DNA from: a virus | Strand: one strand, 5' to 3' | DNA length: 37,059 bases | Virus record (IMG/VR): IMGVR_UViG_3300040810_000553 | Location: 1 to 37,059 of that record | In this document: piece after piece, positions 1 to 37,059 of the stretch | How the letters are laid out: each line of letters starts with the position of its first letter | Numbering within the stretch: the stretch's first letter is position 1 | Program-made: the position numbers and the translations under genes | The notes under the pieces: model-generated | What the model was told of the DNA's origin: nothing | What the model saw: only the letters and a program-made list of their open reading frames with translations | Database searches by the model: none

Positions 1-2
1 CA

Positions 3-323
3 ATACTCTATAACTATGTTAACCAAATGACCAAGCAAGGTAAGTTAGACCAACTCAGGACAGGATTTTATGATTGGCTAAAAACCAGCAAGGTCAGCCA
101 AGGACAGCAAGCAAAACTGATGGCAGGAGACGACAAAGGTTTAGATGCTATATTGGATCTTGTGGTAAAGATTCAAACTATTAAAAATAATTTAATTGAC
201 CAATTAGACAATGCAGGCAGTGATGTTACAGCAACTACAAAAGGTCAACAAGGCGGTGAAGGATATGTTGCTACTAGAGATAAAATCAAACTAGTGCCAC
301 GTCATCGTTGGACTCCAAATTAA
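3..323 (+). CDS. Hypothetical phage protein, 5' end outside window
   Basis: The reading frame is open to the left edge with no stop, and the first internal ATG is at base 27, so the gene probably begins before the window. About 106 residues are visible. The protein is hydrophilic and mixed charged, with a helical middle (residues reading LDAILDLVVKIQTIKNNLI) and a low-complexity Gly/Gln stretch followed by a basic C terminus. It sits just upstream of a run of virion-type genes. I do not recognise a family. Starting at the internal ATG is possible, but no Shine-Dalgarno sequence precedes it. Confidence 0.6.
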   Translation: MLYNYVNQMTKQGKLDQLRTGFYDWLKTSKVSQGQQAKLMAGDDKGLDAILDLVVKIQTIKNNLIDQLDNAGSDVTATTKGQQGGEGYVATRDKIKLVPRHRWTPN

Positions 324-331
324 GGTAAATA
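324..331 (+). promoter_or_regulatory. Variant late promoter box GGTAAATA, 5 nt before ATG
   Basis: GGTAAATA followed by ctagt and then the ATG of the next gene. It matches the T4 late box TATAAATA at the last six positions. The 5-nt spacing to ATG is the same as at five other genes here, and no Shine-Dalgarno sequence lies between box and ATG. The box also covers the stop region of the upstream gene. Confidence 0.5.
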
Positions 332-336
332 CTAGT

Positions 337-1167
337 ATGGAAAAGTATACAGCAAAACAATGGGCAGAGATTGAAGGCGGTCACACTATGAGTGAAGATA
401 AAAAGTCACAGTATGGATTTATTAGTGATCTCAATGAAAGTCGTTTGTTTAGAACCAAGCAACGTGTAGAAGGCAGTAGCAGTAGAGATATGGCTGATCT
501 TGCATTTATGAACATGCTTAGTTTGTATATTATGAGTCATGATTATGATATGGCTCCTGCTGCAAAAGAATATGCTCAGCGCACAATGAAATACGGCAAT
601 AATTTTAACTATCAACAAGGCGGCACTGATTTACACGTAGCACTTGCAAGTCTTAAAAATGGAATGAGCGATGCTGGTGCAAAAAATCAAATGCAAAATA
701 CTAAATTTAATTTACCAGAAATGCAAATAAGACAGTTCTTAAACAACATGAAACAGGGCAGGACTATATCAAGTCCCGAGACTTTCTTTATGAGATTGGA
801 AAGAGGTCTAGACATTCAAAACAGCAACTACAGAAGCATTAGACGATTAGCACAAAATTGGCCTAGACTCAATAACATGCAAAAAAGTTTGGTTATAACA
901 AGAATGAATCAATACTTTAGAAATAAAGCACTGAGAAGTGAACTGTACAGTTACATCAGAGACATTGGACGTACACAGGGTCTAATGATTAAAAATGCAG
1001 GTAATGCAGAAGCACCACGTATGCGTGGCAGTGACACATTAGCAAAAATAGCAGGTGCAACAGCAGCAATAGCTGGAGGTTATGCACTGGGCAGAGGTAT
1101 GATGAAAGGCGCTGTAGGAGATGTGTCTAGTGGACAAAAAACTATATACAAGTCCACTGACAGATGA
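337..1167 (+). CDS. Conserved-type phage protein, probable virion or morphogenesis role
   Basis: A 276-residue protein that is Met-, Asn- and Arg-rich and mostly helical. The C-terminal part (about residues 236-255) is a short hydrophobic Ala/Gly segment (KIAGATAAIAGGYALGRG) that could insert in or contact a membrane. No catalytic motif was seen. Its ATG lies 5 nt after a GGTAAATA box with no Shine-Dalgarno sequence, which suggests late, possibly leaderless expression. Its stop overlaps the next ATG. Position among small structural-type genes suggests a virion-associated protein, but this is inference. Confidence 0.7.
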   Translation: MEKYTAKQWAEIEGGHTMSEDKKSQYGFISDLNESRLFRTKQRVEGSSSRDMADLAFMNMLSLYIMSHDYDMAPAAKEYAQRTMKYGNNFNYQQGGTDLHVALASLKNGMSDAGAKNQMQNTKFNLPEMQIRQFLNNMKQGRTISSPETFFMRLERGLDIQNSNYRSIRRLAQNWPRLNNMQKSLVITRMNQYFRNKALRSELYSYIRDIGRTQGLMIKNAGNAEAPRMRGSDTLAKIAGATAAIAGGYALGRGMMKGAVGDVSSGQKTIYKSTDR

Positions 1168-1577
1168 ACTATACTGCCTTTAGTTTGGTTGACATAACAC
1201 AAACAGATGTAAATCGTAACAACAATTTACAATTTAATCAACAACAGAATCTAAACACACTAGTACAAAGTATAGGACTACGCAGTCAGCCAATTAACAC
1301 CAAGGTGAAGGTATTAATGGCACAAGATGTAGTTGATTATGGCTTTGGAAAACAGTATCAAGGACTACATACTGTATGGAGATTAGACTTTAGTATAGAG
1401 CATAACAATGTCTTCTATAATAACGGCGATAAATTCTATTATTTGAAAAACGACTGTGACGGAGTTGCTATATATACCGGATTAGAAGAAACAGCAGAGA
1501 TCAAAACCAAAACATTTGAAACATTAGATAACAAACTAGTAAACATGTACTTTAAATTTAACCAGGATGTATTATAA
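1164..1577 (+). CDS. Hypothetical phage protein, likely structural
   Basis: A 137-residue acidic/polar protein whose ATG overlaps the previous stop (ATGA), implying translational coupling. It is Asn/Gln-rich at the N terminus and predicted beta-rich from about residue 45 on (alternating hydrophobic and aromatic residues such as YQGLHTVWRLDFSI). I do not recognise the family. The location among late genes fits a virion or assembly component. Confidence 0.65.
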   Translation: MNYTAFSLVDITQTDVNRNNNLQFNQQQNLNTLVQSIGLRSQPINTKVKVLMAQDVVDYGFGKQYQGLHTVWRLDFSIEHNNVFYNNGDKFYYLKNDCDGVAIYTGLEETAEIKTKTFETLDNKLVNMYFKFNQDVL

Positions 1578-1665
1578 ATACACTGTAGGCAAAAAACTTA
1601 GGCTCAATAAACAGGCAAATAAAATACTAACTGAACGTCTTACCGAGAAGATGAAAGAATTGTAA
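1567..1665 (+). CDS. Possible small basic protein (32 aa)
   Basis: A short ORF overlapping the end of the previous gene by 11 nt. It is strongly charged (starts MYYKYTVGKKLRLNK and ends TEKMKEL), with a predicted C-terminal helix. It fills the otherwise empty space between two genes, which supports a real gene in such a dense genome. The start has only a weak Shine-Dalgarno sequence (AGGA just before ATG). A late box (TATAAATA) lies inside its first codons, so the stretch could instead just be a promoter and leader. Confidence 0.35.
   Translation: MYYKYTVGKKLRLNKQANKILTERLTEKMKEL
1573..1580 (+). promoter_or_regulatory. T4-type late promoter box TATAAATA
   Basis: Perfect T4 late consensus overlapping the stop codon of the upstream gene. 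The predicted start would be about 6 nt downstream, giving an approximately 85-nt leader to the XhlA-like gene. Confidence 0.55.
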
Positions 1666-1670
1666 AATTT

Positions 1671-1925
1671 ATGTCAAATGGAACTACTACGCTAGAGCGT
1701 ACAAATTTAGAAGCCCATGTGGATCTTTGTGCAGAAAGGTACAAAGGATTGGAAACACGACTGGATAACGTCGAAAAAGCAGTTAAGGATCTCCATATGG
1801 AGATGAGACGCATGCATGATGAGAATATAAAAAATCATCAGTCAACTAATAAAATAATGCTCGGTGCCGCCGCAACCGTAACAGCAGGTATACTGTCCAC
1901 CATCATTGTATTATTGATGAATTAA
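1671..1925 (+). CDS. XhlA-like coiled-coil protein with C-terminal membrane anchor
   Basis: An 84-residue protein. Residues 8-55 form a heptad-type coiled coil (ERYKGLETRLDNVEKAVKDL, then MRRMHDEN), followed by one C-terminal membrane segment (about 62-83, rich in A, T, I, L and V). This layout matches the haemolysin XhlA family, small phage membrane proteins often linked to holin function. The sequence supports the architecture; a role in lysis is inference. The endolysin-type genes are about 15 kb and 30 kb away, not adjacent, so a virion or membrane-tether role is also possible. Confidence 0.6.
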   Translation: MSNGTTTLERTNLEAHVDLCAERYKGLETRLDNVEKAVKDLHMEMRRMHDENIKNHQSTNKIMLGAAATVTAGILSTIIVLLMN

Positions 1926-1932
1926 ACTTCCG

Positions 1933-1940
1933 TATAAATA
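1933..1940 (+). promoter_or_regulatory. Late promoter box TATAAATA, 5 nt before ATG
   Basis: Perfect late box followed by cacat and ATG. With T4 geometry (box at about -13 to -6) the first transcribed base would be the A of the ATG, giving a leaderless mRNA. No Shine-Dalgarno sequence is present upstream of this ATG. Confidence 0.65.
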
Positions 1941-1945
1941 CACAT

Positions 1946-2239
1946 ATGAACTTAAATGAATTAGATATCAGTAATGTGGTTGAAGCACAACTAGTATGGG
2001 CTCGTAAAGGTCGTAACTTGGTACGCAAGTATCGTTGCACTGTGGGTCAAAGAGCAGGCCGTTTGGTTAGTAAACCAGGTCAATGCGGTGCTCCCATTGA
2101 TATTAAAAAACGTTTAACACTGAAAAAAACCAAAAGTCGCATGGGCAAACGTATGGCACGTAAAGCACAGCGTACTAAAAAGTTTAATCCAGCAAGTAGA
2201 GCACTGAAAAGATTAAACAAGCCAGCGAGGAGACGCTAA
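1946..2239 (+). CDS. Small, very basic phage protein, possible nucleic-acid binder
   Basis: A 97-residue protein that is extremely Lys/Arg-rich. The C-terminal half (KKTKSRMGKRMARKAQRTKK and onward to RRR) is almost all basic. The middle holds two cysteines spaced like a small metal site (YRCTVGQRAG then KPGQCGAP). It could bind DNA inside the capsid or act in RNA binding. The N terminus (MNLNELDISNVVEA) loosely resembles a capsid-targeting peptide. Its start lies exactly 5 nt after a perfect late box with no Shine-Dalgarno sequence. Its stop overlaps the next ATG (TAATG). The family was not identified. Confidence 0.7.
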   Translation: MNLNELDISNVVEAQLVWARKGRNLVRKYRCTVGQRAGRLVSKPGQCGAPIDIKKRLTLKKTKSRMGKRMARKAQRTKKFNPASRALKRLNKPARRR

Positions 2240-2496
2240 TGAAGATTATGGACATTATATCTGAGAGCCCAGCAGGGTACGGAATGCAAAAAGGTATTGC
2301 AATGAATAGAAAAGTCAATGCAACAAACATTAACCAAACCAAACGTGCCAACAATAAAAATGCTGATGCAAACAGAGAACTTAACATAGCCAACAAAGCA
2401 TTAACTAGACGTGCTAGCAGACTGAGCAAGAAAATGGCAACAGGTATGCCTCAGAGAATACTTAATCCACAACCAGCACAGGACACACAGCAATGA
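2239..2496 (+). CDS. Small basic protein with capsid-targeting-like N terminus
   Basis: An 85-residue basic, Asn/Ala-rich helical protein. The first residues MKIMDIISE followed by SPAG resemble T4 capsid-targeting sequences (MKTYQEFIAE followed by A), which the prohead protease cuts after an (I/L)xE motif. Together with the strong basic charge this suggests an internal protein packaged with DNA. Translation is coupled to the upstream basic gene by TAATG, and its end overlaps the next start. The packaging role is inference from the N terminus. Confidence 0.65.
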   Translation: MKIMDIISESPAGYGMQKGIAMNRKVNATNINQTKRANNKNADANRELNIANKALTRRASRLSKKMATGMPQRILNPQPAQDTQQ

Positions 2497-2717
2497 AGAC
2501 TATGGTAACCAAAGGCGGTATTACTGTTTGGCTCAGCAGTAGAGAAAATCAGTTTATACAAGAACACTTCAGTGAAGACAAACTATTAGAAAAACAAAAT
2601 TTAAATGAACGTGATTGTTATATTGCACAATCACTAGTAGCCAAAGGTGTACTAGACAAAGACATCAATAACAAACAAGTAGCATACAAACTTAACACTA
2701 ACAAAATGGCGAAATGA
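2493..2717 (+). CDS. Hypothetical phage protein (74 aa)
   Basis: A small hydrophilic protein whose ATG overlaps the previous stop (ATGA). It has a beta-like start (TKGGITVWLSSRENQFI) and a charged helical C terminus. No motif was recognised. It belongs to the tightly coupled late gene run of this region. Confidence 0.6.
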   Translation: MKTMVTKGGITVWLSSRENQFIQEHFSEDKLLEKQNLNERDCYIAQSLVAKGVLDKDINNKQVAYKLNTNKMAK

Positions 2718-2718
2718 T

Positions 2719-3201
2719 ATGGATCAAACTACCAAAAATATGTATGATATTCTCAACAAACTCAACAGTTTGGACAGTACTAGTAAAATAGTAGCTGAAC
2801 GTGCTGAAAGTGATGTTGAATTAGAAATGGCAATCACACAAAAAGTAACAGAAACTAGTGTTAGTGTACAAAATTATAGAATTGATATTGTATTACAAGA
2901 ATTTGCAGGTAAACAAAAACGTTTTTATAATGTAGTAGATGGCGATAAAATTATACACAGAGAATTAGGTTTATTTGAAACTGCTATGGGCATTGTAAAA
3001 AATCTAATGCTGGGTAAAAGCAGTAGGGTACAAGAATTAGTAACACACGACAACAGTTACATGGATAATCTATACGAAGTTTACATGCACAATACTAGAA
3101 TTAAACGTGGTACAGTTAACGAAGACGTTGCAGTTGCCAAGCTGAGCAAAGCAAAAAGTAAAGTTGCTGAAGCAAAATCAAAAATATTAAAAAGACTATA
3201 A
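2719..3201 (+). CDS. Hypothetical phage protein, likely virion-associated
   Basis: A 160-residue protein starting 1 nt after the previous stop. The first 30 residues are helical (MYDILNKLNSLDSTSKIVAE), the centre is a beta-rich domain (VQNYRIDIVLQEFAGKQKRF), and the C terminus is a Lys/Ala-rich coiled coil (AVAKLSKAKSKVAEAKSKI). Such an Ala/Lys tail is common in phage scaffolding or DNA-associated proteins. The family was not identified with certainty. A late promoter box overlaps its stop and serves the next gene. Confidence 0.65.
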   Translation: MDQTTKNMYDILNKLNSLDSTSKIVAERAESDVELEMAITQKVTETSVSVQNYRIDIVLQEFAGKQKRFYNVVDGDKIIHRELGLFETAMGIVKNLMLGKSSRVQELVTHDNSYMDNLYEVYMHNTRIKRGTVNEDVAVAKLSKAKSKVAEAKSKILKRL

Positions 3202-3204
3202 ATA
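3197..3204 (+). promoter_or_regulatory. T4-type late promoter box TATAAATA
   Basis: Perfect late consensus at the stop of the upstream gene. The predicted start near base 3210 leaves a roughly 20-nt leader that contains a normal Shine-Dalgarno sequence (AAGGAA) for the 352-residue protein, in contrast to the 5-nt-spaced boxes elsewhere. Confidence 0.65.
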
Positions 3205-3229
3205 CAATATAAGGAACGGGAATAATATT

Positions 3230-4288
3230 ATGTATCTAAACGATTTAAATAGCGCAAAACACAACGTGGAAAAGCTAAATCGTGTACTAGCAGATACTTT
3301 CAATCACGAGATTGATTTATCTGAGATGAGCACGAATGCATTAAAGCGTATGTTGTCAGCTACAACAGCAAAAATTGACACAATTAAAGAGAGTGATCTC
3401 AAGTATTGGGAAAATCCACAGTATAACAAACTTGGACTTATCCAACATCAACTTAACACATACATCAACGAAGTTGCTCCAACACGCAAAGACGGTAAAA
3501 GAATGAAGACCAAAGAAAGTGTTGTAATGGAAGACGAGCTAGACACAGCTGAAGTTCTTCTTGCTGCAAATGAACTAGTTGATGAACTACAAGGTATGGT
3601 AGAAGACATTGCAGAAATGCAAGTACAAAAACTAATGCCAATTGTAGACGCAATGAAAGAACAAATCAGCTTTGAAATTGCAGAGCAGTATAATTCATCA
3701 GCAGATGCTGCACTTGCCGCTCTACTAGATCAAATGAAAGCCGCAAAAGAAGCAATGGAAAATGCTACACTAGCAGCTCAAGGTAAACAACCAAATATGT
3801 CAGCTCCAACAGACATGGGTGCAGGTGATGCAGAAATGGACATGGATGTAGATGTAGACATGGGCGACGACTTTGAAGCAGATCCAGCAGCCGCAGGCGA
3901 TGATAATCCAGTGGGCAGAGAACTAAAAGGCGAAAGTGCTATCCATAGTATGGAGATGGGTGCGTTAGCTGAAAAAAAGTATATAGAGAGTAAAGACAGG
4001 CTCTTTAAAATGGTCGAGAGTGGCAAAATGACGCAAGAGCATTTTATTAATATTATCAATGAATTAGATTCAACTGGTATCCAAAAAATGCCAGGTAAGA
4101 TGACTCCGAAGCTGGCAAAATTTTTAGGATTAGACAAAGAAACACCTGATTCAGGTGGGACGCACCGCGCTCTTCCACAGGCCTCAGGTGGGACGCACCG
4201 CGCTCTTCCACAGGCCTCAGGTGATACAAGCGGATATGACGAAGTAAAGCCACAGCGCAGAAATCTTTCGGTTATGAGGGCAAAGTAA
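3230..4288 (+). CDS. Acidic helical phage protein, possible scaffold or virion component
   Basis: A 352-residue protein. Residues 1-85 are helical; 95-180 are a long helical region rich in Glu, Met and Ala (AMKEQISFEIAEQYNSSADA). Then comes a low-complexity acidic linker (MDMDVDVDMGDD) and a C-terminal domain including KMTQEHFINIINELD. Near the C terminus an 11-residue unit (SGGTHRALPQA) occurs twice in tandem, encoded by an exact 33-nt DNA repeat. The acidic, helical composition is like prohead core or scaffolding proteins, but I cannot assign it. It has its own late promoter and Shine-Dalgarno sequence, so it is probably abundant late in infection. Confidence 0.7.
   Translation: MYLNDLNSAKHNVEKLNRVLADTFNHEIDLSEMSTNALKRMLSATTAKIDTIKESDLKYWENPQYNKLGLIQHQLNTYINEVAPTRKDGKRMKTKESVVMEDELDTAEVLLAANELVDELQGMVEDIAEMQVQKLMPIVDAMKEQISFEIAEQYNSSADAALAALLDQMKAAKEAMENATLAAQGKQPNMSAPTDMGAGDAEMDMDVDVDMGDDFEADPAAAGDDNPVGRELKGESAIHSMEMGALAEKKYIESKDRLFKMVESGKMTQEHFINIINELDSTGIQKMPGKMTPKLAKFLGLDKETPDSGGTHRALPQASGGTHRALPQASGDTSGYDEVKPQRRNLSVMRAK
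4151..4223 (+). repeat. 33-nt in-frame tandem repeat, two copies plus 7 nt
   Basis: Two identical 33-nt copies (4151-4183 and 4184-4216), each starting TCAGGTGGGACGC, followed by a third partial copy TCAGGTG. The unit is 11 codons, so it preserves frame. It is clearly richer in G+C than the surrounding gene (CACCGCGC, CTTCCACAGGCC), which suggests recent duplication of a compositionally foreign segment. Confidence 0.95.
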
Positions 4289-4603
4289 ATGCTAATTAGC
4301 GAAGTTATAGTAGAGGATCAAAATAATATTTTGAATGACCTAGAAGAATTAATCACTAGGGCAAAAGCCAATGGCAAATTCAAAATACCAACAAACATGG
4401 TACTTGCTAAACTTCGTGCTATGGGTCATAGTATTAGTATTCAAGATCTACTAGACCTATTACCTACAATTACTAGTGTGGGAGCCAGCAATAAAAAAGA
4501 CATCTCACTGGATACAGCAATACCCCGTTCCAATGCTGAACCAGATAGTGATGTTGTTAGTAAGTTGGCTAAAAAGCAAATACAAAAGGATGATGAACTG
4601 TGA
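4289..4603 (+). CDS. Hypothetical protein with capsid-targeting-like N terminus
   Basis: A 104-residue protein directly abutting the upstream stop. It begins MLISEVIVE followed by D, resembling T4-type capsid-targeting peptides that end in (I/L)xE. The rest is helical (LNDLEELITRAKANGKFKI; LAKLRAMGHSISIQDLLDLL) with a charged tail. The KIP..VLAKLRAMGHSIS..DLL layout looks like a small helical binding module, but no family is assigned. It is probably a minor virion or internal protein. Confidence 0.6.
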   Translation: MLISEVIVEDQNNILNDLEELITRAKANGKFKIPTNMVLAKLRAMGHSISIQDLLDLLPTITSVGASNKKDISLDTAIPRSNAEPDSDVVSKLAKKQIQKDDEL

Positions 4604-5220
4604 CATATTACATTAACAAAACTGAAGCTAGGTCAATTGCGAGAGCAGATCTTACCATTTTCAATGAAACTCAGTCACTTATGAAACAGGTTATCACCGA
4701 TGCAGGCAATGGTTTGTATCAAACCACAGTTACAGATGCTACCACAATGACTGAAAGCACACCTACAATTACAATTACAGGTTCTGCAAGTGGTCCTACC
4801 ATCACAGGCACACCCACTGTTATTGTTGCAGGCAGTACAATTACATTAGGTACAACAGGTACAAACCTAAACAGTATTATTGCTGATATCAATGATGCAG
4901 CAGTGAGTGGTGTAGTAGCAAGCAAAAACGCCAGCAACAATCTTGTGCTAACATACACTGCACCTGCAAGTACAAGCTGGACTGTTACAGTTGGCTCTGG
5001 CACAGCTAATACATCACTAGGACTTACTGCACAAACTTATACAGCAACAAATCCAGACAGCGTAACATATTTTAATTGCTGGCAAGGAACCGCAACTGAT
5101 CGTGCAAAAACAGATCAAATGAATCAAGTTATAAAATATTTCCAAAACTTAGGATATACCATTGAGCGTCTTAAAAATACTTCTACAGGAAAGACACTTA
5201 AATGGGTCATTAGTTATTGA
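4600..5220 (+). CDS. Thr/Ser-rich structural protein, fibre- or decoration-like
   Basis: A 206-residue protein starting at a GTG that overlaps the upstream stop. The N-terminal 40 residues and C-terminal 45 residues are mixed alpha/beta. The centre (about 45-150) is low-complexity Thr/Ser/Ala beta sequence (TITITGSASGPTITGTPTVI), with an IADINDA..VVASKNASNNLVLTY pattern similar to repeats in phage surface and flagellin-related proteins. This suggests an exposed virion protein. A sigma70 promoter for the next gene overlaps its stop. Confidence 0.65.
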   Translation: MTYYINKTEARSIARADLTIFNETQSLMKQVITDAGNGLYQTTVTDATTMTESTPTITITGSASGPTITGTPTVIVAGSTITLGTTGTNLNSIIADINDAAVSGVVASKNASNNLVLTYTAPASTSWTVTVGSGTANTSLGLTAQTYTATNPDSVTYFNCWQGTATDRAKTDQMNQVIKYFQNLGYTIERLKNTSTGKTLKWVISY

Positions 5221-5245
5221 CAATCACTAAGGTTAGTGCTACATT
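5217..5245 (+). promoter_or_regulatory. Sigma70 promoter with palindromic spacer
   Basis: TTGACA (5217-5222), a 17-nt spacer, then TACATT (5240-5245). The spacer holds CACTAA-GG-TTAGTG (5226-5239), an inverted repeat that could be an operator. The ATG of the exonuclease is only 6 nt after the -10 box, so the transcript may start at or next to the start codon. Confidence 0.6.
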
Positions 5246-5251
5246 AACTAT

Positions 5252-5917
5252 ATGTTAAACATCACTTCACCCTACCCGTATAAAGAATTTAAACGAAAAA
5301 GTGTAAACGGTAAGCGTTTATACGAAAATCCTTATGGCGAACCTGTGCCTAGTGTAACAACTATTCTCAGCAAGACCAAGGACATGACACACTTAAATGC
5401 TTGGAAAAAGCGTGTAGGTGAAAAGAAAGCACAAGAGATTGTAACTGAAGCCGCTAGTGTCGGTACAGTTATGCATGAAATATTAGAAGCATGGAGTCTC
5501 AATCAAGAGTACACAGGCAAGAACTTGCTACAAGCTAAGATGATGGCAGAGACCGTTATTAAAAACGTTGAAGCTGACATTGACGAAGTTTGGGGCAGTG
5601 AGGTAAACTTGTGTTATCCAGGTTTGTATGCTGGCACTACTGATCTAGTGGGCGTGTATAAAGGACGTCCAACTATTATGGACTTCAAACAAACCAACAA
5701 GCCCAAGAAGCGTGAGTGGATTGATGATTACTTTATGCAAGCGGCGGCTTATGGTATGGCACACAACGAAGTGTTTGAAACTAAGATTGAACATGCGGCC
5801 ATCTTTATGTGTAGTAGAGATTGTGATTGGCAACTATGGGAAGTAGGGCCAGAGGAATTTAAACAATGGGAAGAAAAATGGGCAAACAGGGTAGCAGAGT
5901 TCTACAACTTGTCATAA
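5252..5917 (+). CDS. PD-(D/E)XK (RecB/Cas4-type) exonuclease
   Basis: A 221-residue nuclease of the RecB-like PD-(D/E)XK superfamily. Visible motifs: the conserved His in GTVMHEILEAW (about residue 75), an acidic residue in AGTTDLVGVYKG (about 130), the core D-F-K of TIMDFKQ (about 144-146) and the RecB motif QAAAYG (about 163). Such proteins are common in marine tailed phages and degrade or process DNA ends during recombination, or break down host DNA. It is preceded by a strong sigma70 promoter, consistent with early expression inside an otherwise late-type region. The specific substrate cannot be told from sequence. Confidence 0.85.
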   Translation: MLNITSPYPYKEFKRKSVNGKRLYENPYGEPVPSVTTILSKTKDMTHLNAWKKRVGEKKAQEIVTEAASVGTVMHEILEAWSLNQEYTGKNLLQAKMMAETVIKNVEADIDEVWGSEVNLCYPGLYAGTTDLVGVYKGRPTIMDFKQTNKPKKREWIDDYFMQAAAYGMAHNEVFETKIEHAAIFMCSRDCDWQLWEVGPEEFKQWEEKWANRVAEFYNLS

Positions 5918-5920
5918 ATA
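5913..5920 (+). promoter_or_regulatory. Late promoter box CATAAATA
   Basis: Near-perfect late box across the stop of the exonuclease gene. The 18 nt to the next ATG include a clear Shine-Dalgarno sequence (CAGGAG), so this is a conventional leader. Confidence 0.55.
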
Positions 5921-5938
5921 CTGTATCAGGAGCACAAG

Positions 5939-6598
5939 ATGGCAGATACAAGAACTAGTAAAATTCAAGTAAGGCAGGGCAATTTTGCAGACTTGCCAGT
6001 ATTAGATCCAGGCGAGATTGGATACGCTAAAGACCAAAGACGTTTGTTTATTGGCAACGACACTGCAAACATTGGTACAGGTAATGGTGTACTAACACAG
6101 TTTACAGTGCCTATCACATTGAGCAAACCTAATATTATTACTGTATTTGCAGCTGGCACCGCTGTTGCTGCCGCAGATTATACACTGCAAGGCACAACAC
6201 TCACATTTGCAAGTGCTCCAACTGGTGCAATTACTGTAAGTTTTAACAGTGAAATTGGTATTGTCACTGATTCTACAATACCAAGTGCAATTGAACTGCC
6301 TGCCGCAGGATCAACAGCTGATACTGGATTCAGTGTAGACACAACATTGTACAATATTGTAGTTATGGACTACACATTAGAAAGCACAAGCGGTGTAAGA
6401 GTCGGACGGTTGCGTTTTGCTACTGATACTAGTGCGTCAACAAGTACAATAGATGATCAATTTACACAAACTGCTGCAGTTGGCATAGTGTTTAATGTTG
6501 ACATTGCAACTGCAAATACTATGAAACTACAATACACAGATAGCGACAACAAAATTAGCAAATTCAAGTATACATATCAACTTTGGAACAGCAATTAA
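5939..6598 (+). CDS. Tail-fibre-like structural protein with adhesin N-terminal motif
   Basis: A 219-residue protein. Residues 1-45 (SKIQVRQGNFADLPVLDPGE then IGYAKDQRRLFIGN) match the short repeat found at the N terminus of many phage receptor-binding and fibre proteins (major tropism determinant or hyaluronidase type). The rest is beta-rich with TLTFASAPTGAITVSFNSE and a C-terminal beta domain. It is a probable late virion protein made from its own late promoter. Its 3' end overlaps the next ORF. Confidence 0.75.
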   Translation: MADTRTSKIQVRQGNFADLPVLDPGEIGYAKDQRRLFIGNDTANIGTGNGVLTQFTVPITLSKPNIITVFAAGTAVAAADYTLQGTTLTFASAPTGAITVSFNSEIGIVTDSTIPSAIELPAAGSTADTGFSVDTTLYNIVVMDYTLESTSGVRVGRLRFATDTSASTSTIDDQFTQTAAVGIVFNVDIATANTMKLQYTDSDNKISKFKYTYQLWNSN

Positions 6599-7041
6599 TA
6601 CACACAGCTTGGTTTGAAGCTCCTAGCACTCGGCTGAGTAAATGGCGAATATTTAGACAAGCATTAAACACACACAACACATATGATGTCTGTGAAACGG
6701 TTGTTCAGTGGTGGAAGATGGCACCAATTAGCAGTTGGACTATTGATCCAGTTAACAGTAGCACATGGCCCACGCCTTGGGAAATGTTGCACAGCGGAGA
6801 TTTTTGTGACAACAGCCTAGCACTAGGTATGAGTTACACTATCTATTATGCAAACGAAACGATACCCAACGAACTGTTGTACATCGTTGATAGAAAAAAA
6901 AGTATACAAAGATTATGTGTGCATATTGACAATAAGTATCTGCTTAACTTCGAACACGGAGCGATAAGTAAATTACCAACCAAGGATATGGCAATAACTT
7001 ATCAAAAGAAAATTGCAGATGTGATAAAACACAACACATAA
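6583..7041 (+). CDS. Hypothetical phage protein (152 aa)
   Basis: A Trp-rich protein (WKMAPISSWTIDPVNSSTWP; WPTPWEMLHSGDFCDNS) starting at a TTG within the last codons of the fibre-like gene. No earlier good start is visible, and no membrane segment or recognised active site. The high Trp/Tyr content and position before nrdA suggest a conserved phage protein, possibly baseplate-related, but this is not shown. Confidence 0.6.
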   Translation: MEQQLIHTAWFEAPSTRLSKWRIFRQALNTHNTYDVCETVVQWWKMAPISSWTIDPVNSSTWPTPWEMLHSGDFCDNSLALGMSYTIYYANETIPNELLYIVDRKKSIQRLCVHIDNKYLLNFEHGAISKLPTKDMAITYQKKIADVIKHNT

Positions 7042-7090
7042 CCGATATTGACAGAACAATAAGTACAAGATAGACAAAGGAAAAACAACG

Positions 7091-9400
7091 ATGAGCGAAA
7101 TTCAAGTAATCAAACGAAGTGGTGGTAAAGATACATTAGATTTGGAAAAGTTACACAAAGTAGTGTTTCATGCATGCAGTGACATTAATGGCGTAAGCCC
7201 GAGTGAAGTAGAGATTAAAAGTAGTTTACAATTTTATAATGGTATCACCAGTAGTGAGATTCAAGAAACGCTTATCAAAAGTGCGGCTGATTTAATCAGT
7301 GAAGAAACACCAAACTATCAGTGGGTTGCAGGTCGTCTTATTGTGTATCACCTGCGCAAAATGGTATATGGTGACTATGACCCTTGGCCATTGCTAGACA
7401 TTGTGAGACGCAATGTAGAAGAAGGATGGTACGATCCTGCACTATTAGAAGATTATACACAAGACGAATGGAATGAGCTCAACAATTATGTTAAACATGA
7501 CAGAGATGAAAACTTTACATATGCTGCTATGGAACAATTCCGTGGCAAATATCTTGTACAAAATCGTGTAACAAACGAAATTAAAGAAACACCGCAAGTA
7601 GCATATATGTTAATTGCAGCAACACTGTTTGCAGATTATCCAAAAGAAACACGTATGCGTTGGGTAAAGGATTATTATGATGCAGTTAGCAATTTTTATA
7701 TCAGTTTGCCTACTCCTGTTATGGCAGGTGTTAGGACACCTCAGCGACAGTTCAGCAGTTGTGTACTCATTGAAAGTGATGACAGCCTGGATAGCATTAA
7801 CGCTACTACTAGCAGCATTGTTAAGTATGTTAGTCAAAAGGCAGGCATTGGCATCGGAGCAGGAAGTATTAGAGCACTCGGTAGCCCAATCCGCAAAGGA
7901 GACGCTTACCATACAGGAGTTATTCCGTTCTATAAAATGTTCCAAAGCGCCACAAGAAGCTGTAGCCAAGGAGGTGTGCGCAACGGAGCCGCCACACTGT
8001 ACTATCCAATTTGGCATTATGAAGTTGAAGATCTGCTAGTACTCAAAAACAACAAAGGTACAGAAGAGAATCGTGTACGTCAAATGGACTATGGTGTTCA
8101 ATTCAACAAGTTGTTTTATGAAAGATTAATTAGTAACGGACAAATTACATTGTTCAGCCCAAGTGATGTTCCAGGTCTATACGAAGCATTTTTTGCAGAT
8201 CAAGACAAGTTTAGAGAAATATACGAACGTGCAGAACGTAATACAAAACTACGCAAGAAAACTATTAGTGCAACTGAATTGTTTAGTCAATTTATGGAAG
8301 AGCGTAAAAATACAGGACGCATTTACTTACAGAATGTAGATAATGCAAATGAACATGGTTCATTTAAACCAGAACTAGCACCAATCAGACAAAGTAACCT
8401 ATGTGCAGAGATCGATTTGCCTACAAAACCGTTAACTGATTTTAACGATGACGAAGGTGAGATTGCACTGTGTACACTGAGTGCTATTAATTGGGGTAAC
8501 ATCAAAAAACCAGAAGACTTTGCAAAGCCATGTGAGCTAGCAGTACGTGGACTTGATGCACTACTCAGCTATCAAAACTATCCAGTTAAAGCGGCAGAAC
8601 GTGCTACAGCAGGTAGACGTCCACTGGGTGTAGGTATTATTAACCTTGCGTATTGGATGGCTAAGAATGGCATGACATACAGCAATCCAGACTTAGAAAT
8701 GATTGATACATTTGCTGAGGCTTGGAGTTACTATCTAATCAAAGCAAGTGCAGACCTAGCAGTAGAGCAAGGTGCATGCTTGTGGAACAATGAAACAAAG
8801 TATAGTGATGGTATTACACCTAACCAAACATACAAAACAGATGTAGATGAACTAGTACCACACAAAGAGCGTATGCCTTGGAGAGAGCTAAGAGAACAAC
8901 TCAAAGCTACAGGTATTCGTAACAGTACACTAATGGCTCTTATGCCTGCTGAAACATCAGCACAGATTTCAAATGCTACAAACGGTATTGAGCCACCACG
9001 TAGTTTGGTAAGTGTTAAACAAAGTAAACACGGCATACTAAAACAAGTTGTGCCTGGCATCCATCATCTTAAAAACAAGTATGAGCTGTTGTGGGATCAG
9101 CGTAGTCCAGAAGGCTATATGACTATTATGGCTATACTACAAAAGTATATTGACCAAGGTATCAGTGTAAACACAAGTTACAATCCTGTGTTCTATGAAG
9201 ATGAAAAGATCAGCATGAGTGAAATGCTTAGACATTTAATGATCTTTTACAAATACGGCGGTAAGCAATTATACTATTTCAACACATATGATGGTCAAGG
9301 CGAAATAGATATTGACAAACTTAACGAATCTGCTAATATAGAGATCGATGATGAATATCAAATTGAAGATGAAGAAGCCTGCGACAGCTGCACAATTTAA
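7091..9400 (+). CDS. nrdA: Ribonucleoside-diphosphate reductase, class Ia alpha subunit
   Basis: A 769-residue large subunit that reduces NDPs to dNDPs with NrdB, supplying dNTPs for phage replication. Residues 1-90 form an ATP-cone (IQVIKRSGGKDTLDLEKLHK), so allosteric activity control is likely retained. Catalytic features are present: Cys in FSSCVLIE (about 223), NLCAEIDLP with the active Cys/Glu (about 437-441), Cys in ALCTLSAINW, the radical-transfer Tyr pair in KQLYYFNT, and a C-terminal redox pair in EACDSCTI, spaced CxxC rather than the E. coli CxxxxC. The Shine-Dalgarno sequence AAAGGA precedes the ATG. It forms an operon with nrdB and glutaredoxin. Confidence 0.97.
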   Translation: MSEIQVIKRSGGKDTLDLEKLHKVVFHACSDINGVSPSEVEIKSSLQFYNGITSSEIQETLIKSAADLISEETPNYQWVAGRLIVYHLRKMVYGDYDPWPLLDIVRRNVEEGWYDPALLEDYTQDEWNELNNYVKHDRDENFTYAAMEQFRGKYLVQNRVTNEIKETPQVAYMLIAATLFADYPKETRMRWVKDYYDAVSNFYISLPTPVMAGVRTPQRQFSSCVLIESDDSLDSINATTSSIVKYVSQKAGIGIGAGSIRALGSPIRKGDAYHTGVIPFYKMFQSATRSCSQGGVRNGAATLYYPIWHYEVEDLLVLKNNKGTEENRVRQMDYGVQFNKLFYERLISNGQITLFSPSDVPGLYEAFFADQDKFREIYERAERNTKLRKKTISATELFSQFMEERKNTGRIYLQNVDNANEHGSFKPELAPIRQSNLCAEIDLPTKPLTDFNDDEGEIALCTLSAINWGNIKKPEDFAKPCELAVRGLDALLSYQNYPVKAAERATAGRRPLGVGIINLAYWMAKNGMTYSNPDLEMIDTFAEAWSYYLIKASADLAVEQGACLWNNETKYSDGITPNQTYKTDVDELVPHKERMPWRELREQLKATGIRNSTLMALMPAETSAQISNATNGIEPPRSLVSVKQSKHGILKQVVPGIHHLKNKYELLWDQRSPEGYMTIMAILQKYIDQGISVNTSYNPVFYEDEKISMSEMLRHLMIFYKYGGKQLYYFNTYDGQGEIDIDKLNESANIEIDDEYQIEDEEACDSCTI

Positions 9401-9409
9401 GGAAGTAAT

Positions 9410-10549
9410 ATGAGCGTATTAAATGAACAACAACGAAACAAGCATCTCGAAAGTTTGATGTTTTTAGACCCTAATGGCGGCGTCGACATTCAGCGTTACG
9501 ATGCATTAAAATATAAACAGTTTGACAAATTAACAGACAAACAACTAGGATTCTTCTGGCGTCCAGAAGAAGTTGACGTACTAAAAGATAGTGCAGACTT
9601 TAAACAATTAACTGAACATGAGAAACATATCTTTACAAGTAATCTCAAAAGACAAATCTTGTTGGACAGTGTACAAGGTCGTGCGCCAGCTGATAGTTTT
9701 AATCCACTAGTAAGTTTGCCTGAACTTGAAAACTGGATAACAACGTGGACGTTTAATGAAACTATCCACAGTCGCAGTTACACACATATTATCCGTAACA
9801 TCTACAGCAATCCAAGTATTGTGTTTGACGAAATGATGGACATTGCAGAGATTATGGATTGTGCAACTGATATTAGTAAGCACTATGACGACCTTATTGA
9901 AATGGGCATGTGGTATAATCTTCTCGGAGAAGGCACACACCAAATTGTTTCTAATCGTAAAGCACGTAATGTTGTAGTGGACAAATATGAACTTAAAAAA
10001 CTAATCTGGAAAGCTATGATGAGTGTAAACATTCTAGAAGGCGTTCGCTTTTACGTGTCGTTCGCATGTAGCTGGGCATTTGCTGAACTTAAAAAGATGG
10101 AAGGCAATGCTAAGATTATTAAACTTATTTGTAGAGATGAGAATGTACACTTGGGTAGTACCCAAACGTTACTTAAACTGATGCCCAAAGATGATCCTGA
10201 CTTTGCACGTATCCAAGAAGAAACTCAGGACGAAATGGTACAACTATTTGTGGATGCAGTGGATCAAGAAAAAGCATGGGCTGATTATTTGTTTAAGGAC
10301 GGATCGATGATTGGGCTAAATGCACAATTGTTACATGAATATGTAGAATGGACTGCTAACAAACGTATGATAGCGGCAGGACTACCTAGCCCGTACAAAG
10401 GCGGTAGTAATCCTCTACCATGGACACAAAAGTGGATTGCAGGTGCAGAAGTACAAGTAGCACCACAAGAAACAGAAATTAGTAGTTATGTTATTGGCGG
10501 TACAAAACAGGATGTGAACGGAAGCACATTCCAAGGAATGAAACTTTGA
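9410..10549 (+). CDS. nrdB: Ribonucleoside-diphosphate reductase, class Ia beta subunit
   Basis: A 379-residue small subunit holding the di-iron/tyrosyl radical. Metal-ligand motifs are intact: FNETIHSRSYTHI (Glu, His and radical Tyr, about residues 116-126), LEGVRFYVSFACSWAFAE, and ICRDENVHLGSTQ. The N-terminal GFFWRPEEVDV block is close to enterobacterial NrdB. Length matches the family (about 376). It starts 9 nt after nrdA with an AGGAAG Shine-Dalgarno sequence, and its last codons overlap the glutaredoxin start. Confidence 0.97.
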   Translation: MSVLNEQQRNKHLESLMFLDPNGGVDIQRYDALKYKQFDKLTDKQLGFFWRPEEVDVLKDSADFKQLTEHEKHIFTSNLKRQILLDSVQGRAPADSFNPLVSLPELENWITTWTFNETIHSRSYTHIIRNIYSNPSIVFDEMMDIAEIMDCATDISKHYDDLIEMGMWYNLLGEGTHQIVSNRKARNVVVDKYELKKLIWKAMMSVNILEGVRFYVSFACSWAFAELKKMEGNAKIIKLICRDENVHLGSTQTLLKLMPKDDPDFARIQEETQDEMVQLFVDAVDQEKAWADYLFKDGSMIGLNAQLLHEYVEWTANKRMIAAGLPSPYKGGSNPLPWTQKWIAGAEVQVAPQETEISSYVIGGTKQDVNGSTFQGMKL

Positions 10550-10821
10550 TAACACTTTACAGTAAACCACTGTGTCCTTATTGTGACATGGCAAAAACTT
10601 ATTTGAAAAACAATAATATACAATACGAAGAAATACGAGTGGATACCAATACAGAAGCTAGAGAGTTTTTGATCAATGAAGGGCATAGAACTATGCCTCA
10701 AATATATCATAACGGAGAACTCTTAGTTTCTGGCGGAGGGCAAGCACTTGTTCGTATGGATCCAAATCAAGTTAAAAAACTCATAGGAGAAATTATAGAT
10801 GTTGGTGATATCCAATTATAA
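10546..10821 (+). CDS. Glutaredoxin
   Basis: A 91-residue thioredoxin-fold protein with the CPYC active site (LYSKPLCPYCDMAKTYL, Cys about 10 and 13) and the family TMPQIYHNGELLVSGG segment with cis-Pro. It is the likely electron donor for the adjacent ribonucleotide reductase. The start is a TTG overlapping the nrdB stop, so translation is probably coupled. The next gene starts inside its last codons. Confidence 0.92.
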   Translation: MITLYSKPLCPYCDMAKTYLKNNNIQYEEIRVDTNTEAREFLINEGHRTMPQIYHNGELLVSGGGQALVRMDPNQVKKLIGEIIDVGDIQL

Positions 10822-11116
10822 AAAAGGTGATACAGTTAGTATCAAATTAAGCACAGGCGAGGAGTTAGTTGCACGTTTCGACAGTACCGATGCAGATGCT
10901 ATCAAAGTTGTAAAGCCTTGTGTGATTACACTTAACCCGCAAAACGGACAAGCTATGCTTATTCCGTGGCTTATGAGTATCGACACAGCAAGTAGTGATC
11001 CAGTACAGATTCACAAAACACATGTAATTGCTACAAACAAACCAAACAAAGGTTTGGGAGACGCATATATGCAAAGTACAACAGGCATTGCACCAGCTAG
11101 TTCACTGCAACTATAA
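10799..11116 (+). CDS. Sm-like small phage protein
   Basis: A 105-residue protein. Residues 5-65 resemble an Sm/Hfq-like beta-barrel (YKKGDTVSIKLSTGEELVAR; then KPCVITLNPQNGQAMLIPWL), with a disordered tail. Such proteins recur in marine T4-like phages near structural genes; the function is not known to me. The ATG lies inside the glutaredoxin gene. Its stop overlaps the late box used by the PAAR gene. Confidence 0.65.
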   Translation: MLVISNYKKGDTVSIKLSTGEELVARFDSTDADAIKVVKPCVITLNPQNGQAMLIPWLMSIDTASSDPVQIHKTHVIATNKPNKGLGDAYMQSTTGIAPASSLQL

Positions 11117-11119
11117 ATA
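11112..11119 (+). promoter_or_regulatory. Late promoter box TATAAATA, 5 nt before ATG
   Basis: Perfect late box followed by gttgt and ATG. No Shine-Dalgarno sequence is present. The geometry predicts transcription starting at the ATG of the PAAR protein. Confidence 0.65.
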
Positions 11120-11124
11120 GTTGT

Positions 11125-11445
11125 ATGGCATCATTTGTACACAGACAAGGCGATACTAGAAGTTGCGGCGCAACTACAATAACACGAGTAACAGATGTTC
11201 GTGTAAACGGTAGACCCATAAGTGTGGACAATGACCCAAACACACATGGCGGCGGCAATTTAAAAGCAAGCGTAACAATAGGACATGTCAGAGCAAACAG
11301 TATTCCCGTGATACTAAATGGTGATAGTGCAAGTGCTGATAATCTCTGTCCTAAACCAGGCGGCAATCATTGTTCACCTAGTGCAACAAGTGCAAGTCCT
11401 GATGTTAGAGCAGGCGGCTATAGTCCAGCGAGCGGTCCACAATGA
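11125..11445 (+). CDS. PAAR-type spike tip protein
   Basis: A 106-residue protein of PAAR type, the cone that caps the central spike of contractile tails and pierces the host envelope. It has short Gly/Asn-rich beta hairpins with HRQGDTRSCG, TDVRVNGRPIS and SIPVILNGDSAS, and several His and Cys residues that could bind the structural metal (CGATT, DNLCPKPGGNHCSPS). The start follows a late box by 5 nt without a Shine-Dalgarno sequence. Its stop overlaps the ATG of the large structural protein, which fits co-assembly. Confidence 0.85.
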   Translation: MASFVHRQGDTRSCGATTITRVTDVRVNGRPISVDNDPNTHGGGNLKASVTIGHVRANSIPVILNGDSASADNLCPKPGGNHCSPSATSASPDVRAGGYSPASGPQ

Positions 11446-13991
11446 GTTTTAAAGATTTTCCAAATGGTCTAAATGACCTTAATGAATACTTAGATGCACG
11501 GCATCATATCAGCGGTACAACTGGCAGTGGAACAGATTCACTCAAAGTTGTTGCTAGTGCTGAATATAGTTTCACACTCAGAGAACTTCTTTGCGGTATG
11601 CTCAGTGGTAATGGACTTAAATTGCCAAACGTACAATTGTGTATGCATGCTAATATCAATGCATTGTTGGGCATTCCAGGATTGCAAAGCGAACTACACG
11701 ATGCTTTAACAGAGCTAGTAGGCAGTGTTGAACAATTTATGGATCACACTAAACTGGACAGTGTACTAGGACGTCTAAATGGTGTACTAGCAGAAGCACA
11801 AAACGTTGCAAACTTGATCAACTTCTGTGCAACACCTGTAAATCCAATTGCTATTCCAAACATGCTAGAACGTGCTATGGGTAGTTTCCTTGGTGCTGGT
11901 AAAGACATCATTGACCAAATCGGCGGTATTGCTCCTGAGAATGTGTGTGCATGTATTGGCCCAAGTGGCTTTAATGCAAGTGTGTTCAATGGCGGAATAC
12001 TTGGTACTATTGCAAATAACATCAGCGACATTAATGCAGGAAATCTTGGACAAAGTGTTATTGACAGTATAAGAGCTGACATTTCTAATGTTACAAGCGG
12101 CATTACCAATCTTATAAACTTTGAAAACAACATCAACGGCAGTTATGCACAAGGCGGTAGTCAATTTGCACCACCAGACTCTGGATGTAATACACAAATT
12201 GGTGTTCTACACAATTCAAACACAGGCGGAGTTGGCGGTAATGCAAGACTTGTAAGTCAACTTAAAAGTTTATATGATAGATTGGGTGCATATCCTGTAC
12301 AGTACAGTTTGGGGTCTGGCACAGGTACCACAGGTACAGGACATCAATATGATTCAAACGGTGACCGTATACTGCAAGGAGAAGTGATAGAGTATCCGAA
12401 TATATTCCACTTGTTACTTGAAGATAGCTTACTTGAAATTATACAGCGTGATGATAATCCCAATCCTACAGTAGACAATCAAACACCTGTGTACGATTAC
12501 TGTGGCAATATTATCGGATATACCAGCAACTTTGCACAAAGAGAAACAACATCAAGTGAAGGTTCAACTCCTACTGTGCCAAACAGTCCTGGATATAATG
12601 CAGGCGGACTTGTAACAGATTCTAGTAATATTGCTAGTAGCGGAGGAGTGGGTGATACAACTGTAATCAACAATTTTAACAACAGCGGAAACACGCTATT
12701 TGTTGTAGGCAGTGAAAGTGCAATGCTTAGTGTAAATGCAGCTACAAATGATATTGTAGTACGCAGTGATATCTTAACCATATTCACTAGAAAAGATACA
12801 AATCAGTTTAGTACAGGAACTATCAATGATTTCCAACAAGCTACAAGTACACTGTTTGACTTTCTTAATAATCTGAATGTAGAATCAGGAAACGGACTTG
12901 TTGTAAAAGATGCAGGCGTTAGTAGAGCTAGAAGTGTTGTTGGCGGCGCTGGTCAAATACAAGTTACAAATGGTGACGGCGCAGGTGGTGATATTCAAAT
13001 TGACCTACAACCAAACACAAGAGTTCCAGGCACTGCGGCTATTAAGATACCAGCTGGAAACACTAGTCAAAGACCTAATACTGAAGTAGGCGAAATACGC
13101 TATAACACTGACACACATGTTATTGAAGGTTACTTTGGTGATACAGGTACTTGGAAAGTAATTGGCCCTAATTCAATAAACTTTAGTGTACAAACTGCAC
13201 TTAATTTAGGCAGTGGACAACAAGTATTCAAAAAACTTAACGGTACAGAACTACAGTTTAGAACAATCACATCAGCTGGAGGTATTGCACTTACCAGCAG
13301 TGGTACAGAAATACAAGTAACCGACACAATAACATCAAGCAATGTGGGCAGTGGTGGTCAAGTGTTTAAAAACAGAAATGCAAATAACTTTGCATTTAGA
13401 ACACTCACTAGCACAGATAGTAGTGTTACGATTATACAAAATACAGACACAGTTGATCTAAGTGGAGATCCTGATGTACGTAAAAGTGATGCTGTGCAGA
13501 CAACAGACGGCACTGCGGTTGCTGTTAATTTCCATGGCGGCACTATTTCTCCAGCAGTTGGAAAAACTTGGTTCTTTGACATACGTGCAATTGGTGTTGC
13601 TGCAAGTGGAGAAAAACAAGCATTTAAGATCGAAGGTGTAGTAACAAATGAAGCTGGATCACAATCAATAGTTGGCACAAATAATAAAGTAGATTATGTG
13701 CGTTCAGGAACAGCAGACCTAGCACAAACACCTTGGGATCCAATGGCAAGTTACAATTCAAGCGATGTAGTTGAATATGATCTGAATGTATACACAGCCA
13801 ACAACAATATCACAGGAGGAGCTCTTAGCAGTAACTTACCTCCTGATCAAGATTCAACAAACTGGACACTGAGTTATTCAGGATGGAACGTTACAGCAGA
13901 AGTGGTTGGCGGCAGTTTCAGTATTAGAGTAAAAGGTACAGCAGGTAAAACTGTTAATTGGAAGCTAAGATTTACCAAAGTTGAAGTATAA
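11442..13991 (+). CDS. Large virion structural protein with tail-fibre-like C-terminal half
   Basis: An 849-residue protein coupled (ATGA) to the PAAR gene. Residues 1-330 are helical with Cys pairs (FCATPVNP; ENVCACIGP), a baseplate-like N-terminal region. From about 490 it becomes beta-rich with fibre signatures: repeated blocks NLGSGQQVFKKLNGTELQFR and NVGSGGQVFKNRNANNFAFR, and GEIRYNTDTHVIEGYFGDTG. The C terminus (about 690-849) is a carbohydrate-binding-like beta region (PWDPMASYNSSDVVEYDLNV). It is probably a baseplate-attached fibre or adhesin. A late box overlaps its stop. Confidence 0.8.
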   Translation: MSFKDFPNGLNDLNEYLDARHHISGTTGSGTDSLKVVASAEYSFTLRELLCGMLSGNGLKLPNVQLCMHANINALLGIPGLQSELHDALTELVGSVEQFMDHTKLDSVLGRLNGVLAEAQNVANLINFCATPVNPIAIPNMLERAMGSFLGAGKDIIDQIGGIAPENVCACIGPSGFNASVFNGGILGTIANNISDINAGNLGQSVIDSIRADISNVTSGITNLINFENNINGSYAQGGSQFAPPDSGCNTQIGVLHNSNTGGVGGNARLVSQLKSLYDRLGAYPVQYSLGSGTGTTGTGHQYDSNGDRILQGEVIEYPNIFHLLLEDSLLEIIQRDDNPNPTVDNQTPVYDYCGNIIGYTSNFAQRETTSSEGSTPTVPNSPGYNAGGLVTDSSNIASSGGVGDTTVINNFNNSGNTLFVVGSESAMLSVNAATNDIVVRSDILTIFTRKDTNQFSTGTINDFQQATSTLFDFLNNLNVESGNGLVVKDAGVSRARSVVGGAGQIQVTNGDGAGGDIQIDLQPNTRVPGTAAIKIPAGNTSQRPNTEVGEIRYNTDTHVIEGYFGDTGTWKVIGPNSINFSVQTALNLGSGQQVFKKLNGTELQFRTITSAGGIALTSSGTEIQVTDTITSSNVGSGGQVFKNRNANNFAFRTLTSTDSSVTIIQNTDTVDLSGDPDVRKSDAVQTTDGTAVAVNFHGGTISPAVGKTWFFDIRAIGVAASGEKQAFKIEGVVTNEAGSQSIVGTNNKVDYVRSGTADLAQTPWDPMASYNSSDVVEYDLNVYTANNNITGGALSSNLPPDQDSTNWTLSYSGWNVTAEVVGGSFSIRVKGTAGKTVNWKLRFTKVEV

Positions 13992-14041
13992 ATACCTTGT
14001 CAAGAATTAATTTGTCTTTTTTGCATCTTTTTTCTTGACAA
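13987..14041. promoter_or_regulatory. Late box plus long inverted repeat
   Basis: TATAAATA (13987-13994) is followed by an exact inverted repeat TTGTCAAGAA (13997-14006) / TTCTTGACAA (14032-14041) around a T-rich 25-nt centre. The right arm includes the -35 of the next promoter. It may end transcription of the structural operon, or act as an operator; the sequence alone does not decide. Confidence 0.45.
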
Positions 14042-14063
14042 TCAAGTCGTCTTGCCATAAACT
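14035..14063 (+). promoter_or_regulatory. Early sigma70 promoter P1 with operator-like palindromes
   Basis: TTGACA, 17-nt spacer, TAAACT. The spacer contains CAAGTCGTCTTG (14043-14054), related to the palindromes in P2 and P3. A second perfect 16-bp palindrome (TCTTACTA/TAGTAAGA, 14063-14078) covers the expected start site. About 75 nt of leader precede the first gene, whose Shine-Dalgarno sequence is GAGAGG. Confidence 0.8.
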
Positions 14064-14139
14064 CTTACTATAGTAAGAATGAATGGAAAGATGTCATGGC
14101 ACATAACAGAACTAACATAGGCAAAGAGAGGCTAAAAAA

Positions 14140-14430
14140 ATGAGGTCAAAAGACACCGGCAATGGAAGAAGAATACTCGCAAAAGTAGAAGTCCCACTAA
14201 GTGTAGAAGACATTGCGACTTATGCACTAAGATATTTGGATGAAGTGGGAGACGATGATCCAAAAGATACCATTATTAACAGCAATAAACGTGAAATATT
14301 TAACATGGCCAAGGGTGCTATTTTCCGTTGGGGAACAGAAGAACCTAAAGTATACATTGCAGAAAATATGAATGGGCATTTCCAACCAATTGAACAAATA
14401 GTAAGACACAAGTTTCCGGAGTGTGATTAA
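14140..14430 (+). CDS. Small early-type phage protein (96 aa)
   Basis: First gene after promoter P1. Hydrophilic, with helices around SVEDIATYALRYLDEVGDDD and KREIFNMAKGAIFRWG. No family was recognised. Its last base is shared with the next ATG (TAATG), giving a two-gene coupled unit. Position behind a strong sigma70-type promoter suggests early expression and possibly host takeover, which is inference. Confidence 0.7.
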   Translation: MRSKDTGNGRRILAKVEVPLSVEDIATYALRYLDEVGDDDPKDTIINSNKREIFNMAKGAIFRWGTEEPKVYIAENMNGHFQPIEQIVRHKFPECD

Positions 14431-14720
14431 TGGCGGATATAATCGACTTTAATGTCGAACGTGCAAAACGCAAAAGCGGATTCAAAGACACTGTATTAAT
14501 TAAAGATATTATCAACGAAGGATACGATCCTTGTGATTATGTAGAAGTACAGAACTATTATGCTTGGAAAAATTTCCAAGGGTTTATTGATACAGAAGTT
14601 GATGTAGAACACAACTGGACTGACGAATCATTGGACAAATTAATGCAAGATATTAAGATGTGGAACGATACAGAAAATACAACTGTCACAGTTGAGTATA
14701 ATCCAGAAATTTTCGAATAA
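14430..14720 (+). CDS. Small acidic early-type protein (96 aa)
   Basis: An acidic protein (many Asp/Glu; DIINEGYDPCDYVEVQNYYA; ending NTTVTVEYNPEIFE). Start coupled to the previous gene by TAATG. No known motif or membrane segment. Small acidic early phage proteins often bind host enzymes, but no target can be named. Confidence 0.7.
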   Translation: MADIIDFNVERAKRKSGFKDTVLIKDIINEGYDPCDYVEVQNYYAWKNFQGFIDTEVDVEHNWTDESLDKLMQDIKMWNDTENTTVTVEYNPEIFE

Positions 14721-14735
14721 AGATGCAGAAAAAGG

Positions 14736-14764
14736 TTGACAGTAAGACGTCTTGACTGTAATAT
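14736..14764 (+). promoter_or_regulatory. Early sigma70 promoter P2 with perfect palindrome in spacer
   Basis: TTGACA, 17-nt spacer, TAATAT. The spacer carries AAGACGTCTT (14744-14753), a perfect 10-bp palindrome, placed as in P1 and P3. The leader (GTATATGTAAGTTAGATAAA) resembles the P3 leader. Confidence 0.85.
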
Positions 14765-14796
14765 GTATATGTAAGTTAGATAAAACGGAGATGAAT

Positions 14797-15114
14797 ATGC
14801 AAGTAGCAGTTATACACACAGCGTTCGAAGATGCACCTAATACAGTAGCATTTGTTGATGTTCCGGATGGAACTGAAACTAACGATGCACTTGAGTATGC
14901 ATATCGTTGGACTAACAACGTAATGGGTAGTTGGTCAATCAAAGAAGAAACATTCTCAAACGGAGAACCAAACGGTGACTACAACCCTAATGTAACAGTA
15001 ATGGCGCCATTGCACGAAGGTGGATTAGGTCTCCGGTCAACATCAATGGGAGACCAAATGTTGATTGGCAATAAAAAATATAAGGTCGCAATGTGCGGCT
15101 TCGAGGCAGTATAA
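14797..15114 (+). CDS. Small early-type protein (105 aa)
   Basis: Start chosen at the second of two close ATGs, because CGGAG then lies 6 nt upstream, whereas the first ATG touches it. The protein begins MQVAVIHTAFEDAPNTVAFV, is alpha/beta, and ends with GNKKYKVAMCGFEAV. No family was recognised. It is expressed from P2. Confidence 0.7.
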   Translation: MQVAVIHTAFEDAPNTVAFVDVPDGTETNDALEYAYRWTNNVMGSWSIKEETFSNGEPNGDYNPNVTVMAPLHEGGLGLRSTSMGDQMLIGNKKYKVAMCGFEAV

Positions 15115-15179
15115 TACGGGCGAATTTGGGAGGAACTAACCGGACACTAAGTCCAATTACTCAACTGAAAGGAACCCTC

Positions 15180-15431
15180 ATGAGTAACATTCGTAAACAA
15201 ACCGCAATCGAATTTGTAAAGATTGCATACAACGCTACAAAAATCATTGCAGTATCAATGACAGCACTAATATCTTGCATTGGACTGATGTATCTAATTG
15301 GCTGGCGAGGCGACACTGCCTTGTTTGGCGGCATGTTAGTATACTTGGTCATGGGTGCAGTATGGTGCATGTTTGATTCAGCAAAGCACACAGCTAAGAT
15401 GAAGGAGAAATATCCAGACTTAGAACTGTAA
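15180..15431 (+). CDS. Small membrane protein (83 aa, two TM segments)
   Basis: Start set at the ATG preceded by AAAGGAA. Two hydrophobic segments (about residues 21-41: IIAVSMTALISCIGLMYLIG; and 46-65: ALFGGMLVYLVMGAVWCMF) are joined by a short charged loop (WRGDT), and the C terminus is charged. It could be a holin-like, superinfection or envelope-modulating protein; nothing specific is visible. It is followed by a clear intrinsic terminator. Confidence 0.7.
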   Translation: MSNIRKQTAIEFVKIAYNATKIIAVSMTALISCIGLMYLIGWRGDTALFGGMLVYLVMGAVWCMFDSAKHTAKMKEKYPDLEL

Positions 15432-15449
15432 AAAAATTACAAGTCATTG

Positions 15450-15479
15450 AAGTGCAAGGATTCTTTCTTGCACTTTTTT
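15450..15479 (+). terminator. Rho-independent terminator
   Basis: Stem AAGTGCAAG / CTTGCACTT (9 bp), 8-nt loop, followed directly by a T tract (TTTTTT). It ends the P2 unit and lies immediately upstream of promoter P3. Confidence 0.9.
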
Positions 15480-15480
15480 G

Positions 15481-15509
15481 TTGACAACAAGACATCTTGG
15501 TGCTAAACT
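15481..15509 (+). promoter_or_regulatory. Early sigma70 promoter P3 with palindrome in spacer
   Basis: TTGACA, 17-nt spacer, TAAACT. The spacer holds CAAGACATCTTG (15488-15499), nearly the same palindrome as in P1 and P2. The leader GTATGTATAAGTTAAACAAA resembles that of P2. Confidence 0.85.
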
Positions 15510-15543
15510 GTATGTATAAGTTAAACAAAACGAGGTACTAACA

Positions 15544-15846
15544 ATGCAAGCGATTCATTATTCCAGCTACACTGCATACACCACTGCTAGAGCACAACAA
15601 GGACTGCAAGTTATTCCAGAACGTTTGTTTGATGCTCTTACAGCAGAAGAAAAGATGCATAACCAATTTAAAGCGGATATGAAATCCTTTATTGCACTAG
15701 ATGAAAACAAAGATACAGATGGTGGCATTAATTGGAACTTTATCGATAGTGATATGTTTGCTAAGTGGAGTGTGTTATTAGACGGTGAAAATTATACTAG
15801 CTGGTTCGATGAAGCCGCAGATGAAATTGAAGGAGCAATGGTTTGA
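15544..15846 (+). CDS. Small acidic early-type protein (100 aa)
   Basis: First gene behind P3, with GAGG upstream. Hydrophilic and acidic, helical at the start (RLFDALTAEEKMHNQFKADM) and C terminus (WFDEAADEIEGAMV). No family was recognised. Its end overlaps the next start codon by a few bases. Confidence 0.7.
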   Translation: MQAIHYSSYTAYTTARAQQGLQVIPERLFDALTAEEKMHNQFKADMKSFIALDENKDTDGGINWNFIDSDMFAKWSVLLDGENYTSWFDEAADEIEGAMV

Positions 15847-16028
15847 TACGGATTTTTAATTCAGCTGTACCCGGAGAGCGTACTATAGACTTTAGTGAAG
15901 TCAATGTTGTAACGCAAAAGATTGACTTTTATGGAAAACCTTATATACTGTTTGAGCATAAGGATTATCCACTTGGCGCATTACGTGCTGAGTATGATGG
16001 TTCTTATTGGCAGTGTGATTTAGACTAG
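15843..16028 (+). CDS. Small early-type protein (61 aa)
   Basis: Begins at a TTG overlapping the previous stop, so coupled translation is likely. Beta-rich (RIFNSAVPGERTIDFSEVNV; KIDFYGKPYILFEH), perhaps a small SH3- or Sm-like fold, but not assigned. Confidence 0.6.
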   Translation: MIRIFNSAVPGERTIDFSEVNVVTQKIDFYGKPYILFEHKDYPLGALRAEYDGSYWQCDLD

Positions 16029-16038
16029 GAGACCAAAT

Positions 16039-16221
16039 ATGGTACAAGAACTTCAAGATATCGAAACACTTGAAAATGCAATTATTAACCTAACAGAAGG
16101 TGCTAGTGATGAAAAGCGAATGGCAATATACTCGCTAGAAAACATGATTGCAACAAAGAAAGCAATAGTTGAAGAGTTTGAAAAACAAGCTCCTGACTAT
16201 CAGTTTGAACTTGACATATAA
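16039..16221 (+). CDS. Small helical early-type protein (60 aa)
   Basis: An acidic two-helix protein (ELQDIETLENAIINLTEGAS, then IATKKAIVEEFEKQ). Shine-Dalgarno TAGGAG upstream. The final codons contain the -35 of the next promoter. No known family. Confidence 0.65.
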   Translation: MVQELQDIETLENAIINLTEGASDEKRMAIYSLENMIATKKAIVEEFEKQAPDYQFELDI

Positions 16222-16239
16222 CACAGGGTGTACTATATT
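16211..16239 (+). promoter_or_regulatory. Sigma70 promoter
   Basis: TTGACA, 17-nt spacer, TATATT, overlapping the end of the preceding gene. The leader has AAAGGAG before the next ATG. It lacks the P1-P3 spacer palindrome. Confidence 0.8.
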
Positions 16240-16261
16240 GTATACAAAGGAGCGTAATACA

Positions 16262-16486
16262 ATGAGTACCTATGAAGTTGAAACTGTATTTTATAATACA
16301 CACGGCGGCATCAGAACAAAAAATTACGACTTGTTCAGTGATAAAAGACAAGCAGTCAAGCACATGAATAGTCAAATAAAACAAAAAAATTACTTGATGC
16401 CACGTGGTAAAATCAAAGACGGTCGTGTTCAGCTGATTGATGAAAATGGTAAAATCAGAGAACAACTAAGTCTTGGTGAACTGTAA
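16262..16486 (+). CDS. Small basic protein (74 aa)
   Basis: Start placed at the ATG after AAAGGAGCGTAATACA. The protein is basic and alpha/beta (STYEVETVFYNTHGGIRTKN; KQAVKHMNSQIK-type helix). No family was recognised. Its stop lies within a weak late-type box (TGTAAATA). Confidence 0.6.
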   Translation: MSTYEVETVFYNTHGGIRTKNYDLFSDKRQAVKHMNSQIKQKNYLMPRGKIKDGRVQLIDENGKIREQLSLGEL

Positions 16487-16489
16487 ATA
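16482..16489 (+). promoter_or_regulatory. Weak late-type box TGTAAATA
   Basis: One or two mismatches from TATAAATA, 21 nt before the endolysin ATG, with an AAAGAGG Shine-Dalgarno sequence in between. Late expression of a lysis gene would fit. Confidence 0.35.
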
Positions 16490-16510
16490 ACATAACCAAA
16501 GAGGCAGAGT

Positions 16511-17140
16511 ATGTTAAAATTTGTTACCTCCGCATTGAGTATGACATTGAACGGAGTAATAGCCATTGGGTTAATTGCTTATTCGTATTCAGCAACAGCG
16601 GCAAAAAGTGAAACAGCAATTGTTCCACCTGAGATGATCGAAGCACTTGTTGCAAGTGTAATTGAAAATGAGCAAACACCTACAATCTATCCTGATCTAA
16701 TCGACAACCCACAAGCACATTGTTTGGCACTAAATGTATATTACGAATCACGAAGCGATAATCTAGCAGGACAATACGCAGTTGCAGATGTTGTATTAAA
16801 CAGAGTACGTGATGCAAGATACCCAAACACTATTTGTGATGTAGTATATCAAGGAAAGAAAAAACCCAGTTGGAAAGATCCTGAACGTATGGTGATGGTT
16901 CGAGATGCTTGTCAATTTAGTTGGTATTGTGACGGGAAACCGGACGTTCCAGGTGACGAAACAGGATGGGCTAATGCACAGTATGTAGCAGGTAGTATTC
17001 TATTTGCAAACAAGTATCGAGGCATTACCGAAAGTGCAACACACTATCATGCTAGCTATGTAAAGCCTTATTGGGCTACAGACAGTAGTATGAGTCATAT
17101 CGGTAGAATAGGAAGCCATATTTTTTATCGTTGGGACTAG
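16511..17140 (+). CDS. SleB-type cell-wall hydrolase (endolysin candidate)
   Basis: A 209-residue protein with an N-terminal hydrophobic segment (about residues 14-32, GVIAIGLIAYSYSATAA) and a Hydrolase_2/SleB domain (about 70-208). The catalytic Glu is in NVYYESRSDNLAGQYAVADV, followed by VLNRVRD, the Cys-bearing CQFSWYCDGKP and THYHASYVKPYW, all typical of this lytic transglycosylase-like family. The hydrophobic start, rich in Ala, Gly and Ser, could be a signal-arrest-release anchor or a cleaved signal, letting it reach the periplasm without a classical holin. Probable lysis enzyme. Confidence 0.85.
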   Translation: MLKFVTSALSMTLNGVIAIGLIAYSYSATAAKSETAIVPPEMIEALVASVIENEQTPTIYPDLIDNPQAHCLALNVYYESRSDNLAGQYAVADVVLNRVRDARYPNTICDVVYQGKKKPSWKDPERMVMVRDACQFSWYCDGKPDVPGDETGWANAQYVAGSILFANKYRGITESATHYHASYVKPYWATDSSMSHIGRIGSHIFYRWD

Positions 17141-17148
17141 CATAAATA
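17141..17148 (+). promoter_or_regulatory. Late promoter box CATAAATA, 5 nt before ATG
   Basis: Late box followed by aatgc and ATG, with no Shine-Dalgarno sequence. Predicted leaderless start for the kinase gene. Confidence 0.6.
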
Positions 17149-17153
17149 AATGC

Positions 17154-17837
17154 ATGTTAGTAAACGAAATCATAACGAAAACTATTAGCGAGGGTCCTAA
17201 CGACCCCGCTATTTTTAAAGCAATATTCACTGCTGGAGGTCCTGGTAGTGGAAAAAGTTTTGTTGTAAAAAATAGCGGTTTCGAAGGCATGGGATTTAAA
17301 ATCGTTAACAGCGACACAGCATTTGAAAAGATGCTAGCAAAGATGGGTATGAAAGCAGACCCAGATACTATCTACAGTCCACAAGGTCAGGACGTAAGAG
17401 ATAAAGCTAAAAATATTACTAGAAAAAGACAGGAAATCTATACTAATACAGGTAGACTTGGATTAGTAATGGATGGCACTGGTAAAGACTACGAAAAAAT
17501 CGTAATGATGAGTGAAAAACTCCGTCAGTTAGGTTACGAAACTGCAATGGTATTCGTCAACACTGACTTAGAAACTGCACAACAGCGTAATAAACTTAGA
17601 GATCGCACTTTGCCAGAAGATGTAGTATCTAAGATGTGGAGTCAAGTACAAAATAATATTGGAAAGTTCCAAAGATATTTTAAAGAAGATATGTTTATTA
17701 TTGACAACAGCGAAGGTTCTGATGTCCAAAGTGATTTAACAAGTGCATTTAAACAGATAGGTGCATGGTCAAAAACTATTCCCAACAACAGAATAGCCCA
17801 ACAATGGATGGCTGACCAAGCAAAATCCGATAAATAG
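17154..17837 (+). CDS. P-loop kinase (zeta-toxin/polynucleotide-kinase-like)
   Basis: A 227-residue protein with a Walker A motif FTAGGPGSGKSFVV (about residues 26-39), the NSD of KIVNSDTAFE after strand 2, LVMDGTGKDYE as Walker B-like, and a lid-type region with R residues (QQRNKLRDRTLPEDVV). The layout matches zeta-toxin/PNK/AAA_33 kinases that phosphorylate nucleotides, sugars or RNA ends. The first residues MLVNEIITKTISE followed by G look like a T4 capsid-targeting peptide, so it may be packaged and injected. Start has no Shine-Dalgarno sequence but a late box 5 nt upstream. The substrate is unknown. Confidence 0.8.
   Translation: MLVNEIITKTISEGPNDPAIFKAIFTAGGPGSGKSFVVKNSGFEGMGFKIVNSDTAFEKMLAKMGMKADPDTIYSPQGQDVRDKAKNITRKRQEIYTNTGRLGLVMDGTGKDYEKIVMMSEKLRQLGYETAMVFVNTDLETAQQRNKLRDRTLPEDVVSKMWSQVQNNIGKFQRYFKEDMFIIDNSEGSDVQSDLTSAFKQIGAWSKTIPNNRIAQQWMADQAKSDK
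17829..17836 (+). promoter_or_regulatory. Late-type box GATAAATA
   Basis: Seven of eight match the late consensus, at the end of the kinase gene, with AAAGGA and the next ATG about 24 nt downstream. Confidence 0.45.
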
Positions 17838-17860
17838 TATAAAGATAAAGGATTTTGCAT

Positions 17861-18208
17861 ATGTATACGTATCAATGCAACACAATAAGAGTGATAGACG
17901 GAAACACAGTTGATGCAATCATCGACTTGGGTTTTAATGTTACTATAAGACAAAGAATTAAATTATACGGCGTACATGTATATGATATCAGAAGTGCGGA
18001 CGAAGTAGAAAAAAATAGTGCAATGTCAGCTAAAATAAAACTTGCAGATTTGTTAGGTCAGCAATTTTTCTGTGAAACAATGATGAACAAAAGAGGCAAA
18101 GCCGGAAGAACAATGGGTAAAGTTTACACCATTGACTCCACGGGTGGCAAAGTCGACGTCAATGCTAGAATGATTGACGATGGGTATGCCAAAAAGTTTG
18201 GAGAGTAA
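17861..18208 (+). CDS. SNase-like (thermonuclease-fold) protein with altered active site
   Basis: A 115-residue protein; start chosen at the ATG after AAAGGA. The fold pattern of staphylococcal nuclease is clear: TIRVIDGNTVDAIIDLGFNV, IRQRIKLYGVHVYD, AKIKLADLLGQ, KAGRTMGKVYT and VNARMIDDGYAKKF. However, the usual VxDGDT reads DGNT, the R of the RLxGIDxPE block is K or displaced, and the PE is missing (GVHVYD). Catalysis may be lost or changed, leaving a nucleic-acid-binding role. It lies between kinase and membrane protein genes. Confidence 0.75.
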   Translation: MYTYQCNTIRVIDGNTVDAIIDLGFNVTIRQRIKLYGVHVYDIRSADEVEKNSAMSAKIKLADLLGQQFFCETMMNKRGKAGRTMGKVYTIDSTGGKVDVNARMIDDGYAKKFGE

Positions 18209-18211
18209 ATT

Positions 18212-20401
18212 ATGATATTTGGAATATTAACAATGCTAATCGCACTGTGCATCAGTGCCGTTGCAATCTATTATAGTGTAGCTGGATTGGTTGCTATTTT
18301 TGCCGCTGCCGCAGTTCCAATTATTATTATGGGCGGAGTATTAGAAGTTGGTAAACTTGTCACCGCAGTTTGGCTTCATCGCTTCTGGAATAAAGCTGCT
18401 TGGTGGATGAAATTTTATCTCAGTATCGCAGTTGTGGTTCTTATGTTTATTACTAGTATGGGTATATTTGGTTTCTTATCAAAAGCACACATCGAACAAA
18501 CCACAGCAAGTATGGAGACTGTAGAACAAGTAGCAAGACTTGAAACAGAAATAGCTAGACAAGAAAGTATTATTGTTAGAGCTGAACAAAAAATTGTCAA
18601 AGCAGAAAGCAGTACAGGTAACCTCAATGAGGACATCCAAGCACAGATAGACAAAGAACAAACACGTATTGACAGTGCATACACAAGAATAGAACCTGCT
18701 ATTGCAGAACAAAACACTATTATTCAAACACAACTTGATACTATGGACAGCAGAGTTGCTGTGTATGAAGACGAAATTACAGCGTTAGACAAAGAGCTAC
18801 AACGTTTGAATAACTTGGTATCCGAATTGAGATCGGATCTTGCCAACACAACTGTTGCAAGTATTGAACAACAAGTACAACCTTACTTGGATCAGATTGC
18901 ACAGTTAGATGCAGACTTGGATCGCATAAACACACAAGCAAATGAATACGAAGCACGTATTAGTGCAGTAGAAGCGGACAACAGCGCAGTAGAAAGTTTG
19001 CAAAAACAAATTGCAAACATAGAACAATCAATTGTTGTTACTACAAATAAACTGCAAAGTACAGAACGTGCTAAGATACAAGAAGGACAGGCTGTTATAG
19101 GTGTTACTAGTGATGGACTATTTGGAGGCAATACTCGAAGAGCATTAACAACTTGGGTAGAAGCACAACAGCAACGTATTTCAGATCTTCAAGCACAAGA
19201 AACACAATTGAGAACTCAAGCACAAAGTGTAGTTGAAACAGAGCGCACACGTTTAACAGACTTGGTCAAAGACTTGCGTGGCAATCAAACAACTGCAATA
19301 CAAGATCGCAAACAAGGGTTGCTGGAAGCAATCGATACAGTACGTGCAGGTGCTATTGATGTCGCAAAACAAAGTAAAGAAAGTATACAAACAAAAATTA
19401 ATGCAGTGTTAAACACAGATATTCCTGCTAATAGAAGTGCTAGACAAATTGCCCAAGATCAAATTACAAAACTTAGACAAGCAGATGATCCTCGTATTAA
19501 TGCCGCCAGAGATACTATAAAACAATTACGTGAAGGTGCTGATGCACAAATATCTGCAAGTAATGATCTCATACAGCGTCTAAGAGACCGTATTAGAGTA
19601 GATGGCGGCGCAGACGTTGATGCTATTATAGATGATCAGCAACAACGTATTGTTGATGCAAATAATCTAATAGATAATATGACAGAAGAAAAATATGCAA
19701 TTGAAGCAGAGTATCGTAAACTAGAAGCAGAAGTAGGGCCTATTAAATATATTGCTGAATTCATTTACGACGAAGCAGACAAAGATATACTAGAACAAGC
19801 AGTACGTTGGGTTATTATTACAATCATATTTGTATTTGATCCACTGGCGGTTATGTTATTGATTGCCGCACAGTACACATTTGAATGGCGAAGGAATGAA
19901 AAAAATGAATTGGATGATGAGCCTACACCTCCACAACCTAAGAACAATGGACCAGATTCTGGGGACAAAACTGGAGAAGACGTGCAAGAAGATAATGTGG
20001 AATCTGATGAACGAGATAGAGAAACCAATGATGAGCAAGATCTATCAGGACGGAGCACATTGGAGAATGGAGAAAAACCGTTACCTGACAGTGGAGCCCA
20101 ATCTGTACAAGAACTGCCTAGTGCCGTACAGGACACCGGAAGAGATTCTAAAGAAATAGAAGCAGATAATATTGAAGAACTGTTAGAAAAAGCAGATCCG
20201 GAAGTATTACAAGAAGTTGCCAAAGAACTTGAAAAAGAGGTTGACAATATACCATACGACCCGTATACTGATAATAGAGACGATAACGAACTTAGTGCGC
20301 AAGAGCTGAGTCAAAGACGTAATATAAAATTATATTCGTCAGACGGACGTTTAGCAGGTACTGGTAAAACTATTAAGAGCATAAAGATAAAAAAGGAATA
20401 A
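18212..20401 (+). CDS. Large coiled-coil membrane protein with peptidoglycan-binding-like motif
   Basis: A 729-residue protein starting 3 nt after the SNase-like gene. Membrane segments at about 3-30 and 30-50 (AVPIIIMGGVLEVGKLVTAV), 68-90 (LSIAVVVLMFITSMGIFGFL) and 531-555 (RWVIITIIFVFDPLAVMLLI). Between them is about 440 residues of mainly coiled coil (ETEIARQESIIVRAEQKIVK). At about 293-320, VIGVTSDGLFGGNTRRALTTW resembles a PG_binding_1 unit. The C-terminal 170 residues are acidic and disordered. It may span the periplasm and touch the cell wall; lysis control, envelope remodelling or exclusion are all possible. Confidence 0.75.
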   Translation: MIFGILTMLIALCISAVAIYYSVAGLVAIFAAAAVPIIIMGGVLEVGKLVTAVWLHRFWNKAAWWMKFYLSIAVVVLMFITSMGIFGFLSKAHIEQTTASMETVEQVARLETEIARQESIIVRAEQKIVKAESSTGNLNEDIQAQIDKEQTRIDSAYTRIEPAIAEQNTIIQTQLDTMDSRVAVYEDEITALDKELQRLNNLVSELRSDLANTTVASIEQQVQPYLDQIAQLDADLDRINTQANEYEARISAVEADNSAVESLQKQIANIEQSIVVTTNKLQSTERAKIQEGQAVIGVTSDGLFGGNTRRALTTWVEAQQQRISDLQAQETQLRTQAQSVVETERTRLTDLVKDLRGNQTTAIQDRKQGLLEAIDTVRAGAIDVAKQSKESIQTKINAVLNTDIPANRSARQIAQDQITKLRQADDPRINAARDTIKQLREGADAQISASNDLIQRLRDRIRVDGGADVDAIIDDQQQRIVDANNLIDNMTEEKYAIEAEYRKLEAEVGPIKYIAEFIYDEADKDILEQAVRWVIITIIFVFDPLAVMLLIAAQYTFEWRRNEKNELDDEPTPPQPKNNGPDSGDKTGEDVQEDNVESDERDRETNDEQDLSGRSTLENGEKPLPDSGAQSVQELPSAVQDTGRDSKEIEADNIEELLEKADPEVLQEVAKELEKEVDNIPYDPYTDNRDDNELSAQELSQRRNIKLYSSDGRLAGTGKTIKSIKIKKE

Positions 20402-20410
20402 TATAGCCCT

Positions 20411-20836
20411 ATGAGGGAAAACCCTATATATACAGTAACACCGCCTGACATGTTATTACCCGACAATGGCCCTGTGATTACTGTGCTAAGTAGTAACACA
20501 GAATTTGTATTAGACTTAGAAGCTCTTTATGAAAACATATTTAAGACTGTACCTATTACATTGTACCATCCAGACGGTGCAATAGATGATGCTAACTGTG
20601 CATGGGTAATGAGTATGATGAGATTCAGTGATACTATCTATGTTGATTTAGATAATATTACAGAGCTGGGCTTGGTTTGTGCATTTATGGTTAAGAAAAA
20701 AGGAACTGTTTATTTCAGTGAAAAGAACAAACGCAAGAGCGTGGTGCGTTTGTTGAATACAATACCTGAAGTAAACGTATATGATAATATAGGAGAATAC
20801 GCAGAAATGATGTTGAATACTCTTGAAGAACTTTAA
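20411..20836 (+). CDS. Hypothetical phage protein (141 aa)
   Basis: An alpha/beta protein with NTEFVLDLEALYENIFKTVP, DDANCAWVMSMMRFSDTIYV and KKKGTVYFSEKNKRKSVV segments that alternate strands and helices like a Rossmann-type or TIR/DprA-like fold. No active-site signature is certain. It is preceded by AAAGGAA. Its last codons contain the TTG start of the IF-3 gene, tying it to the translation island. Confidence 0.65.
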   Translation: MRENPIYTVTPPDMLLPDNGPVITVLSSNTEFVLDLEALYENIFKTVPITLYHPDGAIDDANCAWVMSMMRFSDTIYVDLDNITELGLVCAFMVKKKGTVYFSEKNKRKSVVRLLNTIPEVNVYDNIGEYAEMMLNTLEEL

Positions 20837-21353
20837 GAAGAACAACACTGCTATAAAGCAGGTTAACGAATCAATCACATACAGACAATTGCGTGTGGTT
20901 GGTGAACAAGGACAATCGGGTGTTATGTATAAAAACGAAGCACTTGACTTGGCTAAAAGACAACAAGTAGATTTGGTAGTGATCAACGAAAAAAGTGATC
21001 CACCAATTGCAAAATTACTCGATGCTGGTAAATATTTCTACGAACAAAAACGTAAACAAAAAGAAGCCGAAAAAAAGCAACGAGAAAGTAAAATTGTAAT
21101 CAAAGAGATACAATTCAGATTAGGTATCGGTGATCACGACTTTGATACTAAACTTAAAAATATTATTAAGTTCTTAGACAAAGGTAACAAGGTAAAGTGT
21201 GTTATACGATTTAAAGGCAGAGAAAATGCCAATAAGCAACAAGGTTTTGGTATAATGGATCGTATTATACAATGTATCCAAGACTGTGATTGGGATGCCA
21301 AACCAGCTATAAACGGTAATCGAATGATTGGCGTATTGATGAGGAAAGAATGA
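20823..21353 (+). CDS. infC: Translation initiation factor IF-3
   Basis: A 176-residue full-length IF-3, which binds the 30S subunit, checks the initiator tRNA and prevents subunit joining. Family blocks are clear: an N-domain with VNESITYRQLRVVGEQGQSG, EALDLAKRQQVDLVVINE, and DPPIAKLLDAGKYFYEQKRK; a Lys/Glu-rich linker helix; a C-domain with VIKEIQFRLGIGDHDFDTKL, FLDKGNKVKCVIRFKGRE. Start is a TTG overlapping the previous gene. The gene overlaps bS21 by 4 nt (ATGA). Phage IF-3 is rare and known mainly from large phages; it could bias initiation toward phage mRNAs. Confidence 0.93.
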   Translation: MKNFKKNNTAIKQVNESITYRQLRVVGEQGQSGVMYKNEALDLAKRQQVDLVVINEKSDPPIAKLLDAGKYFYEQKRKQKEAEKKQRESKIVIKEIQFRLGIGDHDFDTKLKNIIKFLDKGNKVKCVIRFKGRENANKQQGFGIMDRIIQCIQDCDWDAKPAINGNRMIGVLMRKE

Positions 21354-21598
21354 ATAGAGATAGATATAAAGATAGAGACGAAGTAAACAAGCGAGGCTTG
21401 TATGTCGAAGTAAGAAACAATGATGTAAGTCGTGCAATGCGCAAGCTCAAGAAGCTTTGCAACAACGAAGGCATAGCAAAAGACATGCGTAAAAAAGACT
21501 TTTATGAAAAGCCCAGTGCAGTAAAGAAACGTGCCAAAGCACAAGCACGTAAGCGTTGGTTAAAAGAACAAGAAAAAAATAAAGAAAAATGGCAATAA
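21350..21598 (+). CDS. rpsU: Ribosomal protein bS21
   Basis: An 82-residue S21-family protein with the core RGLYVEVRNNDVSRAMRKLK, the conserved Phe-Tyr in KDFYEKPSAVKKRAKAQARK and a basic C-terminal tail. bS21 sits near the anti-Shine-Dalgarno region of the 30S subunit and affects mRNA selection. Phage-encoded copies can replace the host protein. It is coupled to IF-3. Having both factors together argues for ribosome reprogramming. Confidence 0.93.
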   Translation: MNRDRYKDRDEVNKRGLYVEVRNNDVSRAMRKLKKLCNNEGIAKDMRKKDFYEKPSAVKKRAKAQARKRWLKEQEKNKEKWQ

Positions 21599-21602
21599 AA
21601 GG

Positions 21603-21631
21603 TTGACATTGCGGTTAACCTATACTATATT
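21603..21631 (+). promoter_or_regulatory. Strong sigma70 promoter for structured RNA
   Basis: TTGACA, 17-nt spacer, TATATT. The spacer contains the 8-bp palindrome GGTTAACC. The expected start is near 21638 (cataagttaggcg). The early transcribed motif ATAAGTTA also occurs in the P2 and P3 leaders. Confidence 0.85.
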
Positions 21632-21637
21632 AATTAC

Positions 21638-22120
21638 ATAAGTTAGGCGACGGTCTAAGTTAGATAGTGCAAGGAATGGCAATCCGTAGAGGTTGTAACT
21701 TGATTCATAGCTGTGGTGGCAATGCAAGAGCGTAGAGATACGAAGTTGTATTTTTAGACGTAACTGTTTAATATGAAGTTCCCGGATTTGAGCGTGGCTC
21801 TACAGAAGGGTTGTTGGTATTCACAGAGTCCAACCTATCATATTAACATAGTGTTTTGAAATACACACCAGAGTAGATGCACCTGCTTTCCTGTGCATAG
21901 GACAAGAGCTCGAAAGGCAACAAGTGAGTGTGTATTTCAAAGTAACTGTGTTGTTACTTTAATCCGAACTGTAACAAGAAAGGAAACCCATTAGACAAGA
22001 ACTATAGTGGGATAATTAGAAATACACAAACAGAGATGGGTTGCGCCGTAATACGCACGTTAGGGACTACGGTTAGTCCCTAGATAAATAAATGTGTAGA
22101 TGCCAATAGGGTCTACTAAA
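21638..22120 (+). ncRNA. Large structured non-coding RNA, unidentified
   Basis: About 480 nt with no credible ORF on either strand in a genome that otherwise leaves almost no gaps. It has its own consensus promoter. Helices seen by eye: TTTGAAATACACAC (21855-21868) with its exact complement (21928-21941), 14 bp; TTAATATGA (21768-21776) with TCATATTAA (21838-21846); AAAGTAAC/GTTACTTT (21939-21960); TAGGGACTA/TAGTCCCTA (22061-22082); AACCCAT/ATGGGTT (21986-22042); TAAGTTA/TAACTTG (21656-21702). Loops include GNRA types (CGTA-GAGA-TACG, and GAAA near 21912). It does not show RNase P, SRP, 6S or tmRNA signatures. Large ornate phage RNAs (GOLLD, ROOL) are possible relatives. Boundaries are approximate. 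Confidence 0.75.
22083..22090 (+). promoter_or_regulatory. Late-type box GATAAATA
   Basis: Seven of eight match the late consensus just after the last strong hairpin of the structured RNA. It could drive late expression of the 65-aa protein and Hsp20; AAAGGAG lies before the ATG. Confidence 0.4.
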
Positions 22121-22147
22121 TCAATCTTGCTTTAAAAGGAGATTACT

Positions 22148-22345
22148 ATGCAAGCAAATTATATTAATGGACTTGTGGACCAAATCCACACACAAACAAA
22201 AACTTTCCTAAACACAATTGATCCAAGCGAGCAGTACACAAAACCTGCACGAGCTATGGCTGATGCAAACACAGCGTTTGCTAAAACTTGGGCCGATGCA
22301 ACAGAAACAATGACCTCTGCTTACACAGCGGCATTGAAAGTATAA
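22148..22345 (+). CDS. Small helical protein (65 aa), phasin-like pattern
   Basis: A helical, Ala/Thr-rich protein (YINGLVDQIHTQTKTFLNTI; ANTAFAKTWADATETMTSAY) with a good Shine-Dalgarno sequence (AAAGGAG). The pattern of Ala- and aromatic-containing amphipathic helices recalls phasin-type proteins, but it is too short to assign. It is the first gene after the structured RNA and lies 11 nt before Hsp20, so it may be co-expressed with it. Confidence 0.65.
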   Translation: MQANYINGLVDQIHTQTKTFLNTIDPSEQYTKPARAMADANTAFAKTWADATETMTSAYTAALKV

Positions 22346-22356
22346 GGAGAGTGATG

Positions 22357-22788
22357 ATGAATAGATTGACAACTTTAGATATTAACAAACTCACTCCTTA
22401 TGCTGTAGGCTTTGACAGAGTATTTGACGACATGTTCAAGTATGTACAACACAATGCCAATAGCACAGGTTATCCACCTTACAACATTGTAAGAGACGGT
22501 GACAAGTTTCAAATTGAAATTGCACTAGCGGGTATTGCCAAAGAAGATTTGGAAATTACAGTAGCTGACAGTGTACTTACAATTGAACACAATCCAGAAG
22601 GCGAAGTAGAGCCAGAAGGTTGGCAATGGATTCACAAAGGAATCAGTCAGCGTAAGTTCAAGCGTAATTTTACACTGAGTGATGATATTGTAGTAAATGG
22701 ATCAAGAATGGAAAATGGTATGCTGTTCGTTGAACTAGAGCGTATTGTTCCTGAAGAAAAGAAACCACGTACAATTAAAATTAAGTAA
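22357..22788 (+). CDS. Small heat-shock protein, Hsp20/IbpA type
   Basis: A 143-residue alpha-crystallin-domain chaperone that holds unfolding proteins. Visible: TGYPPYNIVRDGDKFQIEIA, LAGIAKEDLEITVADSVLTI, the IbpA-like GISQRKFKRNFTLSDDIVV and RMENGMLFVELERIVPEEKK, and a C-terminal IKIK (IxI-type anchor). Of two adjacent ATGs the second was chosen because GGAG lies 7 nt upstream. Hsp20 is known from some marine phages, often linked to virion assembly. Here it neighbours ClpS and IF-3. Confidence 0.93.
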   Translation: MNRLTTLDINKLTPYAVGFDRVFDDMFKYVQHNANSTGYPPYNIVRDGDKFQIEIALAGIAKEDLEITVADSVLTIEHNPEGEVEPEGWQWIHKGISQRKFKRNFTLSDDIVVNGSRMENGMLFVELERIVPEEKKPRTIKIK

Positions 22789-22794
22789 AATAAA

Positions 22795-22816
22795 GTGGGG
22801 GGAGAAATCCTCCCAC
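22795..22816 (+). terminator. GC-rich hairpin after Hsp20
   Basis: Stem GTGGGGGGA / TCCTCCCAC (9 bp, one G-T pair) with a GAAA tetraloop, 6 nt after the Hsp20 stop. The T tract is missing (gattta follows), so it may be a weak terminator or an mRNA-stabilising hairpin. Confidence 0.6.
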
Positions 22817-22823
22817 GATTTAC

Positions 22824-22831
22824 GGTAAATA
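22824..22831 (+). promoter_or_regulatory. Variant late box GGTAAATA, 5 nt before ATG
   Basis: GGTAAATA followed by ttgat and the ATG of clpS, with the same spacing as the other 5-nt boxes. There is no Shine-Dalgarno sequence. Confidence 0.5.
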
Positions 22832-22836
22832 TTGAT

Positions 22837-23136
22837 ATGGATACACAACTCGAAGATAAAACCACAAACGAGTTAGATATTGCAAAACCTAAACAGTATC
22901 AAGTTATAGTTTACAACGACGATACAACACCAATTGAATTTGTAATAGAGCTACTCAAAAACATATACATGCACACACAACAAAGTGCAGAAGGTATTAC
23001 AATGGCTATACACAACGAAGGCAAGGGTGTAGCTGGTGTGTATTATTATGAAGTAGCAGAACAAAAAGTACATGAAAGCATTTTGGTTAGTAGACAAGCA
23101 GGTTATCCACTAACACTTGACATTGAAGAACTATAG
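22837..23136 (+). CDS. clpS: ClpS adaptor of the N-degron pathway
   Basis: A 99-residue ClpS that delivers N-degron proteins to ClpAP and can block ClpAP from ssrA-tagged substrates. The binding pocket motif is YNDDTTPIEFVIELL (Asn-Asp-Asp and Thr-Pro), with AIHNEGKGVAGVYYYEVAEQ carrying the conserved His and Glu, and YPLTLDIEEL at the end. The gate residue, Met in E. coli, is Ile here, which could relax or shift N-end specificity. Start chosen at the ATG 5 nt after the GGTAAATA box; a longer GTG start reads through the hairpin and is unlikely. Confidence 0.93.
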   Translation: MDTQLEDKTTNELDIAKPKQYQVIVYNDDTTPIEFVIELLKNIYMHTQQSAEGITMAIHNEGKGVAGVYYYEVAEQKVHESILVSRQAGYPLTLDIEEL

Positions 23137-23145
23137 AGGTAAATC

Positions 23146-24270
23146 ATGAGAATTGAAGATGAAGTTAAATTGGACTACAGTGATGTGCTGATTCGTCCAA
23201 AGCGTAGCACCTTGGGCTCACGCAAAGAAGTACGAATGGAACGCAGTTTTACATTTGCACATGGACAAAATTACGAAGGCATTCCTATTATAGCTAGCAA
23301 CATGGATGGTGTTGGTACATTTGAAATGGCTGATAGATTAGCAGAACTTAACATGTTCACTTGTTTAGTAAAAACATACAGTGTAAACGAATTAGTTAGC
23401 TACTTCGACTGCGAAGAAACATTCCGCAGAGATAATGTTGCTATGAGTATTGGCATCAAAGACGAAGACCAAACTAAGTTTAGATCAGTTTATGAACAAG
23501 TTGGTGAAAAGCTCAAGTATGTGTGCATCGATGTAGCAAATGGATACAGTCAACGTTTTATAGAATATGTAGCTGAATTTAAAATGCTGTATCCTAACAT
23601 TGTAATCATTGCAGGTAATGTAGTTACCGCAGATCAAACACAGGAGTTAATTTTAAATGGCGCAGATATTGTTAAAGTGGGCATCGGCCCTGGAAGTGTT
23701 TGCACAACACGGATCCAAACTGGTGTTGGTTACCCTCAGCTTTCCGCTGTTATTGAGTGCGCTGATGCTGCTCACGGTCTCGGTGGCCATATTATTGCGG
23801 ATGGTGGCTGCACTTGTCCTGGCGATGTAGCCAAAGCATTTGCTGCTGGTGCTGACTTTGTAATGCTGGGTGGTATGCTTGCTGGACACGACGAAGGCGG
23901 CGGTGAAGTAATTACAAAATATTACGAAACAAATGAACGTAACTATGAAATGAGCCAAGGCACACCAGGCGGATTTGAGAAAGTTATAGAAACTAAAAAG
24001 TTTGTACAGTTCTACGGTATGAGCAGTAAGACTGCTAACGACAAACACTTTGAAGGTTTAAAAGATTATCGTAGCAGTGAAGGACGCACAGTGCTAGTAC
24101 CATATCGTGGTCCAGTTGTAGTAACACTACAAGATGTTCTAGGAGGTGTGCGCAGTACACTTACATACGTTGGTGCAAACAAACTCAAGCAACTCAACAA
24201 GTGTACAACTTTTGTTAAAGTACACAATCAATTCAATCGAACATACGAAAGTACAACGACTGGAAATTAA
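23146..24270 (+). CDS. guaC: GMP reductase (IMPDH/GMPR family)
   Basis: A 374-residue TIM-barrel enzyme converting GMP to IMP with NADPH. The start [20 protein letters not shown] and [17 protein letters not shown] are typical of GMPR. The catalytic loop is [13 protein letters not shown] with Cys about 186 and [15 protein letters not shown]. The phosphate site is [19 protein letters not shown] and [13 protein letters not shown]. There is no CBS insert, favouring GMPR over IMPDH. It would recycle guanine nucleotides, alongside NrdAB. A central stretch (about 23690-23880) is richer in G+C and pyrimidines than the rest. Shine-Dalgarno AGAGG. Confidence 0.88.
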
Positions 24271-24276
24271 TAAATA
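24269..24276 (+). promoter_or_regulatory. Late-type box AATAAATA
   Basis: Seven of eight match the late consensus at the end of the GMP reductase gene; the leader to the next ATG contains GAAGGA. Confidence 0.5.
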
Positions 24277-24297
24277 AGTATAGTGAAGGAATTAGCT

Positions 24298-24543
24298 ATG
24301 GACGAACTTGATTTATTAAAACGAAACGCTGGCATTAATGAAGACGCACCGCAAATGGTGCAGGTCAAAGTAATTAACAGCGGTTACGGAACTGAAATGG
24401 GCATGAAAGATGCAGAAATTATTAGCCAAGAATTAGACCAAAATATGAAACCCATTTTAAAAGTTAGAATTAAAGACTTTAATATGGGCGACCCTGTTGT
24501 TGCAGATTTTCGCAATGGCATGTGGACGGTGGATATGGATTGA
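24298..24543 (+). CDS. Small phage protein (81 aa), possible packaged protein
   Basis: Start at the ATG after GAAGGA; an upstream GTG lies on the Shine-Dalgarno sequence itself and is rejected. The N terminus MDELDLLKRNAGINE followed by D ends in an IxE pattern like prohead-protease sites. The remaining 65 residues form a beta-rich domain (VQVKVINSGYGTEMGMKDAE; KVRIKDFNMGDPVVADF). Family unknown. It comes just before another protein with a targeting-like start. Confidence 0.65.
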   Translation: MDELDLLKRNAGINEDAPQMVQVKVINSGYGTEMGMKDAEIISQELDQNMKPILKVRIKDFNMGDPVVADFRNGMWTVDMD

Positions 24544-24555
24544 CAAAGTCTAATT

Positions 24556-25896
24556 ATGAGAGCATTTGAACTATTAGAATCTAGAGGTGTAACTGCAAGG
24601 GCGCCAGGAGAAACATACGTTAGCGATACTGATCCTAGCGACATTCTTACCATACAGGATATTACAGTACTACCTGCTGAAGGTGACTCATATGAAGATA
24701 TGGATCAAATGATGCAGGCTGTAGACAGTGCTATTCCAGACACAAATACACGCATAGATGATAACAAACCCAACAGTGGAACCAAAGCTGTTATACTTGC
24801 TACAGTAAGTGATAAAGATGGCAAAGGTCAAACACATGTAAGATACATCAGAGCTATTCCACCTCAAGGTGTACACACTATGTGGAAAACACTTAATGGT
24901 TATAAGTTTAGTAAAGGTGCTGAACAAGAAAGTATCCCAATCAAACCAAGTGACTTGGTACCCGATGAAAACTATCGTAGTGCAACTGAACTAGCACAGC
25001 AAATTAAAACAGGTTCAAACGACTTGGGGGAGCTGGGCGAAGTTATGGAAATGGCAGTTGATCAAGCACTAGCTGGAACAAATCAACCTATTCCAAGCGG
25101 CGACAAATATTATAATGTACTACAAAAATACGGCGGCGAGTATCTAGGTCCGATTGCACTTATGAGTAAACCCAATAGTGTTACTGGCGATACTGCTAAG
25201 ATGATGCAACAGTTTGGTCTTAATAACTTTGCTGGTTCAAGAGTAATGTTTCCACAAGACACTGCAATGGAACTAATTGACAGTGTTATTATGACACAAG
25301 ATGGACGCAGTATTCAAATCTCTAGTAAGATCAGTACAAGCGGCGGAGCAGCTAGTAGTTTAAGTGGTGTGTACAAACAAATGACTCCAGAGATCGAACA
25401 ACGTTTTCCAGAAGGTGCAAATATTGTTAAATTGCTTGCAACTGAAAGTAGCGTAAATGGTCCACTTAAAGTAGCACGTATGTTTAACATCATTGACGAT
25501 AGTGATATTCAAGCAATGGCAAACTTGGACAAGCGTACACAAAACATTGGCGATTTACAAAGCGAACGCTTACAACAAATGACACAGCAACAAGGTGTTG
25601 CTAATGATACACAAGAAAGACCAGACTATAGAGTATTTTGGCACACACTAACAGCCGTTATGAATGCAGTTATTCCTGTTGTAAATGCAAATGAAAACTT
25701 TAAAAATGCTATGTTGGAAGTACTCAACAACAATGAGTACGTACAACTAGTAACCAAAGCCGTCAAACAAGGTGATGCAGTAAGTATACAATACTACACT
25801 AAGTTTCCAGCAGTGTTTAAAGGTGCGCCTCAATTGGTTAACAAGACTTATTTTGCAACTGGGCAAAAAGGTCGTATAGGATTCAAACTAAAATAG
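24556..25896 (+). CDS. Large phage protein with capsid-targeting-like start, function unknown
   Basis: A 446-residue protein. It begins MRAFELLE followed by SRG, similar to T4 internal-protein leaders. Residues 45-105 are an alpha/beta region (AVILATVSDKDGKGQTHVRY); about 190-290 hold RVMFPQDTAMELIDSVIMTQ and IQISSKISTSGGAASSLSGV, a pattern with S-K and Gly-rich loop that could be a nuclease or nucleotide-binding site; the C terminus is FFATG-type beta (KTYFATGQKGRIGFKLK). I do not recognise the family with confidence. It is probably a late, possibly injected, protein. Confidence 0.65.
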   Translation: MRAFELLESRGVTARAPGETYVSDTDPSDILTIQDITVLPAEGDSYEDMDQMMQAVDSAIPDTNTRIDDNKPNSGTKAVILATVSDKDGKGQTHVRYIRAIPPQGVHTMWKTLNGYKFSKGAEQESIPIKPSDLVPDENYRSATELAQQIKTGSNDLGELGEVMEMAVDQALAGTNQPIPSGDKYYNVLQKYGGEYLGPIALMSKPNSVTGDTAKMMQQFGLNNFAGSRVMFPQDTAMELIDSVIMTQDGRSIQISSKISTSGGAASSLSGVYKQMTPEIEQRFPEGANIVKLLATESSVNGPLKVARMFNIIDDSDIQAMANLDKRTQNIGDLQSERLQQMTQQQGVANDTQERPDYRVFWHTLTAVMNAVIPVVNANENFKNAMLEVLNNNEYVQLVTKAVKQGDAVSIQYYTKFPAVFKGAPQLVNKTYFATGQKGRIGFKLK

Positions 25897-26129
25897 CTGC
25901 GCACTAGCGCACAGTTGCACAAAACGCATATCGTCTTTGCGCATACAGCACTAGTAAACCATGGTTTTTAGTGTTATATTAAAATAAATAAAAGTACAAC
26001 AACAAGCGTCCTCAGCTTGCAAAAAATGAGGGGCAGGCGCAGACTGCCATATCAAGCGAATGACGCCAGGAAAAGACCTGGGGTATTGCTTTCCTCAAGC
26101 ATCCACAAAACTGAATATGGAGATTCAAA
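25897..26129 (+). promoter_or_regulatory. Non-coding region: operator-like palindrome, late box, structured leader
   Basis: No gene in about 233 nt. Contents in order: hairpin TGCGC/GCGCA (25898-25911); palindrome AAACCATGGTTT flanked by CACTA/TAGTG (25949-25973) just before a TATATT (25975-25980); late-type box AATAAATA (25983-25990); then a compact structured leader. In the leader, CTCA/TGAG (26011-26030), GGCAG/CTGCC (26032-26048), CCAGG/CCTGG (26066-26081) and TGCTT/AAGCA (26087-26101) form hairpins, and GCGTC (26006-26010) can pair with GACGC (26062-26066) to close a junction. It may be a riboswitch-like or protein-bound leader controlling the small-protein operon. Confidence 0.6.
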
Positions 26130-26300
26130 ATGGTTAATATACTATACAATAACCTTGCGAGCTTGTTTGCGAGGAAAAATAAGCACTCTGATGATATGCG
26201 ACTATACGCAAAAACAGAATACAAAAATGATTGGCAATTTGCTTATCACTACATGATGACACACAACGGCAATGGGCCACGAATGGGAGTACACAACTAA
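26130..26300 (+). CDS. Small protein (56 aa), first gene of small-protein operon
   Basis: Starts MVNILYNNLASLFARKNKHS and ends with a His/Asn-rich tail (QFAYHYMMTHNGNGP). GGAG lies 9-12 nt before the ATG. It has an amphipathic N-terminal helix. The stop overlaps the next ATG (TAATG). No family was recognised; related short proteins in alphaproteobacteria often accompany DUF1127 genes, so it may be host-derived. Confidence 0.7.
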   Translation: MVNILYNNLASLFARKNKHSDDMRLYAKTEYKNDWQFAYHYMMTHNGNGPRMGVHN

Positions 26301-26560
26301 TGACACAAGCAATTTTAACAGCATCAACTATCTTAACAGACGCAGTACAAGGACTGATGGACCTTATACATGACATGAAAATTAAATCACAAAAACGTGC
26401 ATTGGTACGTAAAACAAAAATTGAACTGTCAAGACTTTCAGACTATGAGTTAAAAGACGTAGGTATTGGTCGTAGTGATATTACTTCAATTGCTAATGGA
26501 ACCTTTCACGATAACAGAAGTGTTGTAGAAGCAAACCGCAACTTGAGAGGTTGGGTATAA
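26300..26560 (+). CDS. DUF1127 family protein
   Basis: An 86-residue protein. Residues about 38-70 are the DUF1127 motif (VRKTKIELSRLSDYELKDVG then IGRSDITSIA), a short Arg-rich element found in many small alphaproteobacterial proteins, some of which bind RNA and act in stress or phosphate responses. The N terminus is helical. It is coupled to genes on both sides by TAATG. Presence in a phage suggests capture of a host regulator. The longer upstream frame is ignored because it reads through the preceding gene. Confidence 0.88.
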   Translation: MTQAILTASTILTDAVQGLMDLIHDMKIKSQKRALVRKTKIELSRLSDYELKDVGIGRSDITSIANGTFHDNRSVVEANRNLRGWV

Positions 26561-26748
26561 TGGAAGCAGTAGGAAACACACCTGTAACAACACCAAAATT
26601 TATTAGAACACTTGGCAAGTATGCTGTTGCATTTGCAATGGGCGTATGGGCATTTGGCGAATCAGCAGGCAGAGCAAGAGCCGCTGCTGAACTATCACGT
26701 CAAGGCTTTCACAAAGAAGCCAAAGCACTTATGTTGGAGAGCAAATAA
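26560..26748 (+). CDS. Small membrane-associated protein (62 aa)
   Basis: One hydrophobic segment (about 19-33, YAVAFAMGVWAFGESA) followed by an Arg/Ala helix (GRARAAAELSRQGFHKEAKA). The C-terminal AAELSRQGFHKEAKALM shares the pattern of the next protein (IRELRNKGMYKKADEIS), suggesting related short helical modules. Start and stop are both shared with neighbours (TAATG). Confidence 0.75.
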   Translation: MEAVGNTPVTTPKFIRTLGKYAVAFAMGVWAFGESAGRARAAAELSRQGFHKEAKALMLESK

Positions 26749-26882
26749 TGTTTAAACGTTTTATCAAAGCAATGGAATATCGTTCATACTGCATGGCTAT
26801 TCGTGAACTAAGAAACAAAGGCATGTATAAAAAAGCTGATGAAATCTCTGAGTTCAAAAACACTATGTATCCAACACACTAA
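26748..26882 (+). CDS. Small basic protein (44 aa), last gene of operon
   Basis: MFKRFIKAMEYRSYCMAIRE followed by LRNKGMYKKADEISEFKNTM. Basic amphipathic helices like small DUF1127-neighbour proteins. ATG overlaps the previous stop. It shares the (A/I)xELxxxGxxKxA pattern with the preceding protein, so the two may be diverged duplicates. Confidence 0.7.
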   Translation: MFKRFIKAMEYRSYCMAIRELRNKGMYKKADEISEFKNTMYPTH

Positions 26883-26910
26883 GACTGCTACGTTTTAGCG
26901 CACTAAAAAA

Positions 26911-26973
26911 TACAATAGCAGGCTTGATTTTTTTTCAAAGTCTGCTATATATATTATATGGAGGCACTAAATA
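26911..26973 (+). promoter_or_regulatory. Hairpin and promoter region before small membrane gene
   Basis: An imperfect hairpin with outer arms ATAGCAG / CTGCTAT and inner CTTGA / TCAAAG around a T run. It may end the small-protein operon. TTGATT within it and TATATA or TATATT downstream (spacing 17-18) could form a sigma70 promoter for the next gene. Shine-Dalgarno GGAGG follows. Confidence 0.5.
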
Positions 26974-27135
26974 ATGAGCGAACAAACTAACTATTGTACT
27001 ACAAAAGGATTAGGATTGGCTTTCTTGATTATTATTATCGGGATGGTAGGTATGCCTATTCTCGGGTCAGCAATTGCTTATCCAGACAACTGTAAACAAA
27101 GTATACTAATTCCTTGCTTAGGATTAGGCAAGTAA
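26974..27135 (+). CDS. Small single-span membrane protein (53 aa)
   Basis: Starts MSEQTNYCTTKGLG, then a hydrophobic segment (LAFLIIIIGMVGMPILGSAI), then a short periplasmic-type tail with two Cys residues (PDNCKQSILIPCLGLGK) that could form a disulphide. Shine-Dalgarno TGGAGG upstream. It lies 16 nt before pseudoazurin and may work with it, but no family was recognised. Confidence 0.7.
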   Translation: MSEQTNYCTTKGLGLAFLIIIIGMVGMPILGSAIAYPDNCKQSILIPCLGLGK

Positions 27136-27151
27136 ATTTTAAGGAAAAAAC

Positions 27152-27571
27152 ATGAATAAATTACTAGCAACTGTAGCCGTAATGGTTACATTAACCACTT
27201 CAGCATTTGCGGCAGATACAACAGTAGAAATGTTAAACAAACGTGACGATGGCGCTAAAATGGTGTACTCGGAAGATATCACACGCATTGACGTAGGCGA
27301 TACAATTACTTGGGTACCAACAGCAAAAGGTCATAATGTAGAATTTATTGCTGGTCCAGATGGCTGGGACGCACCACGTAAATCAAAACTATCAAAAGAA
27401 GTTGCGATTACATTTGATACACCAGGCGTATATCTATATCAGTGTACACCACACAAAACAATGGGTATGATTGCCGTTGTTGTTGTAGGTGACGGAGATA
27501 ATGACATCTCAAAAGCCAAAGTAAAAGGCAAAAGCAAAAAGAAACTTAAGGAACTATTGAGTGAATTATAA
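27152..27571 (+). CDS. Pseudoazurin-type blue copper protein
   Basis: A 139-residue cupredoxin. Signal peptide MNKLLATVAVMVTLTTSAFA, cleaved after AFA, sends it to the periplasm. All four type-1 copper ligands are visible: His in KGHNVEF (about 60), Cys in LYQCTPH (about 95), the His of that motif, and Met in HKTMGM (about 104). Pseudoazurins carry single electrons to nitrite or nitrous-oxide reductases and other periplasmic acceptors. The C-terminal Lys-rich tail (KAKVKGKSKKKLKELL) fits the helical end of the family. A phage copy would tune host respiration. AAGGA precedes the ATG. Confidence 0.92.
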   Translation: MNKLLATVAVMVTLTTSAFAADTTVEMLNKRDDGAKMVYSEDITRIDVGDTITWVPTAKGHNVEFIAGPDGWDAPRKSKLSKEVAITFDTPGVYLYQCTPHKTMGMIAVVVVGDGDNDISKAKVKGKSKKKLKELLSEL

Positions 27572-27971
27572 AAACATAGTAAACAAGATTCCTGAATTTT
27601 GTATGACTCATTGGCTACTGCGCATTCCACTTATTGTTGTATTTGTACAGCAAGGATTAGCAAAGTGGCCAATCAACATTGACGACTCACCTGTAGAACT
27701 TACACTGCTAGTTTGGACTTTTGTTGTACTAGGAGAGCTAGGAGCTGCACTAGGTTTGTTAGTAGGCGGTATAGCAGACTACACAAAACGCACAAAAGAA
27801 CTTGGGGATATCATTACACGATTTTCAGGCATAACTATTGCTAGTATTATGACAGGTGTTATATGGACAGGTGAACCTGAAAGTTTTTGGGATGTAATAT
27901 TGTATGACAATTTACATGTGTTACTTTGGGTAGGCGGAATGTATTTTGCACTCAGAGGTAACAGAACTTGA
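27561..27971 (+). CDS. DoxX-like integral membrane protein
   Basis: A 136-residue protein with four predicted membrane helices (about 20-40 with RIPLIVVFVQQGLAKWP; 48-70; 85-105; 112-130). The QQGLAKWP entry and the GELGAALGLLVGG helix match DoxX/YphA-type proteins, which are linked to respiratory quinone or thiosulphate chemistry and redox stress. GTG start overlaps the pseudoazurin stop, so the two are coupled, suggesting one electron-transfer unit. Confidence 0.8.
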   Translation: MNYKNIVNKIPEFCMTHWLLRIPLIVVFVQQGLAKWPINIDDSPVELTLLVWTFVVLGELGAALGLLVGGIADYTKRTKELGDIITRFSGITIASIMTGVIWTGEPESFWDVILYDNLHVLLWVGGMYFALRGNRT

Positions 27972-27978
27972 ATCCGCA

Positions 27979-28278
27979 ATGGCGCACAGTTTATCTAATG
28001 ATATTCGTCTGTGTGCTATTGCACTTTATCGTAATACCAATATGGATGTGGAATTTAGGATTATGAAACCAAATAAAAAATTCGAGTTAGATGTTAGAGA
28101 TATAGAAATTATCGAACAAGCACTAAGAGCAAAAGCTGGCAGACGTGGAATGGCAATTGCTTCTGGTGAAACATCAAAAAAGCTCAAAGAAGAAATGCAC
28201 GAAATACAAGATTTACTAGGAAGAATACACAATCAAAAAAATTGGTATTCTCCCAAAGAATTTACACCAGGCGGCTAG
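27979..28278 (+). CDS. Hypothetical protein (99 aa)
   Basis: The ATG was chosen over an upstream TTG inside the DoxX-like gene, because the protein then starts MAHSLSNDIRLCAIALYRNT. Basic helical sequence (DIEIIEQALRAKAGRRGMAI; KLKEEMHEIQDLLGRIHNQK). No family was recognised. Its stop overlaps the end of the convergent lipase gene by a few bases. Confidence 0.6.
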   Translation: MAHSLSNDIRLCAIALYRNTNMDVEFRIMKPNKKFELDVRDIEIIEQALRAKAGRRGMAIASGETSKKLKEEMHEIQDLLGRIHNQKNWYSPKEFTPGG

Positions 28279-29024
28279 TCAATGTGCTTACTGATTCGTT
28301 CAACGTATCCTGGCATACTGTGATCGTAGATACTATCAAACCATTGGCGTTTACGAAACGCCGCACGATATCCTCTGAATCTATCTTTAAATCTTTGCCA
28401 AGCAGTAGCATTTCTAATATTGCCATATGTATTGATATAGTGTAATTCACCTGCATGTCTATAGAACAAAAAGCTAGGCGGAACACGTGGCACAATATCG
28501 TTGTTATTCACAAATCTATAACATGTAAATTTGCTGTTGAACTCTTTAACCCAACTTCTAGTACCAACACGTGGCGATCCATAGTTATAGCATATTGTTC
28601 CCTCAGGCAATCTACTACAAGCAATAGTACTCATAGCACCACCTAAACTGTGACCACATGTGTACACTTGTGTAAACTTGCGCTTGGCTAACCATGCTTC
28701 AATTTGATCCCACAGTTCGTCTACTTCGCTTTTAAATCCTTTGTGTACTCTGCCTTCACCTAGTTCGTTGCGCACATGCAGTGCATTAAGATCCGCTTTG
28801 ATATCGTTAAATTGTGTGGGTTCTGTACCTCTAAACGCCAACACTACATAATCATTTTTACTCATACCGTATGCTTGAGCGCCATCTATATTAAAGAATC
28901 TTATGTTCTTATATCCCATAGCAGAGACAGCTTTTTTAAATGTTTTTTCTTCTTGGTATGCTAAGTTACTTAGATTTGCACATTCTAGTGCGTTCTCATA
29001 ACTAAACTTATTTTTTAACGCCAT
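28275..29024 (-). CDS. Class 3 lipase (alpha/beta hydrolase)
   Basis: A 249-residue Lipase_3-type enzyme. Nucleophile motif TCGHSLGGAM (Ser about 125), oxyanion-side strand VVLAFRGTEPTQFND, RVHKGFKSEVDELWDQ, and the acid-bearing segment YRFVNNNDIVPRVPP, with a His in IYDHSMPGYV near the C terminus. No signal peptide, so it would act in the cytoplasm or at the inner leaflet, or be released at lysis. Start set at the ATG after GAGGAG on the minus strand; a longer form lacks a Shine-Dalgarno sequence. It overlaps the MscS-like gene by 17 nt and is probably co-transcribed with it. Confidence 0.88.
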   Translation of the reverse strand: MALKNKFSYENALECANLSNLAYQEEKTFKKAVSAMGYKNIRFFNIDGAQAYGMSKNDYVVLAFRGTEPTQFNDIKADLNALHVRNELGEGRVHKGFKSEVDELWDQIEAWLAKRKFTQVYTCGHSLGGAMSTIACSRLPEGTICYNYGSPRVGTRSWVKEFNSKFTCYRFVNNNDIVPRVPPSFLFYRHAGELHYINTYGNIRNATAWQRFKDRFRGYRAAFRKRQWFDSIYDHSMPGYVERISKHID

Positions 29025-29460
29025 TCTTGATCTCCTCGATAGCTTCTTTGTTGGCACTTATTTTTGAATCTTGTGCAAGGTCAATCATAGCCTGCAACTT
29101 TTGTGCTTTTTCCATATCTGAATCTAAGTGGAGATCTTTGTTAATAACTTTTTCAAGTTTTAATGTTGGGATGCGTTCATTAGGTACATAACGCCAAGTA
29201 TATCCTTGGTCGCCGTACACTCCAAACACTGTTTCAGTAAGTCCAATTTTAACAATGACACTGTCACTGCCGTCTAGTATGACTTTGTCGCCTTCATTGA
29301 AAGCTCTATTCATTTTGAACATCATACCTTTGGCAATTTTAGTTGCAAAGTCTTTGAACCATAATGTTATTACTAGTAACAATAATGCACTTATAAAAGG
29401 CATTAATAAATTGGTGATTTCCAAGCCTACACCTGAGGCACTCATTATTTCTGCGTCCAT
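29008..29460 (-). CDS. MscS-like small channel protein
   Basis: A 150-residue protein with one or two membrane segments (about 15-40, LLMPFISALLLLVITLWFKD) followed by the MscS middle beta-domain: MMFKMNRAFNEGDKVILDGS, VIVKIGLTETVFGV and YVPNERIPTL. A helical tail follows. It is much shorter than host MscS (about 286), lacking the usual pore-lining helix set and C-terminal domain. It could assemble as a mini-channel or modify host channels. Start is the ATG after GGAGAG; a late box lies just upstream on the same strand. Confidence 0.75.
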   Translation of the reverse strand: MDAEIMSASGVGLEITNLLMPFISALLLLVITLWFKDFATKIAKGMMFKMNRAFNEGDKVILDGSDSVIVKIGLTETVFGVYGDQGYTWRYVPNERIPTLKLEKVINKDLHLDSDMEKAQKLQAMIDLAQDSKISANKEAIEEIKNGVKK

Positions 29461-29475
29461 GTTTCTCTCCACTTG

Positions 29476-29483
29476 TATTTATT
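29476..29483 (-). promoter_or_regulatory. Minus-strand late box AATAAATA
   Basis: On the minus strand AATAAATA is followed by CAAGT and then GGAGAGAAAC and the MscS-like ATG, so the predicted transcript begins at the Shine-Dalgarno sequence. It overlaps the -35 of the divergent plus-strand promoter, so early rightward and late leftward transcription would compete. Confidence 0.55.
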
Positions 29484-29510
29484 GACAATCGAGTTAAATA
29501 CGTGTACAAT
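29482..29510 (+). promoter_or_regulatory. Sigma70 promoter
   Basis: TTGACA, 17-nt spacer, TACAAT, 17 nt before the ATG of the 70-aa gene, with AAAAGGA as Shine-Dalgarno sequence. It overlaps the minus-strand late box. Confidence 0.85.
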
Positions 29511-29527
29511 ATTGCAAAAGGAACACA

Positions 29528-29740
29528 ATGTCACACAGCGTAGAACAATTTTATCACAAAGCGAAAGTGCTACATGAGAAAGCTATAGCACTACACAGAG
29601 AAAGATATCGTGTACAAGGAACATACGATGCACATGCCTGTCAGGTAATGCTTGACGATCTAAGAGCTTTAGCATTTGATATACAACACGGAATGATAGA
29701 TTTTGATATTGATTTTGGTAAAGGATCAAATCCTCAATGA
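29528..29740 (+). CDS. Small helical protein (70 aa)
   Basis: His/Ala-rich helical protein (VEQFYHKAKVLHEKAIALHR; ACQVMLDDLRALAFDIQHGM). No family was recognised. It is the first gene of the unit with YqgE, whose start overlaps its stop (ATGA). Confidence 0.65.
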   Translation: MSHSVEQFYHKAKVLHEKAIALHRERYRVQGTYDAHACQVMLDDLRALAFDIQHGMIDFDIDFGKGSNPQ

Positions 29741-30282
29741 ATATGAGCCAGCAATTCCTTGTTAGTTTACCTATGCTCGGAGACAGTAACTTTTTTAAAA
29801 GTGTTGTCTATGTAGAGAATCATGACGGAGATGGAGCAAAGGGATGGATAGTAAACAAAGAACTAGATGCTAGAGTTGCTGTAAGATTGCGTAAAAGTAT
29901 TCAGCTTGGAATAAATGCTCCTATATACTACGGTGGACCTGTTGAAGTTAATCAATGTTTTGTATTACACAGTAGCGATATAATGCTTGCACAGAGTTTA
30001 AAAATCAATGACAATCTGTGTGTGACCAGAGATAAATCAATTATTACAATGCTCAATGAAAATAAATTTCCACAAAACTACAGGATTATAATTGGATGTG
30101 CTAGTTGGGGTCCTGGTCAACTTGAAAGTGAATTACTGGGCAGTAGAACCGGCGGTAAAAGTATGTGGGTCAATGCTGACTATCAAAAAGATTTTATGTG
30201 GAGTGCAACAGCAGAAGAACAGTGGTCACATGGTATTGAAAACAGCGCCAAGCAAAAAGCAACAAACTATTTGAATTTTTAA
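29737..30282 (+). CDS. YqgE/AlgH (UPF0301) family protein
   Basis: A 181-residue protein with the family blocks FLVSLPMLGDSNFFKSVVYV, GAKGWIVNKELDARV, IYYGGPVEVNQCFVLHSSDI and the conserved IIIGCASWGPGQLESELLGS, plus the C-terminal W-S-A region. Full family length. Its biochemical role is unclear in bacteria; some homologues affect alginate regulation. A phage copy is unusual. It is coupled to genes on both sides. Confidence 0.9.
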   Translation: MNMSQQFLVSLPMLGDSNFFKSVVYVENHDGDGAKGWIVNKELDARVAVRLRKSIQLGINAPIYYGGPVEVNQCFVLHSSDIMLAQSLKINDNLCVTRDKSIITMLNENKFPQNYRIIIGCASWGPGQLESELLGSRTGGKSMWVNADYQKDFMWSATAEEQWSHGIENSAKQKATNYLNF

Positions 30283-30509
30283 TGTATACAGTAGAAATGG
30301 ATCTTGACGAAATTACTATCACATTGTTAGATGACAGTGGCAACTATGCTGATGTAATCATCAACAGTTTTGATGATATCGTTTACATAAGACAGTTTGA
30401 GGATAATTCAACTACACCTCAAGCTATTGCACTAAGTCCTCAGATGTGGGAAGAATTGATTTCAGCTATGCACAGTCCTGAGGGTGCATTTCGTACTGTT
30501 CGAAAATAG
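30282..30509 (+). CDS. Small acidic protein (75 aa)
   Basis: TAATG overlap with YqgE. Beta-rich acidic start (MYTVEMDLDEITITLLDDSG) and a C-terminal helix (SPQMWEELISAMHSP). No family was recognised. Co-translated with the YqgE homologue. Confidence 0.65.
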   Translation: MYTVEMDLDEITITLLDDSGNYADVIINSFDDIVYIRQFEDNSTTPQAIALSPQMWEELISAMHSPEGAFRTVRK

Positions 30510-30573
30510 ACCTGTTAGCGTACAACATTGTAACAGTTATGTAAATACACTTAATCAATTCAAGGAGGTCGTT

Positions 30574-30792
30574 ATGATTGCAAACAAACTAGCTAACCTG
30601 ACAGATGCAGAGTTACAACTTATGGAAAAAATCTTACATAAAGAATTTTTATACGAAGCAGAACAAAATAAAACCTGGAAAACTAAAAATAGCTATGAAA
30701 GACCTTTTCAACGTAGTCGTGGAATTATGAACTGCATTACTGCAATCAAAGGACAACGTGAATTGAACAAGACTCTGGAAACTCGCTGGTAA
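30574..30792 (+). CDS. Small basic helical protein (72 aa)
   Basis: Start at the ATG after a strong AAGGAGG. Begins MIANKLANLTDAELQLMEKI and ends NKTLETRW; helical and basic. A TGTAAATA (30540-30547) upstream is a possible weak late box. No family was recognised. The tmRNA promoter lies 9 nt after its stop. Confidence 0.7.
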   Translation: MIANKLANLTDAELQLMEKILHKEFLYEAEQNKTWKTKNSYERPFQRSRGIMNCITAIKGQRELNKTLETRW

Positions 30793-30801
30793 ACTTTTTA
30801 C

Positions 30802-30832
30802 TTGACAACTTTATAGAAACCATGTATAAATA
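30802..30832 (+). promoter_or_regulatory. tmRNA promoter: sigma70 and late box combined
   Basis: TTGACA (30802-30807), 17-nt spacer, TATAAA, continuing as TATAAATA (30825-30832). The same site therefore fits both a sigma70-type promoter and a perfect T4 late box, which would give tmRNA synthesis both early and late. Confidence 0.8.
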
Positions 30833-30837
30833 TAGCT

Positions 30838-31195
30838 GTAAACGTTGAAGCAACGTGAACACATTCTGGACCTGGGGGCGGTACCCAGCAGCTCCACCAT
30901 AAACACACTGAGAACGTGAAAGCGTCAGTAAGTCTATAAAGGGTCGCAACCTTGAGTAACAGTGTGTTTTTGATGGGGCTGAAATAGGATCGACAGGTGT
31001 TGTAGTGAAGTGGAGTTTACCGGATGACTGCGTTATTGGTCAACATTCATAATTGCAAATGATAATTATGCGCCAGAAATGGCTTTAGCTGCCTGATTTA
31101 GGTAAGTGGGGGTTGGCAACGAACCTAGCAACAGAATCGTTGCATATTTACTACACCTGTATAAATTATGTCTTTAGGGACTTGATTTTTATCTA
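30838..31195 (+). ncRNA. ssrA: Circularly permuted two-piece tmRNA
   Basis: The acceptor piece comes first and ends CAGCTCCACCA at 30899, after a T-arm-like CTGGG/CCCAG stem. A 75-nt intervening segment follows, closed by AAACACACTG (30901-30910) with CAGTGTGTTT (30960-30969). The coding piece starts GGGGCTGAAATAGGATCGAC at 30975; its GGGGCTG pairs with CAGCTCC of the acceptor piece. The tag frame (31055-31096) reads ANDNYAPEMALAA then TGA. This order is that of alphaproteobacterial two-piece tmRNAs. It rescues stalled ribosomes and tags proteins for ClpXP/ClpAP. The T-loop position reads GGCGGTA, not TTCRA. End points of the pieces are approximate. Confidence 0.94.
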
Positions 31196-31216
31196 GAATG
31201 TGTTAAATATAGTTTG

Positions 31217-31242
31217 ACAGCTGAATAATCAGCTGTTTTTTT
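31217..31242 (+). terminator. Rho-independent terminator after tmRNA
   Basis: Stem ACAGCTGA / TCAGCTGT (8 bp), ATAA loop and seven Ts, about 20-40 nt after the tmRNA coding piece and upstream of the porin gene. Confidence 0.92.
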
Positions 31243-31264
31243 AAGAACCTTAAGGAAAATAATA

Positions 31265-32035
31265 ATGAATCGTTTACTAGCAGTACTTCTAGCTACAACT
31301 GTAAGCACAGGCGCTTTCGCTGAAACTGAAATCGCAGGTACAACTATCGCAGGTGAAGTAGAAGTCACAATTAAAGAAAATGCCGCAGGAGACTGGGGCT
31401 CAACAACTGTACTAGATTTAGGCATTGCAAGAGAAGGCACAGCGTTTGGCGGATTTAACTTCGAATCAACAGACGGTGGTGATCTTACACTTGACGAATG
31501 GCAACTAGGTACAACAATCGGCACAGCAGCAACTATATCACTTGGTAAACAAGGTGATATTTGGGTTAGTGCAGAAGGTGAACATACAATTGCAAATCCA
31601 AAAATGGACGAAAGTGTAATTGTAGACTTAGGATCAGTTGCAGTTGCAGCTGAGTTTGGCGACTATAAAAATGACGTAAGTGACATTGAAGCAGTTGCTG
31701 GTGCAATGCACTGGGGCGAAGATGCACTTGGTGGCACAGTCGCACTTGACTATGACTTAGATACAGAAAACTGGACATTTGGTTCACGTGTTGATGTAGA
31801 TACGTTTGGTGCTGTAGTGACATATGCAGAATCAACTGAAAAGTTAGCATTTGAAATTGATACAACTACTAACGGTATCACAGCATATATCAATGGCGAT
31901 GAAGATGAACTAGCACGTAACATTGGTGCAGGTTATGAAATGGATTTCAACGGCATGACTATTGAACCAAAAGCAAACTACGATCTTGATGCTGAAGATT
32001 TTTCACCAAGTATTGTAGCAAGTTTTAACTTCTAA
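31265..32035 (+). CDS. Small outer-membrane porin-like beta-barrel protein
   Basis: A 256-residue protein. Signal peptide MNRLLAVLLATTVSTGAFA, then alternating amphipathic strands throughout (ATISLGKQGDIWVSAEGEHT; GGTVALDYDLDTENWTFGSR), rich in Gly, Asp, Thr and Ala with no Cys, ending in ASFNF, where the terminal Phe is the BAM-recognition signature. It resembles small alphaproteobacterial porins. In the host it would change outer-membrane permeability, or replace or mask a receptor to block superinfection. AAGGA precedes the ATG. Porins are rare in phages. Confidence 0.85.
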   Translation: MNRLLAVLLATTVSTGAFAETEIAGTTIAGEVEVTIKENAAGDWGSTTVLDLGIAREGTAFGGFNFESTDGGDLTLDEWQLGTTIGTAATISLGKQGDIWVSAEGEHTIANPKMDESVIVDLGSVAVAAEFGDYKNDVSDIEAVAGAMHWGEDALGGTVALDYDLDTENWTFGSRVDVDTFGAVVTYAESTEKLAFEIDTTTNGITAYINGDEDELARNIGAGYEMDFNGMTIEPKANYDLDAEDFSPSIVASFNF

Positions 32036-32038
32036 GAC

Positions 32039-32067
32039 TTGACATCTGTCAATAAATACACTATATT
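32039..32067 (+). promoter_or_regulatory. Sigma70 promoter with palindrome over -35
   Basis: TTGACA, 17-nt spacer, TATATT. TTGACA-TC-TGTCAA (32039-32052) is an inverted repeat covering the -35, and AATAAATA (32051-32058) lies in the spacer. It begins 3 nt after the porin stop. Confidence 0.85.
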
Positions 32068-32096
32068 ATACATATAGACAAACAAAGGAGTCAGCG

Positions 32097-32279
32097 ATGT
32101 TAGTAGGTTACGAAGGTTATATAGCCGTAGCAATTTGTTTATTTTGCACATGGTTAGGCTATACACAAGGAAAACGTAACGGAATTGAAAGTGCCTTAGA
32201 CGGTATGATAAAACTGAAACTACTAAAAGTTCTTGATAATGGAAGAATTGTCGCTGGTACCAATTTAGACACAAAATAG
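32097..32279 (+). CDS. Small single-span membrane protein (60 aa)
   Basis: N-terminal membrane segment (about 7-22, YIAVAICLFCTWLGYT) followed by a basic cytoplasmic-type helix (IESALDGMIKLKLLKVL). AAGGAG upstream. Expressed from the preceding sigma70 promoter. No family was recognised. Confidence 0.75.
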   Translation: MLVGYEGYIAVAICLFCTWLGYTQGKRNGIESALDGMIKLKLLKVLDNGRIVAGTNLDTK

Positions 32280-32328
32280 TTTGAAAAGAAACTAGCGGTA
32301 TCGAGATAAGACATAAGTAATTACAAGT

Positions 32329-32358
32329 ACAACACCTGCACTAAGTTGCAGGTGTTGT
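32329..32358 (+). terminator. Perfect 12-bp hairpin without T tract
   Basis: ACAACACCTGCA / TGCAGGTGTTGT around a 6-nt loop. Strong enough for a terminator, but followed by catgaata rather than Ts. It could be an RNase processing site or translation-control hairpin in front of the lipoprotein gene, 18 nt downstream. Confidence 0.55.
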
Positions 32359-32375
32359 CATGAATAGGATACCGA

Positions 32376-32885
32376 ATGCAATACAATTTTGTTTTAGCTA
32401 TATTACTTTTATCTGCGTGTGAGCCTACTATAATAGTAGATGGCAATGCAATACCAAATGCTCCAGAGCATATTCAAACCGCACTCAACAAGTATGGGTT
32501 CAACGAGTATCAACATAGAACTGTACTCAAAGAGTATGTAGGTGTTGATCCAAAACGCACAGAATGGTGTGCAGCATTTGTAAATGCAGTACTACACGAA
32601 AGCGGTATACCGGGTAGTGAAAGTGTAAGTGACGTTCCATTAATGGCAAGAAGTTTTTTAACTTGGGGTGAAACTATACAAGAACCCAAAGCAGGAGATC
32701 TAGTAATATTTCCAAGAGGTAAACAAGGATGGCAAGGGCACGTAGGCTTTTATGTTGGTAGTATACACAGAAACAATGTTGAATACTATCGTATACTAGG
32801 TGGCAATCAAAACAATAGTGTAAACATAGAAATATATCCTGCAAGCAAAACATTAGGTATTCGAAGAGCACCGAATAAATATTAG
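32376..32885 (+). CDS. Lipoprotein cell-wall amidase, TIGR02594/CHAP-like
   Basis: A 169-residue protein. An N-terminal lipoprotein signal (FVLAILLLSACEP, lipobox LSAC with Cys about 15) is followed by a cysteine-peptidase/amidase domain: EWCAAFVNAVLHESG (catalytic Cys about 66), SFLTWGETIQEPKAGDLVIF, GWQGHVGFYVG (His about 128) and ILGGNQNNSVNIEIYP. This is the TIGR02594 family of peptidoglycan-cleaving enzymes. Membrane-anchored form suggests a role in lysis or in local wall opening. Its last codons overlap a late box. Confidence 0.85.
   Translation: MQYNFVLAILLLSACEPTIIVDGNAIPNAPEHIQTALNKYGFNEYQHRTVLKEYVGVDPKRTEWCAAFVNAVLHESGIPGSESVSDVPLMARSFLTWGETIQEPKAGDLVIFPRGKQGWQGHVGFYVGSIHRNNVEYYRILGGNQNNSVNIEIYPASKTLGIRRAPNKY
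32874..32881 (+). promoter_or_regulatory. Late-type box AATAAATA, 5 nt before ATG
   Basis: AATAAATA overlapping the amidase stop, followed by ttagt and ATG with no adjacent Shine-Dalgarno sequence. Same geometry as the other leaderless candidates. Confidence 0.55.
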
Positions 32886-32886
32886 T

Positions 32887-33195
32887 ATGTTCAAGTTTAT
32901 TAAAAAATTGTTCGAACCTGAGCAAGTAGACTGGAGTGATATTGAACAACTGGAATCAAGAATACGTAATATTCGTACAAGGATCTACAGAGAGAAAAGT
33001 ACCCAGAAGCCAGTTCTTCCAACACACAGGGTTTACCCTACGTCCACGTTACAAGACATCAAAAACAAAAGTAATGACCTCAGAAGAAGTCTCGAAGAAG
33101 GATCAATTGTACCTCAACAGCCTAAACAAAGACATCAAACACAAGCAGAAAAAATGAAAGCTAAATTATTAGGTAATAACGCTAATACACCATAA
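32887..33195 (+). CDS. Basic helical protein (102 aa)
   Basis: Begins MFKFIKKLFEPEQVDWSDIE and continues with IRNIRTRIYREKSTQKPV; basic, helical, and probably disordered at the C terminus (QQPKQRHQTQAEKMKAKL). No family was recognised. Start 5 nt after a late box. Its end overlaps the convergent DUF3307 gene by 14 nt. Confidence 0.65.
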   Translation: MFKFIKKLFEPEQVDWSDIEQLESRIRNIRTRIYREKSTQKPVLPTHRVYPTSTLQDIKNKSNDLRRSLEEGSIVPQQPKQRHQTQAEKMKAKLLGNNANTP

Positions 33196-33544
33196 GCACA
33201 TAAAACAAATAGCAACTGTAGTGTGCCATTTGATCTACTGCTTGAACTTTCCAAAATTTGTTAGACTTCGTATCTAATTTTACACGTATGGTGTATATTC
33301 TCTTTACATAATCAATAACAGCATGCAATACAAAATCTAGCAGTGTGATTATTATGGCCCAATAGATCCCTGCAAATACAAGTGTAACTAAACCTGTAAG
33401 CAGTGCATGATCCATACTGTGTAACCAAAGTTTGGGTGTGTACAGTTTTTGTTTGTCACCATACTTTGGTTTGTTTAACCTGCTCTGTAACCATAAGTCG
33501 GCTACAGCATGTTTTATAAGAAGCAAGTAAAAATAAATTATCAA
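33182..33544 (-). CDS. DUF3307 integral membrane protein
   Basis: A 120-residue protein matching DUF3307: KHAVADLWLQSRLNK near the N terminus, LWLHSMDHALLTGLVTLVFA, DFVLHAVIDYVKR and VQAVDQMAHYSCYLFY. Three or four membrane helices. Start is a TTG shortly after the preceding gene on the same strand; no better ATG exists upstream. Function of the family is unknown. It forms a minus-strand pair with the 63-aa membrane protein. Confidence 0.75.
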   Translation of the reverse strand: MIIYFYLLLIKHAVADLWLQSRLNKPKYGDKQKLYTPKLWLHSMDHALLTGLVTLVFAGIYWAIIITLLDFVLHAVIDYVKRIYTIRVKLDTKSNKFWKVQAVDQMAHYSCYLFYVLMVY

Positions 33545-33549
33545 TGTTT

Positions 33550-33741
33550 CTATTGTCCCATCATGTTAATTAGAGGCGGGCCAAAACTTGCAGCCGCCCA
33601 TCCTAGTGCGCAAATTGTAATTACGCCATATATTAACCATTTGATTTTGAAATCATCGACTGTCATTTTAAGTGCTACTAGTTCGTTTCCTAGTATGCGA
33701 ACCAGCACTTCCATTTTACCTGTGTTATCTTTATCTGCCAT
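33550..33741 (-). CDS. Small membrane protein (63 aa)
   Basis: Charged N-terminal helix (KDNTGKMEVLVRILGNELVA) and one membrane segment (about 34-58, WLIYGVITICALGWAAASFG). AAAGGA upstream. The coiled-coil/single-span layout is holin- or XhlA-like. It is followed 5 nt later by DUF3307, and transcribed from a minus-strand late box. Confidence 0.7.
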   Translation of the reverse strand: MADKDNTGKMEVLVRILGNELVALKMTVDDFKIKWLIYGVITICALGWAAASFGPPLINMMGQ

Positions 33742-33774
33742 ATCTGTTTCCTTTAGAGCTTGACGTTTGTGTGA

Positions 33775-33782
33775 TATTTATA
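33775..33782 (-). promoter_or_regulatory. Minus-strand late promoter box TATAAATA
   Basis: Perfect late box on the minus strand, 33 nt before the 63-aa gene's ATG, with AAAGGA in the leader. It shows that both minus-strand cassettes carry their own late promoters. Confidence 0.65.
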
Positions 33783-33825
33783 TATGTATATATCTATGCC
33801 ATTATTTAGCGGTAAATATATAACC

Positions 33826-33906
33826 ATGGAAGATCCCAATGAAGATTGGTTGAACACTTGCGATGACCCATGCGATGATGTAACACATTGGGTAGGTAAC
33901 ATATGA
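33826..33906 (+). CDS. Possible tiny acidic protein (26 aa)
   Basis: MEDPNEDWLNTCDDPCDDVT and a short tail; very acidic with a CDDPC motif. Its stop overlaps the next ATG (ATGA), the coupling pattern seen throughout this genome. No clear Shine-Dalgarno sequence; GGTAAATA lies 7 nt upstream. It may be a real coupled mini-gene or just leader. Confidence 0.4.
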   Translation: MEDPNEDWLNTCDDPCDDVTHWVGNI

Positions 33907-34133
33907 GTAGAAAACTAATCACTGAGCATAAACCATGGCCTGGTAAAATATACAAATTTTTTGTAGTTGATGATTGTGGCCATGTATTAGAGGGCGATCT
34001 TCCAAGCGAAGAGGACGCCTGGATTGTCATTGACTTTCATGAACAACAAGAAGGTTTGAGAAACTTGCACATTGAAGTAGAACACAAACCACAGGTAAAA
34101 AAAGGATTTGGAAGAGATCCAGATCTACATTAA
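33903..34133 (+). CDS. Hypothetical protein (76 aa)
   Basis: Begins MSRKLITEHKPWPGKIYKFF, then a beta-rich centre (VVDDCGHVLEGDLPSEEDAW) and a basic tail. No family was recognised. Coupled to the 26-aa ORF by ATGA. A sigma70 promoter starts 4 nt after its stop. Confidence 0.65.
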   Translation: MSRKLITEHKPWPGKIYKFFVVDDCGHVLEGDLPSEEDAWIVIDFHEQQEGLRNLHIEVEHKPQVKKGFGRDPDLH

Positions 34134-34136
34134 TGG

Positions 34137-34165
34137 TTGACATTGCTAACATAAGATGCTAATGT
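34137..34165 (+). promoter_or_regulatory. Sigma70 promoter
   Basis: TTGACA, 17-nt spacer, TAATGT, 24 nt before the ATG of the 55-aa gene, with AAAGAGG between. Confidence 0.8.
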
Positions 34166-34189
34166 ATACTTGTAATAAAGAGGTGTATA

Positions 34190-34357
34190 ATGACCTTAGA
34201 AGAAGCAATGAAACTAAGAGCCTTTCACGATGCTTATTATGAGAATCAAGCTGAGCGTGAAGTATGGAACGATAAAGCTATAACCAAAGAGCAATTCTTT
34301 GAAGTATGGCTAAGGAGAGATGAAGAATGCAATACTTTGAAAAAATCTTCCACGTAA
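34190..34357 (+). CDS. Small acidic helical protein (55 aa)
   Basis: Begins MTLEEAMKLRAFHDAYYENQ and continues with VWNDKAITKEQFFEVWLRRD. The domain ends before the last dozen residues, which overlap the start of the next gene. It is positioned behind a consensus promoter and a Shine-Dalgarno sequence. No family was recognised. Confidence 0.65.
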   Translation: MTLEEAMKLRAFHDAYYENQAEREVWNDKAITKEQFFEVWLRRDEECNTLKKSST

Positions 34358-34875
34358 TTGTTATCAGTGGATTTATTGGGCTTGTTGCTGGAGCGGCACA
34401 TGCAAACAGTTTTACTACAACAGGTAAACTAATTCGCAAAGAACCTATCTACACACAAGTAACACAACAGACACCTGTAAATGAATGCTATACAGTTGAT
34501 GTTCCTGTGTACGGAAATGTACAGGGCGGTGGCGATGCCGCAGGTGGCGCACTAGCGGGTATGATTATTGGTGGTATACTAGGTAAAGGTGTAAGCGGTA
34601 ATGACAATGGTGCAGCTGCAGGTGCAGTAATTGGCGGTCTAATTGGTGCTGACAAAGGTGCTAATACCTCAAAACGTGTTGTCACAGGATATCGACAAGA
34701 ACAACGTTGTGAACAAAGATACGTAAATGAACAAAAAACGATTGCAAATCAGTATCGTTTAGTGTATCTTGTAGATGGACATGAGTTTGCATACACTGTA
34801 AACAAAGCTCAAGGACGTAATGCTTGGGTTGGACAAACCAAACGTTTTCGTATCCGTTATCAAATGTTAGACTAA
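34327..34875 (+). CDS. Glycine-zipper surface protein (17-kDa antigen-like)
   Basis: A 182-residue protein with an N-terminal signal sequence (HVIVISGFIGLVAGAAHA) and a glycine-zipper region (about 73-110: GGALAGMIIGGILGKGV and AAAGAVIGGLIGADKG) as in the Rickettsia 17-kDa surface antigen family. The C-terminal 70 residues are beta-rich (RLVYLVDGHEFAYTVNKAQG). Glycine zippers insert in membranes and can form pores. It would act at the host outer membrane or periplasm. AAGGAG precedes the ATG. Such proteins are host-like and may be an envelope-modifying acquisition. Confidence 0.82.
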   Translation: MQYFEKIFHVIVISGFIGLVAGAAHANSFTTTGKLIRKEPIYTQVTQQTPVNECYTVDVPVYGNVQGGGDAAGGALAGMIIGGILGKGVSGNDNGAAAGAVIGGLIGADKGANTSKRVVTGYRQEQRCEQRYVNEQKTIANQYRLVYLVDGHEFAYTVNKAQGRNAWVGQTKRFRIRYQMLD

Positions 34876-34887
34876 GAAAGTATTTAA

Positions 34888-35118
34888 ATGAACAACAAAG
34901 TAGTATATGCTAATGAAGCAACAATCACTAGCACACGAACAGGTACAGAAGTTGTAGCTGAAATAGATAACTTTAAATTCCAACAACACCTAGATGCATT
35001 CATCGCGACAAACAAAATACCAATGCGGTGGAATGGTAAAACTTATGTAGGTAATGTAAGCGGTATGGAGTTTACAACAGACGGTCCCAAAGAGTCAATC
35101 AAGTATACACGGAGGTAA
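34888..35118 (+). CDS. Small protein (76 aa)
   Basis: Beta-rich: VVYANEATITSTRTGTEVVA, then NKIPMRWNGKTYVGNVSGME and a basic end. Repeats of short strands suggest a compact beta domain. No family was recognised. 2 nt from the next gene. Weak Shine-Dalgarno sequence only. Confidence 0.65.
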   Translation: MNNKVVYANEATITSTRTGTEVVAEIDNFKFQQHLDAFIATNKIPMRWNGKTYVGNVSGMEFTTDGPKESIKYTRR

Positions 35119-35120
35119 TT

Positions 35121-35504
35121 ATGAGTATGCATTTAGTTGGTCCATATATGACCACAACAAAGTATAATCGTAAACAGAAAAAGCCCAATGCTAAAGTAGC
35201 AAAAGCACAAGCTGAGCATGAAAAATGGTTACGCAAACAAGGCGTACATCCCGAACAATTAGAAGCAAAGAGAGCAAAACGTGGAAATATTGTTACTAAT
35301 ACTATTCCTGATTATCGTGCAGATGCCTGCAGCATACCTACTAGTGACAGAGTTGCAGGACATGGGCCTGCTAAAGAAAGTATGACCTATAGCGGCGAAC
35401 GTCAACTACTAGGTATTGCTACAATGCACAAGTCAAACATGGTACCCATATTTGCTGATAAAAAAGAAGACGCAAAAGACATAGCAAATATGAGGCGTGG
35501 ATGA
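35121..35504 (+). CDS. Basic protein (127 aa)
   Basis: Lys/Ala-rich N-terminal half (KYNRKQKKPNAKVAKAQAEH) followed by DYRADACSIPTSDRVAGHGP, GLY/PRO-type turns, and a charged end. The middle resembles a short recurring phage motif of the form IPDYRADACSIPTSDRV, but its role is not known to me. AGGAGG-like AGGTAATT upstream. Its stop overlaps the next ATG. Confidence 0.65.
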   Translation: MSMHLVGPYMTTTKYNRKQKKPNAKVAKAQAEHEKWLRKQGVHPEQLEAKRAKRGNIVTNTIPDYRADACSIPTSDRVAGHGPAKESMTYSGERQLLGIATMHKSNMVPIFADKKEDAKDIANMRRG

Positions 35505-35653
35505 AGTGGTGGGATTATCCGGTTTGTTTATTTTTTGCTTTTCAATTTTGGATGAGCATCTTATCTTTTAACTTGATTTCTTTAACGATTATGTGTATAC
35601 TATGGTTACAATATGAGGAGTTTAGAAAACGTGGCAATTCACGCAATGATTGA
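35501..35653 (+). CDS. Small membrane protein (50 aa)
   Basis: MKWWDYPVCLFFAFQFWMSI, then LSFNLISLTIMCILWLQYEE and a basic tail. Two short hydrophobic stretches with a very aromatic start. Coupled by ATGA to the upstream gene and overlapping the DexA-like start and its promoter. The composition fits a real membrane peptide, though promoter overlap makes this uncertain. Confidence 0.5.
   Translation: MKWWDYPVCLFFAFQFWMSILSFNLISLTIMCILWLQYEEFRKRGNSRND
35573..35601 (+). promoter_or_regulatory. Sigma70 promoter inside a coding region
   Basis: TTGATT, 17-nt spacer, TATACT, lying within the 50-aa membrane ORF. The expected start near 35607 leaves a 24-nt leader with GAGGAG before the GTG of the DexA-like gene. 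Confidence 0.75.
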
Positions 35654-36218
35654 TTTAGAAACGCTGGACACTAGTCCACGTTGCACTGTGCTAACTATTG
35701 GCGGTGTTAAATTTAATCCTCACACATTAGACGAACCTCACAGCGAATTTTATTTTCGTTTGGACTTAGACGAACAAGATAAACTTGGACGTACAGTCAC
35801 AGACGATACTATAGAATGGTGGGCCAAACAAGATCCCAAAGTAAAAGAAGAAGCCTTTGCAGAAGAAGACAGAGTCGGGCTGAAACACTTCCTAGACCAC
35901 TTGACCAGGTGGATGGTAGGTGTCGATGTATTATGGGGTCATGGATATGGCTTTGACGTTACTATTGTAGAAGATATGTATCGTCAAATGGCTACACCTA
36001 TTCCATGGAACTTTTGGCAAGTAAAAGATGGTAGAACATTCTTAAGTTTACTGCCCAGCGATCCTCGCAAAACTATGCAACAGGATCTGCACAACGCTCT
36101 TGCTGATAGTTATTATCAAGCAAAAGCAATACAAATAGCATATGCTAAATATGCTGAGTGGACTAACGGTTCGACCCACTATAAAGACTCCGCACCAACC
36201 ATAAGTCAGGGAGTTTAA
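35631..36218 (+). CDS. DexA-like 3'-5' exonuclease (DEDD family)
   Basis: A 195-residue nuclease. Exo I is HAMIDLETLDTSPRCTVLTI (Asp and Glu), Exo II lies in VDVLWGHGYGFDVTIVEDMY (Asp), and Exo III in HNALADSYYQAKAI (His and Asp, DEDDh type). It resembles T4 DexA and related phage or Rv2179c-type exonucleases acting on DNA or RNA 3' ends. Start chosen at GTG because GAGGAG is 10 nt upstream; an ATG 18 nt earlier has no Shine-Dalgarno sequence. Early-type promoter upstream. Confidence 0.87.
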   Translation: MAIHAMIDLETLDTSPRCTVLTIGGVKFNPHTLDEPHSEFYFRLDLDEQDKLGRTVTDDTIEWWAKQDPKVKEEAFAEEDRVGLKHFLDHLTRWMVGVDVLWGHGYGFDVTIVEDMYRQMATPIPWNFWQVKDGRTFLSLLPSDPRKTMQQDLHNALADSYYQAKAIQIAYAKYAEWTNGSTHYKDSAPTISQGV

Positions 36219-36219
36219 T

Positions 36220-36672
36220 ATGGCAAAATATCAATCAACAAAAACATACGGGCATAACATTGGACTAAGTGCAGTGTTCCGTCAACCACACGCAGATCAT
36301 TCGCATTGTAGATTCTTGCATGGATATAGTTTAGCATTTAAGTTTACATTTGGTTGCGATAGTTTAGATCATCGCAATTGGGCTGTAGACTTTGGTGGAC
36401 TAAAGCCATTGAAGAAATGGTTAGAAGACACATTTGATCACAAGACAGTAATTGACAGAGAAGATCCATTCTTGTATAAGTTCGCAGAACTTGAGAACAT
36501 GGGACTAGCAGAAATTACAGTACTAGATGGTGTAGGTGCAGAAAAGTTTGCAGAACATGCTTGTAAATTTGCAGACGAATTAATACGTGAAGCAACAGAC
36601 AATCGTTGTTATTGTGTGAGTTGCGAATGTAGTGAACACGGAGCGAATAGTGCAATCTATCACAACGAATGA
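36220..36672 (+). CDS. QueD-like 6-carboxytetrahydropterin synthase homologue
   Basis: A 150-residue 6-pyruvoyl-tetrahydropterin synthase/QueD-fold protein. The active-site region is FRQPHADHSHCRFLHGYSLA: the catalytic Cys and first His of CxxxHGH are there, but the second metal His is Tyr (HGY). Downstream TFDHKTVIDREDPF (conserved D-H) and CVSCECSEHGANSAIY (Glu) match the family. QueD makes the preQ0 precursor for queuosine or 7-deazaguanine DNA in phages. Whether this variant still binds zinc and makes it is uncertain. GGGAG upstream. Confidence 0.8.
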   Translation: MAKYQSTKTYGHNIGLSAVFRQPHADHSHCRFLHGYSLAFKFTFGCDSLDHRNWAVDFGGLKPLKKWLEDTFDHKTVIDREDPFLYKFAELENMGLAEITVLDGVGAEKFAEHACKFADELIREATDNRCYCVSCECSEHGANSAIYHNE

Positions 36673-36901
36673 TTTAGAATGGTGTGCTAACTGGACACAG
36701 GACAATAGATATTATTGTACTATGTCTATAAGAAGCAAACGATTTAGTAAGCCAAAAGGTTTTCATAAATTACTTGAAGACCTTTTTGGCAATGACTATG
36801 GTGCGTTTAGATACGACAATCATCGTAACGGTTATGAATGCTGGTTTAAAAGTAAAGAAGACATGTTAACATTAAAGTTATTGGCTAGAAATGGATACTG
36901 A
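36650..36901 (+). CDS. Small basic protein (83 aa)
   Basis: Start set at GTG preceded by GGAG at 6 nt, inside the QueD-like gene. Begins MQSITTNDLEWCANWTQDNR and ends GYECWFKSKEDMLTLKLLAR; Trp/Tyr-rich, alpha/beta. No family was recognised. It overlaps the next gene as well. Confidence 0.65.
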   Translation: MQSITTNDLEWCANWTQDNRYYCTMSIRSKRFSKPKGFHKLLEDLFGNDYGAFRYDNHRNGYECWFKSKEDMLTLKLLARNGY

Positions 36902-37059
36902 ACAACAAATCATAGAAAAATTAAAAGAAGTGTATGATCCAGAGATAAGTATCAACATATATGATCTTGGATTAATATACAATATTGACATTGATAATTT
37001 ACCCGATGTCAAAATCACACACACATTAACAAGTGCGTTTTGTCCAGCGGCAGACGACA
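36891..37059 (+). CDS. DUF59 (MIP18/SufT/PaaD-like) protein, 3' end outside window
   Basis: The first 56 residues are visible. VYDPEISINIYDLGLIYNID matches the start of the DUF59 family (DPEI..NIVDLGLIY), and THTLTSAFCPAADD contains its conserved Thr and Cys. Family members help assemble Fe-S clusters or monooxygenase subunits. The ATG overlaps the previous stop. The partial gene runs off the right edge. Confidence 0.8.
   Translation, partial: MDTEQQIIEKLKEVYDPEISINIYDLGLIYNIDIDNLPDVKITHTLTSAFCPAADD

Follow-up and report, generated by a model that had tools for sequence, protein, structure and literature searches.

The stretch at positions 21638-22120 of the window (the whole 37,059-base virus record IMGVR_UViG_3300040810_000553) is probably a modular composite 5' leader of the Hsp20 operon of a marine T4-like phage, composed of a manA RNA, further hairpins, an embedded small RNA termed E here, a second promoter and a probable RNA thermometer. 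It lies between the gene for bS21 (PF01165), which ends at 21598, and a 65-aa ORF, which starts at 22148 and is followed in the operon by the genes for Hsp20 and ClpS. The 65-aa ORF appears phasin-like by eye, and in another locus (L178) a similar small ORF comes first. Elsewhere the window encodes IF3, an IMPDH-type enzyme, ribonucleotide reductase and a permuted tmRNA. The preliminary description had reported a sigma70 promoter followed by about 480 nt without a credible ORF in a genome with few other gaps, and this was confirmed: no ORF of at least 50 aa occurs between 21598 and 22148, and the single other gap of comparable size (about 30798-31187) is occupied by the tmRNA. The region folds better than 100 of 100 dinucleotide shuffles (z = -2.9). 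The features are collected in Table 1.

Table 1. Features of the Hsp20 leader and related elements in the window
Feature	Position	Strand	Details	Basis
Distal sigma70-type promoter	21603..21631	+	TTGACA 21603-21608, 17-nt spacer, TATATT 21626-21631	sequence
manA RNA (RF01745)	21643..21844	+	orphan riboswitch candidate	cmscan
Domain B	21855..21941	+	optional; closed by 14-bp stem, inner hairpin ATGCAC/GTGCAT	covariation
Hairpin B2	21939..21960	+	AAAGTAAC-TGTGTT-GTTACTTT	covariation
Hairpin C	21987..22011	+	conserved GAYAAGAA loop	covariation
E element	22037..22082 (46 nt)	+	H-type pseudoknot E1 and hairpin E2 with CAYGGUUA loop	R1 covariance model
Putative T4-late-type proximal promoter	22083..22090	+	GATAAATA, directly after E	motif statistics
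Putative thermometer hairpin I	22096..22116	+	GTAGATGCC-AATA-GGGTCTAC	covariation
Putative thermometer hairpin II	22123..22144	+	UUGCU anti-SD, bulged G22129, opposite SD AAGGAG 22136-22141	motif association
65-aa ORF	22148..22345	+	first gene past the leader	no Pfam or PHROG match
Hsp20 small heat-shock protein	22357..22788	+		PF00011, E-value 4.1e-18
Permuted two-piece tmRNA	30798-31187		tag ANDNYAPEMALAA	ARAGORN

Based on this arrangement, we infer that both promoters are used. The distal sigma70 promoter, which is kept at the equivalent position in about 20 homologues, would give an RNA in which manA comes first and the hairpin domains B and C and then E follow, and the T4-late-type promoter just past E would give a second leader of roughly 55-60 nt with two hairpins only. 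In this short leader the U(U/C)GCU motif would pair with the Shine-Dalgarno (SD) sequence as in short ROSE-like thermometers and limit translation of the Hsp20 operon, until warming or another trigger opens the pairing. In addition, several homologues (L012 and L021) have an operator-like GTTGAC-N-GTCAAC inverted repeat overlapping the -35 box of the distal promoter, and the window has an imperfect copy of it at 21600-21619.

The first approximately 200 nt of the leader, as identified by Rfam search, are the known manA RNA (RF01745), a putative metabolite switch. The match in the window covers the full model (positions 1-192 of 192) with 42.9 bits and an E-value of 1.3e-9 in a cmscan run at a permissive threshold, which is below the gathering threshold of 55.2 bits. 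Among the syntenic copies between S21 and Hsp20, those of L021 (75.6 bits) and L035 (56.0 bits) pass this threshold and the others do not; the manA of cyanophage P-SSM4 reaches 184 bits. RNAalifold analysis of 21 homologues gave 38 consensus pairs, 22 of which show double changes, with the long-range closing stem included. The description of the whole stretch as unidentified therefore does not hold for 21643-21844, while it stands for E and the B/C hairpins, neither of which has a match in Rfam. Since Weinberg 2010 (PMC2864571) reported manA in marine metagenomes and T4-like cyanophages, with some copies preceding ibpA chaperone genes, the manA part and its association with Hsp20 were already known. 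Cyanophage S-CREM1 also has manA (PMC9964418).

At the other end of the leader, the two-hairpin module is a probable ROSE-like temperature sensor, as judged from its motifs and the gene that follows. Hairpin I shows 33 double-change cells versus 13.3 in shuffled alignments (44 sequences). The core hairpin plus AUCUUGCUU was found in 76 distinct instances, and wherever the length of the reading frame allowed a decision, the gene that follows is Hsp20 or a small ORF. Moreover, when hsp20 genes were located by their protein, independently of the hairpin pattern, U(U/C)GCU was found close before AGGAG in 35 of 35 distinct upstream regions, versus 2 of 37 for other genes. The motif is UCGCU in the cyanophages P-SSM4, Syn33, S-RIM4, S-B64 and S-CAM8 and UUGCU in HTVC008M and Melnitz, and the module is common to isolates of three host groups. 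Short ROSE-like elements span 61-62 nt and consist of two hairpins, with the motif U(U/C)GCU (PMC3669281), and a ROSE-type anatomy matching the module is also described in PMC4166951. Because the Rfam ROSE families gave no match up to an E-value of 10 in 21500-22300 and the folding of the window copy hardly depends on temperature, the module is classed as functioning in a ROSE-like way, not as a member of those families. With ViennaRNA at 5-42 °C, the SD is paired in P-SSM4 and Syn33, and the window copy is in an undecided state with no clear melting; its anti-SD is also able to pair with the start-codon region AUGCAAGCAAA. This small temperature response would agree with a plain translational repressor or start-codon hairpin that is not a thermometer, but the association of motif and gene is that of ROSE-type elements, and we regard the plain repressor as the somewhat unlikely alternative. 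No description of a phage Hsp20 thermometer was found in the open-access literature.

The proximal promoter is predicted from motif statistics upstream of the same core hairpin. NWTAAATA occurs in 28 of 95 distinct upstream sequences versus 6.1 in shuffled ones, and 27 of the 28 end 8-11 nt before TGCC. Many of the other upstream sequences have a sigma70 promoter at this position. The window copy has a mismatch to TATAAATA at the first base, and the T4-like late promoter of Melnitz is TATAAAT (PMC9004378).

The new part of the leader is E, an unnamed RNA by comparison with the Rfam families, which do not include the Ocean-VI motif, listed in Weinberg 2010 (PMC2864571) as marine-only and without an Rfam accession. 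Covariance-model searches of Rfam with the window, six further loci and Melnitz gave no match for E, and no description of it was found in a literature search limited to open-access papers. At least 120 IMG/VR stretches contain the E pattern, and 76 distinct copies were used to build the alignment A1 and the covariance model R1; the window copy, itself among these sequences, scores 63.7 bits against R1 (E-value 1.1e-19). E has 136 distinct cores, and its covariation is overwhelming. With the pseudoknot written out, 98.3% of the cells of A1 pair versus 72.3% in shuffled alignments, slid versions of the structure collapse, and 283 cells show double changes versus 80.6 in shuffled alignments. The pattern used for collecting copies fixed the columns TAATA, CG and GGTTA, and only copies with a complete E1 stem were retained, so that the 100% pairing of E1 and the invariance at the fixed columns result in part from the selection. 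No such constraint applied to the E2 stem or the pseudoknot pair: the first base can pair with the one preceding UAAUA in 129 of 136 cores, where 61.3 were expected, as AU (61), CG (33), GC (24) or UA (7). UAAU in E1 and GUUA in E2 could pair too, and neither varies. The given strand is probably the functional one because GU/UG wobble pairs (99) exceed AC/CA (20).

As for its distribution, R1 found a single copy of E in every one of 29 IMG/VR records (9 + 20) with lengths of 40-203 kb, which is a statement on copy number and not on prevalence, since these possibly incomplete records were selected as E carriers; among 18 other hsp20-bearing contigs, mostly small fragments, one had E. R1 also found one copy each in the window and in Melnitz-3, and none in HTVC008M or P-SSM4. 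The copy in Melnitz was found by the covariance model; blastn searches against isolate phages with the whole stretch, the consensus E or one IMG/VR copy gave only chance matches. The exact pattern occurs in one contig among 85,000 bacterial and archaeal genomes of GTDB. This contig (L303:4666-4701) belongs to a MAG of Candidatus Doudnabacteria and is possibly a phage contig, or the match is due to chance.

The neighbours of E include gp32-like, gp33-like, gp44-like, IscU-like, Hsp20 and porin-like genes and tRNAs, named from reading of the sequences except for gp33 in Melnitz. It is in sense with the preceding gene or tRNA in about 139 of 163 contexts, in which genes were called by a simple procedure; several of the exceptions are spurious ORFs. 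The median distance is 23 nt after the preceding gene and 28 nt before the next one, E stands right after a tRNA about 25 times, and the commonest genes downstream are Hsp20 or its preceding small ORF (33) and gp33 (16). A sigma70-like promoter lies within 63 nt in 10 contexts, and a U-run follows E2 in 36. In four loci (L154, L063, L081 and L119) E is just past the apparent end of gp32-like genes, several of them without a convincing same-strand downstream gene. Furthermore, E and tmRNA are within 10 kb of each other in 11 of the 16 records where both were placed, which is a lead only, since some records are related and two or three tmRNA matches are weak. Two further tmRNA-like matches (G028:C1:39507-39666 and G023:C1:8061-8533) lie about 500 nt from E and are weak, below the family cut-off. 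In Melnitz-3, a tmRNA, a glutamine riboswitch (52.8 bits) and E stand in a row upstream of gp33 (L294:1374-2008). E is not the riboswitch, which is at L294:1799-1847 with E apart at 1962-2008. Nor is E1 a copy of the phage's own tmRNA PK1: the tmRNA of the window has no GGGU...UAAUA, and the likeness is visible only in Melnitz. The action on ribosomes or Clp that had been proposed for the stretch found no evidence, though E is often near a phage tmRNA.

Because each genome has one E, almost always in sense and with unrelated neighbours in different phages, it is probably a separate small RNA, which in the window would be embedded by chance in the transcript of the Hsp20 operon. We read it as a stable RNA that probably acts in trans. 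We tentatively assume, as a quite possible reading, that E represents a new class of phage small RNA, a pseudoknot plus hairpin of about 50 nt that is present in one copy per genome across diverse marine phages, would be processed from tRNA, tmRNA or mRNA transcripts or sometimes made from its own promoter, and may act in trans on host or phage machinery. An unlikely alternative is that E regulates the downstream gene in cis, here Hsp20, as a riboswitch, protein-binding site or attenuator. The short median distance to the next gene and the frequency of Hsp20 and gp33 downstream are in its favour, but the single copy stands beside many unrelated genes or between tRNAs, some copies precede convergent genes and have no gene to control, and no part of E overlaps the start region. 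It is rather improbable that E is a self-cleaving ribozyme or a processing element separating RNAs in long phage transcripts: the core is a compact pseudoknot with many invariant bases and often comes straight after tRNAs or stop codons, as such an element might, but each genome has many gene and tRNA junctions and a single E, and in some cases (L098) E comes with a promoter and U-run of its own, where cleavage would be of little use. It is equally improbable that E serves the genome as a cis signal, for instance as a packaging site or as a replication origin that depends on a transcript; this would explain one copy per genome at variable places, but the strand asymmetry of the wobble pairs and the sense orientation indicate RNA. 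No GC-skew switch was seen at E in two genomes, which speaks against an origin, skew being weak evidence for T4-like replication.

Between manA and E are the optional hairpins, including the perfect 14-bp long-range pair (21855-21868 with 21928-21941) and the 8-bp hairpin with a 6-nt loop (B2) mentioned in the preliminary description, both of which were located. Domain B and B2 counted together have 98.6% paired cells and 9 double-change cells versus 2.7 in shuffled alignments (6 distinct sequences), with double changes in 3 of the 4 inner pairs of B2 counted, and hairpin C has 8 versus 1.7 (9 sequences). An alternative pairing of TGTGTATTTC (21929-21938) with GAAATACACA (22019-22028) was considered as a switch and rejected, as it is not retained in L007 or L015. 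The comparison with related phage contigs thus revealed compensatory changes in the helices, and the stretch is a structured conserved RNA, with covariation in manA, the B/C hairpins, E and hairpin I of the thermometer. Modules come and go independently, however: manA is missing from L017 and the 14-bp stem from L012, L014 and L018, and L029 has a promoter with only the last hairpins directly behind it. The downstream gene is constant, always Hsp20 or the small ORF preceding it. A single ornate RNA of about 480 nt is therefore not supported, and we consider a free-standing non-coding RNA of this kind very unlikely: all parts are structured within one transcription unit, and the second promoter past E means that the first 440 nt or so could be an RNA of their own, but each module can be gained or lost on its own, the window shows no U-run terminator past E, and manA is known as a motif of leaders. 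The structure seen in the preliminary description is real, but the description treated separate modules as a single RNA and overlooked manA.

If the composite leader is correct, a single chaperone operon of one phage carries several RNA elements one after another. The results suggest that cyanophages, pelagiphages and methylophages control Hsp20 via a ROSE-like leader of their own. The strongly conserved, single-copy E likely serves a need of these marine phage infections, and Melnitz is a cultured phage that carries it.

Compared with known systems, the stretch shares with GOLLD and ROOL a large structured RNA region in phage DNA; it differs in being a modular leader with a constant downstream gene, and neither family has an Rfam match in 21500-22300 at an E-value of up to 10. 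With other manA RNAs the leader shares the full-length match, the conserved structure and the location upstream of the Hsp20 (ibpA) gene of a marine phage, whereas the score of the window copy is under the threshold and further RNA modules lie between manA and the gene. The region of Melnitz with tmRNA and glutamine riboswitch (PMC9004378) likewise belongs to a marine phage and has these two RNAs and E within about 0.7 kb, but E is unannotated there and overlaps neither of them. Finally, the short ROSE-like thermometers of Pseudomonas ibpA (PMC3669281) have the same two hairpins in a short leader, which precedes a small heat-shock gene and sets U(U/C)GCU against its SD, while the module in the window is phage-borne, has the hairpin I consensus TGCC..GGG and falls outside the Rfam models.
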